Assembly (NCBI RefSeq): GCF_000620045.1
Contig: NZ_JHVH01000019.1
Location: forward strand, 1 to 64,000
Reading direction: 5' to 3'
DNA length: 64,000 nucleotides
DNA from: Halomonas halodenitrificans DSM 735
GTDB taxonomy: Bacteria; Pseudomonadota; Gammaproteobacteria; Pseudomonadales; Halomonadaceae
The position numbers and the translations under genes were made by a program. The notes below the pieces were generated by a model, which searched no databases, was not told where the DNA came from, and saw only the letters and a list, made by a program, of their open reading frames with translations. How positions within the stretch are numbered: position 1 is the first letter of the stretch; each line of letters opens with the position of its first letter. Below are positions 1 through 64,000 of this stretch, piece by piece.

Positions 1-250
1 GTGCTTGAGTAGCACCAAACTTGGCTCAAGGTTCAAACGTCTCAAATAGATCTTGCGATCTATGACGAGTCGCTTGCCTTGATGGTTCAATGATATGGAT
101 CACCGAGCCATCGACAAGCGCCCACATGAATTACCTGATCGATTGTTAAAGAGCGGCTCACACCTCGTTAGAGGCAGAGCGTCTCGCTTGCTGCCGAGCC
201 TGTGACTTCGTGGAAGTCGGCGGCCTCACCAGCGCCCTGCGAGGAAGGCG
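1..250 (-). other. Leader region of an rRNA operon (16S leader, transcribed leftwards)
   Basis: Read on the minus strand, this segment has the layout of a gammaproteobacterial 16S leader. A boxB-like hairpin at 204-218 has arms GACTTC and GAAGTC around a 3-nt loop. It is followed by a boxA-type antitermination motif, GCTCTTTAACAAT, at 142-154. After that comes the stretch AATTCATGTGGGCGCTTG, which resembles E. coli rrn leaders just upstream of 16S. The mature 16S itself is not in the window and should begin a short distance past the left edge. No protein-coding gene is supported between 1 and 588. Confidence 0.82.
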
Positions 251-251
251 T

Positions 252-279
252 ATTCTACATGACCGGCTGTCGTTGTCAA
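252..279 (-). promoter_or_regulatory. rRNA operon promoter P2
   Basis: On the minus strand there is a consensus -35 TTGACA (274-279) and a -10 TAGAAT (252-257) separated by 16 bp. The spacing matches E. coli rRNA promoters. It lies about 136 bp downstream of a second promoter with the same hexamers, giving the usual P1/P2 tandem arrangement ahead of the boxA leader. Confidence 0.8.
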
Positions 280-387
280 CCCTGTTTAGCGTTCCGTGGA
301 AGCTGCCGGGTGACCGACACTCATCGACACCGAAGCATCGAGAGGTTCGCCTGACGCCTCAATGAGACCTCGTCACGAGTGGCGCAC

Positions 388-450
388 ATTCTACCGAATC
401 TGCCGCGACTGTCAACCGGTGATTTTCGAAAACTTCCGAAAAACCCATTG
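388..450 (-). promoter_or_regulatory. rRNA operon promoter P1 with UP-element-like tract
   Basis: On the minus strand there is a TTGACA (410-415), a 16-bp spacer and a TAGAAT (388-393). The discriminator just after the -10 is GC-rich (GTGCGCC), as expected for stringently controlled rRNA promoters. Immediately upstream of the -35, at about 420-450, is an A/T-rich stretch with A and T runs resembling an UP element. The rest of 451-588 shows no gene and no convincing terminator for prpD. Confidence 0.75.
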
Positions 451-588
451 CAGAACAGTCACTTCTGCCACATTCACCGCCTGCAACGTTTGCCCGTTGC
501 CGGCAGCGGATGCGTACTTTACGGCTTTCCCCTCGGGCCTGCAAGCCCTCGGCGTAAAAAAGTTTCAAACACCTTTTCCGGGCCGCCC

Positions 589-2070
589 TCAGATCACCAG
601 GAGGTCCATGAAACGCTGAACCGGTGTTGCCTCAAATCCCTGCCGATCCCGACAGAGCGCGAGAATCCTTTCGCTTCGTGGCCGGGGGAAACGGGTCTCG
701 AGATTGCGCCGAAACTTTTCCTCCAATACCGGAATACCGTCACTACGACGCCGACGGTGCCCGATGGGATACTCCACGTCGATCCGGTCGGTCGAGGTAC
801 CATCGGTAAAGAAGACCTGGATGGCATTGGCAATCGAGCGCTTCTCGGGATCCAGATAGTCACGGGTATAGCGTGGCTCCTCTACCACTTCCATCTTGCC
901 ACGCAATGTATCGATCTCGGGGTGTGCGGCATGAAAGTCATCTTCATAATGCTCCGCAGTCAACTCCCCCAGGATCAAGGGTACGGCCACCATGTACTGC
1001 AGGCAGTGATCGCGATCTGCCGGGTTGGCCAGGGCTCCCTCCTTGGAGATGATACGAATCGCCGACTCGTGGGTGGTGATCACGATCCGGTCGATCTCGT
1101 CGATGCGCCCTTTCACCTCCTGATGCAGAGTCACCGCCGCTTCACAGGCGGTTTGCGCATGAAACTCGGCCGGAAAGGAGAGCTTGAAGAGGATGTTCTC
1201 CATCACATAGCTGCCGAAGTCACGCTGGAAGCGGAAACGGCGCTCCCCTTCCGGCTTGGTCGCCAGGTCGCGGTTGGTATGGCTGAACAGCACATCATAG
1301 AAGCCCCACTGTGGGGCCGTAAGCGCCCCCGGGACCCCCATTTCCCCGCGCAGGGCCATATCGGCCAGTCGCACCGCACGCGAAGTGGCATCCCCTGCCG
1401 CCCAGCTCTTGCGTGAACCGGCATTGGGGGCATGGCGGTAGGTACGCAGGCTCTGGCCATCGACCCAGGCGTGGGAAAGCGCCGCGAGCAGTTGCTCGCG
1501 GTCGGCCCCGAGCAGCCTCGCCACTACCGCCGTGGAGGCCACCTTGACCAGCACTACATGGTCGAGACCCACGCGGTTGAAGGAGTTTTCCAGCGCCAGC
1601 ACGCCCTGGATCTCGTGGGCCATGACCATGGCCTCCAGGACATCGCGCATCACCAGCGGCGCCTCACCCTCGGCCACTCGCTTCTGGGAGAGATGATCGG
1701 CCACGGCGAGGATGGCACCCAGGTTATCCGACGGATGGCCCCACTCGGCCGCCAGCCAGGTATCGTTGTAATCGAGCCAGCGCACGATGGCGCCGATATC
1801 CCAGGCCGCCTTCACGGGGTCGAGTCGAAAGGAGGTGCCCGGCACACGAGCGCCATGAGGCACGATGGTGCCCTCCACCAGCGGGCCGAGGTGCTTGGTG
1901 CATTCCGGGAAACGCAGCGCCAGCAGCCCACAACCCAGGGTATCCATCAGGCAGAGCCGGGCCGTATCCCAGGCCTCCTCGCTTGCGATGCGATAGTTCA
2001 GCACATAGTCGGCGATCTTCTGCAGCTCGACATCATAATCCGGACGTACGTTGGCTTCCACGGTACTCAT
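589..2070 (-). CDS. prpD: 2-methylcitrate dehydratase, MmgE/PrpD family
   Basis: This 493-residue protein is close in length to E. coli PrpD (483). It matches the MmgE/PrpD family along its whole length, including the conserved N-terminal stretch [19 protein letters not shown] at about residues 98-116. It dehydrates (2S,3S)-2-methylcitrate to 2-methylaconitate in cytosolic propionate catabolism. It is the last gene of the prp cluster, 151 bp after prpF, with a hairpin between them. The operon already has acnD and prpF, which do the same step through the trans isomer, so PrpD here is a second route or an accessory dehydratase. The ATG at 2070 has a purine-rich GGAGGTAG site just upstream. Confidence 0.93.
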
Positions 2071-2120
2071 GGCTACCTCCCTCCTGATATCGTTTGACCT
2101 TCTACCCTACCACTATAGAA

Positions 2121-2150
2121 AACGCCCCGAATCCTGCGATCCGAGGCGTT
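2121..2150 (-). terminator. Intercistronic hairpin between prpF and prpD
   Basis: A 13-bp stem (2121-2133 with 2138-2150, two G-U pairs on the transcribed strand) closes a 4-nt loop. On the minus strand it is followed by TTCTATAG, so the T tract is short. It may act as a leaky terminator or RNA-stabilising hairpin that lowers prpD expression relative to the upstream genes. Confidence 0.55.
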
Positions 2151-2221
2151 CTGTATTCAGCGACATCGACAAGTGATGCTCGCCATCCCGTCAGACGATT
2201 CGCCCCTTGATCGAAGCCAGG

Positions 2222-3400
2222 CTAGACGCTGTCGCCGGGCACGCGTACCCAGCCTTCCATCAGCACTCGAGCGCTGCGGCTCATCACCGCTTCGTCGATC
2301 ACCCAGCGGTCACCCACCAGGCTGGCCTCGGCCCCTACTCGCAGAGTACCCGAGGGATGCCCGAAGATGACGGCGTTACGCTTGCCCCCCCCTGCGGCCA
2401 GGTTGACCAGGGTGCCTTCAATGGCGGCGGCCGAGGCAATGGCCACCGCCGCGGTGCCCATCATGGCATGATGCAGCTTGCCCATGGAGAGGGCTCGCAC
2501 CACCAGATCGATATTGTCGGCCATGACCCGCTTGCCGCTGGAGGCAATGTAGTCGCTCGGCGGTGCCACGAAGGCCACCTTGGGCGTGTGCTGACGGGCC
2601 GCCGCCTCGCTGACATCGGCAATCAGCCCCATCTTCACCGCGCCATGGGCGCGGATGGCCTCGAACCTCTCCAGCGCCTCGGCATCGCCGTTGATGACGT
2701 CCTGCAGCTCGGTACCCGTGTAGCCGTGTTCATCTGCCTTGACGAAAACGGTCGGAATGCCGGCGTTGATCAGGGTTGCCTTGAAGGCACCGACGCCGGG
2801 CACCTCCAGGTCATCCACCAGGTTGCCGGTGGGGAAGATGGCGCCCTCACCGTCGGCCGGGTCCTTGAAGGCCACCGGAACCTCCGCGGCCGGAAAGGTC
2901 ACCCCGTCGAGCTCGAAGTCGCCGGTTTCCTGTACCTCACCGTCGCGGATCGGCACCCGGGAGACGATGGTCTTGCCGATATTGGCCTGCCAGATGCGCA
3001 CCTCGACCTCGCCGTTATCCGGAATACGCGCCGGATCCACCAGGCCATTGCTTATCGCGAAGGGCCCTACCGCCGCGGAGAGGTTACCGCAGTTGCCGCT
3101 CCAGTCGACGAAGGCCTTGTCGATGGCGACCTGACCGAACAGGTAATCCACGTCATGCTCGGGGCTCTCGCTGCGACTCAGGATCACCGTCTTGCTGGTG
3201 CTCGAAGTGGCTCCCCCCATGCCGTCGATCTGCTTCTGGTAGGGATCCGGGCTGCCGATCACCCGCATCAGCAGCCGGTCACGCGCCTCACCCGGCACCC
3301 GGGCGGCCTCCGGCAGATCGCCGAGCTTGAAGAAGACTCCCTTGCTGGTACCGCCACGCATATAGGTGGCGGGGACCTTGATCTGAGGTAGCTGGCTCAT
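2222..3400 (-). CDS. prpF: 2-methylaconitate cis-trans isomerase PrpF
   Basis: This 392-residue protein matches PrpF, an isomerase with the diaminopimelate-epimerase-like fold. The N-terminus carries the family segment MRGGTSKGVFF, and a Ser/Thr-rich segment, GGATSSTSKT, follows at about residues 62-71. PrpF converts the trans-2-methylaconitate made by AcnD into the cis isomer, which AcnD or aconitase B hydrates to 2-methylisocitrate. Its ATG overlaps the acnD stop by 4 bp (ATGA), so translation of the pair is probably coupled. Adjacency to acnD is diagnostic of the AcnD/PrpF variant of the methylcitrate cycle. Confidence 0.95.
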   Translation of the reverse strand: MSQLPQIKVPATYMRGGTSKGVFFKLGDLPEAARVPGEARDRLLMRVIGSPDPYQKQIDGMGGATSSTSKTVILSRSESPEHDVDYLFGQVAIDKAFVDWSGNCGNLSAAVGPFAISNGLVDPARIPDNGEVEVRIWQANIGKTIVSRVPIRDGEVQETGDFELDGVTFPAAEVPVAFKDPADGEGAIFPTGNLVDDLEVPGVGAFKATLINAGIPTVFVKADEHGYTGTELQDVINGDAEALERFEAIRAHGAVKMGLIADVSEAAARQHTPKVAFVAPPSDYIASSGKRVMADNIDLVVRALSMGKLHHAMMGTAAVAIASAAAIEGTLVNLAAGGGKRNAVIFGHPSGTLRVGAEASLVGDRWVIDEAVMSRSARVLMEGWVRVPGDSV

Positions 3401-6027
3401 GCGCTCGCCACCTCTTCGGATTCCAGGAAGTCCTTGGCGAAGCGCTGCAGCACACCGCCGGCGGAGTAGACGGTGACCTCTTCGGCGGTATCCAGGCGAC
3501 AGATCACCGGCACCCGCTCAACGTCGCCGGTCTTGCGGTGGATGACCAGTTCGAGGGTTGCCCCCGGCGTCGGCTTGCCTTCGACATCGTAGGTCTCGGT
3601 GCCATCAAGCTGCAGGGTGTGGCGAGTCGTGCCTTCCTGGAACTGCAACGGCATCACGCCCATGCCGATCAGATTGGTGCGGTGGATGCGCTCGAAGCCC
3701 TCGGCCACGATCGTCTCGACCCCGGCCAGGGCCACGCCCTTGGCCGCCCAGTCACGCGAGGAGCCCTGACCATAGTCGGCGCCGGCGATAACGATCAGCG
3801 GCTGTCGGCGATCCATGTAGGTCTCGATGGCTTCCCACATGCGCATCACCTCGCCTTCCGGCTCGACTCGCGCCAGCGATCCCTGCACGACCTCGCCGTT
3901 CTCGTCCCGCACCATCTCGTTGAACAGCTTGGGGTTGGCCAGGGTAGCCCGTTGGGCCGTGAGGTGATCGCCACGGTGGGTGGCGTAGGAGTTGAAGTCC
4001 TCCTCGGGCAGGCCCATCTTGTGCAGATACTCCCCGGCGGCACTATCCATCATGATCGCATTGGACGGCGACAGGTGGTCGGTCGTGATGTTGTCCGGCA
4101 GGATCGCCAGCGGTCGCATGCCCTTGAGTGCACGCTCCGCGGCCATCTTGCCTTCCCAGTATGGCGGGCGGCGAATATAGGTGCTCTGCGGGCGCCAGTC
4201 GTAGAGCGGACTCTCGGCCCTCTCGGCAGCGTCCAGGTCGAACATCGGGATATAGACCCGGTTGAACTGTTCCGGCTTGACGTGCTCGGCGACGATGGCA
4301 TCGATCTCCTCGTCGGAAGGCCAGAGATCCTTGAGTGTTACCGGGTTGCCGTTCTGGTCGGTACCCAGCACGTCCTTCTCGATATCGAAACGCACGGTGC
4401 CGGCGATGGCATAGGCCACCACCAGCGGTGGCGAGGCCAGAAAGGCTTGCTTCGCGTAGGGGTGAATGCGGCCATCGAAGTTGCGGTTGCCGGAGAGCAC
4501 CGCGGTGGAATACAGGTCGCGGTCGATGATCTCCTGCTGAATCTCGGGGTCCAGGGCGCCGGACATGCCGTTACAGGTGGTGCATGCATAGGCGACGATA
4601 CCGAAGCCAAGCGCCTCCAGTTCAGGCAGCAGGCCCGCCTCCTCGAGATAGAGGCGCGCGACCTTCGAGCCTGGCGCGAAGGAAGACTTGACCCAGGGCT
4701 TGCGAATCAGACCCAGCTCGTTGGCCTTCTTGGCCAGGAGCCCGGCCGCCACCACGTTGCGCGGATTGGAGGTATTGGTGCAGCTGGTGATGGCGGCGAT
4801 GATGACCGCCCCATCCGGCAGCTTGCCCTCCTTCTCTTCCGCCTGGGCCTTGTCGTAGTCGACGGCGATACCACGCTTCTCCAGGTCGCTGGTCGCCAGG
4901 CGACGATGGGGGTTGGAAGGACCCGCCAGATTGCGCTCGACGGTGGAGAGATCGAAGGTCAGCACCCGCTCATACTCGACTCCTGCCAGGCTGTCGGCCC
5001 ACAGGCCGGTCTGCTTGGCATAGGTCTCGACCAGCTTGACCTGCTCCGGCTCGCGGCCGGTGACCGTCAGGTAGTCGAGGGTCTGCTCATCGATATAGAA
5101 CATCGCCGCGGAGGCACCATACTCCGGTGTCATGTTGGAGATGGTGGCACGGTCGCCGATGGTCAGGCTCCTGGCCCCCTCGCCGAAGAACTCCAGATAG
5201 GCACCGACCACGCGCTCCTGGCGCAGAAACTCGGTGATCGCCAGCACGATATCGGTGGCGGTGATACCGGGCTGTCGCTTGCCGGTCAGCTCCACGCCGA
5301 CGATATCGGGAAGACGCATCATGGAGGGACGCCCCAGCATCACGGTCTCGGCCTCGAGGCCGCCGACACCGATGGCAATCACACCCAGGCAGTCGATATG
5401 CGGAGTGTGGCTGTCGGTACCCACGCAGGTGTCGGGAAAGGCCACCTGCCTTCCGTTTTCATCGGGGCGGGCCTGCACTACCGGCGACATCTTTTCCAGA
5501 TTGATCTGGTGCATGATGCCGTTGCCGGCGGGGATCACGTCGACGTTCTCGAAGGCGGTCTTGGTCCACTCGATGAAGTGGAAGCGGTCCTCGTTGCGAC
5601 GATCCTCGATGGCGCGGTTCTTGTCGAAGGCGTCCTGCTCGAACCCCGCATGTTCGACGGCCAGGGAGTGGTCGACGATCAGCTGAGTGGGTACCACCGG
5701 ATTGACCTTGGACGGGTCTCCCCCTTCCTCGGCGATGGCGTCACGCAGACCGGCAAGGTCGACGAGTGCCGTCTGGCCGAGGATGTCGTGGCACACCACA
5801 CGAGCGGGGTACCAGGGAAAGTCCAGGTCCCGGCGCCGCTCGATCAACTGCTTCAGCGAATCGGTCAGCATCTCCGGTTCGCAGCGGCGCACCAGCTGCT
5901 CGGCCAGTACCCGGGATGTATAGGGAAGAGTGTCATAGGCACCGGGCTGGATCTCCTCGACGGCCGCACGCACGTCGAAGTAGTCCAGCTCGGTACCGGG
6001 AAGCGGTTTACGATAATCAGTATTCAT
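3397..6027 (-). CDS. acnD: Fe/S-dependent 2-methylisocitrate dehydratase AcnD
   Basis: This 876-residue aconitase-family protein contains the [4Fe-4S] ligand cysteines in SCTNTSNP (about residue 415) and CTTCNG (about 480 and 483). It also has the C-terminal swivel motif GADYGQGSSRDWAAKG. The substrate-binding segment DHSLAVEHAG near residues 114-123 also fits the family. AcnD, rather than AcnA, is favoured because the gene lies between prpC and prpF. It dehydrates 2-methylcitrate to trans-2-methylaconitate. The gap to prpC is 89 bp and contains a 9-bp-stem hairpin. Confidence 0.95.
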   Translation of the reverse strand: MNTDYRKPLPGTELDYFDVRAAVEEIQPGAYDTLPYTSRVLAEQLVRRCEPEMLTDSLKQLIERRRDLDFPWYPARVVCHDILGQTALVDLAGLRDAIAEEGGDPSKVNPVVPTQLIVDHSLAVEHAGFEQDAFDKNRAIEDRRNEDRFHFIEWTKTAFENVDVIPAGNGIMHQINLEKMSPVVQARPDENGRQVAFPDTCVGTDSHTPHIDCLGVIAIGVGGLEAETVMLGRPSMMRLPDIVGVELTGKRQPGITATDIVLAITEFLRQERVVGAYLEFFGEGARSLTIGDRATISNMTPEYGASAAMFYIDEQTLDYLTVTGREPEQVKLVETYAKQTGLWADSLAGVEYERVLTFDLSTVERNLAGPSNPHRRLATSDLEKRGIAVDYDKAQAEEKEGKLPDGAVIIAAITSCTNTSNPRNVVAAGLLAKKANELGLIRKPWVKSSFAPGSKVARLYLEEAGLLPELEALGFGIVAYACTTCNGMSGALDPEIQQEIIDRDLYSTAVLSGNRNFDGRIHPYAKQAFLASPPLVVAYAIAGTVRFDIEKDVLGTDQNGNPVTLKDLWPSDEEIDAIVAEHVKPEQFNRVYIPMFDLDAAERAESPLYDWRPQSTYIRRPPYWEGKMAAERALKGMRPLAILPDNITTDHLSPSNAIMMDSAAGEYLHKMGLPEEDFNSYATHRGDHLTAQRATLANPKLFNEMVRDENGEVVQGSLARVEPEGEVMRMWEAIETYMDRRQPLIVIAGADYGQGSSRDWAAKGVALAGVETIVAEGFERIHRTNLIGMGVMPLQFQEGTTRHTLQLDGTETYDVEGKPTPGATLELVIHRKTGDVERVPVICRLDTAEEVTVYSAGGVLQRFAKDFLESEEVASA

Positions 6028-6076
6028 GGCATCGGAGTCTCTTGCTGACGGCTGGCCGCGAGGCGGAAAAATGCAA

Positions 6077-6101
6077 CAGGGCGGCTCGTAAGGCCGCCCT
6101 G
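6077..6101 (-). terminator. Hairpin between prpC and acnD
   Basis: Perfect 9-bp arms (6077-6085 and 6093-6101) enclose a 7-nt loop. A T run (ATTTTT) follows about 6 nt after the stem on the minus strand. Because it lies inside an apparent operon, partial attenuation or transcript processing is more likely than full termination. Confidence 0.5.
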
Positions 6102-6116
6102 CAAGGCCCTGATCGA

Positions 6117-7244
6117 TCAGTCACGCTGTTCGATCGGCACCCATTCGCTCTTCTCGGGGCCCACATAATCGGCGCTGGGACGAATGATGCGATTGTTGGC
6201 ACGCTGCTCGAAAACGTGCGCGGCCCAGCCGGTCAGCCGCGACATCACGAAGATCGGCGTAAACAGCTTGGTGGGAATGTCCATGAAGTGATAGGCGCTG
6301 GCATGGAAGAAGTCGGCGTTGCAGAACAGCTTCTTCTCGCGCCACATGACCGCCTCGACGCGCTCGGAGACCGGGTAGAGGACGCTGTCGCCCACATCCT
6401 CGGCGAGCCTCTTCGACCACTCCTTGATGATGGCGTTGCGCGGGTCGGATTCGCGATAGATCGCATGGCCGAAGCCCATGATCTTGTCCTTGCGCTCGAG
6501 CATGCCGAGAATCTCGCGCTCGGCCTCTTCCGCAGACTGCCAGTTCTCGATCATCGCCATGGCCGCCTCGTTGGCACCGCCGTGCAGCGGGCCACGCAGG
6601 GAACCGATGGCGCCGGTCACGCAGGAGTGCATGTCGGAGAGCGTGGAGGCACACACGCGAGCCGTGAAGGTTGAAGCGTTGAACTCGTGCTCGGCGTAGA
6701 GAATCAACGAGACGTTCATGACCCGGGCGTGCAGCTCCGAGGCCGGCTCACCGCGCAGCATATGCAGGAAGTGGCCACCCACGGAGGCGTCGTCGGTTTC
6801 GGTCTCGATACGCACACCATCGTGACTGAAGCGGTACCAGTAGCAGATGATCGACGGCAGCACGGCCAGCAGGCGATCGGAAACGTCCTGCTGCTCGTCG
6901 AAGCTCTGCTCGGTCTCGAGGTTGCCCAGCATGGAGGCGCCGGTACGCATCACGTCCATCGGATGGGCATCCTTCGGAATCTGCTCGAGCACGGTCTTGA
7001 GTGCGGCAGGCAGTGCACGCAGGCCCTTGAGCTTGGTGATATAGGCATCGAGCTCGGCCTGATTGGGCAGCTTGCCCTTGAGCAGCAGGTAGGCCACTTC
7101 TTCAAACTTCGCCTTCTCCGCCAGCTCCTTGATGTCGAAGCCGCGGTAGGTCAGACCGGAGCCGGTCTGGCCAACGGTACACAGCGCGGTAGTGCCGGCA
7201 CTCTGGCCGCGCAGGCCTGCGCCACTAACGGGTTTATCAGCCAT
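6117..7244 (-). CDS. prpC: 2-methylcitrate synthase
   Basis: This 375-residue citrate synthase-family enzyme has the length expected for short methylcitrate synthases. Catalytic histidines are visible in LHGGANEAAM (about residue 220) and MGFGHAIYRESDPR (about residue 258). It condenses propionyl-CoA with oxaloacetate to 2-methylcitrate and CoA. Its place between prpB and acnD separates it from the TCA-cycle citrate synthase. The start is the ATG at 7244, preceded by GAGGAGAG. Confidence 0.96.
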   Translation of the reverse strand: MADKPVSGAGLRGQSAGTTALCTVGQTGSGLTYRGFDIKELAEKAKFEEVAYLLLKGKLPNQAELDAYITKLKGLRALPAALKTVLEQIPKDAHPMDVMRTGASMLGNLETEQSFDEQQDVSDRLLAVLPSIICYWYRFSHDGVRIETETDDASVGGHFLHMLRGEPASELHARVMNVSLILYAEHEFNASTFTARVCASTLSDMHSCVTGAIGSLRGPLHGGANEAAMAMIENWQSAEEAEREILGMLERKDKIMGFGHAIYRESDPRNAIIKEWSKRLAEDVGDSVLYPVSERVEAVMWREKKLFCNADFFHASAYHFMDIPTKLFTPIFVMSRLTGWAAHVFEQRANNRIIRPSADYVGPEKSEWVPIEQRD

Positions 7245-7286
7245 GTCATCTCTCCTCTTGATAATATTTTCGACGTAGGGCGCGCC

Positions 7287-8192
7287 TCAGGCGTCGCCGC
7301 CCTTCTCGGCGAGCTGGCTTTCCGTGAACAAGGCATCGAGCTTCTGCTCGAAGCTGTGATAGTTGAGGAAGTCGTAGAGCTCGTCGCGGGTCTGCATGGT
7401 GTCGACCACATCGCGCTGATGGCCAGTGTCATGAATGCTCTGGTAGACCTTGAGCGCCGCCGCATTCATGGCGCGGAAGGCGGACAGGGGGTAGAGCACC
7501 ATGCGACAGCCCACCTCGGCGAGCTCTTGCTGGGAGAACAGCGGAGTGGCGCCGAACTCGGTGATATTGGCCAGAACCGGGGCGTCAACGCGCTCGCAGA
7601 AGGCCCGGTAGTCATCCAGGGTATGCACCGCTTCGGCGAAGATGGCGTCGGCACCGGCCTCGATGCAGGCCTGGGAGCGCTCGATGGCGGCATCCAGCCC
7701 ATCCTTCTGGAAGGCATCGGTGCGGGCAATCAGATAGAAATCCGGATCGAGGCGCGCATCGGCGGCGGCCTTGACGCGATCCACCATCTCCTGCTGTGAA
7801 ACGATCGCCTTGTTGGGGCGGTGACCGCAGCGCTTCTGGGCCACCTGGTCCTCGAGGTGTACCGCCGCCACACCGGCGCGCTGCATTTCCTTGACGGTAC
7901 GCGCGATATTGAAGGCACCGCCCCAGCCGGTATCGATATCCACCAGCAGCGGCAGGTCGGTGGCACCACAGATACGGTGCGCGTCCTCGACCACATCGTT
8001 CATGGTCGTCATGCCCAGGTCCGGCAAGCCGAAGGAAGCGTTGGCCACGCCGCCACCGGAGAGGTAGATGGCCTGGTGGCCCACGCGCTCGGCCATCATG
8101 GCGGTATAGGCGTTGATAGTGCCGACGATGGAGAGCGGGCGATTGGCCTCGAGGGCGGCGCGAAAGCGCGCGCCGGGAGTCTGCTGGGTCAT
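7287..8192 (-). CDS. prpB: 2-methylisocitrate lyase
   Basis: This 301-residue protein belongs to the isocitrate lyase/PEP mutase family. The hallmark KRCGHRPNK segment carries the catalytic cysteine at about residue 121, and an upstream DIDTGWGG segment supplies metal-binding acids. It cleaves 2-methylisocitrate into pyruvate and succinate, the last step of the methylcitrate cycle. It is the first enzyme gene after the regulator, 30 bp downstream of it. The ATG at 8192 is preceded by an AGGAGAAA site. Confidence 0.96.
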
Positions 8193-8222
8193 GATGTTTC
8201 TCCTGGTGATTCCGGTAAGAGG

Positions 8223-8933
8223 TCAGGCGCTGGTGTCATCCAGCTCCCTGAGAGAAGCGGCATAGCGATCGACGACATTGGCTCGCGAGGCACTGACGTG
8301 GCGGCGCATCAGCAGCTCGGACAACTCGGCGTCGCCGGCCTCGATGGCATCGACGATGCGGTGGTGCTCGACAAAGGCACGCTGGGGACGAGTACCGCTG
8401 GCGCTGAACTGAGTGCGGTAGAGGCGCACCAGATAGTAGAGATCATCACAGAGCATGGTCACCAGCATGCGGTTATGACTGCCCTGAACAATGCGGTAGT
8501 GAAAGTCCAGGTCTCCCTCGCGCTGAAAGTAAGCCTCGCCCTTCTTGAGGTCGGCCTGGTGCTCATGCATCGAGAGCACCTCGCGTAGCCCGGCGATCTC
8601 CTCGGCGGTCATGTGCTCGGCCGCCAGGCGTGCGGCCATGCTTTCCAGGGCCTCGCGCACGTCAAACAGCTCGAGCAGCTCCTTCATGGAGAGCTTCACC
8701 ACGCGAGCACCGACATGCGGGACTCGCTCGATCAGCCGGTGGGCTTCCAGCCGACGCATCGCCTCACGCAGTGGTCCGCGAGAGATACCATAGGCCCTGG
8801 ACAGCCCCGGCTCGGTGATCTTGCTGCCCGGCACGAGCTCGCCACGCACGATGGCGTCCTGCAGCTGCTGGAAGACGCGCTCGGCAAGGGTACGCACCTC
8901 GGGACTTGAAGATTCGGCTTCGGCTAGCTTCAT
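8223..8933 (-). CDS. GntR-family (FadR-type, FCD domain) regulator of the prp operon
   Basis: About 236 residues. An N-terminal winged-helix domain (about residues 10-80, with GSKITEPGLSRAYGISRGPL) is followed by an all-helical FCD ligand domain. The FCD domain shows likely metal-binding residues in DFHYRIVQGSHNRM and in EHHRIVDAIEAGD. As the first gene of the prp cluster it is presumably the local repressor, with methylcitrate as a plausible effector by analogy with GntR-type prp regulators of other gammaproteobacteria. I chose the ATG at 8933. A TTG at 8948 is in frame, but it lies inside an operator-like palindrome only about 9 nt from the expected transcription start. Confidence 0.85.
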   Translation of the reverse strand: MKLAEAESSSPEVRTLAERVFQQLQDAIVRGELVPGSKITEPGLSRAYGISRGPLREAMRRLEAHRLIERVPHVGARVVKLSMKELLELFDVREALESMAARLAAEHMTAEEIAGLREVLSMHEHQADLKKGEAYFQREGDLDFHYRIVQGSHNRMLVTMLCDDLYYLVRLYRTQFSASGTRPQRAFVEHHRIVDAIEAGDAELSELLMRRHVSASRANVVDRYAASLRELDDTSA

Positions 8934-8937
8934 GATG

Positions 8938-8949
8938 ATTGTCGACAAT
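8938..8949. promoter_or_regulatory. Operator O1 (perfect palindrome) for the prp GntR regulator
   Basis: The sequence ATTGTCGACAAT is a perfect 12-bp palindrome. It sits just downstream of the predicted prp start point, where a bound repressor would block transcription. Two related palindromes lie further upstream at 9023-9036 and 9055-9065. The shared core is TTGTnGACAA. Confidence 0.6.
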
Positions 8950-8963
8950 TAATGAATAAGAGA

Positions 8964-8992
8964 AGAGTATCCATTGCCCGACTTCGGGTCAA
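8964..8992 (-). promoter_or_regulatory. Promoter of the prp operon
   Basis: On the minus strand there is a -35 TTGACC (8987-8992), a 17-bp spacer and a -10 TACTCT (8964-8969). The predicted start near 8957 gives a leader of about 24 nt to the ATG at 8933. It is flanked by the operator-like palindromes. Confidence 0.6.
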
Positions 8993-9022
8993 TAAGGCGG
9001 CTTAACGGAATAATACGCCTTT

Positions 9023-9065
9023 GGTTGTAGACAACCTAGCGTCCCGCGTTCGGGATGTCGACAAT
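9023..9065. promoter_or_regulatory. Operators O2 and O3, upstream of the prp promoter
   Basis: O2 at 9023-9036 has 6-bp arms GGTTGT and ACAACC around AG. O3 at 9055-9065, ATGTCGACAAT, shares the TGTCGACA core of O1 with one arm mismatch. Both lie between prp and the divergent pabB, about 65 to 108 bp upstream of the predicted prp start. They could support looping with O1 or affect pabB. Confidence 0.5.
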
Positions 9066-9160
9066 AATAGCCGGCAGCGTTGAGATCGCCGCCACGACTG
9101 GGCGAGGACAGTGTCGTTCGTGGCGCCTAGAATGGGCACCCCGACCGTATAGGCTTGCCG

Positions 9161-10546
9161 ATGACCACCCAGCTCCAGATCACGCCCCATCCCTACCGGC
9201 CCACTCCGCTACCCGCCTTCGCGCGCCTGCGCCGCCGGGCCGGTGCCGTCCTCCTGGACAGCGGCCGGCCAGAAGCGCCCGGCGGGCGCTATGACATCAT
9301 GTCCAGCGACCCGCTGGCGGTACTGGAAGTCGATGAGACGGGGCGGGTGGAAGGCATTCCGGAGCTTCGACATCTTGACCCCTTCGCGGCTCAGCAGGCG
9401 CTGCTCGAGCGCCTGACCGGCACCACCGGGGTGCCGGAAAGCGAGCTTCCCTTCCTGGGTGGGTTGATCGGTTACTGGAGCTATGACCTCGGCTACCAGC
9501 TGGAGTCGGTAGGTCAACGGGCCCGACGCACCGTGGCACTGCCCGACAGTCGGGTCGGCCTCTATGACTGGGCGCTGATTCAGGATCACGAGCGTGGTGA
9601 GGCCTGGTTGGTGGCCACCCCGGAGCGGCGCCGCCAGATACTCGAATGGCTGAACGTCGCCCCCGCAGCGGAGGGCGACTGTCGGCTGTCGGGGGCGTTT
9701 GCCGCCGAACTCGACCCTGAGGCCTATATGGCCCGTTTCGCGGCCGTGCAGCACTATATTCGGGCCGGTGACTGTTACCAGGTCAACCTGGCCCAGCGTT
9801 TCAGCGCCCCCTACCGGGGAGACCTGTGGCACGCCTATCGGCGTCTTCGCCAGGCGACGCCGACGCCCTTCTCCGCCTTCATGGCCTGGCCCTCCGCCAA
9901 TGGCGAGCAGGCGGTCCTCTCGCTATCGCCGGAACGTTTCCTGGAGTGCCGCCACGGCCATGTGGAAACCCGCCCCATCAAGGGCACGCGTCCGCGGGGC
10001 GATACCCCCGCCGCCGATGCCCGCCTGGCCGCCGAGCTTGAAGGAAGCCTCAAGGATCGCGCCGAAAACGTGATGATCGTCGACCTGTTGCGTAACGACC
10101 TGAGCCGCCGCTGCCAGCCCGGCACGGTGCGGGTGCCCCGGCTGTGTGGCCTGGAGAGCTATGTCAACGTTCACCATCTGGTCAGCGTGGTCACCGGCAC
10201 GCTTGCCCCCGGGCGCACCCCCCTGGAGCTGCTGGCCGCCGCCTTCCCCGGGGGATCCATCACCGGCGCGCCCAAGGTGCGCGCCATGCAGATCATCGAT
10301 GAACTCGAACCCAGCCGGCGCAGTGTCTACTGCGGCAGCCTCGGCTATGTAGACATTCGCGGGCACATGGATACCTCCATTGCCATTCGCACCGCCGTGG
10401 CAGACGACGGACACCTGCACCTATGGGGCGGCGGCGGCCTGGTCGCCGACTCGGATGGGGAGGCAGAGTATCAGGAGACCTGGGACAAGATCCGTCACCT
10501 GATGTCGGCGCTGGCGCCAGCCGACGACCCGCCAAAAGGCCGATGA
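9161..10546 (+). CDS. pabB: Aminodeoxychorismate synthase component I
   Basis: This 461-residue chorismate-binding enzyme carries the PabB signature PIKGT near residue 272. The lysine there forms the covalent intermediate in PabB, while anthranilate synthases have alanine. The C-terminal GGSITGAPKVRAMQIIDELE block is also present. With glutamine amidotransferase PabA it turns chorismate into 4-amino-4-deoxychorismate for folate. The ATG at 9161 is preferred over an in-frame TTG at 9155. A TAGAAT -10-like hexamer lies at 9129-9134. The gene ends 1 bp before the cysB stop on the other strand, so the two converge with no room for a terminator. Confidence 0.93.
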   Translation: MTTQLQITPHPYRPTPLPAFARLRRRAGAVLLDSGRPEAPGGRYDIMSSDPLAVLEVDETGRVEGIPELRHLDPFAAQQALLERLTGTTGVPESELPFLGGLIGYWSYDLGYQLESVGQRARRTVALPDSRVGLYDWALIQDHERGEAWLVATPERRRQILEWLNVAPAAEGDCRLSGAFAAELDPEAYMARFAAVQHYIRAGDCYQVNLAQRFSAPYRGDLWHAYRRLRQATPTPFSAFMAWPSANGEQAVLSLSPERFLECRHGHVETRPIKGTRPRGDTPAADARLAAELEGSLKDRAENVMIVDLLRNDLSRRCQPGTVRVPRLCGLESYVNVHHLVSVVTGTLAPGRTPLELLAAAFPGGSITGAPKVRAMQIIDELEPSRRSVYCGSLGYVDIRGHMDTSIAIRTAVADDGHLHLWGGGGLVADSDGEAEYQETWDKIRHLMSALAPADDPPKGR

Positions 10547-10547
10547 C

Positions 10548-11582
<1,035 letters not shown>

Positions 11583-11649
11583 TCAATTTTAATTCATTTG
11601 TAGCATAACATGCCAAGCATCGCATGAGTCGCCGATATGTATTCTTGAT

Positions 11650-11678
11650 TTGCCAGCACCCCGGACGACCGCTAACAT
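11650..11678 (+). promoter_or_regulatory. Probable trxA promoter
   Basis: A -35-like TTGCCA (11650-11655), a 17-bp spacer and TAACAT (11673-11678) place the start about 45 nt before the trxA ATG. The divergent region 11520-11649 must also hold the cysB promoter and possible CysB autoregulatory sites. It is A/T-rich near 11570-11600. Confidence 0.45.
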
Positions 11679-11730
11679 CGTCCGACCATCCCCATCCGCT
11701 CGATGCAGCGCAACGATACTGGAGAACCCC

Positions 11731-12054
11731 ATGGCCAATAACGTCGATGTCACCAACGCCAACTTCGAGCAGGAAGTTCTCAAGGCCGACGCGCCGGTGC
11801 TGCTCAAGTTCTGGGCCCCCTGGTGCGGCCCCTGCAAGGTGATGGCCCCGGTGGTCGACGAGGTTGCCGAAGAGCGTAGTGACAACCTCAAGATCGTCAG
11901 CATCAATGTTGACGATGCGCCCGAGATCGCCGCCGAGCAGGGCGTGCGCGGCGTGCCCACCGTAATGCTGTTCAAGTCCGGCACCAAGATCGCTTCGCTG
12001 GTAGGCGCCCAGTCCAAGTCCCAGCTCAGCCAGTTCATCGAACAGAACAGCTGA
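11731..12054 (+). CDS. trxA: Thioredoxin 1
   Basis: This 107-residue protein has the canonical active site WCGPC at residues 31-35 and the cis-proline loop GVPT near residue 74. It is the cytosolic dithiol donor for ribonucleotide reductase, PAPS reductase and methionine sulfoxide reductases. I set the start at the ATG at 11731, which has GGAGAA 5 nt upstream and gives the standard TrxA length. It is divergent from cysB and is followed at once by a strong hairpin terminator, so it is probably monocistronic. Confidence 0.96.
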   Translation: MANNVDVTNANFEQEVLKADAPVLLKFWAPWCGPCKVMAPVVDEVAEERSDNLKIVSINVDDAPEIAAEQGVRGVPTVMLFKSGTKIASLVGAQSKSQLSQFIEQNS

Positions 12055-12070
12055 TAGGCAGCCCCTGCCA

Positions 12071-12109
12071 ACGACATCGCCCCGGCCTTGGCCGGGGCGA
12101 TGTCGTTTC
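12071..12109 (+). terminator. Rho-independent terminator after trxA
   Basis: An uninterrupted stem of about 16 bp (12071-12087 with 12090-12106) has a very small loop and is followed by TTT. It ends trxA transcription. The arms end in ACGACA and TGTCGT, so it could also act on transcripts from the right. Confidence 0.8.
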
Positions 12110-12144
12110 AGGAGGCAATCTTTAAGCGTCAGGCGCCTCTAGCT

Positions 12145-13263
12145 TCAAGCGTCAGGCCCTTTCCGCTCGTCATACTCGCCTCGTTCGGAAGGCGGCTGGT
12201 CCGCCTCAACCAGCGCCGGCTCGTCTCCCGGCCCCAGCAGGTGGGCGATCCAGCGCGTCTGAGGGTGGCTATCCAGGGCGATCTTCAGGGTCATGGTCAA
12301 CACCACCGACAACAGCATGCCCACGGCGCCGAAGACCCACCCCCAGACCACCAGGGACAGGAAGGCGATAAAGGTAGAAAGGCCCAGCGCCTTGCCCATT
12401 ATGCGTGGCTCGACGATATTGCCGAGCAGGAAGTTGATGCCCAAATAGGCCGCCGAGAGCAGCAGCGCGTCGATCATGCCGCCATCGGGAGAGACCAGCA
12501 GCAGCATGACCGGCGGCACTGCCGCAATGGCCGAACCGATGTTCGGAATGTAGTTGAGGGCGAAGGCAAGCACCGCCCACAACAGCGGAAAATCCACCCC
12601 CACCAGCTGGCAGGCGATCCATACCAGGATACCGGTGACCAGGCTGATCACCGTCTTCACCGCCAGATAGCGCTTGAGCGTCAGGCTGAACTCGCTGAAA
12701 CGTTCCAGACTGGGCGCCGGATTGGCCAAGGCGCGGGAAAGCTTGTCGCGGAAGTGAAGCGTCTCGAAGAGCATGAACACCGCCAGCAGCCCGACGACCA
12801 CACTCTGCATCAACAGGTTGCCGACCTCCCCGATCAGTGCCGGAAACCACTCCCCCAGCTGCTCCGCATCCAGCAGCTCGGCCAGGCGGTCGGTATCGAT
12901 GGCCAACCCCAGCCGCGACAGACCATCCAGCAACCCCAGATAGTAGTCGTAGAGCTTCTTTTCGATATCCGGCAAGGCATCAACGAAGGTGCCGAAACTA
13001 CTGACCAGCAACAGCCCCAGCAACGAAAACAGGCCGCCGATCACCACCAGGGTCAGCCACACCGCCAGGCGCAGGCTCAGGCCGTGACGATTGAGCCACA
13101 GCACCGGCGCCGTACAGACCACCGCGATAAAGGCCGCCAACAGCATCGGCACCAGCAGGCTGGCACCCAGTCGCATTCCGGCCACGATAACCACCAGCGC
13201 CGCCAGGGCCAGCACCAGGTTCAGCGGAATGATGCCCGATGACTCATCTTTCGCGTCCTGCAT
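12145..13263 (-). CDS. AI-2E family transporter (PerM/YhhT-like permease)
   Basis: This 372-residue integral membrane protein has about eight hydrophobic helices. Two come near the N-terminus (residues 12-60), a long amphipathic periplasmic-type segment spans about 95-145, and a C-terminal bundle contains LNYIPNIGS and GNIVEPRIMGKALGLS, which mark the AI-2E/PerM family. Substrates vary in this family (autoinducer-2 export, Na+/H+ exchange), so none is assigned. The C-terminus is acidic and cytosolic. It lies between the trxA terminator and serS and probably has its own transcript. Two copies of AAGCGTCAGG occur at about 12124-12158, around its stop codon. Confidence 0.85.
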   Translation of the reverse strand: MQDAKDESSGIIPLNLVLALAALVVIVAGMRLGASLLVPMLLAAFIAVVCTAPVLWLNRHGLSLRLAVWLTLVVIGGLFSLLGLLLVSSFGTFVDALPDIEKKLYDYYLGLLDGLSRLGLAIDTDRLAELLDAEQLGEWFPALIGEVGNLLMQSVVVGLLAVFMLFETLHFRDKLSRALANPAPSLERFSEFSLTLKRYLAVKTVISLVTGILVWIACQLVGVDFPLLWAVLAFALNYIPNIGSAIAAVPPVMLLLVSPDGGMIDALLLSAAYLGINFLLGNIVEPRIMGKALGLSTFIAFLSLVVWGWVFGAVGMLLSVVLTMTLKIALDSHPQTRWIAHLLGPGDEPALVEADQPPSERGEYDERKGPDA

Positions 13264-13346
13264 CAGAACCTCCCAAGCCGTTGTTGGTTTCCATCATGCC
13301 CCCTGGGCGACGCTTCAACAATCGGCGACACCCACCTTGTAACGCA

Positions 13347-13371
13347 GAACCCCCGCCGCCGGCGGGGGTTC
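13347..13371 (-). terminator. GC-rich hairpin downstream of serS
   Basis: Perfect 11-bp arms (13347-13357 and 13361-13371) enclose a 3-nt loop, 24 bp after the serS stop. No T run follows, so it is a stable 3' hairpin, possibly aiding termination. Confidence 0.5.
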
Positions 13372-13395
13372 AATGTGCCAAGGCCCAGACAAGCC

Positions 13396-17996
<4,601 letters not shown>

Positions 17997-18019
17997 TTCC
18001 ACACCGTCAGGCGGCCAGC

Positions 18020-18054
18020 CGCGGGGCAAGCAGAAACAGCATGCTTGCCCCGCG
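18020..18054 (+). terminator. Hairpin downstream of the ydiJ-like gene
   Basis: Perfect 12-bp arms (18020-18031 and 18043-18054) enclose an 11-nt loop, 23 bp after the stop. There is no T run. It is probably a 3'-end or termination hairpin. The remaining 70 bp to the next start carry no other clear signal. Confidence 0.55.
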
Positions 18055-18127
18055 ACGGCTACACGGCCGTTTGCCGAATGCGGGCGAGTCCGCCATGCTT
18101 TGCACTTTGGTCAACAAGGTAGCTCTC

Positions 18128-19475
18128 ATGCTTACAAGCCTCCCAGGCTACGGTCTCGCATCGTCTCTGTTGTTCGTCACAAGCGCCTTCACCTCCCAGG
18201 CCCTGGCGCAACCCCAGGGGCAGCCGCTCTCCGCCCAAGACAGCGACCCCGTCGAGATGGGCTGGATGCAAGGAGCACACCCTGAGCGCCGTCGACGGAT
18301 CCTTTTTCGAGTTCCCGGCGCTACGCTGGAGCGTGGTGCACATGCGCCAATTCCTCCCCACGGTGAATGTGTCACGCGGGCTGGGGGCGCCGAACGAGTT
18401 CGAGTATGCGCTGGATTCCGGGATCGATGACGTTGAGTTCACCCCCCGTGGGGGCGACGAGCCGATGACCTGGCAGGCCTCGCTCGCGGAGAACTACACG
18501 GATGGCATTATGATCCTCCACCATGGCAAACCGGTGTACGAGCGCTACTTCGCCGAGATGAAGGAGGACCGCAAGCATGCCGCCATGTCGGTCACCAAGT
18601 CCTTCACCGGCATATTGGCCGCGACGCTGGTGGCCGAGGACAAACTGGATCGCGAGGCGGCGGTGACGGATTATGTCCCCGAACTGGCGGACTCGGCCTT
18701 CGGTGACGCGACGGTAGGACAGGTCATGAACATGACCACCTGCCTGGCGTACAGCGAGGACTACGCCGATCCGGAAGCGGAAATCTGGGACTATGCCAAG
18801 GCCAGCAATCCCCTGCCTCGGGCCGGAAGCGACAACGGCCCGTCCGGTACCTTTGACTACCTGAAAACCCTCGAGAAAGAGCCGCAATGCGCTCACGGGG
18901 ACGCCTTCGCGTACAAGACCCCCAACGCCGACGCGCTGGGCTGGATCGTTTCCCGGGCCGCGGACACATCGCTGGCGGAGTTGCTGTCGACGACGATCTG
19001 GAGCCGGCTGGGCATGGAGCAGTCGGCCTATTATCAGGTGGACGCCAAGGGCATGCCCGCATCCGGGGGCGGCCTGAGCGCTGGATTGCGGGACATGGCA
19101 CGTGTCGGCCAGATGCTGCTGGACGATGGTGCCTGGCGAGGCGAGCAAATCCTGCCCCAGGCCGCCATTGCCGATATGCGTGCGGGCGGCAGCCAGGAGG
19201 CCTTCGCCAGGTCCGACCATCCCGAGCTCGAGGGCTGGTCCTACAAGGACATGTGGTGGATGACCCATAACGATCACGGCGCCTTCGCCGCGCGGGGCGT
19301 TCACGGTCAGACCCTCTATATCGACCCCACGGCAGACATGGTCATCGTACGCTTTGCGTCACACCCGGTGGCGGCCAACGCGGCAAACGATGCCACCTCC
19401 CTGCCCGCCTACCAGGCGGTGGCCGATTATCTGATGGACCACGACGCCGCCCAGGAGCCGTCCGAGGGCAACTAG
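18128..19475 (+). pseudogene. Frameshifted exported serine hydrolase (beta-lactamase family)
   Basis: A start at 18128 (AAGGTAG upstream) gives a signal peptide ending ALAQ and then a mature start that reads GWMQG, all in one frame. The rest, from LSAVDGSFFEFP through the SVTK motif (Ser-x-x-Lys nucleophile, about 18588) to the stop at 19475, is in another frame. The change occurs between about 18270 and 18282. Homologues I recall have several Pro-rich residues between GWMQG and the following segment, so a deletion of roughly 14-17 bp fits better than a single-base error. The downstream part is intact for over 380 codons and could be made from an internal start at 18333, but it would lack a signal peptide. 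It belongs to the class C beta-lactamase/DD-peptidase-like esterases; no substrate is assigned. Confidence 0.75.
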
Positions 19476-19560
19476 GCCACCAGGGATATCGCCGGACGAG
19501 TCGGCGCGGCGGGCCAGACGCCATGGCGAGTCCGCCCGAACCATCGCCAGGGGGAAGAGG

Positions 19561-20745
19561 ATGAGTGATAGCGAGGAACGACCGCACACCGGCGGCGCCA
19601 GCAGTGATGTCGGGGAACCCGCCGAAGCCAATGGCGGGGAAAGTGCCACCCCCGAAGCCAGCGAGAATCCGAATAAGACAGGAAGCCCGGCCAGGATCAT
19701 TACCCTCCTGGTGCTGGTATTACTGGTCATGTTCGTGGTGATCTATGCACTGAGTGATCGCCTGGCACCGTCATCATCACGCGGCATTGTCTCCGCGCAC
19801 GTCGCACGGATCGCACCACGAGTTTCGGGCCAGGTGACCGAGATACTGGTCGAAGATAATGCCGTGGTGGAAGCCGGCGATCCGCTGTTTGCCATTGATG
19901 ATCGCCCCTTCCAGCTGGCCGTACGACAGGCGCAAGCGAATCTCGAGACCGCCGCCCAGAATGTCAGTGCATCCAGTGCATCGCTGGTAGCGGCTCAGGC
20001 CGAGGTTACCCAGGCCCGCGTGGCCCTCGATAATGCGCGTTCCAAGGCGGATCGAATGCTACGGCTGGAGCAGCGTGGTGTGATTTCCGTCGACAAGGCA
20101 GACGACGCTCGCGCCCAGCTGGCGGATGCCGAGTCGAGGCTGGACAGCGCTCGGGCCAACCTCGAGAGCGCCCGGGCCCAGCTTGGCTCCCAGGGCGAGG
20201 ACAACCCAGCCATTCTCGCGGCCGAATCGAAGCTGGAGCAGGCCCAGTACGACCTGACGTCGACCACGGTGAAAGCACCGCATTTCGGAGTGATCACCAA
20301 TGTCACTCTGTCGGAAGGCCAGTTCATCAGTGCAGGCAATCCGGCCATGACCTTTATTGATGCCAGGGCGGCCTGGGTCACGGTGGATCTGCGCGAAAAC
20401 CAGCTGCAGAACCTCGACCCGGGCGATACCGCTCGGGTGCTGTTTGACGCGGTGCCCGGCACGATCTACGAGGGTCGAGTACAAAGCATTGCCTGGGGCA
20501 TAAACCCGGGGCGCAATACGCAGGAAGGCCTGGTGGTCAGCCAGCCCAATAACCGCTGGTTCGAACCGGCGCGGCGAATTCCGGTGCGCATCGAGCTGGC
20601 AGGCGGCATGGAAGACTGGCCGAAACAGGTTCGCGTAGGCGGCAAGGTGGATGTCACCGTGCTGACCGGCGACAGTGGCAACCCGATCACCTGGATAGCC
20701 CGCGGCCTGCAACGGCTGCAGTCCTGGGCCAGCTACCTGCATTGA
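19561..20745 (+). CDS. HlyD-family membrane fusion protein (YibH/EmrA-like)
   Basis: 394 residues. A cytosolic tail rich in G, E and S (1-44) is followed by one transmembrane helix (about 46-64). Then come a biotinyl-lipoyl half-motif (SAHVARIAPRVSGQVTEI, about 76-95), a long alpha-helical hairpin rich in Ala, Gln and Glu (about 115-225), and a beta-barrel with KAPHFGVITNV. This is the periplasmic adaptor of an efflux system. The next gene, 9 bp on, encodes a DUF2955 membrane protein, a known YibH-type pairing, so the two probably form an export pump. The substrate is unknown; aromatic acids or drugs are possibilities by family analogy. The start ATG follows a GGGGGAAGAGG site. Confidence 0.85.
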   Translation: MSDSEERPHTGGASSDVGEPAEANGGESATPEASENPNKTGSPARIITLLVLVLLVMFVVIYALSDRLAPSSSRGIVSAHVARIAPRVSGQVTEILVEDNAVVEAGDPLFAIDDRPFQLAVRQAQANLETAAQNVSASSASLVAAQAEVTQARVALDNARSKADRMLRLEQRGVISVDKADDARAQLADAESRLDSARANLESARAQLGSQGEDNPAILAAESKLEQAQYDLTSTTVKAPHFGVITNVTLSEGQFISAGNPAMTFIDARAAWVTVDLRENQLQNLDPGDTARVLFDAVPGTIYEGRVQSIAWGINPGRNTQEGLVVSQPNNRWFEPARRIPVRIELAGGMEDWPKQVRVGGKVDVTVLTGDSGNPITWIARGLQRLQSWASYLH

Positions 20746-20754
20746 GGTCAGTGT

Positions 20755-21774
20755 ATGTATGTCACCCCGCGCCCGCATGCCGGCGAAGACCCACTGTTTG
20801 CCCTGCGCCTGGCCCTGGTGGGCATGCTTTCCTATGTCGCCGTGGTGCTGATTGATCCCGCCTTGCCACCGATCATCGCGGCGCTGCCCATCGGATTGAT
20901 CGGTGCCCAACGCAAGGCCTTCAGCGTGGGCAAGGCAATTGGGGGTCCCGTCGCCATGGTGGTGATGACCTTCATCATGGCGTGGCTCGTCAATGAACTG
21001 CGCACCATGCCACTGGTGTATATGGGCGTGATGTGGCTGCTGTATTTCGCCGGATTCAAGGCGATCCTCGCCACCGGGGCCCCCGCCGGCATGCTGATCG
21101 TGGTGATTACCGTATTGATGTCGGTCATGGGCATGCATGGATCGGCGACGGTGGAATCGCTGCGCGATGGCTTCCTGCAGGCATCCCTGGTGGCGCTGGT
21201 TCTAGCCCCGCTCGCCTATCTGTTGTTCCCGCCGCGCACCACCGAACTGCATATTGATACTCCTCGGCCGGGGGGCGGCAATGTGACCGTAGGTGCCGCC
21301 ATCCGGGCCACCGTGTTGCTGGGGCTGAGCTTCTGGCTTTACTCGGTGATGCAGCCCTCGGACATGATGATGGCGGTCATCGCCGCCATGGTGCTGGTCT
21401 TCCCCACGCGCCGAGCCGTCTTCTTCGAAGCCCGGCAGCGCATTCGTGCCACCCTTTACGGCGGCATGATGGCGCTGGGCGTCCTGGCAGTGTTCACCCT
21501 GTCACCGCACTTGCCCGTCCTGCTGGCTCTGATCTTTCTGGCTTGCCTGGCGCTCGCCAGCGGCATGCTGAAGGGTCCCCAACCCAGTAATGTCTATCAG
21601 TATGCGCTTTCCGTCATGCTGTCGTTGATTGCCGGCGCCCTGTCCACCCAGGATGCCGGTTACGCCATGCTCTCGCGGGTGGCGCTTACCCTGACGGGCG
21701 CCTTTGCGGCCTCCTTTGCCGTCGCGCTTCTGGATGCGCTGACCGGCTGGCGTGGTGGCGACGACGCCCGATGA
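20755..21774 (+). CDS. DUF2955 (FUSC-like) inner-membrane protein
   Basis: This 339-residue hydrophobic protein has about ten predicted helices arranged as two similar halves separated by a soluble stretch near residues 158-178. This resembles aromatic-acid exporter/FUSC proteins and DUF2955 partners of HlyD-type adaptors. It starts with the ATG at 20755, 9 bp after the adaptor stop, so the two are co-transcribed and probably form one efflux complex. I see no ATP-binding motif, so transport would be ion-driven. Family assignment is moderately sure; the function is inferred from pairing. Confidence 0.75.
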   Translation: MYVTPRPHAGEDPLFALRLALVGMLSYVAVVLIDPALPPIIAALPIGLIGAQRKAFSVGKAIGGPVAMVVMTFIMAWLVNELRTMPLVYMGVMWLLYFAGFKAILATGAPAGMLIVVITVLMSVMGMHGSATVESLRDGFLQASLVALVLAPLAYLLFPPRTTELHIDTPRPGGGNVTVGAAIRATVLLGLSFWLYSVMQPSDMMMAVIAAMVLVFPTRRAVFFEARQRIRATLYGGMMALGVLAVFTLSPHLPVLLALIFLACLALASGMLKGPQPSNVYQYALSVMLSLIAGALSTQDAGYAMLSRVALTLTGAFAASFAVALLDALTGWRGGDDAR

Positions 21775-21803
21775 CCCCGCATGGTTGAGTGGCGAACGTC
21801 CGG

Positions 21804-22613
21804 CTAGAAAAACAGCCGCCGCAGGGCCTCACCCGGGTCGGGCTGGCGCATGAAGGCCTCGCCGACGAGGAAGGCATTGACGTCGTGCTCGCGCATGCGC
21901 AACACGTCGCCGGGGGTGTGGATGCCGGACTCGGTGACCACGGTGACGCCCTGCGGGATACGGGGCAGCAGCTCGAGGGTGGTATCGAGGGTGGTATCGA
22001 AGGTGTGCAGGTCACGATTGTTGATGCCCACCAGGGTAAGGTCCAGTTCGAGGGCTCGCTCCAGCTCCAGGGCGTCGTGGACCTCCACCAGCACGTCCAT
22101 GCCCAGCTCCGTGGCCTGGCGGTGAAGGTCGGCCATCTGCCGGTCCTCCAGGGCGGCGACGATCAGCAGAATGCAGTCGGCGCCGATGGCGCGCGCCTCG
22201 CTGACCTGGTAGCCGTGGGTGATGAAGTCCTTGCGGATCACCGGCAGCGAACAGGCATCGCGGGCCTCGATCAGGTAGTCCTCATGGCCCTGAAAGAAGT
22301 CGCTGTCGGTGAGCACCGAGAGGCAGGCGGCACCGCCCGCGGCATAGCTGGCGGCGATGGCACCGGGGTGAAAATCCTCGCGGATCACCCCCTTGGAGGG
22401 CGAGGCCTTCTTGACCTCGGCGATGATCGCCGGATCACCCTCGGCGCTACGCGCCGCCAGCGCCGCCACGAAGCCCCGCGGCGAGTCCTGCTCGGCGGCC
22501 AGGCGCAATAGCTCGGCCTCCGGCACGGCGCGGGCACGCTGGCTGACTTCCTCGTTCTTGCGGTCGAGGATACGGGTCAGGATGGTAGGGGTCGCCCCCG
22601 GGGATACGGTCAT
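21804..22613 (-). CDS. trpC: Indole-3-glycerol phosphate synthase
   Basis: This 269-residue TIM-barrel protein has the family motifs [17 protein letters not shown] (catalytic lysines, about 66-82), [10 protein letters not shown] and [10 protein letters not shown]. It is the monofunctional form, without a fused TrpF domain. It closes the ring of CdRP to indole-3-glycerol phosphate. It is the last gene of trpEGDC, 24 bp after trpD, and no trpF, trpB or trpA follows, as in pseudomonads, where those lie elsewhere. The repeated TTLDTTL stretch is within normal family variation. Confidence 0.95.
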
Positions 22614-22637
22614 GGTGTGACTCCTGAGGGAGAACGC

Positions 22638-23657
22638 TTATTGCAGGAAGACGCGAGTGAAGCTGGTCAGCTCCTTGAGTTTCTCGAGGGGGAGCTTCGA
22701 GGCCTGGGCATCCTGGGCCAGGGCCACCCCCTCCTTCAAGCTGTCGGCCACATCGGCGGCATACAGGGCCGCACCGGCATTCAGCGACACGATATCGGCC
22801 GCCGGCCCCTCGCCCTTCAGGGCCTGCTCCACCAGGCGCAGGCTGTCCTCGGCGGATGCGACTCGCAGCGGGTCGAGTGACTGACGCGGGATCCCCAGGT
22901 CTTCGGGGGTGATCACGTATTCGTGGATCTCGCCGTCCCTGAGCTCCGCCACCCGGGTCGGCTCGGCCACGGAGACCTCGTCCAGGCCATCCTCGGCGTG
23001 CACCACCAGCACATGATGGCTTCCCAGGCGACGCAGCACCTCGGCCATCAACGGCACCAGCTCCGGGGCATAGACCCCCAGCACCTGGTTCGGTGCACCG
23101 GCCGGGTTGGTCAACGGCCCCAGGATATTGAACAGGGTACGCACCCCCATTTCACGCCGCGGTACCACCGCATGGCGCATCGCCGGATGGTGGTTGGGGG
23201 CGAACATGAAGCCCACGCCCACCTGCTCGATGCAGCGCGCCGCCTGCTCGGCATCGAGATCGATATGGATGCCCGCCACGGCGAACAGATCGGCGCTGCC
23301 CGAGGAGGACGAGACTCCCCGGTTACCGTGCTTGGCCACGTGACCACCGGCGGCGGCCACCACGAAGCTGGCCGCGGTGGAAACATTGAACAGGTTGGCA
23401 CCGTCACCGCCGGTACCGACGATATCCACCACATGATCCGCCTGGAGATGAACCGGCGTCATCAACTCACGCATCACCTGGGCGGCGGCACTGATTTCCT
23501 CGGCGGTTTCCCCCTTCATGGCCATGCCCATCAGGAAGGCGGCGACCTGGGGTTCACTGGCCTCCCCGGTCATGATCTGTCGCATGATCTGATGCGTCTC
23601 GGCGAAGCTGAGGTCTTCGCGGCGCATCAGGGCACCGAGGGCGTCTCGCATCTGCAT
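22638..23657 (-). CDS. trpD: Anthranilate phosphoribosyltransferase
   Basis: 339 residues, with the PRPP-binding glycine-rich motif GTGGDG at residues 81-86 and the KHGNRGVSSSSGSAD segment of the family. It transfers phosphoribose to anthranilate. I chose the ATG at 23657, with GGAGA 5 nt upstream, over a longer upstream frame that overlaps trpG. It lies 16 bp after trpG and 24 bp before trpC in one operon. Confidence 0.95.
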   Translation of the reverse strand: MQMRDALGALMRREDLSFAETHQIMRQIMTGEASEPQVAAFLMGMAMKGETAEEISAAAQVMRELMTPVHLQADHVVDIVGTGGDGANLFNVSTAASFVVAAAGGHVAKHGNRGVSSSSGSADLFAVAGIHIDLDAEQAARCIEQVGVGFMFAPNHHPAMRHAVVPRREMGVRTLFNILGPLTNPAGAPNQVLGVYAPELVPLMAEVLRRLGSHHVLVVHAEDGLDEVSVAEPTRVAELRDGEIHEYVITPEDLGIPRQSLDPLRVASAEDSLRLVEQALKGEGPAADIVSLNAGAALYAADVADSLKEGVALAQDAQASKLPLEKLKELTSFTRVFLQ

Positions 23658-23673
23658 TATCGGTCTCCTCGAA

Positions 23674-24282
23674 TCAGTCTCGGCCCAGCGGCGCCTGGGG
23701 GCGGCGCTTAAGGAAGTTGGCCAGCAGCTCATGGCCCTGGCGGGTCAGGATCGATTCGGGGTGGAACTGCACCCCCTCTACGTCCAACGCCCGGTGGCGA
23801 AGCCCCATGATCAACCCCGGGGTAATATCCTGGTCATCGGTCCAGGCGGTGACCTCCAGGCAGTCGGGCAGCCCCTCGCGATCCACGGTCAACGAATGAT
23901 AGCGAGTGACCTCCAGGGGGTCGTCGAGGCCGGCGAACACGCCCTGACCGGTGTGGCGGATGGCCGAGGTCTTGCCGTGCATCACCTCCGGGGCACGCAC
24001 TACCCTGCCGCCATAGACCTGGCCGATGGCCTGATGCCCCAGGCAGACGCCGAGTATCGGCAACTTGCCGGCGAAGTGTCGAATGGCCTCCATGGAGATG
24101 CCCGCCTGGTCGGGCGTGCAGGGCCCCGGGGAGATCACCAGATGGGTCGGGGCCAGGGCCTCGATATCCTTCAGGGTGATGGCATCGTTGCGATGGGTCT
24201 CGACCTCGGCTCCCAGCTCGGCGAGGTACTGCACCACATTGAAGGTAAAGCTGTCGTAATTGTCGATCATGCAGACTTTCAT
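23674..24282 (-). CDS. trpG: Anthranilate synthase component II (glutamine amidotransferase)
   Basis: 202 residues, class I glutamine amidotransferase. The nucleophile is Cys80 in [11 protein letters not shown], and the His/Glu pair is in VQFHPES near the C-terminus. The HGKTS motif near residue 102 is typical of TrpG/PabA. It supplies ammonia to TrpE and may also serve the pabB product, since no separate pabA is seen here. It lies 19 bp after trpE. The longer upstream frame overlaps trpE and is not used. Confidence 0.94.
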
Positions 24283-24301
24283 GGAACTCTCCGCCACCGG
24301 G

Positions 24302-25801
24302 CTATTCGAGGTTATCCAGGCCGTGTTCGGCCATGGCCACGGCGCGAAACAGGGCGCGCCCCTTGTTGAGAGTCTCCTGCCACTCCATCTCGGGTACCGA
24401 ATCGGCGACGATCCCGGCCCCGGCCTGGACGTGCAGCTGGCCATCCTTGATCACCGCCGTGCGAATGGCGATGGCGGTGTCCAGGTTGCCATGCCAGGAG
24501 AGATAGCCGACCGCGCCGGAATAGATGCCGCGCTTGACCGGCTCCAGCTCGTCGATGATCTCCAGCGCACGGATCTTGGGGGCACCGGAGACGGTACCCG
24601 CCGGGAAGGTGGCGCGCAGGGCGTCCATGGCGCTGAGTCCCGGGGAGAGCCGCCCGGTGACATTGGAGACGATGTGCATGACGTGGGAGTAGCGCTCCAC
24701 CACCATCTCCTCGGTGACCCTGACCGAGCCGGTCTCGCTGATGCGGCCCACGTCATTGCGTCCCAGGTCGATCAGCATCAGGTGCTCGGCGCGTTCCTTG
24801 GGGTCGGCCAGCAGCTCCTCTTCCAGGGCCTGGTCCTCCTCCTCGGTGCGGCCGCGCTTGCGGGTGCCGGCGATGGGGCGCACCGTCACTTCGCCCTCCT
24901 CCAGGCGGGTGAGGATTTCCGGCGAAGAACCGGCCACCTGGTGGTCTCCCAGGTCGAGGAAGAACATGTAGGGCGATGGGTTAAGGCTGCGCAGCGCCCG
25001 ATAGAGATCCAGCGGGGCGGCACGGTAGGGAATCGACATGCGCTGGGAGGGCACGCACTGCATGACGTCGCCGGCCAGCACATATTCCTTGATGGTCTCG
25101 ACCGCCGCCTTGAAGCCTCCCTCGGTGAAGCCGGAGGCGAAGTCGCCCTCTTCCACCGCGGCGCTGCCGGTCCCCGGGTTGGCGGTGTTGAGGGTGGCGC
25201 TGCGTAGCTGCTGTTCCAGGGCATCGAGACGGCCCGACGCCCGGGCATGAGCCTCGGGCTCTGCCGGATCGGCGTGGGTCCAGAGGGTCAGTCGGCCGGA
25301 GAGGTTATCGAACACCACCAGCTCATCGCACACCATCAGCAGGATATCCGGCACACCCAGTGGGTCGGGCTTGGCGGCGGCGGCCTCGCTGCGCAGGCGC
25401 GGCTCGATATAGCGAATGGTGTCGTAGCCGAAATAGCCCACCAGGCCACCATCGAAGCGGGGCTGGTCGTCCAGGCGCGGAACCTTGAAGCGCGCCTGGA
25501 ACTGCTCGATCCACTCGAGGGGATCCTGCACCTCGGCGGCCCCTTGCAGCTCATCGTCGACGATATGGCTGATGCTGAAGCCACGGACTTCGATACGCTC
25601 GCGACAGGGCAGTCCGATGATCGAGTAGCGCCCCCACTTCTCGCCGCCCTGCACCGACTCCAGCAGGAAGGTCCAGGGCGCATTGGCGAGTTTCATGTAG
25701 GTGGAAAGCGGGGTATCGAGATCGGCCAGCACCTCGCGGGTGACCGGAATGCGGTTATAGCCGGCATCGGCCAGCTGCTGAAAGCGTTCGGGGGACATCA
25801 T
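24302..25801 (-). CDS. trpE: Anthranilate synthase component I
   Basis: 499 residues. The N-terminal Trp-feedback motif LLES is at residues 46-49. The C-terminal chorismate domain has PIAGTRKRG (alanine marks TrpE rather than PabB) and [19 protein letters not shown]. It makes anthranilate from chorismate with TrpG-derived ammonia. A GAGGAG site precedes the ATG at 25801; a second ATG follows directly. The 252-bp upstream region contains a putative leader peptide with Trp codons, suggesting attenuation. Confidence 0.96.
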
Positions 25802-25888
25802 GCCCGGGCTCCTCGGTAAAACGGTTAGCGGTGGTTAACGCGGGTGCCGCGGCGGCTCAGGCAGCCACGACCAAGGGCGAAGTGAGCG

Positions 25889-25981
25889 TCACCATCGCCA
25901 GCTGCAGGGAGCGGGCAGGCGGGCAGCGGCGCGGGCAGCGCGAGTGTGAAGAGTAAGGTCCGACTGAGTGCGGGTGGGCAT
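25889..25981 (-). CDS. Putative trp leader peptide (trpL-like)
   Basis: A 30-codon ORF lies 87 bp upstream of trpE on the same strand and ends Cys-Ser-Trp-Arg-Trp-stop. Trp is rare, and two Trp codons beside the stop are what a ribosome-stalling leader needs. The Trp codons form the first arm of a nested hairpin: GGCGA with TCGCC (25899-25876) and GTGA with TCAC inside it. I could not find a convincing terminator hairpin with a T run between the ORF and trpE, and the ribosome site before the ATG is weak. The rest of 25802-26053 holds an A/T-rich stretch near 26000-26050 that may contain the promoter. Confidence 0.45.
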   Translation of the reverse strand: MPTRTQSDLTLHTRAARAAARLPAPCSWRW

Positions 25982-26053
25982 CGTGTGGTGTCCGCGGCTT
26001 ATAGTAATAACATATTGAAAAGGCTCTACCTTATCGCAATAGCCGAATTTACG

Positions 26054-26869
26054 TTAAACGAGTTCCGCCAGCGATTCAACCACGCCATCCGGGCCACTGT
26101 CGCGCACCGGTTCGCCATGGTTGTAGCCGTAGGGGACCGCCAGGGTGCGGAATCCCGCCGCCTTGCCCGCGGCGATATCATGACGCGAGTCACCCACCAT
26201 CAGGCAGGCCGCCGGAGAAATGGCGAAATGCGAGGCAACATGTAAAAGCGGTGCCGGGTGGGGCTTCTTCTCGGCCAGGCTGTCGCCCCCCAGGCAGAGC
26301 GCGAAATCGTCGGCCAGGCCCAGCCCCTCCAGCAGCGGCGCGATGAAGGCCTCGGGCTTGTTGGTCACCAGTGCCAGGGGCAGGCCGCGCCCCCGCAGTC
26401 CATCCAGGCATTCGCGCACCCCGGGGTAGCGCCGGGTATGGATCCCGGGCGCACGGGCATAGTGCTCCAGAAAGGCCTGATGGGCGCGATCCAGCAGGCC
26501 CTCTGGCAAGGATCCATCTGGCGAAGGGCCAGCAGGCGAGGCGCCGGGGACTGATAGTAGAGGGGGTCCTATGCCAGGGACGGCATCGGTAGCGCCCAGG
26601 GAGGGGTTCACAGCGCCCCCTCGGATATCAGTCGCCGGATCAGCCTCGCCGACTCCCTCGTTTATGTGAGCAATAAACCGCAACACCCGCTCCATCAGTA
26701 CCAGCGAGCCATTGCCCACCCAGTCGCGCACCCGGGCCTCGCCGACGGCGGCCAGGCCCAGCTCGGCCAGGGCGGCATCCACGGCGATGGCCAGGTCGGG
26801 CACCGAATCGATCAGGGTACCGTCGAGGTCGAAGGCCACCAGTTCGACGCCTTCCAGAATGGGATGCAT
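26054..26869 (-). CDS. gph: Phosphoglycolate phosphatase, HAD family, with a repeat-derived insert
   Basis: 271 residues. HAD motif I is DLDGTLIDS with catalytic Asp14 and Asp16; motif II is the VTNK block; motif III/IV is KKPHPAP then MVGDSRHDI. It removes phosphate from 2-phosphoglycolate formed during DNA repair. It is longer than E. coli Gph (252) because of a Gly/Pro/Ser-rich stretch at about residues 76-122 in the cap region. At least residues 83-104 of this stretch are encoded by a 63-bp palindromic element. The start ATG is at 26869. In pseudomonads rpe, gph and trpE are neighbours; here ndh and a GIY-YIG gene lie between rpe and gph. Confidence 0.9.
   Translation of the reverse strand: MHPILEGVELVAFDLDGTLIDSVPDLAIAVDAALAELGLAAVGEARVRDWVGNGSLVLMERVLRFIAHINEGVGEADPATDIRGGAVNPSLGATDAVPGIGPPLLSVPGASPAGPSPDGSLPEGLLDRAHQAFLEHYARAPGIHTRRYPGVRECLDGLRGRGLPLALVTNKPEAFIAPLLEGLGLADDFALCLGGDSLAEKKPHPAPLLHVASHFAISPAACLMVGDSRHDIAAGKAAGFRTLAVPYGYNHGEPVRDSGPDGVVESLAELV
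26560..26622. repeat. Palindromic repeat element inserted in frame in gph
   Basis: A 63-bp segment is bounded by the inverted pair GAGGGGG (26560-26566) and CCCCCTC (26616-26622). An inner hairpin has arms ATGCC (26571-26575) and GGCAT (26582-26586). From memory, sequences of this type are dispersed in Halomonas genomes; I cannot confirm copy number here. Its length is a multiple of three and it reads open through gph. A direct repeat CCAGCAGGC lies nearby at 26491-26499 and 26530-26538. Confidence 0.6.
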
Positions 26870-26977
26870 GCGCTGACTCCAGGGCAGTAAAAGCCATATT
26901 GTGCCGCACGAACCATGGGCAGGGAATGCCACCAGGCCTATGCTGGTGCTTTCTTTCACTTGCCGAGGAGTTCTCTT

Positions 26978-28276
26978 ATGAGCATACCGAGAATCGTGGT
27001 GGTCGGCGGCGGCGCCGGTGGCCTGGAGCTGGTGACCCGCCTGGGTCGGCGCCTGGGCCGGCGTGGCCGAGCCGAGATCGTGCTGGTCGACCACAGCCCG
27101 ACCCACATCTGGAAGCCGCTGCTCCACGAGGTCGCCACCGGCGCCCTCGACTCGGGTCTCGACGAGATCGCCTATGCCAGCCATGCCCGCGGCAATGGCT
27201 ACCGCTTCCAGCGCGGCACCCTGCGTGGGCTCGACCGGCAGCGACGCCGACTGCATCTCGCCGCGATGCTCGACGACGACGGCGAGGAAATCCTGCCGGC
27301 TCGCGAGCTGGCCTACGACCGGCTGGTGCTGTCGCTGGGCAGCGTCAGCAACGACTTTGCCACCCCTGGTGTGGCCGAATACTGTCACTTTATCGATAGC
27401 CCCGGGCAGGCCGAGGCCTTCCGCCGCGACATGCTCGACACCTTCCTGCGCTACAGTGCCGCCGCACAGCACGAGTCCCCGCGGCTACGGGTAGGCATCG
27501 TGGGGGGCGGCGCCACCGGGGTGGAACTCGCCGCCCAGCTCTACGACGCCCTGCTGATGCTGCATAGCTACGGTGTCACCGAACTGGACCACCATCAGCT
27601 CGATATCCACCTCATCGAGGCCGCCGATGATGTGCTGCCGGCCCTTCCCGAGCGCGTTCGCCAGGCGGTCCGCGATGAGCTCCAGGGCCTGGGCGTGCAG
27701 GTCCTCACCGCCACGCGGGTCACCCAGGTCGAGGCCGACGCCATCCATACTGCCGATGGCCAGCGCATCGCCACCGACCTGGCCGTCTGGGCGGCGGGTA
27801 TCAAGGCACCCGACATCCTCACCGAGCTGGGCCTGACCCTGGCCAAGGGCCAGCGTATCGTCGTGGACGACACCCTGCGCAGCGTCGATGACCCGGATAT
27901 CTTCGCCTTCGGCGACTGCGCCAGCTGCCCCCAGGCAGACGGCAGCAGCGTGCCGCCCCGTGCCCAGGCCGCTCACCAGCAGGCCCAGCGGCTTTACCGG
28001 AATCTGCGTGCCCAGATCGACGGCAAGCCGCTCAAGCCCTTCGTGTACCGCGACCGCGGCTCGCTGATCTCGCTGGCGCATTTCGAGGCGATCGGCACCC
28101 TGATGCGCGGCGCCTCGGCACGGCGCCTGTTCGTCGAGGGCCATCTGGCCAAGTTCTTCTACGTCTCGCTCTACCGGCTGCACCAGAGGGCGGTTCACGG
28201 CAGCCTCAAGACCGGGATCATCGTCCTGGTCGATGGGTTGAACCGGTTCATTCGGCCTCGCCTCAAGCTACACTGA
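26978..28276 (+). CDS. ndh: Type II NADH:quinone oxidoreductase
   Basis: 432 residues. The FAD dinucleotide-binding motif GGGAGG is at residues 10-15, and a second, NADH-binding one, [13 protein letters not shown], is near residue 169. FAFGDCASC near residue 310 binds the flavin, and a C-terminal amphipathic region attaches the enzyme to the membrane. It feeds electrons from NADH to quinone without pumping protons. A GAGGAG site precedes the ATG at 26978. The 3' end overlaps the GIY-YIG gene on the other strand by 9 bp. It is divergent from gph across about 110 bp. Confidence 0.94.
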
Positions 28277-28582
28277 GGCATCTTCGGTCCGCTGATGCAG
28301 CCAGGCCCGCTTGCGGGCGGCCGTGAGGCGCTTGATCTCGGCCTCAAGGCGCAGAGCCGTGCCGTGGTCGCCCACCGGTTCCTGATGGCGCAGCGTCAAG
28401 GGCCCCTTGCCACGCAGCGCCTTGGCGCCGCGCCCCGCCCGATGCTGGGCCAGGCGCCGGTCGACGTCGGTGGTAATGCCGGTGTAGAGCGCTCCGCCGG
28501 CCGTCTCCAGCATATAGAGGTACCACACCCTCGCCTGGCCCGTCGGCTCGAGCGCCTCCGAAAGGGCGCGACGCTCGCTCAA
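28268..28582 (-). CDS. GIY-YIG nuclease-superfamily protein (UPF0213/YhbQ-like)
   Basis: 104 residues. The GIY-YIG core appears as YLYMLET (residues 21-27) and YTGIT (33-37), followed by the conserved Arg of DRRLAQH and a Glu in LRLEAEIK near residue 80. Single-domain members such as YhbQ may act on nucleic acids, but the cellular role is unknown. It starts 4 bp after rpe and is probably co-transcribed with it. Confidence 0.85.
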
Positions 28583-28586
28583 GCCC

Positions 28587-29288
28587 TCAGCGCGCGCCGG
28601 CCAGCTGTTCGCGGAGGTCGCGAATCACGCCGTCATAGCGGTGCGGGTCCGCCGCGTTGCGGGCCTTGAACACCGCCGAGCCGGCGACGAAGGTGTCGGC
28701 CCCGGCCCGCGCGACCTCGGCAATATTCTCCACCTTGACCCCGCCATCCACCTCGAGGCGAATATCGCGGCCGGAGGCATCGATGCGCCGGCGCGCCTCG
28801 CGCAGCTTGTCGAGGGTGGCGGGAATGAACGACTGCCCGCCGAAGCCGGGGTTGACGCTCATCAGCAGCACCATGTCGACCTTGTCCATCACATAGTCGA
28901 GATAGGACAGCGGTGTGGCCGGATTGAAGACCAGGCCGGCACGGCAGCCGCCGTCGCGAATCAGCTGCAGCGAGCGGTCGATATGGTCGGAGGCCTCGGG
29001 GTGGAAGGTAATGATGCTGGCCCCGGCGTCGATAAAGTCACCGATCAGCTGATCCACCGGGCGCACCATCAGGTGCACGTCGATGGGCGCCGTCACGCCG
29101 TGCTTTCTGAGTGCCTCACAGACCATGGGCCCGATGGTCAGGTTGGGCACATAGTGGTTGTCCATTACATCGAAGTGGACGATATCGGCGCCGGAGGCGA
29201 GGACGTCGTCCACTTCCTCTCCCAGCCTCGCGAAGTTGGCGGAAAGGATCGAGGGCGCAATCAGGAAATCGCGGTTCGGGTCGGTCAT
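28587..29288 (-). CDS. rpe: Ribulose-phosphate 3-epimerase
   Basis: 233 residues, TIM barrel. Family motifs are [16 protein letters not shown] at the N-terminus, [14 protein letters not shown] (metal ligands His and Asp), [14 protein letters not shown] and EVDGGV. It interconverts ribulose-5-P and xylulose-5-P in the pentose phosphate pathway. The [13 protein letters not shown] start at 29288 is chosen over an upstream extension that runs through the A/T-rich promoter region of sbp. Confidence 0.96.
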
Positions 29289-29471
29289 GGCGGGGTCCCG
29301 GGTCGAAAACGAGGGGCAACAGTCTACCAGACCTCCCCTACGACGGCAGGCACGAGGATGCCCGGGGCGCAGAGATATATCACAAAATAGAATAACAAAT
29401 ATTATTGTAATTACTTTTATCACCCCATAACCTTATCCCAACGCTTACCATCGACTATTCGGAGCCTCTCC
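29289..29471. promoter_or_regulatory. Divergent control region of rpe and the sulfate transporter
   Basis: The region contains an unusually A/T-rich block at about 29380-29440 (ATAACAAATATTATTGTAAT and flanks), very different from the local GC content. CysB activates A/T-rich sites of this kind upstream of sulfate-transport operons, and cysB is in this window. I cannot define exact CysB half-sites or hexamers with confidence. Confidence 0.4.
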
Positions 29472-30482
29472 ATGACCCTCGACCCTCGCTTTCCGCGCAC
29501 CCTGCTCGCCATTGCCCTGGGGGCAGGACTCGCCGCCCCGGCCGCCGCCGCCGAGCGCGAACTGCTCAACTCCTCCTACGATATTGCCCGGGAGCTGTTC
29601 GCGGCGGTCAATCCGGAATTCATCGCCCACTGGCAGGAAAGTGAAGGCGAGGACGTGGCCATCCAGCAGTCCCATGGCGGCTCCTCCGCCCAGGCTCGCG
29701 CCATTCTTCAGGGGCTGCGCGCCGACGTGGTGACCTACAATCAGGTCACCGACGTCCAGGTGCTGGCCGACGACGGCCTGGTGGCCGAGGATTGGCAACA
29801 GCAGCTGCCCAACAATGCCTCGCCCTACTACTCCACCACCGCCTTCCTGGTGCGCAAGGGCAACCCCAAGGGCATCGAAAGCTGGGATGACCTGGACGAT
29901 GAAGGCGTGGAAATCGTCTTCCCCAATCCCAAGACCTCGGGCAACGGCCGCTATACCTACCTGGCCGCCTGGGGCTTCGCGGATAATCAGTTCGACGGGG
30001 ATGAGGCCAGGATTCAGGACTTCATGGGCGATTTCCTGAGCAACGTGGTGGTGTTCGATACCGGCGGCCGCGGCGCCACCACCAGCTTCATCGAGCGGGG
30101 CATCGGCGATGTGCTGATCAGCTTCGAGTCCGAGGTCAACAACATCCGCGGCGAGTACGGCAGCGATGACTACGAGGTGATCGTGCCGCCGGTCAGCATC
30201 CTGGCCGAGTTCCCGGTGGCGGTGGTCGAGCCCAACGCCGAGCGCAACGGCACCGAGGCGCTGGCCCAGGCCTATGTGGAGTACCTCTACAGCGAAGAGG
30301 CCCAGCGCCAGCTGGCCGGCTTCAACTACCGCGTGCACGACGAGACGGTGGCCGAGGAATTCGCCGAGCAGTTCCCCGAGACCGAGCTGCTGCGCGTCGA
30401 GGATGTCTTCGGCGGCTGGGACGCGGCCATGGATACCCACTTCGGCAGCGGCGGCCAGCTCGACCAGCTGCAACGCCGCTGA
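29472..30482 (+). CDS. sbp: Periplasmic sulfate-binding protein
   Basis: 336 residues with a signal peptide (hydrophobic [17 protein letters not shown], cleaved near residue 27). The mature protein has the sulfate/thiosulfate-binding hallmarks [26 protein letters not shown] and [19 protein letters not shown]. It captures sulfate and hands it to CysTW. It is the first gene of sbp-cysT-cysW-cysA; GGAG lies 8 nt before the ATG. Presumably CysB-activated under sulfur limitation. Confidence 0.93.
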
Positions 30483-30499
30483 GCCTCGGGAGACGACCG

Positions 30500-31351
30500 A
30501 TGAGTGCCCTGGCTCTTCCCCTGCCCCGTCGCCGCGTACTGCCTGGCTTCGGCCTGTCGCTGGGCATCAGCCTGACATTCGTGTCACTGGTACTGCTGCT
30601 GCCGATGACCGGCCTGGTGGGCCAGCTCAAGGGGCTCAGCCTCGCCGAGTACTGGGCCATCATCAGCGATGGCCGGGTGGTGGCCAGCTATACGGTGACC
30701 ATCGGCGCCGCCGCACTGGCGGCGCTGGCCAACGCCGCCTTCGGCCTGCTGCTGGCCTGGGTGCTGGTGCGCTACGACTTCCCCGGCAAGCGCCTGCTCG
30801 ACGCCCTGATGGATCTACCCTTCGCACTGCCCACGGCGGTGGCGGGCATCACCCTGGCCACTCTCTATGCGGGCAACGGCTGGGTCGGCGGCCTGCTCGA
30901 GCCCCTGGGCCTCAAGGTCGCCTACACCTGGGTCGGGATCGCCCTGGCCATGGCCTTCACCAGCATTCCCTTCGTGGTGCGCACGGTGCAACCCGTGCTG
31001 GAGGACCTTCCCCCCGAGGTGGATGAAGCCGCCATGACCCTGGGCGCCTCCGACGCCACCGGCTTTCGCCGCGTGATCCTGCCCTACCTGTGGCCGGCAC
31101 TGGTCACCGGCACCGGGCTCGCCTTCGTGCGCTCGCTGGGCGAGTTCGGGGCGATCATCTTCATCGCCGGCAACGCCCCCTTCGAGACCGAGATCACCGC
31201 ACTGATGATCTTCGTCAAGCTGCAGGAATACGACTATGCCGGCGCCTCGGCGATTGCCTCGGTGGTACTGGCCGTCTCCCTCGCCCTGCTGCTGGCGATC
31301 AACGTCTGGCAGGGGCACTTTATCAAGCGGTTACACGGAGGACGCGGCTGA
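30500..31351 (+). CDS. cysT: Sulfate ABC transporter permease CysT
   Basis: 283 residues, six predicted transmembrane helices, with the ABC permease EAA loop EVDEAAMTLGASDATGFRRVILP near residues 173-195. It forms the channel heterodimer with CysW. It lies 17 bp after sbp. Its TGA overlaps the cysW ATG (TGATG), so the two permeases are translationally coupled. Confidence 0.94.
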   Translation: MSALALPLPRRRVLPGFGLSLGISLTFVSLVLLLPMTGLVGQLKGLSLAEYWAIISDGRVVASYTVTIGAAALAALANAAFGLLLAWVLVRYDFPGKRLLDALMDLPFALPTAVAGITLATLYAGNGWVGGLLEPLGLKVAYTWVGIALAMAFTSIPFVVRTVQPVLEDLPPEVDEAAMTLGASDATGFRRVILPYLWPALVTGTGLAFVRSLGEFGAIIFIAGNAPFETEITALMIFVKLQEYDYAGASAIASVVLAVSLALLLAINVWQGHFIKRLHGGRG

Positions 31352-32178
31352 TGCAGCGTATCGGTGATGCCCCCGCCGTGCGCCGCCTGCTGGTCGGCGC
31401 CGCCGTGCTCCTGGCGGGACTCTTCTTGCTGCTGCCGCTGGTGGCCATCTTCGCCCAGGCCTTCTCCCAGGGAGTCGGCGTGTTCTGGAGCAATATCAGC
31501 GATCGCTACGCCCTGGCCGCCATCGGCCTGACGCTGTTGATCGCCACGCTGACCATCCCCATCTGCCTGACGTTCGGGGTAGCCCTGGCCTGGCTGGTAA
31601 CACGCTTCGAGTTCCCCGGACGGCGCCTGCTGCAGACGCTGATCGATATTCCCTTCGCGGTATCACCGGTGGTGGCCGGCCTCATCTACCTGCTGCTCTA
31701 CGGACGCAACGGCTGGATCGGCGGCTGGCTCGATGCCCATGATATCCAGCTGATGTTCGCCTGGCCGGGCATCCTGATGGTGACGGTCTTCGTGACCAGC
31801 CCCTTCGTCGCCCGGGAACTGATCCCGCTGATGCAGGCCCAGGGCTCCCGCGAGGAGGAGGCCGCCGTGACCCTGGGCGCGCCGGGCTGGACCATTTTCC
31901 GCCGGGTGACCCTGCCCAACATCCGCTGGGCGCTGCTCTATGGCGTGGTCCTGACCAATGCCCGGGCGGTTGGCGAGTTCGGCGCCGTCTCGGTGGTCTC
32001 CGGTGCCATTCGCGGCCAGACCATGACCCTGCCCCTGCACCTGGAGCAGCTCTACCAGGACTATAACGCCGTGGGCGCCTTCGCCAGCGCCGCCCTGCTG
32101 GCGCTGATCGCCCTGTTCACCCTGGCCGCCAAGGCCGGCCTGGAATGGCGCACCGCACGCCAGGAGGTTACCCCATGA
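31351..32178 (+). CDS. cysW: Sulfate ABC transporter permease CysW
   Basis: 275 residues with six predicted helices and an EAA loop, [22 protein letters not shown]. It is paralogous to CysT and forms the second half of the sulfate channel. The ATG at 31351 overlaps the cysT stop. The stop overlaps the cysA start by 4 bp (ATGA). A longer in-frame open reading frame begins upstream inside cysT and is not used. Confidence 0.94.
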
Positions 32179-33308
32179 GCATCCGATTGACCGATATCGC
32201 CAAGCACTATGGTCATACAAGCGGGGGTCATACAGGCAAGGGCCGTCCCGGGCATACCGCGAACCGCGCCCTGGAGCCGGTGAACCTGGAGGTCGCCGAC
32301 GGCGAGCTGGTAGGCCTGCTCGGCCCCTCGGGTTCGGGCAAGACCACCCTGCTGCGCATCATCGCCGGCCTCGAATCCCCCGACCGCGACCCGGCCGGGC
32401 GCATCCTGTTCGGCGACCGCGATGTCACCGACGTTCACGTGCGCGACCGGCGCATCGGCTTCGTCTTTCAGCACTACGCGTTATTCCGGCATATGACGGT
32501 GTTCGACAACGTGGCCTTCGGCCTCACCGTGTTGCCACGGCGTGAAAGGCCCTCCAGCGGCGAGATTCGGGCCCGGGTCCACCGCCTGCTGGAGATGGTG
32601 CAGCTCGAGCGCTTCGCCGGACGCTATCCGGCTCAGCTGTCCGGCGGCCAGCAGCAGCGCGTCTCTCTGGCCAGGGCGCTGGCCCTGCGCCCCGACGTGC
32701 TGCTCCTCGACGAGCCCTTCGGGGCCCTGGATGCCAAGGTGCGTCAGGAGCTGCGCCGCTGGTTGCGCCAGCTGCACGATGAGCTTGGCTTCACCAGCCT
32801 GTTCGTGACCCATGACCAGGAGGAAGCCCTGGAGCTCTCCGACCGCGTCGCGGTGATGAGTCACGGCCGCATCGAACAGATCGATACCCCGGATGCCCTC
32901 TACCGTACGCCGGCCAACCGCTTCGTGTTCGAGTTCCTGGGCGATGTCAATCATCTGGAAGGCGAGGTGCAGGATGGCGTCCTGACCTGTGGTGACGCGC
33001 GGCTTGCAGTAGACCTGCCCGACGGCCACCAGGAACTGCTGTTGCGGCCCCACGAGGTACGCCTGACCCAGGCGCCCACCCCGGAGGCCCAGCTGCCGGT
33101 GACCGTCACGGCCATTTCCCCGGTGGGTGCCGAGGTACGCATCGAAGTCGCCGCGGACTGGCTGGCCGCCCCCTGGCTGGCCACCGTACGCCACGCCGAC
33201 TACGAGCGCCTCGCCCTCACCCGCGGCCAGCGGCTGTATGTCATTCCGCGCCACTGGCACCGCTTCAGTGATACCCCCGGCCGAGAGTTCCGGGCCATCG
33301 CCGCCTGA
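32175..33308 (+). CDS. cysA: Sulfate ABC transporter ATP-binding protein CysA
   Basis: 377 residues. Walker [10 protein letters not shown] is at 50-58, the signature LSGGQQQR and Walker [13 protein letters not shown] follow, and a C-terminal regulatory TOBE-like domain ends the protein. It powers sulfate uptake through CysTW. In the family the A-loop aromatic (here HYG, residues 11-13) is followed within a few residues by the next strand. Here a His/Gly/Thr-rich stretch of about 18 residues built from a 15-bp tandem repeat separates them. The rest of the domain is intact. Confidence 0.94.
32211..32240 (+). repeat. 15-bp tandem repeat in the 5' part of cysA
   Basis: Two 15-bp units (32211-32225 and 32226-32240), each beginning GGTCATACA, encode Gly-His-Thr-x-x twice. 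A degenerate third unit ending GGGCATACC follows. The insertion is in frame and lies directly after the A-loop aromatic residue of the ATPase. Confidence 0.8.
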
Positions 33309-33393
33309 GCTCGGTGGCCCGCCCCCGCCCCGGAGGCGCTATCGACTCCGGGGCGCCCGGGACTTCGTCAACGCCCCATCCCGAAGGGGGCTT

Positions 33394-33432
33394 GTGACAC
33401 CCACACTCGTGACACCCACACTGGCGACACCC
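33394..33432 (+). repeat. Intergenic 15-bp tandem repeat, 2.6 copies
   Basis: Units GTGACACCCACACTC (33394-33408), the same with a final G (33409-33423), and a partial GCGACACCC (33424-33432). It lies between cysA and the lipoprotein gene, just upstream of a -10-like TATACT at about 33451. The rest of 33309-33496 shows no further structure. Function unknown; a slippage-prone spacer is likely. Confidence 0.75.
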
Positions 33433-33496
33433 AAAAAGGACGCCGTGGGCGCTATACTGCTCGGCCGACATTCATCCTTCATACGGGAGCTACTTA

Positions 33497-34087
33497 ATGC
33501 TGCGTCGACGCCTTATGCGCCTGGCCCTGCCCCTGATCGCCGCCGGCTGGCTGGCCGGCTGTGCCGCCCCTCAGACCCTGCAGCTTGACCCGAAGCGCAG
33601 CACTCAGGTGCCGACGGCCGGCAGCGGCCAGTCGGTCACGGTCATTGCCGCCGATGGCCGCGACAGTGACGTCATCGGCACCCGCACCGGCAGCGCCATG
33701 TCCACCGCCACGATCACGGTCTACGCCCACGACCTGATGCCGAAGCTGCAGCACGAAGCCGAGCGGGCCGTGCGCGACATGGGCTTTACGCCCACCACCC
33801 AGCGAGCCGAAGGCCGCCCCAGCCTGGTCCTGACCCTCGACCACCTCGGCTATGAACGCGGCAAGAGCCAACCGGTGATTGGCGAGGCACGCCTGGAGGC
33901 CGTGTATGTTGCCGAGGCGATCAATGGCGGCACGACCTACACCGGCACCTATACCTCTCGGCGCACCCAGGGCTATGCCGTCAAGCCGAGTCAGAAGACC
34001 AATACCCGCATGGTCAATGACCTGCTCGCCGACGGCCTGGACCGGGCCTTCCGCGACCCGGAACTGGGTCGTCTTCTGGCCCGCTGA
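33497..34087 (+). CDS. yajG: YajG-family lipoprotein
   Basis: 196 residues with a lipoprotein signal: charged MLRRRLMRLALPL, hydrophobic core and lipobox LAGC with Cys22. The mature part matches the YajG family (about 190 residues) and has no known enzymatic motif. It should be an outer-membrane-anchored periplasmic protein. The start follows GGGAGCT. It is convergent with tpm with a 4-bp gap. Confidence 0.8.
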   Translation: MLRRRLMRLALPLIAAGWLAGCAAPQTLQLDPKRSTQVPTAGSGQSVTVIAADGRDSDVIGTRTGSAMSTATITVYAHDLMPKLQHEAERAVRDMGFTPTTQRAEGRPSLVLTLDHLGYERGKSQPVIGEARLEAVYVAEAINGGTTYTGTYTSRRTQGYAVKPSQKTNTRMVNDLLADGLDRAFRDPELGRLLAR

Positions 34088-34091
34088 AGGG

Positions 34092-34733
34092 CTATTCGAC
34101 GGGGCCGCGGCGAACCATGGCCCAGACGTGCTCCCGGAAGCCGCTGCCCGGTTCCGGGGCGCCTTGTTCCAGCAGGGTCATTCGAAAATTGGGGGCGAAC
34201 AGCTCGCGCAGTTCCGCTTCCGACACATGGAACGGCGGGCCGGCTCCTTCCTCTCCCGCGGCACGATTGAGGCTGATAAACAGCCCCCTGGCCCCGGGCG
34301 GAACCAGCTGCGCCAGATGGAAGGCATAACGCTGACGGGTAGCGGGCGGCAACGCAATCAGGGCGGCACGGTCATAGAAGGCGCCGACCTCGGCCGCCTG
34401 GTCGATATGGAAGTGAAAGAAATCGCCACACCAGAGCTCGACGTTGACCTGTCGACTTATCTCGAACCCGGCCTGTCGATAGCGCGAGACGGGCTCACTC
34501 CCTTCGGCGAGAAACTGCTCGACCGCCTGGGCCGCCAGCTCGATACCCAGCACCGGGTGCTCATGACGACTCAGCCAGCGCATATCGTGGCTCTTGCCGC
34601 ACAGGGGCACCAGCACCTTGACGCCAGGCGACACACCCAACAGAGGCCAGTGGTGGCAGAGCGCGGGATGCGGGGCATCACGATGAAACCCAATGCGCCC
34701 TTCCCGCCAGCGAGACAACCATTCATTTTCCAT
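34092..34733 (-). CDS. tpm: Thiopurine S-methyltransferase
   Basis: 213 residues, SAM-dependent methyltransferase. The N-terminal W-x-x-RW-x-EGRIGFH segment is typical of bacterial TPMT, and VLVPLCGKSHDMRWL is motif I. VGAFYDRAALIALPPATR is the conserved post-motif block. Bacterial Tpm enzymes methylate thiopurines and also selenite or tellurite species. It appears monocistronic. Confidence 0.9.
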   Translation of the reverse strand: MENEWLSRWREGRIGFHRDAPHPALCHHWPLLGVSPGVKVLVPLCGKSHDMRWLSRHEHPVLGIELAAQAVEQFLAEGSEPVSRYRQAGFEISRQVNVELWCGDFFHFHIDQAAEVGAFYDRAALIALPPATRQRYAFHLAQLVPPGARGLFISLNRAAGEEGAGPPFHVSEAELRELFAPNFRMTLLEQGAPEPGSGFREHVWAMVRRGPVE

Positions 34734-35227
34734 GACAGCTCAGCACCGGCGGTCGCGCTTGGGACATCGCGGTAGATTGACGTTGCACATCAGCGGGTCC
34801 TGTTCGTGTGTTGTGGTATATGCGAGTCATGATCCTGACCGCCACGGCTCCGGCCGATGCGTATCCGGATGGTTATTCACAGCTTCTGTGGACAACCCCC
34901 GGGACAACCCTGGGAAAGTCGTCTCTCACCGCCGTCACCACTCTGTCGGCGAGCCGGCGGTCACTGCGTAACCAATATGCGGATGCCTGGCACCGTTCGC
35001 CGGGGCCGCTAGATTACCACACTCCTGACGCTCTCCAGCCCAGGCCCCGCCCCCGGGCTGGCTCCCGGCGTTCACGACACGTATAATGATCGCCTGTTGT
35101 CAACGATGGTCCAGACGGCCACCGCCATCCATTGCCGCGCCCCGGCGGTCCACTGCCGTGAGCGACGCGCATCCCAGAACCCACCGGTGATATACGTCGG
35201 GCGCCTTGCGCCACGACCCCAACTCTT
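34734..35227. other. Long non-coding region between tpm and miaB
   Basis: 494 bp with no credible ORF. It contains an inverted pair of DnaA-box-like 9-mers (TTATTCACA at 34873-34881 and TGTGGACAA at 34887-34895), which also form a CACAG/CTGTG hairpin. A short direct repeat GGGACAACCC/GGACAACCC follows at about 34890-34918. A consensus -10, TATAAT, lies at 35082-35087 with no good -35. No tRNA or known riboswitch shape was recognised. The region could hold a small RNA. Confidence 0.5.
35082..35087 (+). promoter_or_regulatory. Likely -10 element of the miaB cluster promoter
   Basis: A perfect TATAAT with only a weak -35 candidate (TGGCTC) 17 bp upstream. It predicts a start near 35094 and a leader of about 134 nt before miaB. 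Confidence 0.45.
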
Positions 35228-36571
35228 ATGGCGAAGAAACTCTTCATCAAGACACACGGCTGCCAGATGAACGAGTACGATTCTGCCCGCATGGCGGATC
35301 TGCTCGGCGAATCTCACCGTCTCGAACTCACCGACAGCGAGCAGGAGGCGGATGTCATCCTGCTGAATACCTGCTCGATCCGCGAGAAGGCTCAGGAGAA
35401 GGTGTTTCACCAGCTGGGGCGCTGGAAGAAGCTCAAGGAGAGCAACCCCGACCTGGTGATCGGGGTCGGCGGCTGCGTGGCGAGCCAGGAAGGCGAGGCA
35501 CTGCGCAAGCGCGCTCCCCATGTCGATATGGTCTTCGGGCCCCAGACCCTGCACCGGGTACCTTCCATGCTCGACTCCCGCCAGCAGGATCAGATCTCGG
35601 TGGTCGACGTGACCTTCCCGGAGATCGAGAAGTTCGACCACCTGCCCAAGCCGAGCTCCGATGGCGCCACCGCCTTCGTGTCGATCATGGAAGGCTGCTC
35701 CAAGTACTGCACCTTCTGCGTGGTGCCTTACACCCGGGGCGAGGAGGTCTCGCGGCCCTTCGAGGCGGTGATGGACGAGGTCGTTCACCTGGCCGACCAG
35801 GGCGTTCGCGAGATCAACCTGCTGGGCCAGAACGTCAACGCCTACCGCGGCATGAATCAGCTGGGAGATGAAATCGACCTGGCCGAGCTGATCGCCTGCG
35901 TGGCGGCGGTGGAAGGCATCGATCGCATCCGCTTCACCACGTCCCACCCGGTGGAGTTCTCCGACAGCCTGATCGAGGCCTATGGCGATATTCCCGAGCT
36001 GGTCAGCCATCTGCACCTGCCGGTACAGGCCGGCTCGGACCGGGTGCTCGCCGCCATGAAGCGGGGTCATGGTGTAGAGGAATATGTCGAGAAACTGGAG
36101 CGCATTCGCGCGCTTCGGCCCGACATCAGCTTCTCCTCGGACTTCATCATCGGCTTCCCGGGCGAGACCGACGCGGATTTCGAGGCCACCATGGACCTGA
36201 TTCACCGCATTGGCTTCGACCACTCCTTCAGCTTCGTCTATTCGGCACGGCCCGGCACGCCGGCGGCGAGCCTCGACGACGACACGCCGGAGAGCGTCAA
36301 GAAGCAGCGCCTGGCGATTCTCCAGGAGCGCATCAACCAGCAGGCCGCGCAGATCGGCCGGCGCATGGTGGGCTCCACCCAGCGCATCCTGGTCACCGGC
36401 TTCTCGCCGCGGGATCCGGGGCAGCTCTCCGGTCGCACCGAGAATAACCGGGTGGTCAACTTCCGTGCGCCCAACCCCACCGAACTGATCGGCTACTTCG
36501 TCGACGTCGTGATCAGCGAGGCACTGCCCAATTCGCTGCGCGGCGAGCTGGCCTCACCGGCGGTCTACTGA
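35228..36571 (+). CDS. miaB: tRNA-2-methylthio-N6-dimethylallyladenosine synthase
   Basis: 447 residues. The N-terminal MTTase domain carries cluster ligands Cys12, Cys49 (NTCSIRE) and Cys83 (GGCVASQ). The radical-SAM core has CSKYCTFC at about 157-164, and a C-terminal TRAM domain follows. It adds the methylthio group to i6A37 of tRNAs reading UNN codons. It heads the miaB-phoH-ybeY-corC-lnt cluster, an arrangement conserved in gammaproteobacteria. The Shine-Dalgarno site is weak. Confidence 0.97.
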
Positions 36572-36593
36572 CCCGGCGACCGGCACTTCCGTT

Positions 36594-36615
36594 TGCCGCG
36601 GCGCCCGCCGCGGCA
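36594..36615 (+). terminator. GC-rich hairpin between miaB and phoH
   Basis: Perfect 9-bp arms (36594-36602 and 36607-36615) around GCCC, without a T run. It is more likely an intercistronic stability or partial termination element than a full stop. Confidence 0.4.
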
Positions 36616-36624
36616 GTAAGCTGA

Positions 36625-37743
36625 ATGCACACTCATCATCCAGGGGACTCGTCCGTCTTGAGCCAGCCATCCTCTCAGGCCAACCGCATCATTACTCTGA
36701 CCCTCGAACCCAACGACCCCCGCCGCCTGGCCAACCTCTGCGGCCAACGCGACGAGAACCTCAAGCTGGTGGAGTCGCGCCTGGGCATTACACTGCGCAA
36801 CCGCGGCAACATCTTCCAGCTGGCCGGGCCCATGCATCGGGTCAAGGCCGCCGCCAATATCCTCGAGCATCTCTATCGCGAGACCGAGGCCAGCGACCTG
36901 ACACCGGATACCGTGCACCTTTTCCTGCAGGAATCCGGGCAGCAGGCGCTCGAGGAGGATGAGGGAGATAGCGGCGACTCCGAGGTGTTGATTCGCACGC
37001 CACGCACCCTGATCAAGCCTCGCGGCCTCAATCAGCAGGGCTATGTGCAGAGCATTCGCTCCCATGACATCAACTTCGGCATCGGCCCCGCGGGTACCGG
37101 CAAGACCTACCTGGCGGTGGCGGCGGCGGTGGAGGCCCTCAATCAGCAGGAGGTCCGCCGCATCCTGCTGGTACGCCCGGCGGTGGAGGCCGGCGAGAAA
37201 CTCGGTTTCCTGCCCGGCGACCTCGCCCAGAAGATCGACCCCTACCTGCGCCCGCTCTACGATGCCCTCTACGAGATGATCGGCTTCGAGCAAGTGGCCA
37301 AGCTGATCGAACGCCAGGTCATCGAGATCGCCCCGCTGGCCTATATGCGCGGGCGCACCCTCAATAACGCCTTTATCATCCTCGACGAGAGCCAGAACAC
37401 CACCCGCGAGCAGATGAAGATGTTTCTGACCCGCATCGGTTTCGGCTCCACCGCGATCATCACCGGCGACGTCACCCAGGTCGACCTGCCCCGGGGCCAG
37501 AGCTCGGGTCTGATTCAGGTGCTCGAGGTGCTCAAGGGCACACCCGGCATCGGCGTCACCCACTTCGCTGCCAAGGACGTGGTTCGCCACCCTCTGGTGC
37601 AGCGCATCATCGAGGCTTACGACAGCTTCGAGGCCGACCAGGAGGCCGCCGAACGCGCCCGCAAGGAAGCCCGGGAACAGGAACGCGAGACCCTGCGCCA
37701 GGAGCGCCGGGCGCGCATCGACCGCGAGCAGGGCGAATCATGA
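36625..37743 (+). CDS. ybeZ: PhoH-family ATPase (YbeZ)
   Basis: 372 residues. An N-terminal KH-like segment is followed by the PhoH P-loop ATPase with Walker A GPAGTGKT (about 154-161) and Walker B FIILDESQNTT. The C-terminal tail is rich in Glu and Arg and likely helical. YbeZ works with the endonuclease YbeY in rRNA maturation and quality control. The ATG at 36625 gives the full frame; an in-frame TTG at 36658 has a better AGGGGA site and could be the true start. It overlaps ybeY by 4 bp. Confidence 0.92.
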   Translation: MHTHHPGDSSVLSQPSSQANRIITLTLEPNDPRRLANLCGQRDENLKLVESRLGITLRNRGNIFQLAGPMHRVKAAANILEHLYRETEASDLTPDTVHLFLQESGQQALEEDEGDSGDSEVLIRTPRTLIKPRGLNQQGYVQSIRSHDINFGIGPAGTGKTYLAVAAAVEALNQQEVRRILLVRPAVEAGEKLGFLPGDLAQKIDPYLRPLYDALYEMIGFEQVAKLIERQVIEIAPLAYMRGRTLNNAFIILDESQNTTREQMKMFLTRIGFGSTAIITGDVTQVDLPRGQSSGLIQVLEVLKGTPGIGVTHFAAKDVVRHPLVQRIIEAYDSFEADQEAAERARKEAREQERETLRQERRARIDREQGES

Positions 37744-38225
37744 ATCACCTCCAGGTGGATCGCCAGGTCGCCATCGATGCCGACACCCTGCCGACCCAGG
37801 CCGAACTGGAGGGCTGGGTCGGCAAAGTGCTCGCCCATCACGACGAGGAGCGCCACGAGCTCACCGTGCGCCTGGTGGACGCGCCGGAGAGCCAGGCGCT
37901 GAACCGCGACTACCGCGACAGGGACAAGCCGACCAACGTGCTCTCCTTCCCCTTCGAGAATCCCCCCGGCGTCAGCCTGCCACTGCTCGGCGACCTGGTT
38001 ATCTGCCACCCCGTGGTGGTGGCAGAGGCCGCCGAGCAGGACAAGCCCCTGGGCGACCACTACGCTCACATGGTGGTGCACGGCACCCTGCACCTGCTTG
38101 GCTACGATCATCTCGAGGAGGATGAGGCAGACGTCATGGAGACCCTCGAGCGCGAGATCTTGACCGAGTTTGGCATCACCGACCCTTATCGGACCGCATC
38201 CGAGGACGAGAGAACCGACTCATGA
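37740..38225 (+). CDS. ybeY: Endoribonuclease YbeY
   Basis: 161 residues with the zinc motif HGTLHLLGYDH (His114, His118, His124) and the upstream TNVLSFPFE block. It is a single-strand-specific endoribonuclease needed for 16S 3'-end maturation and 70S quality control. The start overlaps the phoH stop (ATGA) and the stop overlaps the corC start, so the three genes are coupled. Confidence 0.95.
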   Translation: MNHLQVDRQVAIDADTLPTQAELEGWVGKVLAHHDEERHELTVRLVDAPESQALNRDYRDRDKPTNVLSFPFENPPGVSLPLLGDLVICHPVVVAEAAEQDKPLGDHYAHMVVHGTLHLLGYDHLEEDEADVMETLEREILTEFGITDPYRTASEDERTDS

Positions 38226-39109
38226 GCGAAGATCGATCGAGTGGCCAGGGCAGCCGTTCCTGGCTCGAGAAACTGCTGGGGGCACTCTCCAGCGACAGCG
38301 ACGAGCCCAGCTCGCGAGACGAGCTGCTGGAGTTTCTGCGCCAGGCGGCGAGCCGCCTGAAGCTCGAACAGGACGCCATGATGATCATCGAGGGGGCGTT
38401 GAAGATCAGTGACCAGCAGGTCCGCGAGGTGCTGGTGCCCCGTTCCCAGGTCACCGCCATCGCCATCGACCAGCCACTGGAGGAATATCTGCCGGTCATC
38501 CTCGAGACCGGCCACTCTCGCTATCCGGTCATCGACGAGAATCTCGATGACGTCAAGGGAATCCTGCTGGCCAAGGACCTGCTGCCGCTGCTGCGCAACA
38601 ATCAGGAGAACGGCAGGCCCTTCCGCCTCGAGGAGGTGGTAAGACCGACGCTTTTCGTACCGGAATCCAAGCGGCTGAATAGCCTGCTCAAGGAGTTTCA
38701 GAGCACTCACAACCATATGGCGATCGTGGTGGATGAGTATGGCGGTACCGCCGGCATCGTCACCATCGAGGATATTCTCGAGGAGATCGTCGGCGATATC
38801 GAGGACGAGCATGACGCCGACGACGAGGAGGACATTCGCGACCTCGGCGAGCAGCGCTACGCGATCCGTGCCCTGACGCCCATCGAGGACTTCAACGACC
38901 GCTTCGAGACACACTTCTCCGACGAGGAGTTCGACACTCTCGGCGGCCTGGTGATGCAGCGCTTCGGCCACCTGCCCGCTCGCGGCGAACACGCCATTAT
39001 CGGTGGCTGGCGCTTCACGGTGCTGAACGCCGATAACCGGCGTATTCGCCTGCTGGAAGCCGAAATCTGCGACACAGACGCCGACGACACCCCCGACGAC
39101 AACGACTGA
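38222..39109 (+). CDS. corC: Magnesium/cobalt efflux-associated CBS-domain protein
   Basis: 295 residues. A short N-terminal region, a tandem CBS pair (about 65-190) and a C-terminal CorC/HlyC transporter-associated domain are present. No transmembrane segments are seen, as in E. coli YbeX/CorC. It is implicated in Mg2+/Co2+ efflux and, more recently, ribosome metabolism alongside YbeY. The C-terminus ends in an Asp run. It overlaps ybeY by 4 bp and precedes lnt by 23 bp. Confidence 0.93.
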
Positions 39110-39132
39110 CACGCCTGCCACGGAGGGCCAAG

Positions 39133-40617
39133 ATGCCAGCGTTCCGCCACTCCCCCGCCCTCGGTTGCCTGCTGGCAGTTGCCGCCGGCGGCCTCACCAC
39201 GCTTACCGCCTCCCCTTTCGAGCTCTGGTGGCTAGGCCCGGTGGCCGCGGGGCTGATCTATCTGGGCATCGTGTCCCTGACACCCGGCCAGGCCGCCCTG
39301 CGCGGCTGGTGCTACGGCCTGGGGCTATTCGGCTCCGGTGCCTCCTGGGTCTATGTATCGATCCATGACTACGGCTATACCGGCGTCCCCCTGGCCCTGT
39401 TGCTCACCACGCTATTCGTCGCGGGCCTGGCGCTTTTCCCCGCGGTCACCCTGTGGCTCTACCGGCGCCTTGCCGGCCCGCGCCTGGCCTGGCTCAGCTT
39501 TGCCGGTGCCTGGGTCCTGGGAGAGTGGCTGCGCACCTGGCTGTTCACCGGCTTTCCCTGGCTGCTGCTGGGCACCTCCCAGGTTGACTCTCCGCTCGCC
39601 CCCTGGGCCCCGATAGGCGGCGTCTATCTGCTCTCGCTGATCACCGCGCTCACCGGCACCCTGGGCGTCGAGCTGCTTCGCCGCCGCTGGTGGGCCGCCC
39701 TGCCCATCGCCGCCCTGTGGCTCGCCCCTCTGGCGCTGCCCACCCAGTGGACGAGCCCAAGCGGCCAGCCACTTCGCGTGGCCCTGCTCCAGGGCAACCT
39801 CGACCAGGCCATCAAGTGGACCGCCGACGGCCAGCGGGAAGCGGTCCACCGCTACACCGAGCTGACCCGAACCCATGGCGATGAGGCCTACGACCTGATC
39901 ATCTGGCCCGAGGCGGCGCTACCCATGTTCGAGCGTGAGGCGCGGCCGGTGTTCGAACGGGTCCAGTCCCGACTGCCCCCCGACACCGCCCTGCTGACCG
40001 GCATCCTGCAGCGTGACGGCGAGGGGCTCTACTACAATAGCGTGGTCGGCCTGGGCAACGCGCAGGGCGAGTACCGCAAGACGCACCTGGTGCCCTTTGG
40101 CGAATATCTCCCCCTGGAGAGCCTGCTCGCCGATACCATCGCCTTCTTCAACCTGCCGATGCCGGCCATGACACCCGGGCCGGAGAGCCAGCCGCCGCTG
40201 CGCGCGGCCGGTACCACCATCGGCAATGCCATCTGCTACGAGATCATCTATGCCGACCGTGTCGCCGCCCAGGCGCGCCATTCGGCGCTCCTGCTGACGG
40301 TATCCAATGACACCTGGTTCGGGCGCTCCATCGGGCCCCTGCAGCACCTGCAGATGGCCCGGCTACGCGCCCTGGAGAACGGCCGCCATGTGATTCGCGC
40401 CACCAGCAATGGCGTCACCGCCACCATCGACGACCGCGGCCGTGTCACCGCCCGGGCCCCCCAGTTCGAGGTCACCAGCCTGACCGGCGAGGTGCAGCCC
40501 ATGACGGGGCTGACTCCCTTCACCCGCACCGGCAGCTGGCCCGTCTGGCTACTCGCCGCGGCGCTGGTGCTGCCCGGCCTGCGACTGCGCCACGCCCGGC
40601 TTCGCCGGGAGCTGTAA
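39133..40617 (+). CDS. lnt: Apolipoprotein N-acyltransferase
   Basis: 494 residues. An N-terminal bundle of about six helices (residues 8-215) precedes a periplasmic nitrilase domain with the triad Glu260 (WPEAALP), Lys316 (RKTHLVPFGEY) and Cys368 (ICYEIIYAD). One helix closes the C-terminus. It adds the third acyl chain to outer-membrane lipoproteins, such as those at 33497 and 62214. It is the last gene of the cluster, followed by a short GTAAGCC repeat and a strong terminator. Confidence 0.95.
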   Translation: MPAFRHSPALGCLLAVAAGGLTTLTASPFELWWLGPVAAGLIYLGIVSLTPGQAALRGWCYGLGLFGSGASWVYVSIHDYGYTGVPLALLLTTLFVAGLALFPAVTLWLYRRLAGPRLAWLSFAGAWVLGEWLRTWLFTGFPWLLLGTSQVDSPLAPWAPIGGVYLLSLITALTGTLGVELLRRRWWAALPIAALWLAPLALPTQWTSPSGQPLRVALLQGNLDQAIKWTADGQREAVHRYTELTRTHGDEAYDLIIWPEAALPMFEREARPVFERVQSRLPPDTALLTGILQRDGEGLYYNSVVGLGNAQGEYRKTHLVPFGEYLPLESLLADTIAFFNLPMPAMTPGPESQPPLRAAGTTIGNAICYEIIYADRVAAQARHSALLLTVSNDTWFGRSIGPLQHLQMARLRALENGRHVIRATSNGVTATIDDRGRVTARAPQFEVTSLTGEVQPMTGLTPFTRTGSWPVWLLAAALVLPGLRLRHARLRREL

Positions 40618-40648
40618 GCCGGGAGCCGTAAGCCGTAAGCCGTAAGCC
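40614..40648 (+). repeat. GTAAGCC microsatellite after lnt
   Basis: Three tandem 7-bp units GTAAGCC occupy 40628-40648, with a further copy at 40614-40620 that includes the lnt stop. The same CCGTAAGCCGGG string recurs after the slt stop at 60577-60588. It appears to be a simple repeat that sits at gene ends. Confidence 0.75.
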
Positions 40649-40679
40649 CGGAGCTCCATATAAATGGCAGCGAAAACCA

Positions 40680-40722
40680 AGAAGCGCTCAGCCGATGGAT
40701 CGGCTGAGCGCTTCTATTTATA
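40680..40722. terminator. Strong bidirectional terminator between lnt and phaC
   Basis: A perfect 17-bp stem (40680-40696 with 40699-40715) around GG. On the plus strand it is followed by ATTTAT; on the minus strand by TGGTTTT. It serves the convergent lnt and phaC transcripts. Confidence 0.85.
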
Positions 40723-40731
40723 GCTTATAGC

Positions 40732-42570
40732 TCAGGACTCCGGCGCGACCGGTACTTCGCCGAGTACCTCGGGAATGGTCATCTTGACGTAGCGGCCGGG
40801 TGCCGGCTCGATGACGGAGAGCTCACCGTCGCCGGGCTGGCGCGCCGTCACCACCTTCTCCGCATCCACATAGCCGTTGTCGGTCATCCACGCCTGCCAG
40901 TGCGGCCACCAGGAGCCTTCATGCTGCTCGGCGCCGGCCAGCCACTGCTCATGGGTCTCGGGCAGCGCATCGTTGGTCCAGTAGCCGTACTTGTTCTTGT
41001 GCGGCGGGTTGACCACCCCGGCGATATGCCCCGACCCGCCCAGCACGAAGGTCACCGGTCCCTTCGGCAGCAGGGCCCCGTAGTAGGTGCTGTTCCACTT
41101 GGCGATGTGGTCCTCCCGGGTGGAGAGGAAATAACTGGGTGTGGAGATCTTGCGCAGGTCGATCTTGACGCCGTCGAGCTCGATACCACCGGGCTCGACC
41201 AGCTTGTTTTCCATGTACATATGACGCAGGTACCAGCCGTGGGTCGCCGCCGGCAGGTTGGTGCCATCGGTGTTCCAGTAGAGCAGGTCGAAGGGGGCCG
41301 GCACATCCCCCTTCAGGTAGTTGCTGATGTAGAACGACCAGAAGAGATCATTCTCGCGCAACAGGTTGAAGCTGAAGGCCATCACACGCCCGTCGAGATA
41401 GCCGTCGCGCGCCATCTGGGCCTCGATGCCGGACAGCACCGGCTCGCTGAGGAAGGCGCCGATCTCGCCGGGGTCGCGGAAATCCTGCAGCGTCGTCATG
41501 TAGGTGGCCGACTTGATCCGCCGCCCACGGCGAGTGCTGGTGAGATAGGCCACGGTAGCGGCCGCCAGGGTGCCGCCGACGCAGTAGCTGAGCAGGTTAA
41601 CCGATTTCTCTCCGGTGGCCTTCTCGATCGCCTCGAGGGCGGCGATGGGTCCCAGCTGCATATAGTCGGCCCAGGTCACATCGTGCTGTGCCGGCCCCGG
41701 ATTGCGCCAGGAGATCAGGAAGACGCTGTGCCCCTGGTCGACCAGCCATCTGACCAAGGAATTGTCCTCGCGTAGATCGAGGATGTAGTACTTGTTGATC
41801 CAGGGCGGCACGACCAGCAGCGGCTCCTTGTAGACCCGCTCGGTGCTGGGAGCGTACTGGATCAGCTGAATCAGTTCATTTTCATAGACCACGGAGCCGG
41901 GAGTCACGGCGATGTTCTTGCCCACTTCGAAGGCGCTGCGGTCGGTCATGGTGACGTTGAGCCCCTCCGCGGAGTTGCTAAGGTCCTGGCGCAGCCTGGC
42001 GAGACCATCCACCAGGTTCTGGCCGCGGGTCTCCAGCGTCTTGCGCATCACTTCGGGGTTGGTGGCAACGAAGTTGGTGGGCGACATGGCATTGACCATC
42101 TGACGGGCATAGAACGCCAGCCGGCTCTTCTGCTCGTCGGGGAGGTCCAGTCCGTCGACCAGCTCCTCGACCAGCCGCGAGAAGAGCAGATACTGCTGCA
42201 TGATGGCCAGGTAGTAAGGGTCGCTGGTCCAGGACTCATCCTTGAAGCGGCGATCGCCCTTGCTCGGCGTCACCAGCGGCTCGACCCGCTCGCCGGCCAT
42301 GGTCCGCAGGCCGTTCTGCCACAACTGGCACTGGTCCTGAATCAGTCGGGCCTGGGCCTGCCAGAGCTGGGGAGGATTGCGCATCAGCGATTCTGCCGCT
42401 GCCTGGAAGCTGTCCCGCATGTCTCCATATACCGAATCGGCGGCGTCGCTTGGCACCATGCGCTCCAGCAGGTCCCCCATCAGATGACGGTACTCGTCGC
42501 CGACCTGCTGGAGGTGGGAATTCCACGCCTCCAGCTCGGCCTGTGTCGGTGCTTGAATCCCTGGCTGCAT
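40732..42570 (-). CDS. phaC: Class I polyhydroxyalkanoate synthase
   Basis: 612 residues, with the alpha/beta-hydrolase triad Cys330, Asp487 (REDHIAKW) and His515 (GSGHIAGVVNPP). The nucleophile box reads SYCVGGT, with Ser in place of the usual Gly; I recall this as a feature of Halomonas synthases. It polymerises 3-hydroxyacyl-CoA (mainly 3-hydroxybutyryl-CoA) into PHA granules. No phaA or phaB is nearby. The ATG at 42570 follows GGGAGGG; the open frame extends upstream without support. A DUF6489 gene lies 254 bp upstream on the same strand. Confidence 0.94.
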   Translation of the reverse strand: MQPGIQAPTQAELEAWNSHLQQVGDEYRHLMGDLLERMVPSDAADSVYGDMRDSFQAAAESLMRNPPQLWQAQARLIQDQCQLWQNGLRTMAGERVEPLVTPSKGDRRFKDESWTSDPYYLAIMQQYLLFSRLVEELVDGLDLPDEQKSRLAFYARQMVNAMSPTNFVATNPEVMRKTLETRGQNLVDGLARLRQDLSNSAEGLNVTMTDRSAFEVGKNIAVTPGSVVYENELIQLIQYAPSTERVYKEPLLVVPPWINKYYILDLREDNSLVRWLVDQGHSVFLISWRNPGPAQHDVTWADYMQLGPIAALEAIEKATGEKSVNLLSYCVGGTLAAATVAYLTSTRRGRRIKSATYMTTLQDFRDPGEIGAFLSEPVLSGIEAQMARDGYLDGRVMAFSFNLLRENDLFWSFYISNYLKGDVPAPFDLLYWNTDGTNLPAATHGWYLRHMYMENKLVEPGGIELDGVKIDLRKISTPSYFLSTREDHIAKWNSTYYGALLPKGPVTFVLGGSGHIAGVVNPPHKNKYGYWTNDALPETHEQWLAGAEQHEGSWWPHWQAWMTDNGYVDAEKVVTARQPGDGELSVIEPAPGRYVKMTIPEVLGEVPVAPES

Positions 42571-42756
42571 AGAACCCTCCCGGTCCGCCGGCCACGCCAT
42601 GCCGACGTCAGATAGCACGATCCGCCGCCCTCCCACGGAGGACGGCGGCCTGATCAGCGACCCCGTCAGGGATCGGATTGCGCTGCATGGCAGCGCTCGA
42701 GGTCAGCCCTTGCCGTAGGCGGTGGCCGACTCATCCACCAATGCTGCACCGCAAAA

Positions 42757-42785
42757 AGCCTAGACTGCCACCGCCGGGGTTGCAA
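42757..42785 (-). promoter_or_regulatory. Probable phaC promoter
   Basis: On the minus strand there is a TTGCAA (42780-42785), a 17-bp spacer and a TAGGCT (42757-42762). It lies in the gap between the DUF6489 gene and phaC and gives a leader of about 180 nt. So phaC may be transcribed separately from the upstream gene. Confidence 0.4.
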
Positions 42786-42824
42786 GGCCATATCGACAAG
42801 GTGATGCCCCCCGAGGCGCCTCCC

Positions 42825-43307
42825 TCAGCTATCGCGCTTGGTCCGTGAACGGGCCGTGGCCGTCCCCTTGCTGGCCTTGGCACGACTGGAAGACTTGCCG
42901 CTTGCCGTGCTGGAGGCACTCCTGGACTTCGCGCCGCTCTTTTCGCTCTTGCCATGGTTCTTGTCATTCTCCGCGCCTTCCTCGTCCTCGGCGCCAGACT
43001 GCCCACCGGACTGGCCGGCCTGCTTGAGCATATCGAGCATCATCTGCTGATAGGTACCGAAGCTGGACAGTCCCTGGGAAAGCCCCCGGGACAAGCCCTG
43101 GGAGAGATCCTGGGGCATGCCCTGCCCCATGCCCGTCTGCTGAAGGAAGGGCTGCATCAGGCTCATCGGGTCATAGCCCTCCACGCCGGATTCCATCTGC
43201 TTCTGTATCCGGTCCAACAGGTCCTTCTGGAAGGCCGCCACATCGGGCAGACCCAGCGCCTGGCGAAACTCATCGGGGGTAAGGTCAAATTCGACGTTGA
43301 TCTTCAT
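42825..43307 (-). CDS. DUF6489 protein with a basic Ser/Lys/Arg-rich tail, next to phaC
   Basis: 160 residues. The N-terminal part (1-40, MKINVEFDLTPDEFRQALGL) matches the small DUF6489 family of unknown function. The middle (50-85) has Leu-Ser-Gln/Arg-Gly repeats. A short acidic patch (107-115) is followed by a long low-complexity tail (116-160) rich in Lys, Arg, Ser and Ala, like histone H1-type or PhaF tails that bind DNA. Its place beside phaC suggests a granule-associated or nucleoid-tethering role, but that is inference. The start at 43307 gives the conserved N-terminus. Confidence 0.7.
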   Translation of the reverse strand: MKINVEFDLTPDEFRQALGLPDVAAFQKDLLDRIQKQMESGVEGYDPMSLMQPFLQQTGMGQGMPQDLSQGLSRGLSQGLSSFGTYQQMMLDMLKQAGQSGGQSGAEDEEGAENDKNHGKSEKSGAKSRSASSTASGKSSSRAKASKGTATARSRTKRDS

Positions 43308-43389
43308 GATATATGCCCTGTCCGTTGATCCGACTGGCAGTGTAGCAGTCCCTTCCGGCTTGCCCTTCACCTCATGGCCGTCAGTGCTC

Positions 43390-44475
43390 TCAACGCAGTA
43401 CCGGCGTCTCGACGCTGACGTCGGCATTCTGGCCGCGATGACGCAACAGATGATCCATCAGGGTCAGGGCCATCATCGCCTCGGCGATCGGGGTAGCCCG
43501 GATACCCACACAGGGATCATGGCGTCCCTTGGTGATCACCTCCACCGGGTCGCCATGGGTATCGATGCTGCGGCCCGGGATGGTGATGCTGGACGTGGGC
43601 TTGAGCGCCAGATGCGCCACGAGCGTCTGGCCGCTGGAGATACCACCCAGCACGCCGCCGGCGTGGTTGGAGAGAAAGCCCTCGGGCGTCATCTCGTCGC
43701 GGTGCTCACTGCCACGGCTGGCCACGGAGGCGAAGCCGTCACCGATCTCCACGCCCTTCACCGCATTGATGCTCATCAGGCCATGCGCCAGTTCGGCGTC
43801 GAGGCGGTCGAACACCGGCTCGCCGAGCCCCGGCGGCACGCCCTCGGCCACCACCGTGATCTTCGCCCCCACCGAGTCCTGATCCCGCCGCAGCTGATCC
43901 ATATAGGCCTCGAGCTCTTCGACGCGACTGGCATCGGGGCAGAAGAAGGGGTTGTCGCCCACCGCGTCCCAGCTCTTGAAGGCGATCTCGATGGGCCCCA
44001 GCTGGCTCATGTAGCCCCGGACGCGGATGCCTCGCGCCTCGAGATACTTCCTGGCAATGGCCCCGGCGGCGACCCGCATCGCGGTCTCCCGGGCACTGGA
44101 GCGTCCGCCACCGCGGTAGTCGCGGATACCGTACTTGTGGTGATAGCTGTAGTCGGCATGGGCAGGACGGAACTGGTCCTTGATCTTCGAGTAGTCCTTG
44201 GAGCGCTGGTCGGTATTCTCGATCAGCAGACCAATGGCGGTGCCGGTCGTGCGCCCCTCGAAGACCCCGGAGAGGATCCTCACCCGATCGGGCTCGCGGC
44301 GCTGGGTGGTATGGCGTGAGGTCCCGGGGCGACGGCGATCCAGGTCGCGCTGCAGGTCCTCCTCACTGAGCGCCAGACCCGGCGGGCAGCCGTCGACGAT
44401 GGCGCCCAGCGCCGGGCCATGGCTTTCGCCGAAGGTGGTAACGGTAAACAGCTTGCCGAAGGTGTTGCCGGACAT
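43390..44475 (-). CDS. aroC: Chorismate synthase
   Basis: 361 residues. The signatures [18 protein letters not shown] (N-terminal), [28 protein letters not shown] and [17 protein letters not shown] (C-terminal) define AroC. It removes phosphate from EPSP, with reduced FMN, to make chorismate, the substrate of the trpE and pabB products in this window. It lies 32 bp after prmB, a common gammaproteobacterial pairing. Confidence 0.97.
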
Positions 44476-44507
44476 GAGCGTTCCTCGAGTGTTCGGAGCC
44501 GGTGAAA

Positions 44508-45461
44508 TCAGGCGAAGGACGCCGCATGGGCGTCGAGTTCATCGGCGGTCAGGGCGAATACCCCCTGGCCGCCACGCTCGAAATCGATCCACAGGAAGGG
44601 CACTTCCGGGAAGGCGGCCTCCAGATGGTGGTCGGAGTTGCCCACCTCGACGATCAGCACGCCGCGGTCGGTGAGGTGCTTGCGGGCCTCACGCAGAATG
44701 CGGCGCACGATATCCAGGCCATCGTCACCCGCCCCCAGTGCCAGGGCGGGCTCGTGGCGGAACTCGGCGGGCATGGTGGCCAGGTCACGGGCGTCGACAT
44801 AGGGCGGATTGGAGACGATCAGATCGTAGCGGCCGGATAGCCCGTCGAACAGATCCGAGGCCATCGCCCTCACTCGTTCGCCGACATCGTGACGACTGAT
44901 GTTCTGGCGGGCCACCGCCAGCGCCTCCTGGCTGATATCGGCGAGTTCCACCTCGCTGGTGGGCAGATAGAGCGCCGTGGCGATGCCGATGCAACCGGAG
45001 CCGGCACACAGGTCGAGCACCCGCTGCGGCGGCTCCTCGGGGAACCAGGCGCCGAAGCCCGTTTCCACCAGTTCGGCGATGGGCGAGCGTGGGATCAGCA
45101 CCCGTTCGTCGACGTCGAAGGGCAGCTCGGCGAACCACGCCTCACCCAGCAGATAGGGCAGCGGCCGCCGACCGGTGATACGCTCGCGCACCAGGGCCAC
45201 GACCCGCTCGCGTTCCATGGGGAGTAGCCGGGCATCGAGCACCGCCGGGTCGGTGTTCCAGGGCAGATGCAGCGCCCCCAGGGTCAGGGCCACCGCCTCG
45301 TCCCAGGGCGAATCACTGCCATGGCCATGAAACAGCCCGGCCAGATGAAACTCGCTCGCCGCCCAGCGCAGGCAGTCGCGCAGGCTGAGGAGTTCGGCGG
45401 CGAGCCGGTCGTCGGTGAGTGTCAGAGTGGAGGTCGCGCGCGGGGCGTGCTGATCGGCCAA
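44508..45461 (-). CDS. prmB: Ribosomal protein uL3 glutamine methyltransferase
   Basis: About 317 residues (E. coli PrmB 310). SAM motif [15 protein letters not shown] and the NPPY catalytic motif identify an N5-glutamine methyltransferase. The N-terminal [26 protein letters not shown] block is specific to PrmB rather than PrmC. I favour the TTG at 45461 (AGGTG upstream) because it matches the family N-terminus; the frame stays open to 45593, overlapping the smr gene. The start is uncertain by up to 40 codons. Confidence 0.9.
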
Positions 45462-45591
45462 GGGGGCACCTGAACGTCGTGAAATAAGGGTCAATGATTG
45501 TAACCCGCTCCGCCGGTTCACAGCCACGCCATGCCGGGTATACTGGTCGTTCCCAGGCCAACCAACCGACAGCGCCCATGAGCCCTGCCCC

Positions 45592-46164
45592 ATGAACCAA
45601 AACCGCCACCGCCCCGACGATGACGAGGTCAGCGCCTTCCGTCAGGCCCTGCAGCAGGCCGGCGTCAAACCCATCGAGCGTAATCGCGCCGACCCCGGCC
45701 GCCCGCGCCGAGAGGCGGCATCCGCCGCGGCACGGCGAGCAGCGGCCCAGGCGGCGGGCGACGACGCCACCAGCGGGCGCACCTCGGACGGTCGCGTTGA
45801 GGCGGTGCGTCCCTCGGAGTATCTCGATTTTGCCCTGCCCGACCTGCCCTGGCGCACCCGCAGCCGTCTCAAGCGCGGCGACATGACCTGGGAGGCGGGC
45901 CTGGACCTGCACGGCTATACCCTGGAGGAGGCGCGCGAGCAGCTGGAAGGCTTTCTGCGCGATGCCGCCGTGGAACAACGCCGCTGTCTGCTGGTGGTGC
46001 ATGGCAAGGCCTGGGGGGCGGACGGCAACTATCCGGTGCTCAAGAGCCACGTCAATGCCTGGCTGCGCGAGTGGCCCGGGGTGCTGGCATTCTGCTCCGC
46101 CGTGGACGCCGAGGGCGGTACCGGCGCCGTCTACGTACTGCTGCGTCGTCACCGCGGGCCTTGA
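45592..46164 (+). CDS. Smr-domain protein
   Basis: 190 residues. An Arg/Ala-rich N-terminal extension (1-85) precedes a Smr domain with [11 protein letters not shown] near residue 103 and [18 protein letters not shown] near 138. The usual HGKG reads HGKA here. Stand-alone Smr proteins are thought to nick or bind nucleic acids; recent work links them to ribosome rescue. It is divergent from prmB and convergent with the patatin gene (6-bp gap). Confidence 0.85.
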
Positions 46165-46170
46165 GGGCCG

Positions 46171-47232
46171 CTATTCGACGGATGGTGTCTCATCCGGCAG
46201 CCGCGGGCCGACGATGATGCCACGCTCGCTCCACCCCGGATGGCTTGGCGCCTCATAGCGATCAAGCGCCTCCACCGCCAGCTGGCGGCCCAGGGTAATC
46301 AACGCTTCGGCACGGTGGAATTCATAGGCGCCACATACCGTCTTGGGTACCTCGATCAGCACATCCGGTGGGTAGCCCGCCACCTTGTACTTGGCCAGCG
46401 CCGCCTGGGTAATATCGAAGGAAGCGAGCACCATATCCAGGCGCCCCCACTGGCGACGACGGCTGCTCACCTCACTCTGATCGTCGTCCCCCTCTTCCCC
46501 GCTGCTGCCCCCCAGGCCATCGATCCAACGGCTCGCGGCGCTTTTCACCTCATCGATCCAGGCACTGAACTCGTTGCCCGAGGCACTGCGAGCGGCCTCA
46601 CGCTCCCGGCGAGCGGCCTCGGGGGGCAACAGCTCTTCCAGGGTCACCGGACGCGGGCTATGGGCCGTCACGTTGACCGCCACCACCAGGTCGGCGTCGG
46701 CCGAGACGGAAGGAATGATCGGCAACGGATTGAGCAGGCCGCCGTCGACCAGCACCTGATTCCCCCGGCATACGGGCGTGATCACCCCGGGAACGGCGAT
46801 GGAGGCGCGAATCGCCTCGAGCAGCGGCCCGCCCTGGAACCAGACTTCACGCTGGCGCGTCATGTCGGTGGCAACGGTGGTCACCGGGATCGCCAGATCC
46901 TCGATGTGAACGTCCCCCACCAGGCTCTCCAGCTTGCCCATCACCTTGTTGGCCTTCATGGCGCCCATGGCACTCCAGCTGACGTCCACCAGCCGCAGTA
47001 CATCGAAGTAGTCGAGACGACACACCCAGTCACGATAGGCGGAGAGCTGACCGGCAGCATAGACGCCGCCCACCAGCGCCCCCATGGAGCAACCGGAAAT
47101 CGAGACGACCTCGTAGCCGCGCCGCTCGATTTCCTCGATCACCCCGATATGCGCATAACCCCGTGCCCCACCGCTGCCCAGGATCAACGCCACACGCTTC
47201 CCCTCGCCACCGGCGACCGTTCTGTCACTCAT
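46171..47232 (-). CDS. Patatin-like phospholipase family protein
   Basis: 353 residues. The oxyanion motif GSGGARGYAHIG, the nucleophile GCSMG (Ser49) and the dyad DGG (Asp163) are all intact, so it should be an active lipid acyl hydrolase of the RssA type. A charged insert follows the catalytic core at about residues 230-260. No signal peptide is seen, so it is probably cytosolic or membrane-peripheral. The start overlaps the stop of the upstream alpha/beta hydrolase by 4 bp, making a three-gene hydrolase operon. Confidence 0.88.
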   Translation of the reverse strand: MSDRTVAGGEGKRVALILGSGGARGYAHIGVIEEIERRGYEVVSISGCSMGALVGGVYAAGQLSAYRDWVCRLDYFDVLRLVDVSWSAMGAMKANKVMGKLESLVGDVHIEDLAIPVTTVATDMTRQREVWFQGGPLLEAIRASIAVPGVITPVCRGNQVLVDGGLLNPLPIIPSVSADADLVVAVNVTAHSPRPVTLEELLPPEAARREREAARSASGNEFSAWIDEVKSAASRWIDGLGGSSGEEGDDDQSEVSSRRRQWGRLDMVLASFDITQAALAKYKVAGYPPDVLIEVPKTVCGAYEFHRAEALITLGRQLAVEALDRYEAPSHPGWSERGIIVGPRLPDETPSVE

Positions 47233-48125
47233 GCGCTTGCGTCTCCTCGCTTACCTGACGGCTGCGTATTGCCCTCGGCCCAGCCGCCGATGGTCTCGGC
47301 CACCGCCGGCATCGCTTCGGGTTCCAGGTGCAGGTGGTGGCCCCCCGGCAGTACCCGACGCTCGAGCCCCGCTAGTGCCGCGCGCGCCCGGCGGGCGGGC
47401 TCGCCTTCGCCGAGGATACCCGTCTGCCCTTCGACCAGCAGCGCCGGACACTCAATCTCGGCGAGACAGGCCACCACCTGCTCGGGTGTCAGTCGCACCG
47501 GTGAGGGGCGCATCAGATAGGGATCGGTGCGCCATCCCAACGCCCCGTCCCCGAATGCCCCCAGGTTGCGGGCCACCACGGGGCGGATGGTCTCGGCGTC
47601 AACCGGCGTCGCCCCTCCCCGGACTCGCGCCACCACGGCCGTCTCTTCGTCAGCATAGCGCGCCGGCAGAGAAGGCGAGCGGCGGTGGCCCAGCAGCCCT
47701 CGGCGCAGCTGCCGCGGTGCCTCGGTGGCAGGCGTGGTCACCGCCCCCAGTCCATCGATCAGCGCCAGCCGCGCGACCCGTTCCGGCAGGGCGGAGGCCA
47801 GCAGACACGCCACCCCGGCCCCCATGGAGTGCGCCAACAGCGTCGGCCGAGTGCTTCCCAGCGAGTCCGACGCATCGAGCACATCGTCGGCGTAGTCCCA
47901 GATGGCATAGTCACCGGGCGTATGGCGCGAGTGGCCATGGCCGGCGAAGTCGATGGCGACAATTCGTACCCCCAGCCGTCTGGTCAGCATGGGGGCCAGG
48001 CGCGAGAAGCTGGCGGCATTATCGAGCCAGCCGTGAAGCGCCAGCCAGAGCGGGGCCCCTGCCTCGCCCCAGGCCAGCCCCGAAAGGCGCCCCTCGGCCA
48101 GGCTCAGGGCCTGTGGCGACGTCAT
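47229..48125 (-). CDS. Alpha/beta hydrolase
   Basis: 298 residues with an HGW oxyanion segment (about 31-33), nucleophile AHSMG (Ser100) and a C-terminal GGHH histidine. A lid-like insertion (about 115-190) lies between. It resembles MhpC/serine-hydrolase esterases; the substrate is unknown. It overlaps the patatin gene by 4 bp and the next alpha/beta hydrolase by 4 bp. Confidence 0.85.
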   Translation of the reverse strand: MTSPQALSLAEGRLSGLAWGEAGAPLWLALHGWLDNAASFSRLAPMLTRRLGVRIVAIDFAGHGHSRHTPGDYAIWDYADDVLDASDSLGSTRPTLLAHSMGAGVACLLASALPERVARLALIDGLGAVTTPATEAPRQLRRGLLGHRRSPSLPARYADEETAVVARVRGGATPVDAETIRPVVARNLGAFGDGALGWRTDPYLMRPSPVRLTPEQVVACLAEIECPALLVEGQTGILGEGEPARRARAALAGLERRVLPGGHHLHLEPEAMPAVAETIGGWAEGNTQPSGKRGDASA

Positions 48126-48934
48126 GATGGTTCTCCCAGCAACTCATCCAGCACCGCCAGAAGGCCCTGACGCGCCTCATCGGGATGCTCCATGGGGAAC
48201 ATGTGCGTGCCCGGTACCACGCTGAGGGGAATGCCGTGGCGCCTGATGCGCCTGCAGCGAGCGGGGGTCAGGAGATCGGAATCTTCGCCGGCCACCACCG
48301 CATGGGGAACGCGCAGCCGCCGCGGTAGATCCCCCAGGTGGTCGGGCAGATGACGGAAGATCTCCACCTCGATATCGGGGTCATAGACCAGCACGGCCTG
48401 GCCGTCGTCGAGCAGGCGGGTACCGCCTTCGACGTAGTCCTCCAGGGCCTGGTCGGTAAAGCGACGAAACAATCCCCGGCGGCGCAGATAGTGGTGCATC
48501 GCCTGACGATCCGGCCAGGTGGTACGCCGCCCCAGACTCTTGCCGGCGGGGGTGACGCGATCCGCCATGCCCAGCCACTTGGCGGCCTTCATTCCCCAGG
48601 CATCGAGGCCCAGCATCAACGGCGGGTCGAGCATCACCACGCACTGGAAACGCTCCGGCGCCGCCTCGGCGGCCATGGCCATCAGCACTCCCCCCATGGA
48701 GTGCCCTACGCCGATCACCGGCGCCTCGAGTCCCTCCAGGGAATACAGCAGCTCATCACGCAGCGCCAGCCAGTTGTGTCCCACCGGGAAGTCGGCATGA
48801 TGGCCGAGGCGGTCCAGCGGACGCAGCATGAAACGCTCACCCAGGGGCGCCAGGAAGCTGCGGTAGCTGGCGCCGGGAAACCCGTTGGCGTGGGCGAACA
48901 GCAGCGTGGAATGATCGGTATCGGCGGGCGTCAT
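48122..48934 (-). CDS. Alpha/beta hydrolase
   Basis: 270 residues with an AHANGFPG oxyanion loop near residue 14, nucleophile GHSMG (Ser79) and C-terminal GTHMFPME histidine. It is distinct in sequence from its neighbour, so this is not a recent duplication. First gene of the hydrolase-hydrolase-patatin operon with 4-bp overlaps throughout. The substrate is unknown; an esterase or thioesterase role is plausible. Confidence 0.85.
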   Translation of the reverse strand: MTPADTDHSTLLFAHANGFPGASYRSFLAPLGERFMLRPLDRLGHHADFPVGHNWLALRDELLYSLEGLEAPVIGVGHSMGGVLMAMAAEAAPERFQCVVMLDPPLMLGLDAWGMKAAKWLGMADRVTPAGKSLGRRTTWPDRQAMHHYLRRRGLFRRFTDQALEDYVEGGTRLLDDGQAVLVYDPDIEVEIFRHLPDHLGDLPRRLRVPHAVVAGEDSDLLTPARCRRIRRHGIPLSVVPGTHMFPMEHPDEARQGLLAVLDELLGEPS

Positions 48935-49045
48935 CAGCGTTTCCTGATCCAGTTACGAGCACGGCGCGAGTCGCGCGCCTGGTGATAGCAGGCTAACGGG
49001 ATTACCATGTTTCGCCAAGTCGTCTCTTACCCTGATGGAGTCAGT

Positions 49046-49144
49046 GTGTCTGCTCGCAAGCCCCGCGATACTCGCCTGCGTAATCGAATCTTCTTCGCTA
49101 CCGTGATCGCCGCCATGCTGGTCGGCTTCTGGTTGGTACGCTGA
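49046..49144 (+). CDS. 32-residue single-helix membrane peptide, coupled to the AEC transporter
   Basis: A GTG start at 49046 is preceded by TGGAG at a good distance. The product starts with a strongly basic segment (SARKPRDTRLRNR) and continues with one hydrophobic helix of about 16 residues (FFATVIAAMLVGFWLV), ending in Arg. This is a topology-competent small inner-membrane protein (N-terminus inside). The TGA overlaps the next ATG (TGATG), so translation is coupled. It is not a family I recognise; a subunit or regulator of the transporter is inferred from the coupling. Confidence 0.55.
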   Translation: MSARKPRDTRLRNRIFFATVIAAMLVGFWLVR

Positions 49145-50091
49145 TGGAGGCCCTGGCGATCTTCCAGGCCACCCTGGAGGTCACCCTGCCGGTCTTCACC
49201 ATGGTCTTTATCGGCCTGGGCCTCAAACGCGTCCGCTGGATCGATGCGGCCTTCGTCACCACCGCCTCTCAGCTGGTGTTCAAGGCCACTCTGCCCACGC
49301 TGGTGTTTCTCAGCATCATCCGTGCCGACCTGGAAGCCACCCTCAACCCGCGGCTGCTCGGGGTCTTCGCCCTGGCTACCCTGGGCAGCTTCCTCCTTGC
49401 CTGGGGCTGGGCGGAGCTGCGCATTCCCCGGAATGATCGCGGCAGCTATATCCAGAGCGCCTTTCGCGGCAATGTCGGCATCGTCGGGCTGGCCCTGGCG
49501 GCGGGCATGTACGGCGACTACGGCCTCTCCGCCGGGGGCCTGCTGCTCGGCGTGGTGATCCTGACCTACAACATCTTCTCCGTCGTCGCCCTGGCGAGCT
49601 ACCGCGACGAGGCTCGGGTCGACTGGCGCGACATCCTCGCGAACATCGTGCGCAACCCGTTGATCCTGGCCGTGGTGGCGGCACTGCCGGTGGCCGTGGC
49701 GGAACCACCCTTGCCCGGCTGGCTGATCACCACCGGCGATTACTTCGCCTCCCTGACCCTGCCGCTGGCGCTGATCTGCATCGGCGCCAGCCTTTCCTTC
49801 GGCGCCCTGCGGGCGTCCGGGGCCGTGGCGCTGAGCGCCAGCCTGATGAAGATGGTGGTGATTCCGATGCTGGCGACCGGTGCGGCCTGGCTGGCCGGCT
49901 TCGAGGGGCGTGAGCTGGGCGTGATGTTTCTCTTCTTCTCGAGCCCCACCGCGGCGGCGGCCTTCGTGATGGCCAGGGCCATGGGCGGCAACGCCGTGCT
50001 TACCGCCAATATCATTGCCCTGACCACGCTGATGGCCAGCGTGACCATCACCCTGGGAGCCTTCGGCCTGCAGATGGCCGGGCTGATCTAG
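49144..50091 (+). CDS. AEC-family transporter
   Basis: 315 residues with about ten hydrophobic helices in two inverted halves, as in the auxin efflux carrier (AEC)/bile-acid-type superfamily. Family marks include QSAFRGNVGIVGLALA and FFSSPTAAAAFVMARAMGG. Members export or import small organic acids such as malate and malonate; the substrate is not assigned. It starts on the stop codon of the membrane peptide. It converges with sixA (12-bp gap). Confidence 0.88.
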   Translation: MEALAIFQATLEVTLPVFTMVFIGLGLKRVRWIDAAFVTTASQLVFKATLPTLVFLSIIRADLEATLNPRLLGVFALATLGSFLLAWGWAELRIPRNDRGSYIQSAFRGNVGIVGLALAAGMYGDYGLSAGGLLLGVVILTYNIFSVVALASYRDEARVDWRDILANIVRNPLILAVVAALPVAVAEPPLPGWLITTGDYFASLTLPLALICIGASLSFGALRASGAVALSASLMKMVVIPMLATGAAWLAGFEGRELGVMFLFFSSPTAAAAFVMARAMGGNAVLTANIIALTTLMASVTITLGAFGLQMAGLI

Positions 50092-50103
50092 CGCCGTTCC
50101 CGC

Positions 50104-50595
50104 TCAGCCAAGCTCCGCCGGGGGGATAAACCGCGCCAGCCGCGCGCATCCCGCCGCCCAGACATCGGCCTCGAGCTCGGCTACCGCCGCCGTGGGAAAG
50201 CCGAGGCCCCTATCCTCGCGCCCCTCCACCAGCAGCCCGGCCACTGCGCCCACCAGCGGCATATGGCTGACCAGCATCAGCGAACATCCCGGTGGCTGCT
50301 CGATCAGCCAGTCGGCCACCGCCTGGGGCGAGTCGTCGGGGGTGATGCAGCCCAGCGTCTCAACCTCGATGCCGATCTCGGCACCGCCCAGTGCCTCGGC
50401 AACCAGGGCGGCGGTCTGCTGGGCGCGCCGATAGGGGCTGGCCAGCAGGCGCAGGCCGCTCAGGTCATCGCGGCCGGCCAGCCAGGCCGCCATGCGCCGC
50501 ACCTGCTGTTGGCCATGGCGTGTCAGCTCCCGCTCGGCGTCGGGACGTCCAGGGTCCGCCTCGCCATGGCGCATGATCAGCAGCCGCTCAGTCAT
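50104..50595 (-). CDS. sixA: Phosphohistidine phosphatase SixA
   Basis: 163 residues, histidine phosphatase superfamily. The catalytic RHGEAD (His10) and the second histidine in LVSHMP are present. SixA removes phosphate from histidine in phosphorelay or PTS-Ntr proteins. Its start lies inside the gpsA 3' end (8-bp overlap), so it is co-translated with gpsA, an arrangement also known in pseudomonads. Confidence 0.9.
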
Positions 50596-51667
50596 GGTCC
50601 TTGCCCCTGTCACCGCCCTGCTCGCGATGCGCTCGCTGCACGTCCTCGCGTGCCAGCACGAATTCAACGTCGCTGCTCTGCTCGCCCAGCATCAGCAGCC
50701 GCGCCATCTCATCGGCCGGCACCCCCTTGAACAGCACCTGATAGAGCCCCTCGGCCAGCGGCATGTAGATGCCTTCGTCACACGCCTTGTCGCGCACCAG
50801 GCGCACGCTGTTGACCCCTTCGGCTACCTGCCCCAGGGCCTCGACCGCCTCGTCCAGGCTGCGCCCCTCACCCAGGGCATACCCGACGCGATAGTTGCGT
50901 GACAGCCGCGACGAACAGGTGACGATCAGGTCCCCGACCCCGGCCAGCCCCAGGAAGGTCATGGGGTTGGCGCCCAGGGCCACGGCGAAGCGGCTCATCT
51001 CGGCCAGCGCCCGGGTCATCAGCATGCTGCGGGTGTTCTCGCCCATGCCCAGGGCCGCGGCCATGCCGGCGACGATGGCATAGAGATTCTTCAGCGCCCC
51101 GCCGAGCTCCACGCCATAGCGGTCATTGCTGGCATAGACCCGGAAGTAGTCGCAGCCCAGTGCCGTCTGGACCCGGGTGCGGGTCTCGGGGTCGTCGCTG
51201 GCGATCACCGTGGCGGTGAGCTGCTTGTCGGCCACCTCGGAGGCGAGGTTGGGCCCCGAGATCACGCCGATATGCGGGAAGCCGGTCTCCTCCTCGAGGA
51301 TCTGGCTCATCAGCTTGAAACCCGCTTCCTGGATCCCCTTGGTGGTGCTGACCAGGATCTGATCGGGGCTCAGATGCGTGCGTGCCTGTCGCACCACCTC
51401 GCCGAATGCCTTGGAGGGGATCGCCACCAGCACCAGGCCGGCGCCCGGCAGGACATCAACCATCTCGGTGGAGGCCACTACCGCCGAATTGATGACATAG
51501 TCGGGCAGGTAGCGGCCGTTGACGTGTTCCCGGTTGATCTGCTCGGCCAGCGCCGGGTCGCGCAGCCACTGACGCACCTCGGCACCGTTGTCCGCGGCAA
51601 TGCTGGCCAGGGCGGTGCCGAAACTGCCACCCCCCAGCACCGCCACCCGCATGCGTTCGTCTGCCAT
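50588..51667 (-). CDS. gpsA: Glycerol-3-phosphate dehydrogenase [NAD(P)+]
   Basis: 359 residues. The Rossmann motif GGGSFGTA is at 12-19, and STTKG and GALKNLYAI (catalytic Lys) follow. It reduces DHAP to sn-glycerol-3-phosphate for phospholipid synthesis. The C-terminal 20 residues are charged and longer than in E. coli (339). The ATG at 51667 matches the family N-terminus; the longer upstream frame runs into the pnt terminator. Confidence 0.95.
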
Positions 51668-51712
51668 GATAAACCCCGAAGGCGATGAATGAATGTAAGG
51701 GGGATTGTAACG

Positions 51713-51747
51713 AAAAAGACGCCCGGACCGTGATCGGCCCGGGCGTC
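51713..51747 (-). terminator. Rho-independent terminator of the pnt operon
   Basis: Arms of 9 bp (51718-51726 and 51739-51747) around 12 nt are followed on the minus strand by five T residues (51717-51713). It lies 42 bp after the pntB stop and before the gpsA start. Confidence 0.85.
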
Positions 51748-51788
51748 CCGGAATACGGCCCCGTCTGGAGCCGAGATCGAAGAGAGCG

Positions 51789-53231
51789 TCAGTCGACCTG
51801 CGACAGCAGCGAGTCGACGCTCTGGCGGGCATCGCCGTAGAACATCCGGGTGTTCTCCTTGAAGAACAGCGGGTTCTCGATGCCGGAGTAGCCGGTACCC
51901 TGGCCACGCTTGCTGACGAACACCTGCTTGGCCTCCCAGACCTTCAGCACCGGCATGCCGGCGATGGGGCTGTTGGGATCCTCTTCGGCGGCCGGGTTGA
52001 CGATATCGTTGGAGCCGATGACGATCACCACGTCGGTGTCGGGAAAGTCATCGTTGATCTCGTCCATCTCCAGCACGATATCGTAGGGCACCTTGGCCTC
52101 GGCCAGCAGCACGTTCATGTGCCCGGGCAAACGCCCCGCCACCGGGTGGATGCCGAAGCGCACGTTCTTGCCCGAGGCGCGCAGCTTGCGGGTCAGCTCG
52201 CTGACCGCGTTCTGGGCCTGGGCCACCGCCATGCCGTAGCCCGGCACGATGATCACGCTGTCGGCATCGTTGAGAGCGCTGGCCACGCCACCCGCATCGA
52301 TGGCGACCTGCTCGCCCTCGATCTCCGCCGCCGGTCCCTGAGTGCCACCGAAACCGCCGAGGATAACGTTGAGGAAGTTGCGGTTCATCGCCTTGCACAT
52401 GATGTACGAGAGGATGGCACCCGAAGAACCGACCAGGGCCCCGGTAACGATCAGCAGATCATTGGAGAGCGTGAAGCCGATGGCGGCCGCGGCCCAACCG
52501 GAGTAGCTGTTGAGCATCGATACCACCACCGGCATGTCGGCACCGCCGATGCCCATGATCAGGTGGTAGCCGATGAAGAATGCCAGGGCGGCGATCAGCA
52601 GCAGGGTCCAGAAGCCCGCACCGCCGAGGTAGAGAATGGCGAGCAGTAGCGACAGCACCGCGGCGCCGGCATTGAGCATGTGCCCACCGGGCAGCTGACG
52701 GGGCTTGCCGTCGATCTTGCCGGCCAGCTTGCCGAAGGCGATGATCGAGCCGGTGAAGGTCACCGCGCCGATGAACACGCCCAGCACGACCTCAACCTGC
52801 AGGAACATCAGCTCGTCCGGCGCCTTGGTGGCCACCAGGCCGGCGAAGGCCGAGAACTGGTCGGTACCCGCCTCGATGGCGCGCGCCGCCAGCACACGAC
52901 GGCGCTCCAGGTCGGCGCTCCAGCCGACAAACACCGCGGCCAGACCGACGAAGCTGTGCAACGCCGCTACCAGCTGCGGCATCTCGGTCATGTCGACCTT
53001 CTTGGCCACATAGACACCGATACCGGCGCCGATGACCATCATCGGGATCATCCAGGTGTAGGCACCGATACCCGGCCCGAAGGCGGTAAAGAATACCCCC
53101 ACGGCCATGCCGACGATGCCGTACCACACCGCCCGCTTGGCTTTCTCCTGATTGCTCAACCCCCCCAGGGAGAGGATGAACAGTACACTCGCCGCGATCG
53201 CCGCGGCAGACACGAATCCTTGACTCAGCAT
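51789..53231 (-). CDS. pntB: NAD(P) transhydrogenase subunit beta
   Basis: 480 residues. About eight to nine membrane helices (1-270) form proton-pumping domain II, followed by the NADP(H)-binding domain III with [12 protein letters not shown] and a late [14 protein letters not shown] motif. With PntA it couples proton entry to hydride transfer from NADH to NADP+. It is 16 bp after pntA. Confidence 0.96.
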
Positions 53232-53247
53232 GGGTTGTCTCCGCGGT

Positions 53248-54819
53248 TCACGATTTCTGGAACATGGCCAGCATCCGGCGTGTCACCAGGAAGCCACCCA
53301 CGATATTGATAGTCGCCACCAGCACCGAGATGGCCGCCATCAGCGTTACCAGCCCGCTGCCCGAACCGATCTGCAGTATTGCCCCCAGGATGATGATCCC
53401 GGAGATGGCATTGGTTACCGCCATCAGCGGCGTATGCAGCGAGTGGCTGACGCCCCAGATCACCTGGAAGCCGACGAAGCAGGCCAGCGCGAAGACGATG
53501 AAATGCTGCATGAAGGAAGCCGGCGCCACCTGACCGAGCAGCAGCATCAGCGCGCCCCCCACCCCGAGCAGGGTGACCTGACGCTTGGTCTGGGCCTTGA
53601 AGGTCGCCAGCTCGGCGGCCTTCTTCTCCTCCGGCGTCGGCTCCTTCTCCTTGGGCTTGGGCTTGGCCGCGGCAATCGCCTTGACCTTGGGCGGCGGCGG
53701 CGGGAAGGTGACCTCGCCGGCATGGGCCACCGTGGCACCACGGATGACGTCATCCTCCATATCGTGGTTGATCTGACCGTCCTTCTCGGGGGTCAGGTCG
53801 GTCAGCATATGGCGAATGTTGTTGGCGTAAAGCAGCGATGACTGGGTCGCCATGCGCGACGGAAAATCGGTGTAGCCGACCACCACCACGCCGTTGTCGC
53901 TCACCACACGTTCGTCGGCCACGGTGAGGTCACAGTTCCCCCCCTTCTCCGCGGCCAGGTCGATAACCACCGAGCCCGGCTTCATGGCCTGGACCATGTC
54001 TTCCAGCCACAGCTTGGGCGCCGGCTTGCCGGGAATCAGCGCCGTGGTGATGACGATATCGATATCCGGGGCCTGTTCGCGGAAGCACTCGAGCTGCTTC
54101 TCGCGGAATTCGGGGCTGGAGGGAGCCGCATAGCCGCCCGTCTCGGAACCATCCTGGCTCTCGTCGAAATCGAGGAACAGGAACTCGGCGCCCATGGACT
54201 CGATCTGCTCGGCCACTTCGGGGCGCACATCGAAGGCGCGTACCACGGCGCCCAGGCTGGTAGCGGTACCGATGGCGGCAAGCCCCGCCACGCCGGCACC
54301 GATCACCATCACCTTGGCCGGCGGTACCTTGCCGGCGGCCGTCACCTGGCCGGTGAAGAAGCGCCCGAAGTTGTTGCCCGCCTCGATCACCGCGCGGTAG
54401 CCGGCGATGTTGGCCATGGATGACAGGGCATCCATCTTCTGGGCCCGCGAGATACGCGGCACCATGTCCATGGCCACCACGGTGGCGCCCTGGGCACGAC
54501 ACTTCTCGAGCAGCGCCTCGCTCTGGGCCGGCCAGAAGAAGCTGATCAGGGTCTGTCCCTCGCGCAGGCGCTCGGCCTCCGTTTCCTCGGGCTCGCGGAC
54601 CTTGATCACCACCTCGGCCTCGTTCCAGAGCGCATCGGCAGCTTCGACGACGGTGACGCCGGCATTGCGATACGCTTCGTCATCGAAGCCGGCGGCCACG
54701 CCGGCGCCGGTCTCGATCAGGCAGTCGTGCCCAAGCTTCTGAATGAACTTCGCGCTGTCAGGGGTCAGCGCGACGCGCGCCTCGCCCTTGGCGAGCTCCC
54801 TGGGTGCACCAATCTTCAC
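53248..54819 (-). CDS. pntA: NAD(P) transhydrogenase subunit alpha (full length)
   Basis: 523 residues. Soluble NAD(H)-binding domain I (about 1-375) has the dinucleotide motif [16 protein letters not shown] Pro/Lys/Glu-rich linker (about 380-430) leads to four membrane helices (about 430-515). This is the fused alpha form, as in E. coli, not the split PntAA/PntAB type. NADPH from this enzyme can supply PHA and biosynthetic reductions. GGGAGA precedes the ATG at 54819. A minus-strand promoter candidate, TTGTCA-17 bp-TAACCC, lies about 25-55 bp upstream. Confidence 0.96.
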
Positions 54820-55006
54820 GTTGGATCTCCCGCTTAGTTATCGAATTTGTGCATGGGTTAGTCTTTTTATTCATACCTGACAATGCCGCATTGCACAACC
54901 GCCGTTTGGACTATCGAGGGTCAGAAAATGCAGCACCGTCGAACGAAAAGCTGAAGGCGGGTAACGCTGAACGCAAACCGGTAAAAAGGCAAGTGCCAGA
55001 CATCAA

Positions 55007-55028
55007 CAGGCCGCCCGGAGGCGGCCTG
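55007..55028 (-). terminator. Hairpin terminator downstream of htpG
   Basis: Perfect 9-bp arms (55007-55015, 55020-55028) around CGGA, starting 27 bp after the htpG stop. The nearest T run is about 20 nt further on, so termination may be partly Rho-assisted. The rest of 54820-55055 holds the pntA promoter region. Confidence 0.6.
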
Positions 55029-55055
55029 AAGGTTGGTACAGAATGTATAATGGAA

Positions 55056-56963
55056 TCAAGCACTCAACAAGGAATTGAGTCGCTTGACGTAGGCGGCAGG
55101 GTCGTCGAGATGCCCCCCCTCGGCGATGATCGCCTGATCGAGCAGGATATGGGTCAGGTCGCTGAAGGCCTCGCCCTCCACGCCCTCGAGACGCGCCACC
55201 AGCGCATGCTCGGGGTTGAGCTCGAGGATCGGCTTGACCTCCGGCAGGGCCTGACCCGCGGCTTCCATGATGCGCCGCATCTGGAACCCCATTTCGTGCT
55301 CGGGAAGCACCACACAGGCCGGTGAATCGGTCAACCGGTGGGTCACCTTGACCTCCTGGACGGTCTCGCCCAGCGCCTCCTTGACCCGCTTGACCAGGCC
55401 CTCCTTGGCCTTGGCGGTTTCCTCCTGGGCCTGCTTCTCCTCCTCGTCCTCGATCTCGCCGAGGTCGAGTTCGCCCTTGGCCACGTCGACGAAGGACGTG
55501 CCGTCGTACTCATGGAGATGGCTCATCAGCCACTCGTCGATGCGGTCGTGAAGCAGCAGGACCTCGACGCCCTTCTTGCGGAAGATCTCCAGATGCGGGC
55601 TGGACTTCGCCGCGTTGAAGCCGTCGGCGACGATATAGTAGATCTTCTGCTGCCCCTCCTGCATGCGACCCACATAGTCGGCGAGGGACTGGTCCTGGGT
55701 GGTGCTGTCGGTATGGGTGGTGGAGAAGCGCAGCAGGCCGGCGATCTTCTCGCGGTTGCCGTGGTCTTCCGCCGGTCCTTCCTTGAGCACGCTGCCGAAG
55801 GTATTCCAGAAGGTCTGATAGGCCTCGGGATCCTTGGCCAGCTTCTTGAGCATGTCCAGGGAACGCTTGGTCAGGGCACTCTTGATCTTCTCGACCTGGG
55901 GATCCTGCTGCAGCAGCTCGCGGGACACGTTGAGAGACAGGTCGCGGGTATCGAGCACACCCTTGATAAAGCGCAGGTAGAGCGGCAGGAACTGCTCGGC
56001 GTCGTCCATGATGAAGACGCGCTGAACGTAGAGCTTCACGCCCCGGGCGCCGTCGCGCTCGTAGAGATCGAAGGGCGCGCGCCCCGGCACATAGAGCAGG
56101 CTGGTATATTCGAGCTTGCCCTCGACCTTGTTGTGGCTCCAGGTCAACGGGTCGCTGAAGTCGTGGGAGACGTGCTTGTAGAACGCCTTGTACTCGTCAT
56201 CGGTGAGCTCGCTCTTGGGCCGCACCCACAGGGCGGTAGCCTCGTTGACGGTCTCCCAGGTAACGGTCTCGCTGCCCTCGATCTCGTTGTCTTCCTCATC
56301 GCGGGCCTTCTCGACCCGAGGCATGCGTACCGGCACCTCGATATGATCGGAGTACTTGCGCACCAGGCTTTGCAGGCGGAAGTCGTCAGCAAACTCCTTG
56401 GCATCTTCCTTGAGGTGCAGCACGATCTCGGTGCCATGGACCTCACGCTCGACGTCGGACACCGTGAACTCGCCCTCGCCCCTGGAGCGCCACTCGACGC
56501 CGTCATCCTGCCCGGTGCCCGCCTTACGGGTTCGCACGGTGATGTCGTCGGCGACGATAAAGCCGGAATAGAAGCCGACGCCGAACTGGCCGATCAGGCG
56601 GGCATCCTTCTGCTGTTCGCCGGAAAGCTGCTGGAGAAACTCGGCGGTGCCGCTGCGGGCGATGGTGCCGAGGTTCTCGATTACCTCATCACGACTCATG
56701 CCGATGCCGTTATCACGCACCGTCACGGTACCCGCCTCGAGATCATGCTCGATCTCGATGCGCAGCTCGCTGTCACCCTCGTAGAGCGTGTCATTGTCCA
56801 GGGCCGCATAGCGCAGCTTGTCGCAGGCGTCGGCGGCGTTGGAAATCAGCTCGCGCAGGAAGATCTCCCGGTTGGAATACAGGGAGTTGATCATCAGGTG
56901 AAGCAGCTGTTTCACCTCGGTCTGGAAGCCAAGGGTCTCTTCATGTTGCGTGGCAGTAGTCAT
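55056..56963 (-). CDS. htpG: Chaperone protein HtpG (Hsp90)
   Basis: 635 residues (E. coli 624). The GHKL ATP site shows [16 protein letters not shown] (essential Glu and Asn), DNGIGMS and [11 protein letters not shown]; middle and C-terminal dimerisation domains follow. The Asp/Glu-rich insert near residue 510 is common in gammaproteobacteria. The ATG at 56963 has a GGAGGGG site. A consensus sigma-32 promoter lies 66-93 bp upstream, so it should be heat-inducible. Confidence 0.97.
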
Positions 56964-57028
56964 GTGGCGTGAACCCCTCCTTTCGACATGACAACGGTGG
57001 TGAACCATCGATTCGGAACTGGCAGTCG

Positions 57029-57056
57029 ATATGGGGTCGCAGTGCGGCTTTTCAAG
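57029..57056 (-). promoter_or_regulatory. Sigma-32 (RpoH) promoter of htpG
   Basis: On the minus strand there is a CTTGAAA (57050-57056), a 13-bp spacer and a CCCCATAT (57029-57036). Both boxes match the E. coli heat-shock consensus (CTTGAAA, CCCCATnT), with canonical spacing. The predicted start near 57022 gives a leader of about 60 nt. Confidence 0.88.
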
Positions 57057-57068
57057 CCCCGGGGTGAC

Positions 57069-57545
57069 TCAGGCCGGATCGCTGCCGGGATCACCCAGCA
57101 CGAAATGCAGCCTGGCGGTAGCCACCGGCGCGGTTTCCTCCTTCTGCCAGGCACTGACCGTGACGTTGGCCAGGCGCCGCCCCTCGCGCAGCAGCGAACA
57201 GCGAGCATGGGTCGGCACCAGGCGGGCGGTGCGCAGATAGTCGACGGAGACATCGACAACCTTCGGCAGTCGCGGCTCGCGGGTGGCGAGCATCAGCTCA
57301 AGCGTCGCCGCCGTCTCCATGAAGGCCGCCACCACCCCGCCATGCAGCGCCGGCAACATGATATTGCCCACATTGCCCGGGCGAGGATCGAGGCGAAACA
57401 ACAGGCCTTCGCCCTCGGGGTCCGAAAGCGCCGAGACGCCAATGCGTCGGGCGTAGGGCATCAACTCCAGCCACGCCGACAGATCGACACCGTTACGAGG
57501 TCCCGACAGCCCCTCCACTCCACGAATGCCTTCAGGCATGGTCAT
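57069..57545 (-). CDS. PaaI-type hotdog thioesterase
   Basis: 158 residues, single hotdog domain with HGGVVAAFMETAATLEL (conserved HGG and a Glu on the central helix). This fits the PaaI/DUF4442 acyl-CoA thioesterases. It starts 14 bp inside the preceding thioesterase gene (ATG at 57545, or the ATG at 57539). The stop lies 12 bp upstream of the htpG promoter. The substrate is unknown. Confidence 0.82.
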   Translation of the reverse strand: MTMPEGIRGVEGLSGPRNGVDLSAWLELMPYARRIGVSALSDPEGEGLLFRLDPRPGNVGNIMLPALHGGVVAAFMETAATLELMLATREPRLPKVVDVSVDYLRTARLVPTHARCSLLREGRRLANVTVSAWQKEETAPVATARLHFVLGDPGSDPA

Positions 57546-58026
57546 CCTCCTCGGCGAATAGCGCCTCGGCAAATTCCGGTGGGGTATTATGCGCTCCGAG
57601 CCGCACAAAACTGCCGACGGCGCGGGCCACATCGCCTTCGGCCGACTGCCAGGCTCGTCCCTCGGTGAACACCACCGAGGCGGTGACACGCACGGCGCGC
57701 GCCTCCACCAGCAGGTCCTGACCGGCCACCGCCGGGCGGAAGTGATCAACGCGCAGGTCCAGGGTCGGGCAGATTTCCGGCGCCGGTAGCGCCGGCAGGA
57801 CCGCCGAACCGCAGGCGGTGTCCAGCAACATGGTCAAGACTCCGCCGTGGACCAGTCCTCGCTCGCTGTCACCCAGCAGATCATCGTGCCAGGGCAGGCG
57901 CAGGCGGGCGAGTCGCGGCGAGGCCTCGAGCACCTCCAGCCCCAACTCACGCGTATGGGGTATCACGTTGACGAAACGCATCAGGGCTCGCCGCCAGATG
58001 GCGGCGGAATGAGAATCGGCGTGCAT
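57532..58026 (-). CDS. PaaI-type hotdog thioesterase
   Basis: 164 residues with HGGVLTMLLDTACGSAV, the PaaI signature (HGG, then an Asp on the helix), and TLDLRVDHFRPA. It overlaps the next thioesterase gene by 14 bp. The two share the fold but differ clearly in sequence, so they could form a heteromeric enzyme or act on different acyl-CoAs. Confidence 0.85.
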   Translation of the reverse strand: MHADSHSAAIWRRALMRFVNVIPHTRELGLEVLEASPRLARLRLPWHDDLLGDSERGLVHGGVLTMLLDTACGSAVLPALPAPEICPTLDLRVDHFRPAVAGQDLLVEARAVRVTASVVFTEGRAWQSAEGDVARAVGSFVRLGAHNTPPEFAEALFAEEDDHA

Positions 58027-58079
58027 GGAGCGCCTCGCTAGGGATGTTGTTGTGAATATCCGATAATCAAACGACCGTA

Positions 58080-58424
58080 TCAGAAATCACCGGCATGATC
58101 CTTGTCGGCGTCAACGCTCGCTTCCCGCCAGGCGCGATAGGGCCCCAGGGCAGTATCCACCCGGGTCAGCAGCCAGCCGACGATGACCGCGTCATCCAGC
58201 ACGCCCACCAGCACCAGGAAATCCGGAATCAAATCCAGGGGCGAGACCAGATAGGCCAGCGCGGCGAGCATCCACAGGATGGCCGTCCAGGGCACCGGGC
58301 GAAAGCGGCCACGCAACACATCCCCCAACATCGGCACAAATAGCCTCAGGGCCCGGGTGATCTGGCCGATCACCCTGGAGCGCCCGCGTAGTCGCGTCTT
58401 CAGCTTGTCGCCCTTGCCTGCCAT
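58080..58424 (-). CDS. YkvA/DUF1232 membrane protein
   Basis: 114 residues. A basic N-terminus (KGDKLKTRLRGRSR) is followed by the DUF1232 core AALAYLVSPLDLIPDFLVLVGVLDDAVIV (described in pieces: SPLDLIPD then DDA). One or two membrane helices are predicted. Function unknown. The ATG at 58424 has an AGGAGGG site 6 nt upstream. Confidence 0.85.
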   Translation of the reverse strand: MAGKGDKLKTRLRGRSRVIGQITRALRLFVPMLGDVLRGRFRPVPWTAILWMLAALAYLVSPLDLIPDFLVLVGVLDDAVIVGWLLTRVDTALGPYRAWREASVDADKDHAGDF

Positions 58425-58599
58425 GAGCACCCTCCTTGCCGATCTCAACGAACAGAATGTCACGATAAGCGATTAATGGGCACGACAACAGCATGGACGC
58501 TGCTGACATGAACAGGCGACACTATCCCGACACTATCCCGACACCACCCCATCGGCGACGATGGTCGTTTTACTCGAGAACCGACGCTGGAGGGTTCCT

Positions 58600-60576
58600 A
58601 TGTCGCTGCGTTTCCCTGTGCCCTGGCGTGCTCTCGCCACTGCCACCCTGTGCTGCCTGCCCCTCCTTGGCCAGGCCGATGATCGCAGCATGCGCGACGC
58701 CTTGCATGCCGCCCGAGCCGGCGACTGGCACAAGATCGATGAAGCCGCCATCGCCGGGCACGAGCTGGCCGGCTACGTGGCCTATCATCGCCTGCGCAAC
58801 CGCCTGCCGGATGCCGAGCCTCGGAGAGTCCTGAGCTTTATCGAGCGCCATGCCGACTCTCCCCTCGCCGGCTGGATGCGTGGCCAGGCCATCGATCGTT
58901 ACGGAGATGCCGGGCGCCATGCCGACCTGCTGGAGATCGCCGACGGGGAACCCGAGGACACCGCACGACGCTGTCATTACTACACCGCCCTGCTCGACCG
59001 CGACCCCGCCACGGCCGCCGAGGGAGGCCGCCGGCTGTGGCGGGTCGGCCACTCCCAGCCCGAGGCCTGCGACAGCCTCTTCAACACCCTGCGCGCCCGC
59101 GGCGCGATCGACGAACAGCGGGTCTGGGAGCGCCAGATGCTCGCCTGGCAGGCCGGCGAAAGCGGCCTGGTAGCGTACCTCGGTCGCCTGCTCGGCAGCC
59201 GCTGGCAGGACCCTCTCGATGCCCAGGCTCGTGTTCAGCGGGACTTTTCCGCGGTGACCGCGGCACCCGCTTGCATGGGTCCCGAGTGCCGCGGCAGCGG
59301 TCCCTTCTTCGCCGCCGCCCTGCACGGCTACGTGCGCGCCGACACGCGAGAAGCGCTGGCAGCCTGGCGCCGGCTCGCCCCCCGACTCTCCCTCGACGCC
59401 GAATATCGCCGAGCGATCGAAGGCGATCTGATTTTCTACTCACTGGTACGCGACGTCGATGCCAACCGCGCCTGGGTCGACGCCGTCCTCCCCAAGCTGG
59501 AAGAGCCGCATGCCGTCAAGCCGGCATTTTCTCGATCCGAGCTGCTCGAACTTCGGGTGCGCACGGCCCTGGCCGATCGCGACTGGCGTGGCGTACTCGA
59601 CTGGACCCAGCGCCTGCCGGACGAAAACCGTCGCGACGAGCGCTGGCAGTATTGGCAGGCCCGGGCCCTGGAACGGCTCGGCGACAAGAGCGCCGCCGAG
59701 CGCGCCTATGCCGCCGCCGCCGGCGAGCGTAGCTTCTACGGCTTCGCCGCCGCCGACCGACTCGGCCGCGACTACTCGCTCAATATGGAGCGCAACCCGG
59801 TCGACTCCGCCGACCGGGAGCGGGTCTCACGCTGGCCGGCGGTAAGGCGCACCGAAGCCCTGTTGCGCATCAATGAACCGGGACTGGCCGCCAGCGAATG
59901 GTACATGGCGGTGCGCCGGGCAAGCCCACACGACGCCCGCGCCCTGGGGGATTACGCCCACCAGCGCGGCTGGAACGCCAGGCTGGTACAGACCACCATC
60001 GTCGGTCAGCTCTGGGACGCCCTCGAATGGCGCTTTCCCGAGGCCTATCGTGACGACTTCCTGGAGTGGGGTCGCCGGACCGGTGTGGACCCCTATCTGC
60101 TGATGGGTATCGCTCGACGCGAGAGCGCCTACAACCCCGAGGCCCTGTCACCGGCCGGTGCCCGTGGGCTGATGCAATTGATGCCCGCCACCGCGACCCA
60201 GTTGGCGCGCCAGCTGGGCATCCCCGACCCGGGGGCCTACGGGATCCTCGATCCACAGACCAACATTCGCCTGGGCAGTACCTATATTCGCGACATGCTG
60301 GAACGCTATCGGGGCAACCGCCTGGCCGCGACCGCGGCCTACAACGCCGGCCCCGGCCGTGTGGACCGCTGGCTGCGAGGCAGCGCCACCGTCCCCTTCG
60401 ACCTCTTCGTCGAAAGCATTCCCTTTCGCGAGACGCGCCACTACGTGCAGGCCGTACTGACCTATCGCGCCATCTTTGAAAGCCTGGCCAACGGCGGCAA
60501 CAGCGAAGGCGTCTCGATGCTGACCCAGGCGGAGAAGACGGCCCGCTACGATAGCTCACTGCTGGCACGGCAATAG
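58600..60576 (+). CDS. slt: Soluble lytic murein transglycosylase (Slt70 type)
   Basis: 658 residues. A signal peptide ends near QADD (about residue 27), then a long alpha-helical superhelix (U/L domains, about 30-480). The C-terminal lysozyme-like domain has catalytic Glu508 in RRESAYNPEALS, followed by GARGLMQLMPATA and YNAGPGRV. It cleaves peptidoglycan to 1,6-anhydromuropeptides in the periplasm. GGAGGG precedes the ATG at 58600. Upstream, CACTATCCCGA is repeated twice at about 58510-58531. Confidence 0.95.
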   Translation: MSLRFPVPWRALATATLCCLPLLGQADDRSMRDALHAARAGDWHKIDEAAIAGHELAGYVAYHRLRNRLPDAEPRRVLSFIERHADSPLAGWMRGQAIDRYGDAGRHADLLEIADGEPEDTARRCHYYTALLDRDPATAAEGGRRLWRVGHSQPEACDSLFNTLRARGAIDEQRVWERQMLAWQAGESGLVAYLGRLLGSRWQDPLDAQARVQRDFSAVTAAPACMGPECRGSGPFFAAALHGYVRADTREALAAWRRLAPRLSLDAEYRRAIEGDLIFYSLVRDVDANRAWVDAVLPKLEEPHAVKPAFSRSELLELRVRTALADRDWRGVLDWTQRLPDENRRDERWQYWQARALERLGDKSAAERAYAAAAGERSFYGFAAADRLGRDYSLNMERNPVDSADRERVSRWPAVRRTEALLRINEPGLAASEWYMAVRRASPHDARALGDYAHQRGWNARLVQTTIVGQLWDALEWRFPEAYRDDFLEWGRRTGVDPYLLMGIARRESAYNPEALSPAGARGLMQLMPATATQLARQLGIPDPGAYGILDPQTNIRLGSTYIRDMLERYRGNRLAATAAYNAGPGRVDRWLRGSATVPFDLFVESIPFRETRHYVQAVLTYRAIFESLANGGNSEGVSMLTQAEKTARYDSSLLARQ

Positions 60577-60588
60577 CCGTAAGCCGGG

Positions 60589-61233
60589 CTAGGGCTGGCG
60601 CTCCAGCGCCAGCCGGATGCCGAAGACGATCAGCACCATGCCGGTCAGCCCGTTGAGCCCACGTGCGAAGGCGGGGCTGGCCAGCAGCCGCCCTGCCCCA
60701 CCCACCATGGACGCCACCCCGATCTGCCAGAGGTTGGCAATCACGAAGTGCACGCCGGCCAGAAACAGCGACTTGACCAGGGCCGGGTCACCCGGCGCGA
60801 TAAACTGCGGCAGAAAGGCCATGTAGAAGACGACGGTCTTGGGGTTGAGCACATTGGAGAGCAGTCCCTCGCGCAGAGGCCTCCAGACAGACACACCACG
60901 GCGCGCGCCGTTCACCCCCGCCACCGGCAGCCCCTGGCCGCGCCGCGCGGCCAGGAGGGCCTGTAGCCCCAGCCAGATCAGATAGACGGCCCCGGCCAGC
61001 TTGAGCACACCAAAGGCCCAGGCCGACTGCAGCAGGATCAGTGAGATGCCCAGGGCCGAGACGGCGGCGTGCACGAAGAGCCCGCAACAGATCGCCAGGC
61101 TCGTGAGTGCCCCGTCACGCACCCCGCCACGGGAGGTATTCCGGATCACCAGCAGGGTGTCCACGCCCGGAGTGATCGAAAGCAGCGTGATGGCCACCAG
61201 AAATGACCAGAACTGGGCATCGACCAGCATCAT
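60589..61233 (-). CDS. LysE-family amino-acid exporter (RhtB-like)
   Basis: 214 residues with six hydrophobic helices. The N-terminal TPGVDTLLVIRNTSRGGVRDG matches the LysE/RhtB signature, and LNPKTVVFYMAFLPQF is the family's second motif. It exports amino acids or homoserine-like compounds; the substrate is not assigned. It lies 8 bp after the TM2 gene. Its 3' end contains a 10-bp-arm hairpin (60593-60614) that faces slt. Confidence 0.9.
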   Translation of the reverse strand: MMLVDAQFWSFLVAITLLSITPGVDTLLVIRNTSRGGVRDGALTSLAICCGLFVHAAVSALGISLILLQSAWAFGVLKLAGAVYLIWLGLQALLAARRGQGLPVAGVNGARRGVSVWRPLREGLLSNVLNPKTVVFYMAFLPQFIAPGDPALVKSLFLAGVHFVIANLWQIGVASMVGGAGRLLASPAFARGLNGLTGMVLIVFGIRLALERQP

Positions 61234-61241
61234 CCCTGGTC

Positions 61242-61658
61242 CTATGCCGCGCGCTGCGAGTGACGCATCGAGATCTGGTCGTTAAGCGTCCAGAAGTCGT
61301 AGAGCACGCCCAGCCCGAACACCCCGAAGGTCAACAGGTAGAGGATGCCGGTCAACCACTTGCCCTGATAGAACCGATGCAACCCGAAGATACCCAGAAA
61401 TGTCAGCAGCAACCAGGCCAGTGAATAGTTGATGGGGCCCGGGCGAAAGCGCAGGTCGGCCTGGCGGTCCATGGCGGGGATAAGGAACAGATCGATCAAC
61501 CAGCCGATACCCAGCAACCCCAGGGTAAAGAACCAGATGGTTCCGGTCACCGGCTTGCCGTAGTAGAAGCGGTGGGCGCCCAGGAAGCCGAACAGCCAGA
61601 GCAGGTAACCAAGCAACATGCTGTGAGTATCGCGGGAAGGAAGGGAAGTGGCAGTCAT
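61242..61658 (-). CDS. TM2-domain membrane protein (two TM2 repeats)
   Basis: 138 residues with two TM2 repeats: [21 protein letters not shown] (given here only to its 20th residue pattern: Gly-Ala-His-Arg-Phe-Tyr) near 15-36 and [13 protein letters not shown] near 93-105. Each has a helix pair and a DLFLIP or DFWTL segment. The function of bacterial TM2 proteins is unknown. It is probably co-transcribed with the LysE exporter. Confidence 0.85.
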
Positions 61659-61915
61659 GGGGATCTCGAGTGAAGTAGGGGTGGTGGCAACGAGCGCGCT
61701 GGACGCCCTCGAGCTTTCCAACTAGAGTGACCCTGCGGGCTCGGCATAGTTTCCCTGCGCCACCCAATGGGCGCAAGCCTGGCCGAGGAACCGCCAACGA
61801 TGCGCTGGCAGGCGGCCGGGGTCACACAGGCCTCTCCTCCCTGTCGGGCACCGCGGCAAGAGTGCACCGAGCATTCGAGCCGGAAACACTATCCGTAAGT
61901 TAAGGAAATCGATAA
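61659..61915. other. Region upstream of the cold-shock gene
   Basis: 257 bp without an ORF. Cold-shock genes often have long structured leaders, and a G/C-rich potential stem-loop area lies at about 61760-61860. I could not assign a promoter or a cold-box motif with confidence. Confidence 0.4.
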
Positions 61916-62122
61916 ATGGCAACTGGCACTGTCAAGTGGTTCAACGACACCAAGGGCTACGGCTTCATCTCCCCTGACGACGGCGGCGATGACCTGTTCG
62001 CGCACTTCTCCGAGATTCAGGCTGAAGGCTTCAAGTCCCTGCAGGATGGCCAGAAGGTCACCTTCGAGGTCACCCAGGGCAAGAAGGGCCTTCAGGCCTC
62101 CAACATCCGCGCCGAAGACTGA
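61916..62122 (+). CDS. CspA-family cold-shock protein
   Basis: 68 residues, single OB fold with RNP1 KGYGFIS (13-19) and RNP2 DLFAHF (about 27-32). It binds single-stranded RNA as an RNA chaperone. AAGGA lies 8-12 nt before the ATG. Monocistronic, with a terminator 40 bp downstream. The sequence cannot tell whether it is cold-induced or constitutive. Confidence 0.95.
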
Positions 62123-62161
62123 GCGTATACTCGACGGAACGGCAGCGCCGGACCCACGAGC

Positions 62162-62192
62162 AAGGCCCACCCCAGGGTGGGCCTTCTTGTTG
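62162..62192 (+). terminator. Terminator of the cold-shock gene
   Basis: 10-bp arms AAGGCCCACC and GGTGGGCCTT (62162-62171, 62176-62185) with a 4-nt loop are followed by CTTGTTGG. It also faces the convergent lipoprotein gene. Confidence 0.75.
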
Positions 62193-62213
62193 GTGAGGCA
62201 GACGCACCGCGCG

Positions 62214-62942
62214 CTACTCCTCGGCGGACTCTGCAGACGCGGGTGCCGAGGCCTCGCTGCCCACTGACTCCGTGTCGAGGCCCTCGAATTCGGGCACTTC
62301 CCGCTCGATATCCTCGAACTGCTGCTCCAGTTCCCGCTGCGCCTCTTCGAAGCGGCGCTCCTGCTCCTCGATAATGGCGTCGATATCCGAGTCGGTCGTT
62401 TCCTCTTCGCTCAAGGAACCACCGCCGAGGGAGGAGTCGAGGTCGACACCACTGTCGGCATCGTCGCCCTCCATGGGCTCGGGCGCCACCGTCTGCTGCT
62501 CCGCCTGCTCGAATTGCTCGTCGATACGCTGCTGAGCCTCCTGAAAGCGCCGCTCGTTCTCCTCGATGATGGCATCGACGTCCTCGCGGGTCGCCTCGCC
62601 GGGCAAGGCGGCCTCACCCTCCAAGGTGGCCTCGGGGGACTCGCCCAGGGTATCGGCGTCGGCGGACACTTCCGCGTCGACCGGGGCCGACTCGGTTGTA
62701 TCCTCGCCGGCAGGCGCGGCCTCTTCGCTTCCTGACGCTTCCACGGGCGCTTCCTCGCCCCGTTCCTCGGCGGCCTCGCCCTCCGACTCAGCCGTGGCCG
62801 GCGCCTCTGCGTCGGTGCTTTCCTCCGCCGCCTGGGGCGTCTCGGCATCGGACGCCTGCTCATCGCCGTTACCACAGCCCGCCAGGCCCAGGGCCAGCAG
62901 CATGCCCAGCAGGGTCGGCTTCCAGTGTGTGAATCTCATCAA
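62214..62942 (-). CDS. Very acidic lipoprotein with a duplicated helical motif
   Basis: 242 residues. A lipobox LAGC (Cys23) follows a short signal. The mature protein is dominated by Glu, Asp, Ala and Ser with almost no Lys. Two related helical motifs occur at about 121-149 and 186-214, each beginning DxDAIIEExERRFxEAQ, with a 65-residue offset. They are separated by acidic low-complexity sequence. I know no family for it. An outer-membrane or inner-leaflet periplasmic protein suited to high salt is inferred. It is divergent from the antiporter gene. Confidence 0.75.
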   Translation of the reverse strand: MMRFTHWKPTLLGMLLALGLAGCGNGDEQASDAETPQAAEESTDAEAPATAESEGEAAEERGEEAPVEASGSEEAAPAGEDTTESAPVDAEVSADADTLGESPEATLEGEAALPGEATREDVDAIIEENERRFQEAQQRIDEQFEQAEQQTVAPEPMEGDDADSGVDLDSSLGGGSLSEEETTDSDIDAIIEEQERRFEEAQRELEQQFEDIEREVPEFEGLDTESVGSEASAPASAESAEE

Positions 62943-63089
62943 GCGTCTCCGTCACGAAAAAGCCATATTGCAGCAGAGCGGCCCACTCCTCGCAAGGCGA
63001 TCCAGGCCTCACACCAGGAAAGCATGCCATTACTCGACCGTCTTCCGTAGACTACCGCCCTGGCGTGATTTAACGAACACGGAGCGAGC

Positions 63090-64000
63090 ATGATCGAACC
63101 GGCATTTCTTGTCGCCGCCTTCCTGGGCGGCGCCGCCGCCCTGGCCACCCGCTTACCGCCGTTGGTCGGTTTCCTTTCCGCCGGCTTCGTGCTCAACGCA
63201 ATAGGCTACGACGACTCTCCCCTCCTCGCCATGATCTCCGAGATCGGCGTCACCCTGCTGCTGTTCACCATTGGCCTGAAGCTCGACGTACGGACTCTGC
63301 TGCGCCGTGAAGTCTGGGCCGGCACCAGCCTGCACATGATCGGCTCATCACTGCTGTTCTGTGGGCTGCTGGTGGGGCTCAAGGGGCTTGGCCTGACGCT
63401 GCTGGTCGATAGCCACTGGCATACGCTGCTGCTGGGCTTCGCCCTGTCATTCTCCAGCACGGTCTTCGTGATCAAGACGCTGGAGAAACGCAGCGAGACG
63501 CAGACCGCCTATGGGCGACTGGCCATTGGCGTATTGATCATGCAGGACGTCCTCGCCGTGCTGTTTATCACCGCTTCCACCGGCGAGCTGCCGAGCCCAT
63601 GGGCGCTGGGCCTGGTGCTGCTGATTCCGCTGGCACCGCTGCTGCGCCAGCTGCTGGACCGCCTGGGTCACGGCGAAATGCAGATCCTGTTCGGCATGCT
63701 GCTGGCCCTGGTGCTGGGCTATACGCTGTTCGAGATGCTGGGCCTCAAGGGGGACCTCGGCGCGCTGCTCGTGGGCCTGTTGCTGGCCCCCCACCCGGCT
63801 GCCCGGAATCTTTCGCGGGCGATGTTCAATATCAAGGAGCTGCTGTTGGTCGGCTTCTTCCTGAACATCGGCCTCACCGCCATGCCGAACGTCAGCCATG
63901 TCCTGATGGCGCTGCTGCTGGTCGCCCTGCTGCCTCTCAAGAGCCTGCTCTATTTCGTGATATTCATGCGCTATCCGATGCGCAATCGCACCTCGCTTCT
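63090..64000 (+). CDS. CPA2-family cation:proton antiporter (partial, runs off the right edge)
   Basis: The first 303 codons of a gene starting with the ATG at 63090 (CGGAGCG upstream); no stop is reached. It has about nine hydrophobic helices, the conserved FALSFSSTVFVIKTLEKR segment and a membrane Asp in LIMQDVLAVLF, both typical of Kef/CPA2 transporters. The hydrophobic N-terminus fits the family. A K+/H+ or Na+/H+ exchange role in pH or salt balance is likely. Any C-terminal TrkA-N (RCK) domain would be outside the window. Confidence 0.88.
   Translation, partial: MIEPAFLVAAFLGGAAALATRLPPLVGFLSAGFVLNAIGYDDSPLLAMISEIGVTLLLFTIGLKLDVRTLLRREVWAGTSLHMIGSSLLFCGLLVGLKGLGLTLLVDSHWHTLLLGFALSFSSTVFVIKTLEKRSETQTAYGRLAIGVLIMQDVLAVLFITASTGELPSPWALGLVLLIPLAPLLRQLLDRLGHGEMQILFGMLLALVLGYTLFEMLGLKGDLGALLVGLLLAPHPAARNLSRAMFNIKELLLVGFFLNIGLTAMPNVSHVLMALLLVALLPLKSLLYFVIFMRYPMRNRTSL

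Follow-up and report, generated by a model that had tools for sequence, protein, structure and literature searches.

The phosphoglycolate phosphatase gene (gph) of Halomonas halodenitrificans DSM 735 contains an in-frame palindromic segment which, judging from the sequences compared here, is quite likely the core of a dispersed, non-autonomous palindromic repeat of approximately 116 bp that entered gph in the Halomonas group and was kept as coding sequence. It lies in the window analysed (the whole stretch of 64,000 nucleotides, positions 1 to 64,000 of contig NZ_JHVH01000019.1), for which a first-pass annotation had described a 63-bp segment with GAGGGGG/CCCCCTC ends lying in frame in gph; this is present at 26560–26622 on the gph (minus) strand and supplies about 21 residues. 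The supposed outer arms are real but form the inner pair within a larger 116-bp palindrome (26535–26650), and the Pro/Gly/Ser-rich insert around the core, put at about 45 residues, amounts to 50 when compared with 221 amino acids, the commonest Gph length in relatives. The gene is identified by two NCBIfam models (NF009695, 255.3 bits with a cut-off of 225; TIGR01449, 218.4 bits with a cut-off of 180) and by HAD motif residues that are invariant across 51 aligned Gph proteins. The features are as follows.

26054–26869, minus strand: gph, phosphoglycolate phosphatase, 271 aa, stop codon included (NCBIfam models, HAD motif residues)
26535–26650, minus strand: entire palindromic element, 116 bp, codons 74–112 (family matches; ends GGCGAGGC/GCCTCGCC)
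26560–26622, minus strand: 63-nt core, residues 83–104 (about 21) (model R1, 94.8 bits, E 8.9e-19)
26616–26622 and 26560–26566, minus strand: inner arms of the core, GAGGGGG/CCCCCTC
26595–26606, minus strand: apical hairpin H1, hexaloop CTCCCT at 26598–26603 (AGGGAG on the plus strand)
26571–26586, minus strand: apical hairpin H2, hexaloop GTCCCT at 26576–26581 (AGGGAC on the plus strand)
26522–26644, minus strand: Gph codons 76–116, 41 residues, predicted disordered (pLDDT under 50)

Model R1 was built from 54 other copies of the element, the window copy being left out. Folded alone, the window copy gives z -2.1 as RNA (equalled by 4 of 200 shuffles) and z -1.2 as DNA (26 of 200), which is just modestly better than shuffled sequence; the case against chance therefore rests on the repeat family, that is, on its copies and their covariation.

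Copies of the repeat and their location

In the 3.46-Mb genome a 141-bp query returned 28 match rows (E≤1.2e-4) and R1 returned 27 (E≤1e-3). Three pairs of the query's rows each represent the two halves of a single longer copy, which brings the genome total to approximately 25. The earlier remark that only one copy is in view is thus true of the 64-kb window (next-best R1 match, E 0.36) but not of the genome as a whole. The suggestion that similar elements are dispersed in Halomonas proved correct: of 90 genomes in the genus, 84 have matches, one of them with at least 84 match rows in a peptide search. At the level of the order, R1 matches are present in 27 of the 145 genomes searched, including 24 from other families; in a class-wide draw they are present in 5 of 143 genomes (E≤1e-4, this genome among them). 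Copies outside the family have long, nearly perfect arms that are mutually dissimilar in sequence, while the loops are retained. We found no account of the Halomonas repeat among the literature matches listed, subscription papers being mostly beyond the reach of the search.

Gene context was assigned using a codon-model gene caller built for this work. Among 20 rows from this genome, 18 lie between co-directional or convergent genes, one lies between divergent genes and one (gph) is inside a gene, while none of 67 rows from other Halomonas genomes is inside a gene; many copies sit shortly 3' of a stop codon. A further 126 rows, a set which contains duplicates and was partly chosen by likeness to the gph insert, include 12 within genes, every one of them gph. 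Since these samples cover part of each genome's copies, in-gene copies other than gph are better described as not found than as excluded.

Several arrangements were noted in passing. A long form with about 80 bp extra, rich in inverted repeats, in the second hairpin occurs at five loci (L012, L013, L016, L018, L019) and in frame in gph of three species (L033, L042, L052). A locus from another family (L255, genome G132) holds at least six elements in tandem, spaced approximately 227 bp apart (at 371, 598, 827, 1054, 1281 and 1507). Common intergenic sites near an 834-bp gene hold elements in both orientations (L103, L104, L110, L132, L134, L135, L144, L154), as if these sites had been refilled across Halomonas genomes.

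The element has the traits of a MITE, in that its copies are dispersed, have terminal inverted repeats and lack coding capacity of their own, and we propose that the copies would be mobilised in trans by a separate enzyme. Empty sites compared for target duplication were not clean, and one of them suggested a 181-bp insertion, which exceeds the element in length.

The insert in Gph of relatives

We compared Gph from 80 genomes and the window (n=81), an alignment the first-pass annotation had proposed. The full insert is present in 16 (window included), nine in orientation A and seven in orientation B, of which three are the long form; seven have 8–22 extra residues at the insert site and 58 have none. 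The window copy is in orientation A, in which the gph sense strand is the strand carrying the TCC loops. Among the short stretches, L032 and L048 retain plain element letters, L030, L034 and L046 have short stretches only, and in L036 and L045 the origin of the extra residues is ambiguous. The lengths of these genes modulo three carry no information, the genes having been cut from start to stop by frame, and hence the evidence that the insert is in frame is that all 23 longer proteins continue to the conserved C-terminus. Of 74 intergenic copies, 66 keep open the frame that gph reads in orientation A (established from the window and L023) and 56 keep open the one that it reads in orientation B (established from L028 and L038), while each orientation also has one frame that is open in none of the 74; where checked, gph reads the most often open frame of the family in either orientation.

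An AlphaFold2 model (51 sequences, mean pLDDT 83) addresses the question, raised in the first-pass annotation, of whether the insert is a surface loop: residues 76–116 have pLDDT under 50 and this predicted disordered stretch falls between cap helices 55–70 and 125–139. The insert, read in either orientation, is probably a floppy surface loop. Outside the insert gph evolves under constraint, mean identity among 13 alleles being 90% at codon positions 1+2 and 68% at fourfold sites. The 63-nt core is 96% identical among the 13 alleles, across orientations too, which indicates that it is homogenised, or constrained as nucleic acid, and not chiefly as protein.

The A and B alleles could have come from one copy that was turned round, or from separate insertions at one hot spot, which we consider possible but rather unlikely. 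Of the 15 distinct gph arm alleles, 11 carry the motif ACTGAT and one more departs from it by a single compensated pair, both orientations being represented; among the non-gph arms listed (128 of 157 rows parsed) it was not found. These gph-specific letters, common to both orientations in 12 of 15 arm alleles, argue against separate insertions and point to one ancestral copy, turned round. Compensating pair changes are seen in gph arms between the window lineage and L023, and between L024 and L023. On the other side, orientation must have changed at least five times on the TrpE tree, and at least five times also on a gph tree that leaves out the insert and has many weakly supported branches; there are also close pairs of opposite orientation (L024/L035, L023/L028). 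The arms differ from the common type in L026/L029 and L035, and close relatives with A and B alleles are unlike in the approximately 20 nt flanking the element. The differing flanks imply that allele exchange between species, or a second insertion, contributed, and together with the other arms in L026/L029 and L035 they make a single insertion less certain. At intergenic sites, among locus pairs with both flanks alike, the orientation is opposite in 36 and shared in 153 (many pairs are redundant). Six opposite pairs read closely appear to be separate copies or fragments whose immediate flanks do not match; this would favour separate insertions in gph also, and turning in place at intergenic sites was rejected.

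For gph itself, we favour the capture of a mobile copy: the gene would tolerate the insert because the loop is harmless, the insert may have been turned round and passed from one species to another by allele exchange, and other gph genes may have lost it by in-frame deletion.

At four other Halomonas gph loci (L273, L275, L278, L284) the gph frame extends upstream, free of stops, into a second protein-like sequence which we take to resemble a GIY-YIG protein, and it is possible that gph is fused to, or overlaps, a GIY-YIG-like gene there. In the window a similar GIY-YIG-like ORF (28268–28582, minus strand) is separate from gph.

Folded structure and the strand apparently under selection

The alignment of 74 non-redundant copies describes a three-way junction, with an outer stem and two apical hairpins. 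Covariation was first detected without a supplied structure and pairs were then counted: 95.5% of cells are paired compared to 87.9% in shuffled alignments, 24 pairs have changed on both sides and none of 500 shuffles scores as high, although the structure used for this count was derived from the same 74 copies and related rows inflate the figure. Both loops read NTCCNT (ANGGAN on the opposite strand), with T, C, C and T each kept in 73–74 of the 74 copies and the N positions variable; outside the family, the H2 loops fit this pattern in 58 of 63 copies that were located without requiring the motif.

If both strands mutate alike, imperfect A.C and G.T pairs should be equally frequent. On the TCC strand the A.C:G.T ratio outside the family is 73:10 (63 copies with distinct arms, of 101), or 37:4 by copy (22 ties) and 14:1 by genome (4 ties); the distant copies were found via a TCC-strand model, any bias of which would favour G.T. 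In the 74 Halomonas copies it is 46:25, or 23:9 by copy (42 ties). As A.C on the TCC strand corresponds to G.U on the ANGGAN strand, the folded form under selection appears to be the ANGGAN strand, as RNA or as single-stranded DNA, and copies of the family may spread or act through this folded single strand.

A rival reading is that the repeat is a functional RNA, in which the transcribed ANGGAN strand presents two hairpins to CsrA/RsmA, the copies serve as CsrA sponges or CsrA-binding parts of mRNAs, and the gph copy is a by-product; we hold this tentatively, as somewhat improbable. ANGGAN in a hexaloop is the CsrA/RsmE consensus, and the element carries such hexaloops, with GGA, on stable hairpins. 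The near-invariance of GGA and the first A while the N positions vary, the excess of G-U wobbles in the arms on the ANGGAN strand and the finding of csrA in this genome all agree with it. Families with AYGGAY loops on two hairpins have previously been proposed as CsrA-binding RNAs (PMC4333381, in the text available). The wobble asymmetry could also stem from a single-stranded DNA stage, and no Rfam match of CsrB/Rsm type was found at the element loci examined. Among copies between co-directional genes, the ANGGAN strand is sense in 11 and the TCC strand in three in this genome, but a general bias toward the ANGGAN strand was rejected since the counts are 22:31 in other Halomonas and 13:14 outside the family. 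Co-occurrence with csrA is uninformative, as almost every genome of the order has the gene (all 27 that carry the element and 109 of the 118 that lack it; Fisher p 0.21). Given unbiased gene orientation and near-universal csrA, we treat CsrA binding as hypothetical.

More speculatively, and with no greater likelihood, this widespread gammaproteobacterial repeat class might be a mobile structured RNA whose three-way junction combines fast-changing arms with two almost unchanging ANGGAN hairpins of CsrA/RsmA type. It would function from its own strand, either by acting on the Csr system or as a hitch-hiker on it, and one Halomonas copy would have become a protein loop readable in either orientation. 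With its strand-specific sign of selection on a folded single strand, the family offers a way to test whether a repeat that occurs in many genera is selfish DNA or has a function as RNA.

Comparison with known systems

Mobilisation of the element as a REP by a RAYT (Y1) transposase seems very unlikely. There is a GTAG at the hairpin base (CGGTAGCGCC), and REPs of the GTAG/CGTC type are likewise intergenic, lie close 3' of genes and occasionally occur in frame within ORFs (PMC3733652, in the part of the paper available). In contrast to REPs, which are single hairpins of 20–40 bp, the Halomonas element is a 116-bp three-way junction with two hairpins, and none of 30 PF01797 loci carries the core when searched by sequence pattern up to about 1.5 kb at most on either side; moreover, PF01797 is present in only 24 of 38 genomes searched. 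One genome of the same order (G096) has 49 rows matching Y1 transposases (PF01797), many at contig ends.

Ordinary family variation, in which a unique Pro/Gly-rich loop merely resembles a repeat, is the outcome that the first-pass annotation had named as overturning its reading. It agrees with the single copy in the 64-kb window but is practically negligible, being ruled out by the approximately 25 copies in the genome and by the repeats present in 84 of 90 Halomonas genomes, along with the covariation and the 58 of 81 Gph proteins lacking the insert.

TwoAYGGAY (RF01731) and other proposed or known CsrA-binding RNAs share paired hairpins with ANGGAN-type loops (PMC4333381, in the text available), but have no Rfam match at element loci, and the Halomonas element differs from them in being a dispersed palindromic repeat. 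The nearest kin found by sequence is the repeat class that includes Rfam Ysr224 (RF02770), as a sub-threshold match. Ysr224 has two TCC-loop hairpins, arranged in the same sequence as in the element, and its matches fall on the element: two rows in 18 loci of this genome (E 1.6 and 2.3, best 21.8 bits) and nine rows in 8 of 19 loci from other genera (E 5.9e-6 to 0.43, best 40.8 bits). Across these 18 own and 19 other-genera loci, searched in E-value mode, nothing at the element exceeded the Rfam threshold, Ysr224 reaching 21–41 bits compared to a gathering score of 70. That RNA is annotated on the TCC strand, whereas the wobble asymmetry of the element favours the opposite strand.

The first-pass annotation likened the segment to Rickettsia palindromic elements. 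The likeness stands in that an in-frame palindrome is translated within a functional gene, to which it adds a tolerated segment (PMC10969869 and PMC6649704, as far as their available text goes); it concerns described behaviour, not sequence, and gives no support to membership. Rickettsia palindromic elements insert in many unrelated genes (PMC10969869, available text), whereas the in-gene rows found here, among part of each genome's copies, are only gph (1 of 87 and 12 of 126) and, unlike in Rickettsia, the insert occurs in both orientations at one site. In-frame palindromes beyond Rickettsia are a little-studied source of new protein segments, and gph in 16 genomes, with the insert filled, reversed or lengthened beside relatives that lost it or never had it, makes tolerance, turning and loss testable on one enzyme. 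The event is of a known kind, an in-frame palindromic repeat as in Rickettsia palindromic elements and REPs, in a new setting of one gene, both orientations and many species.
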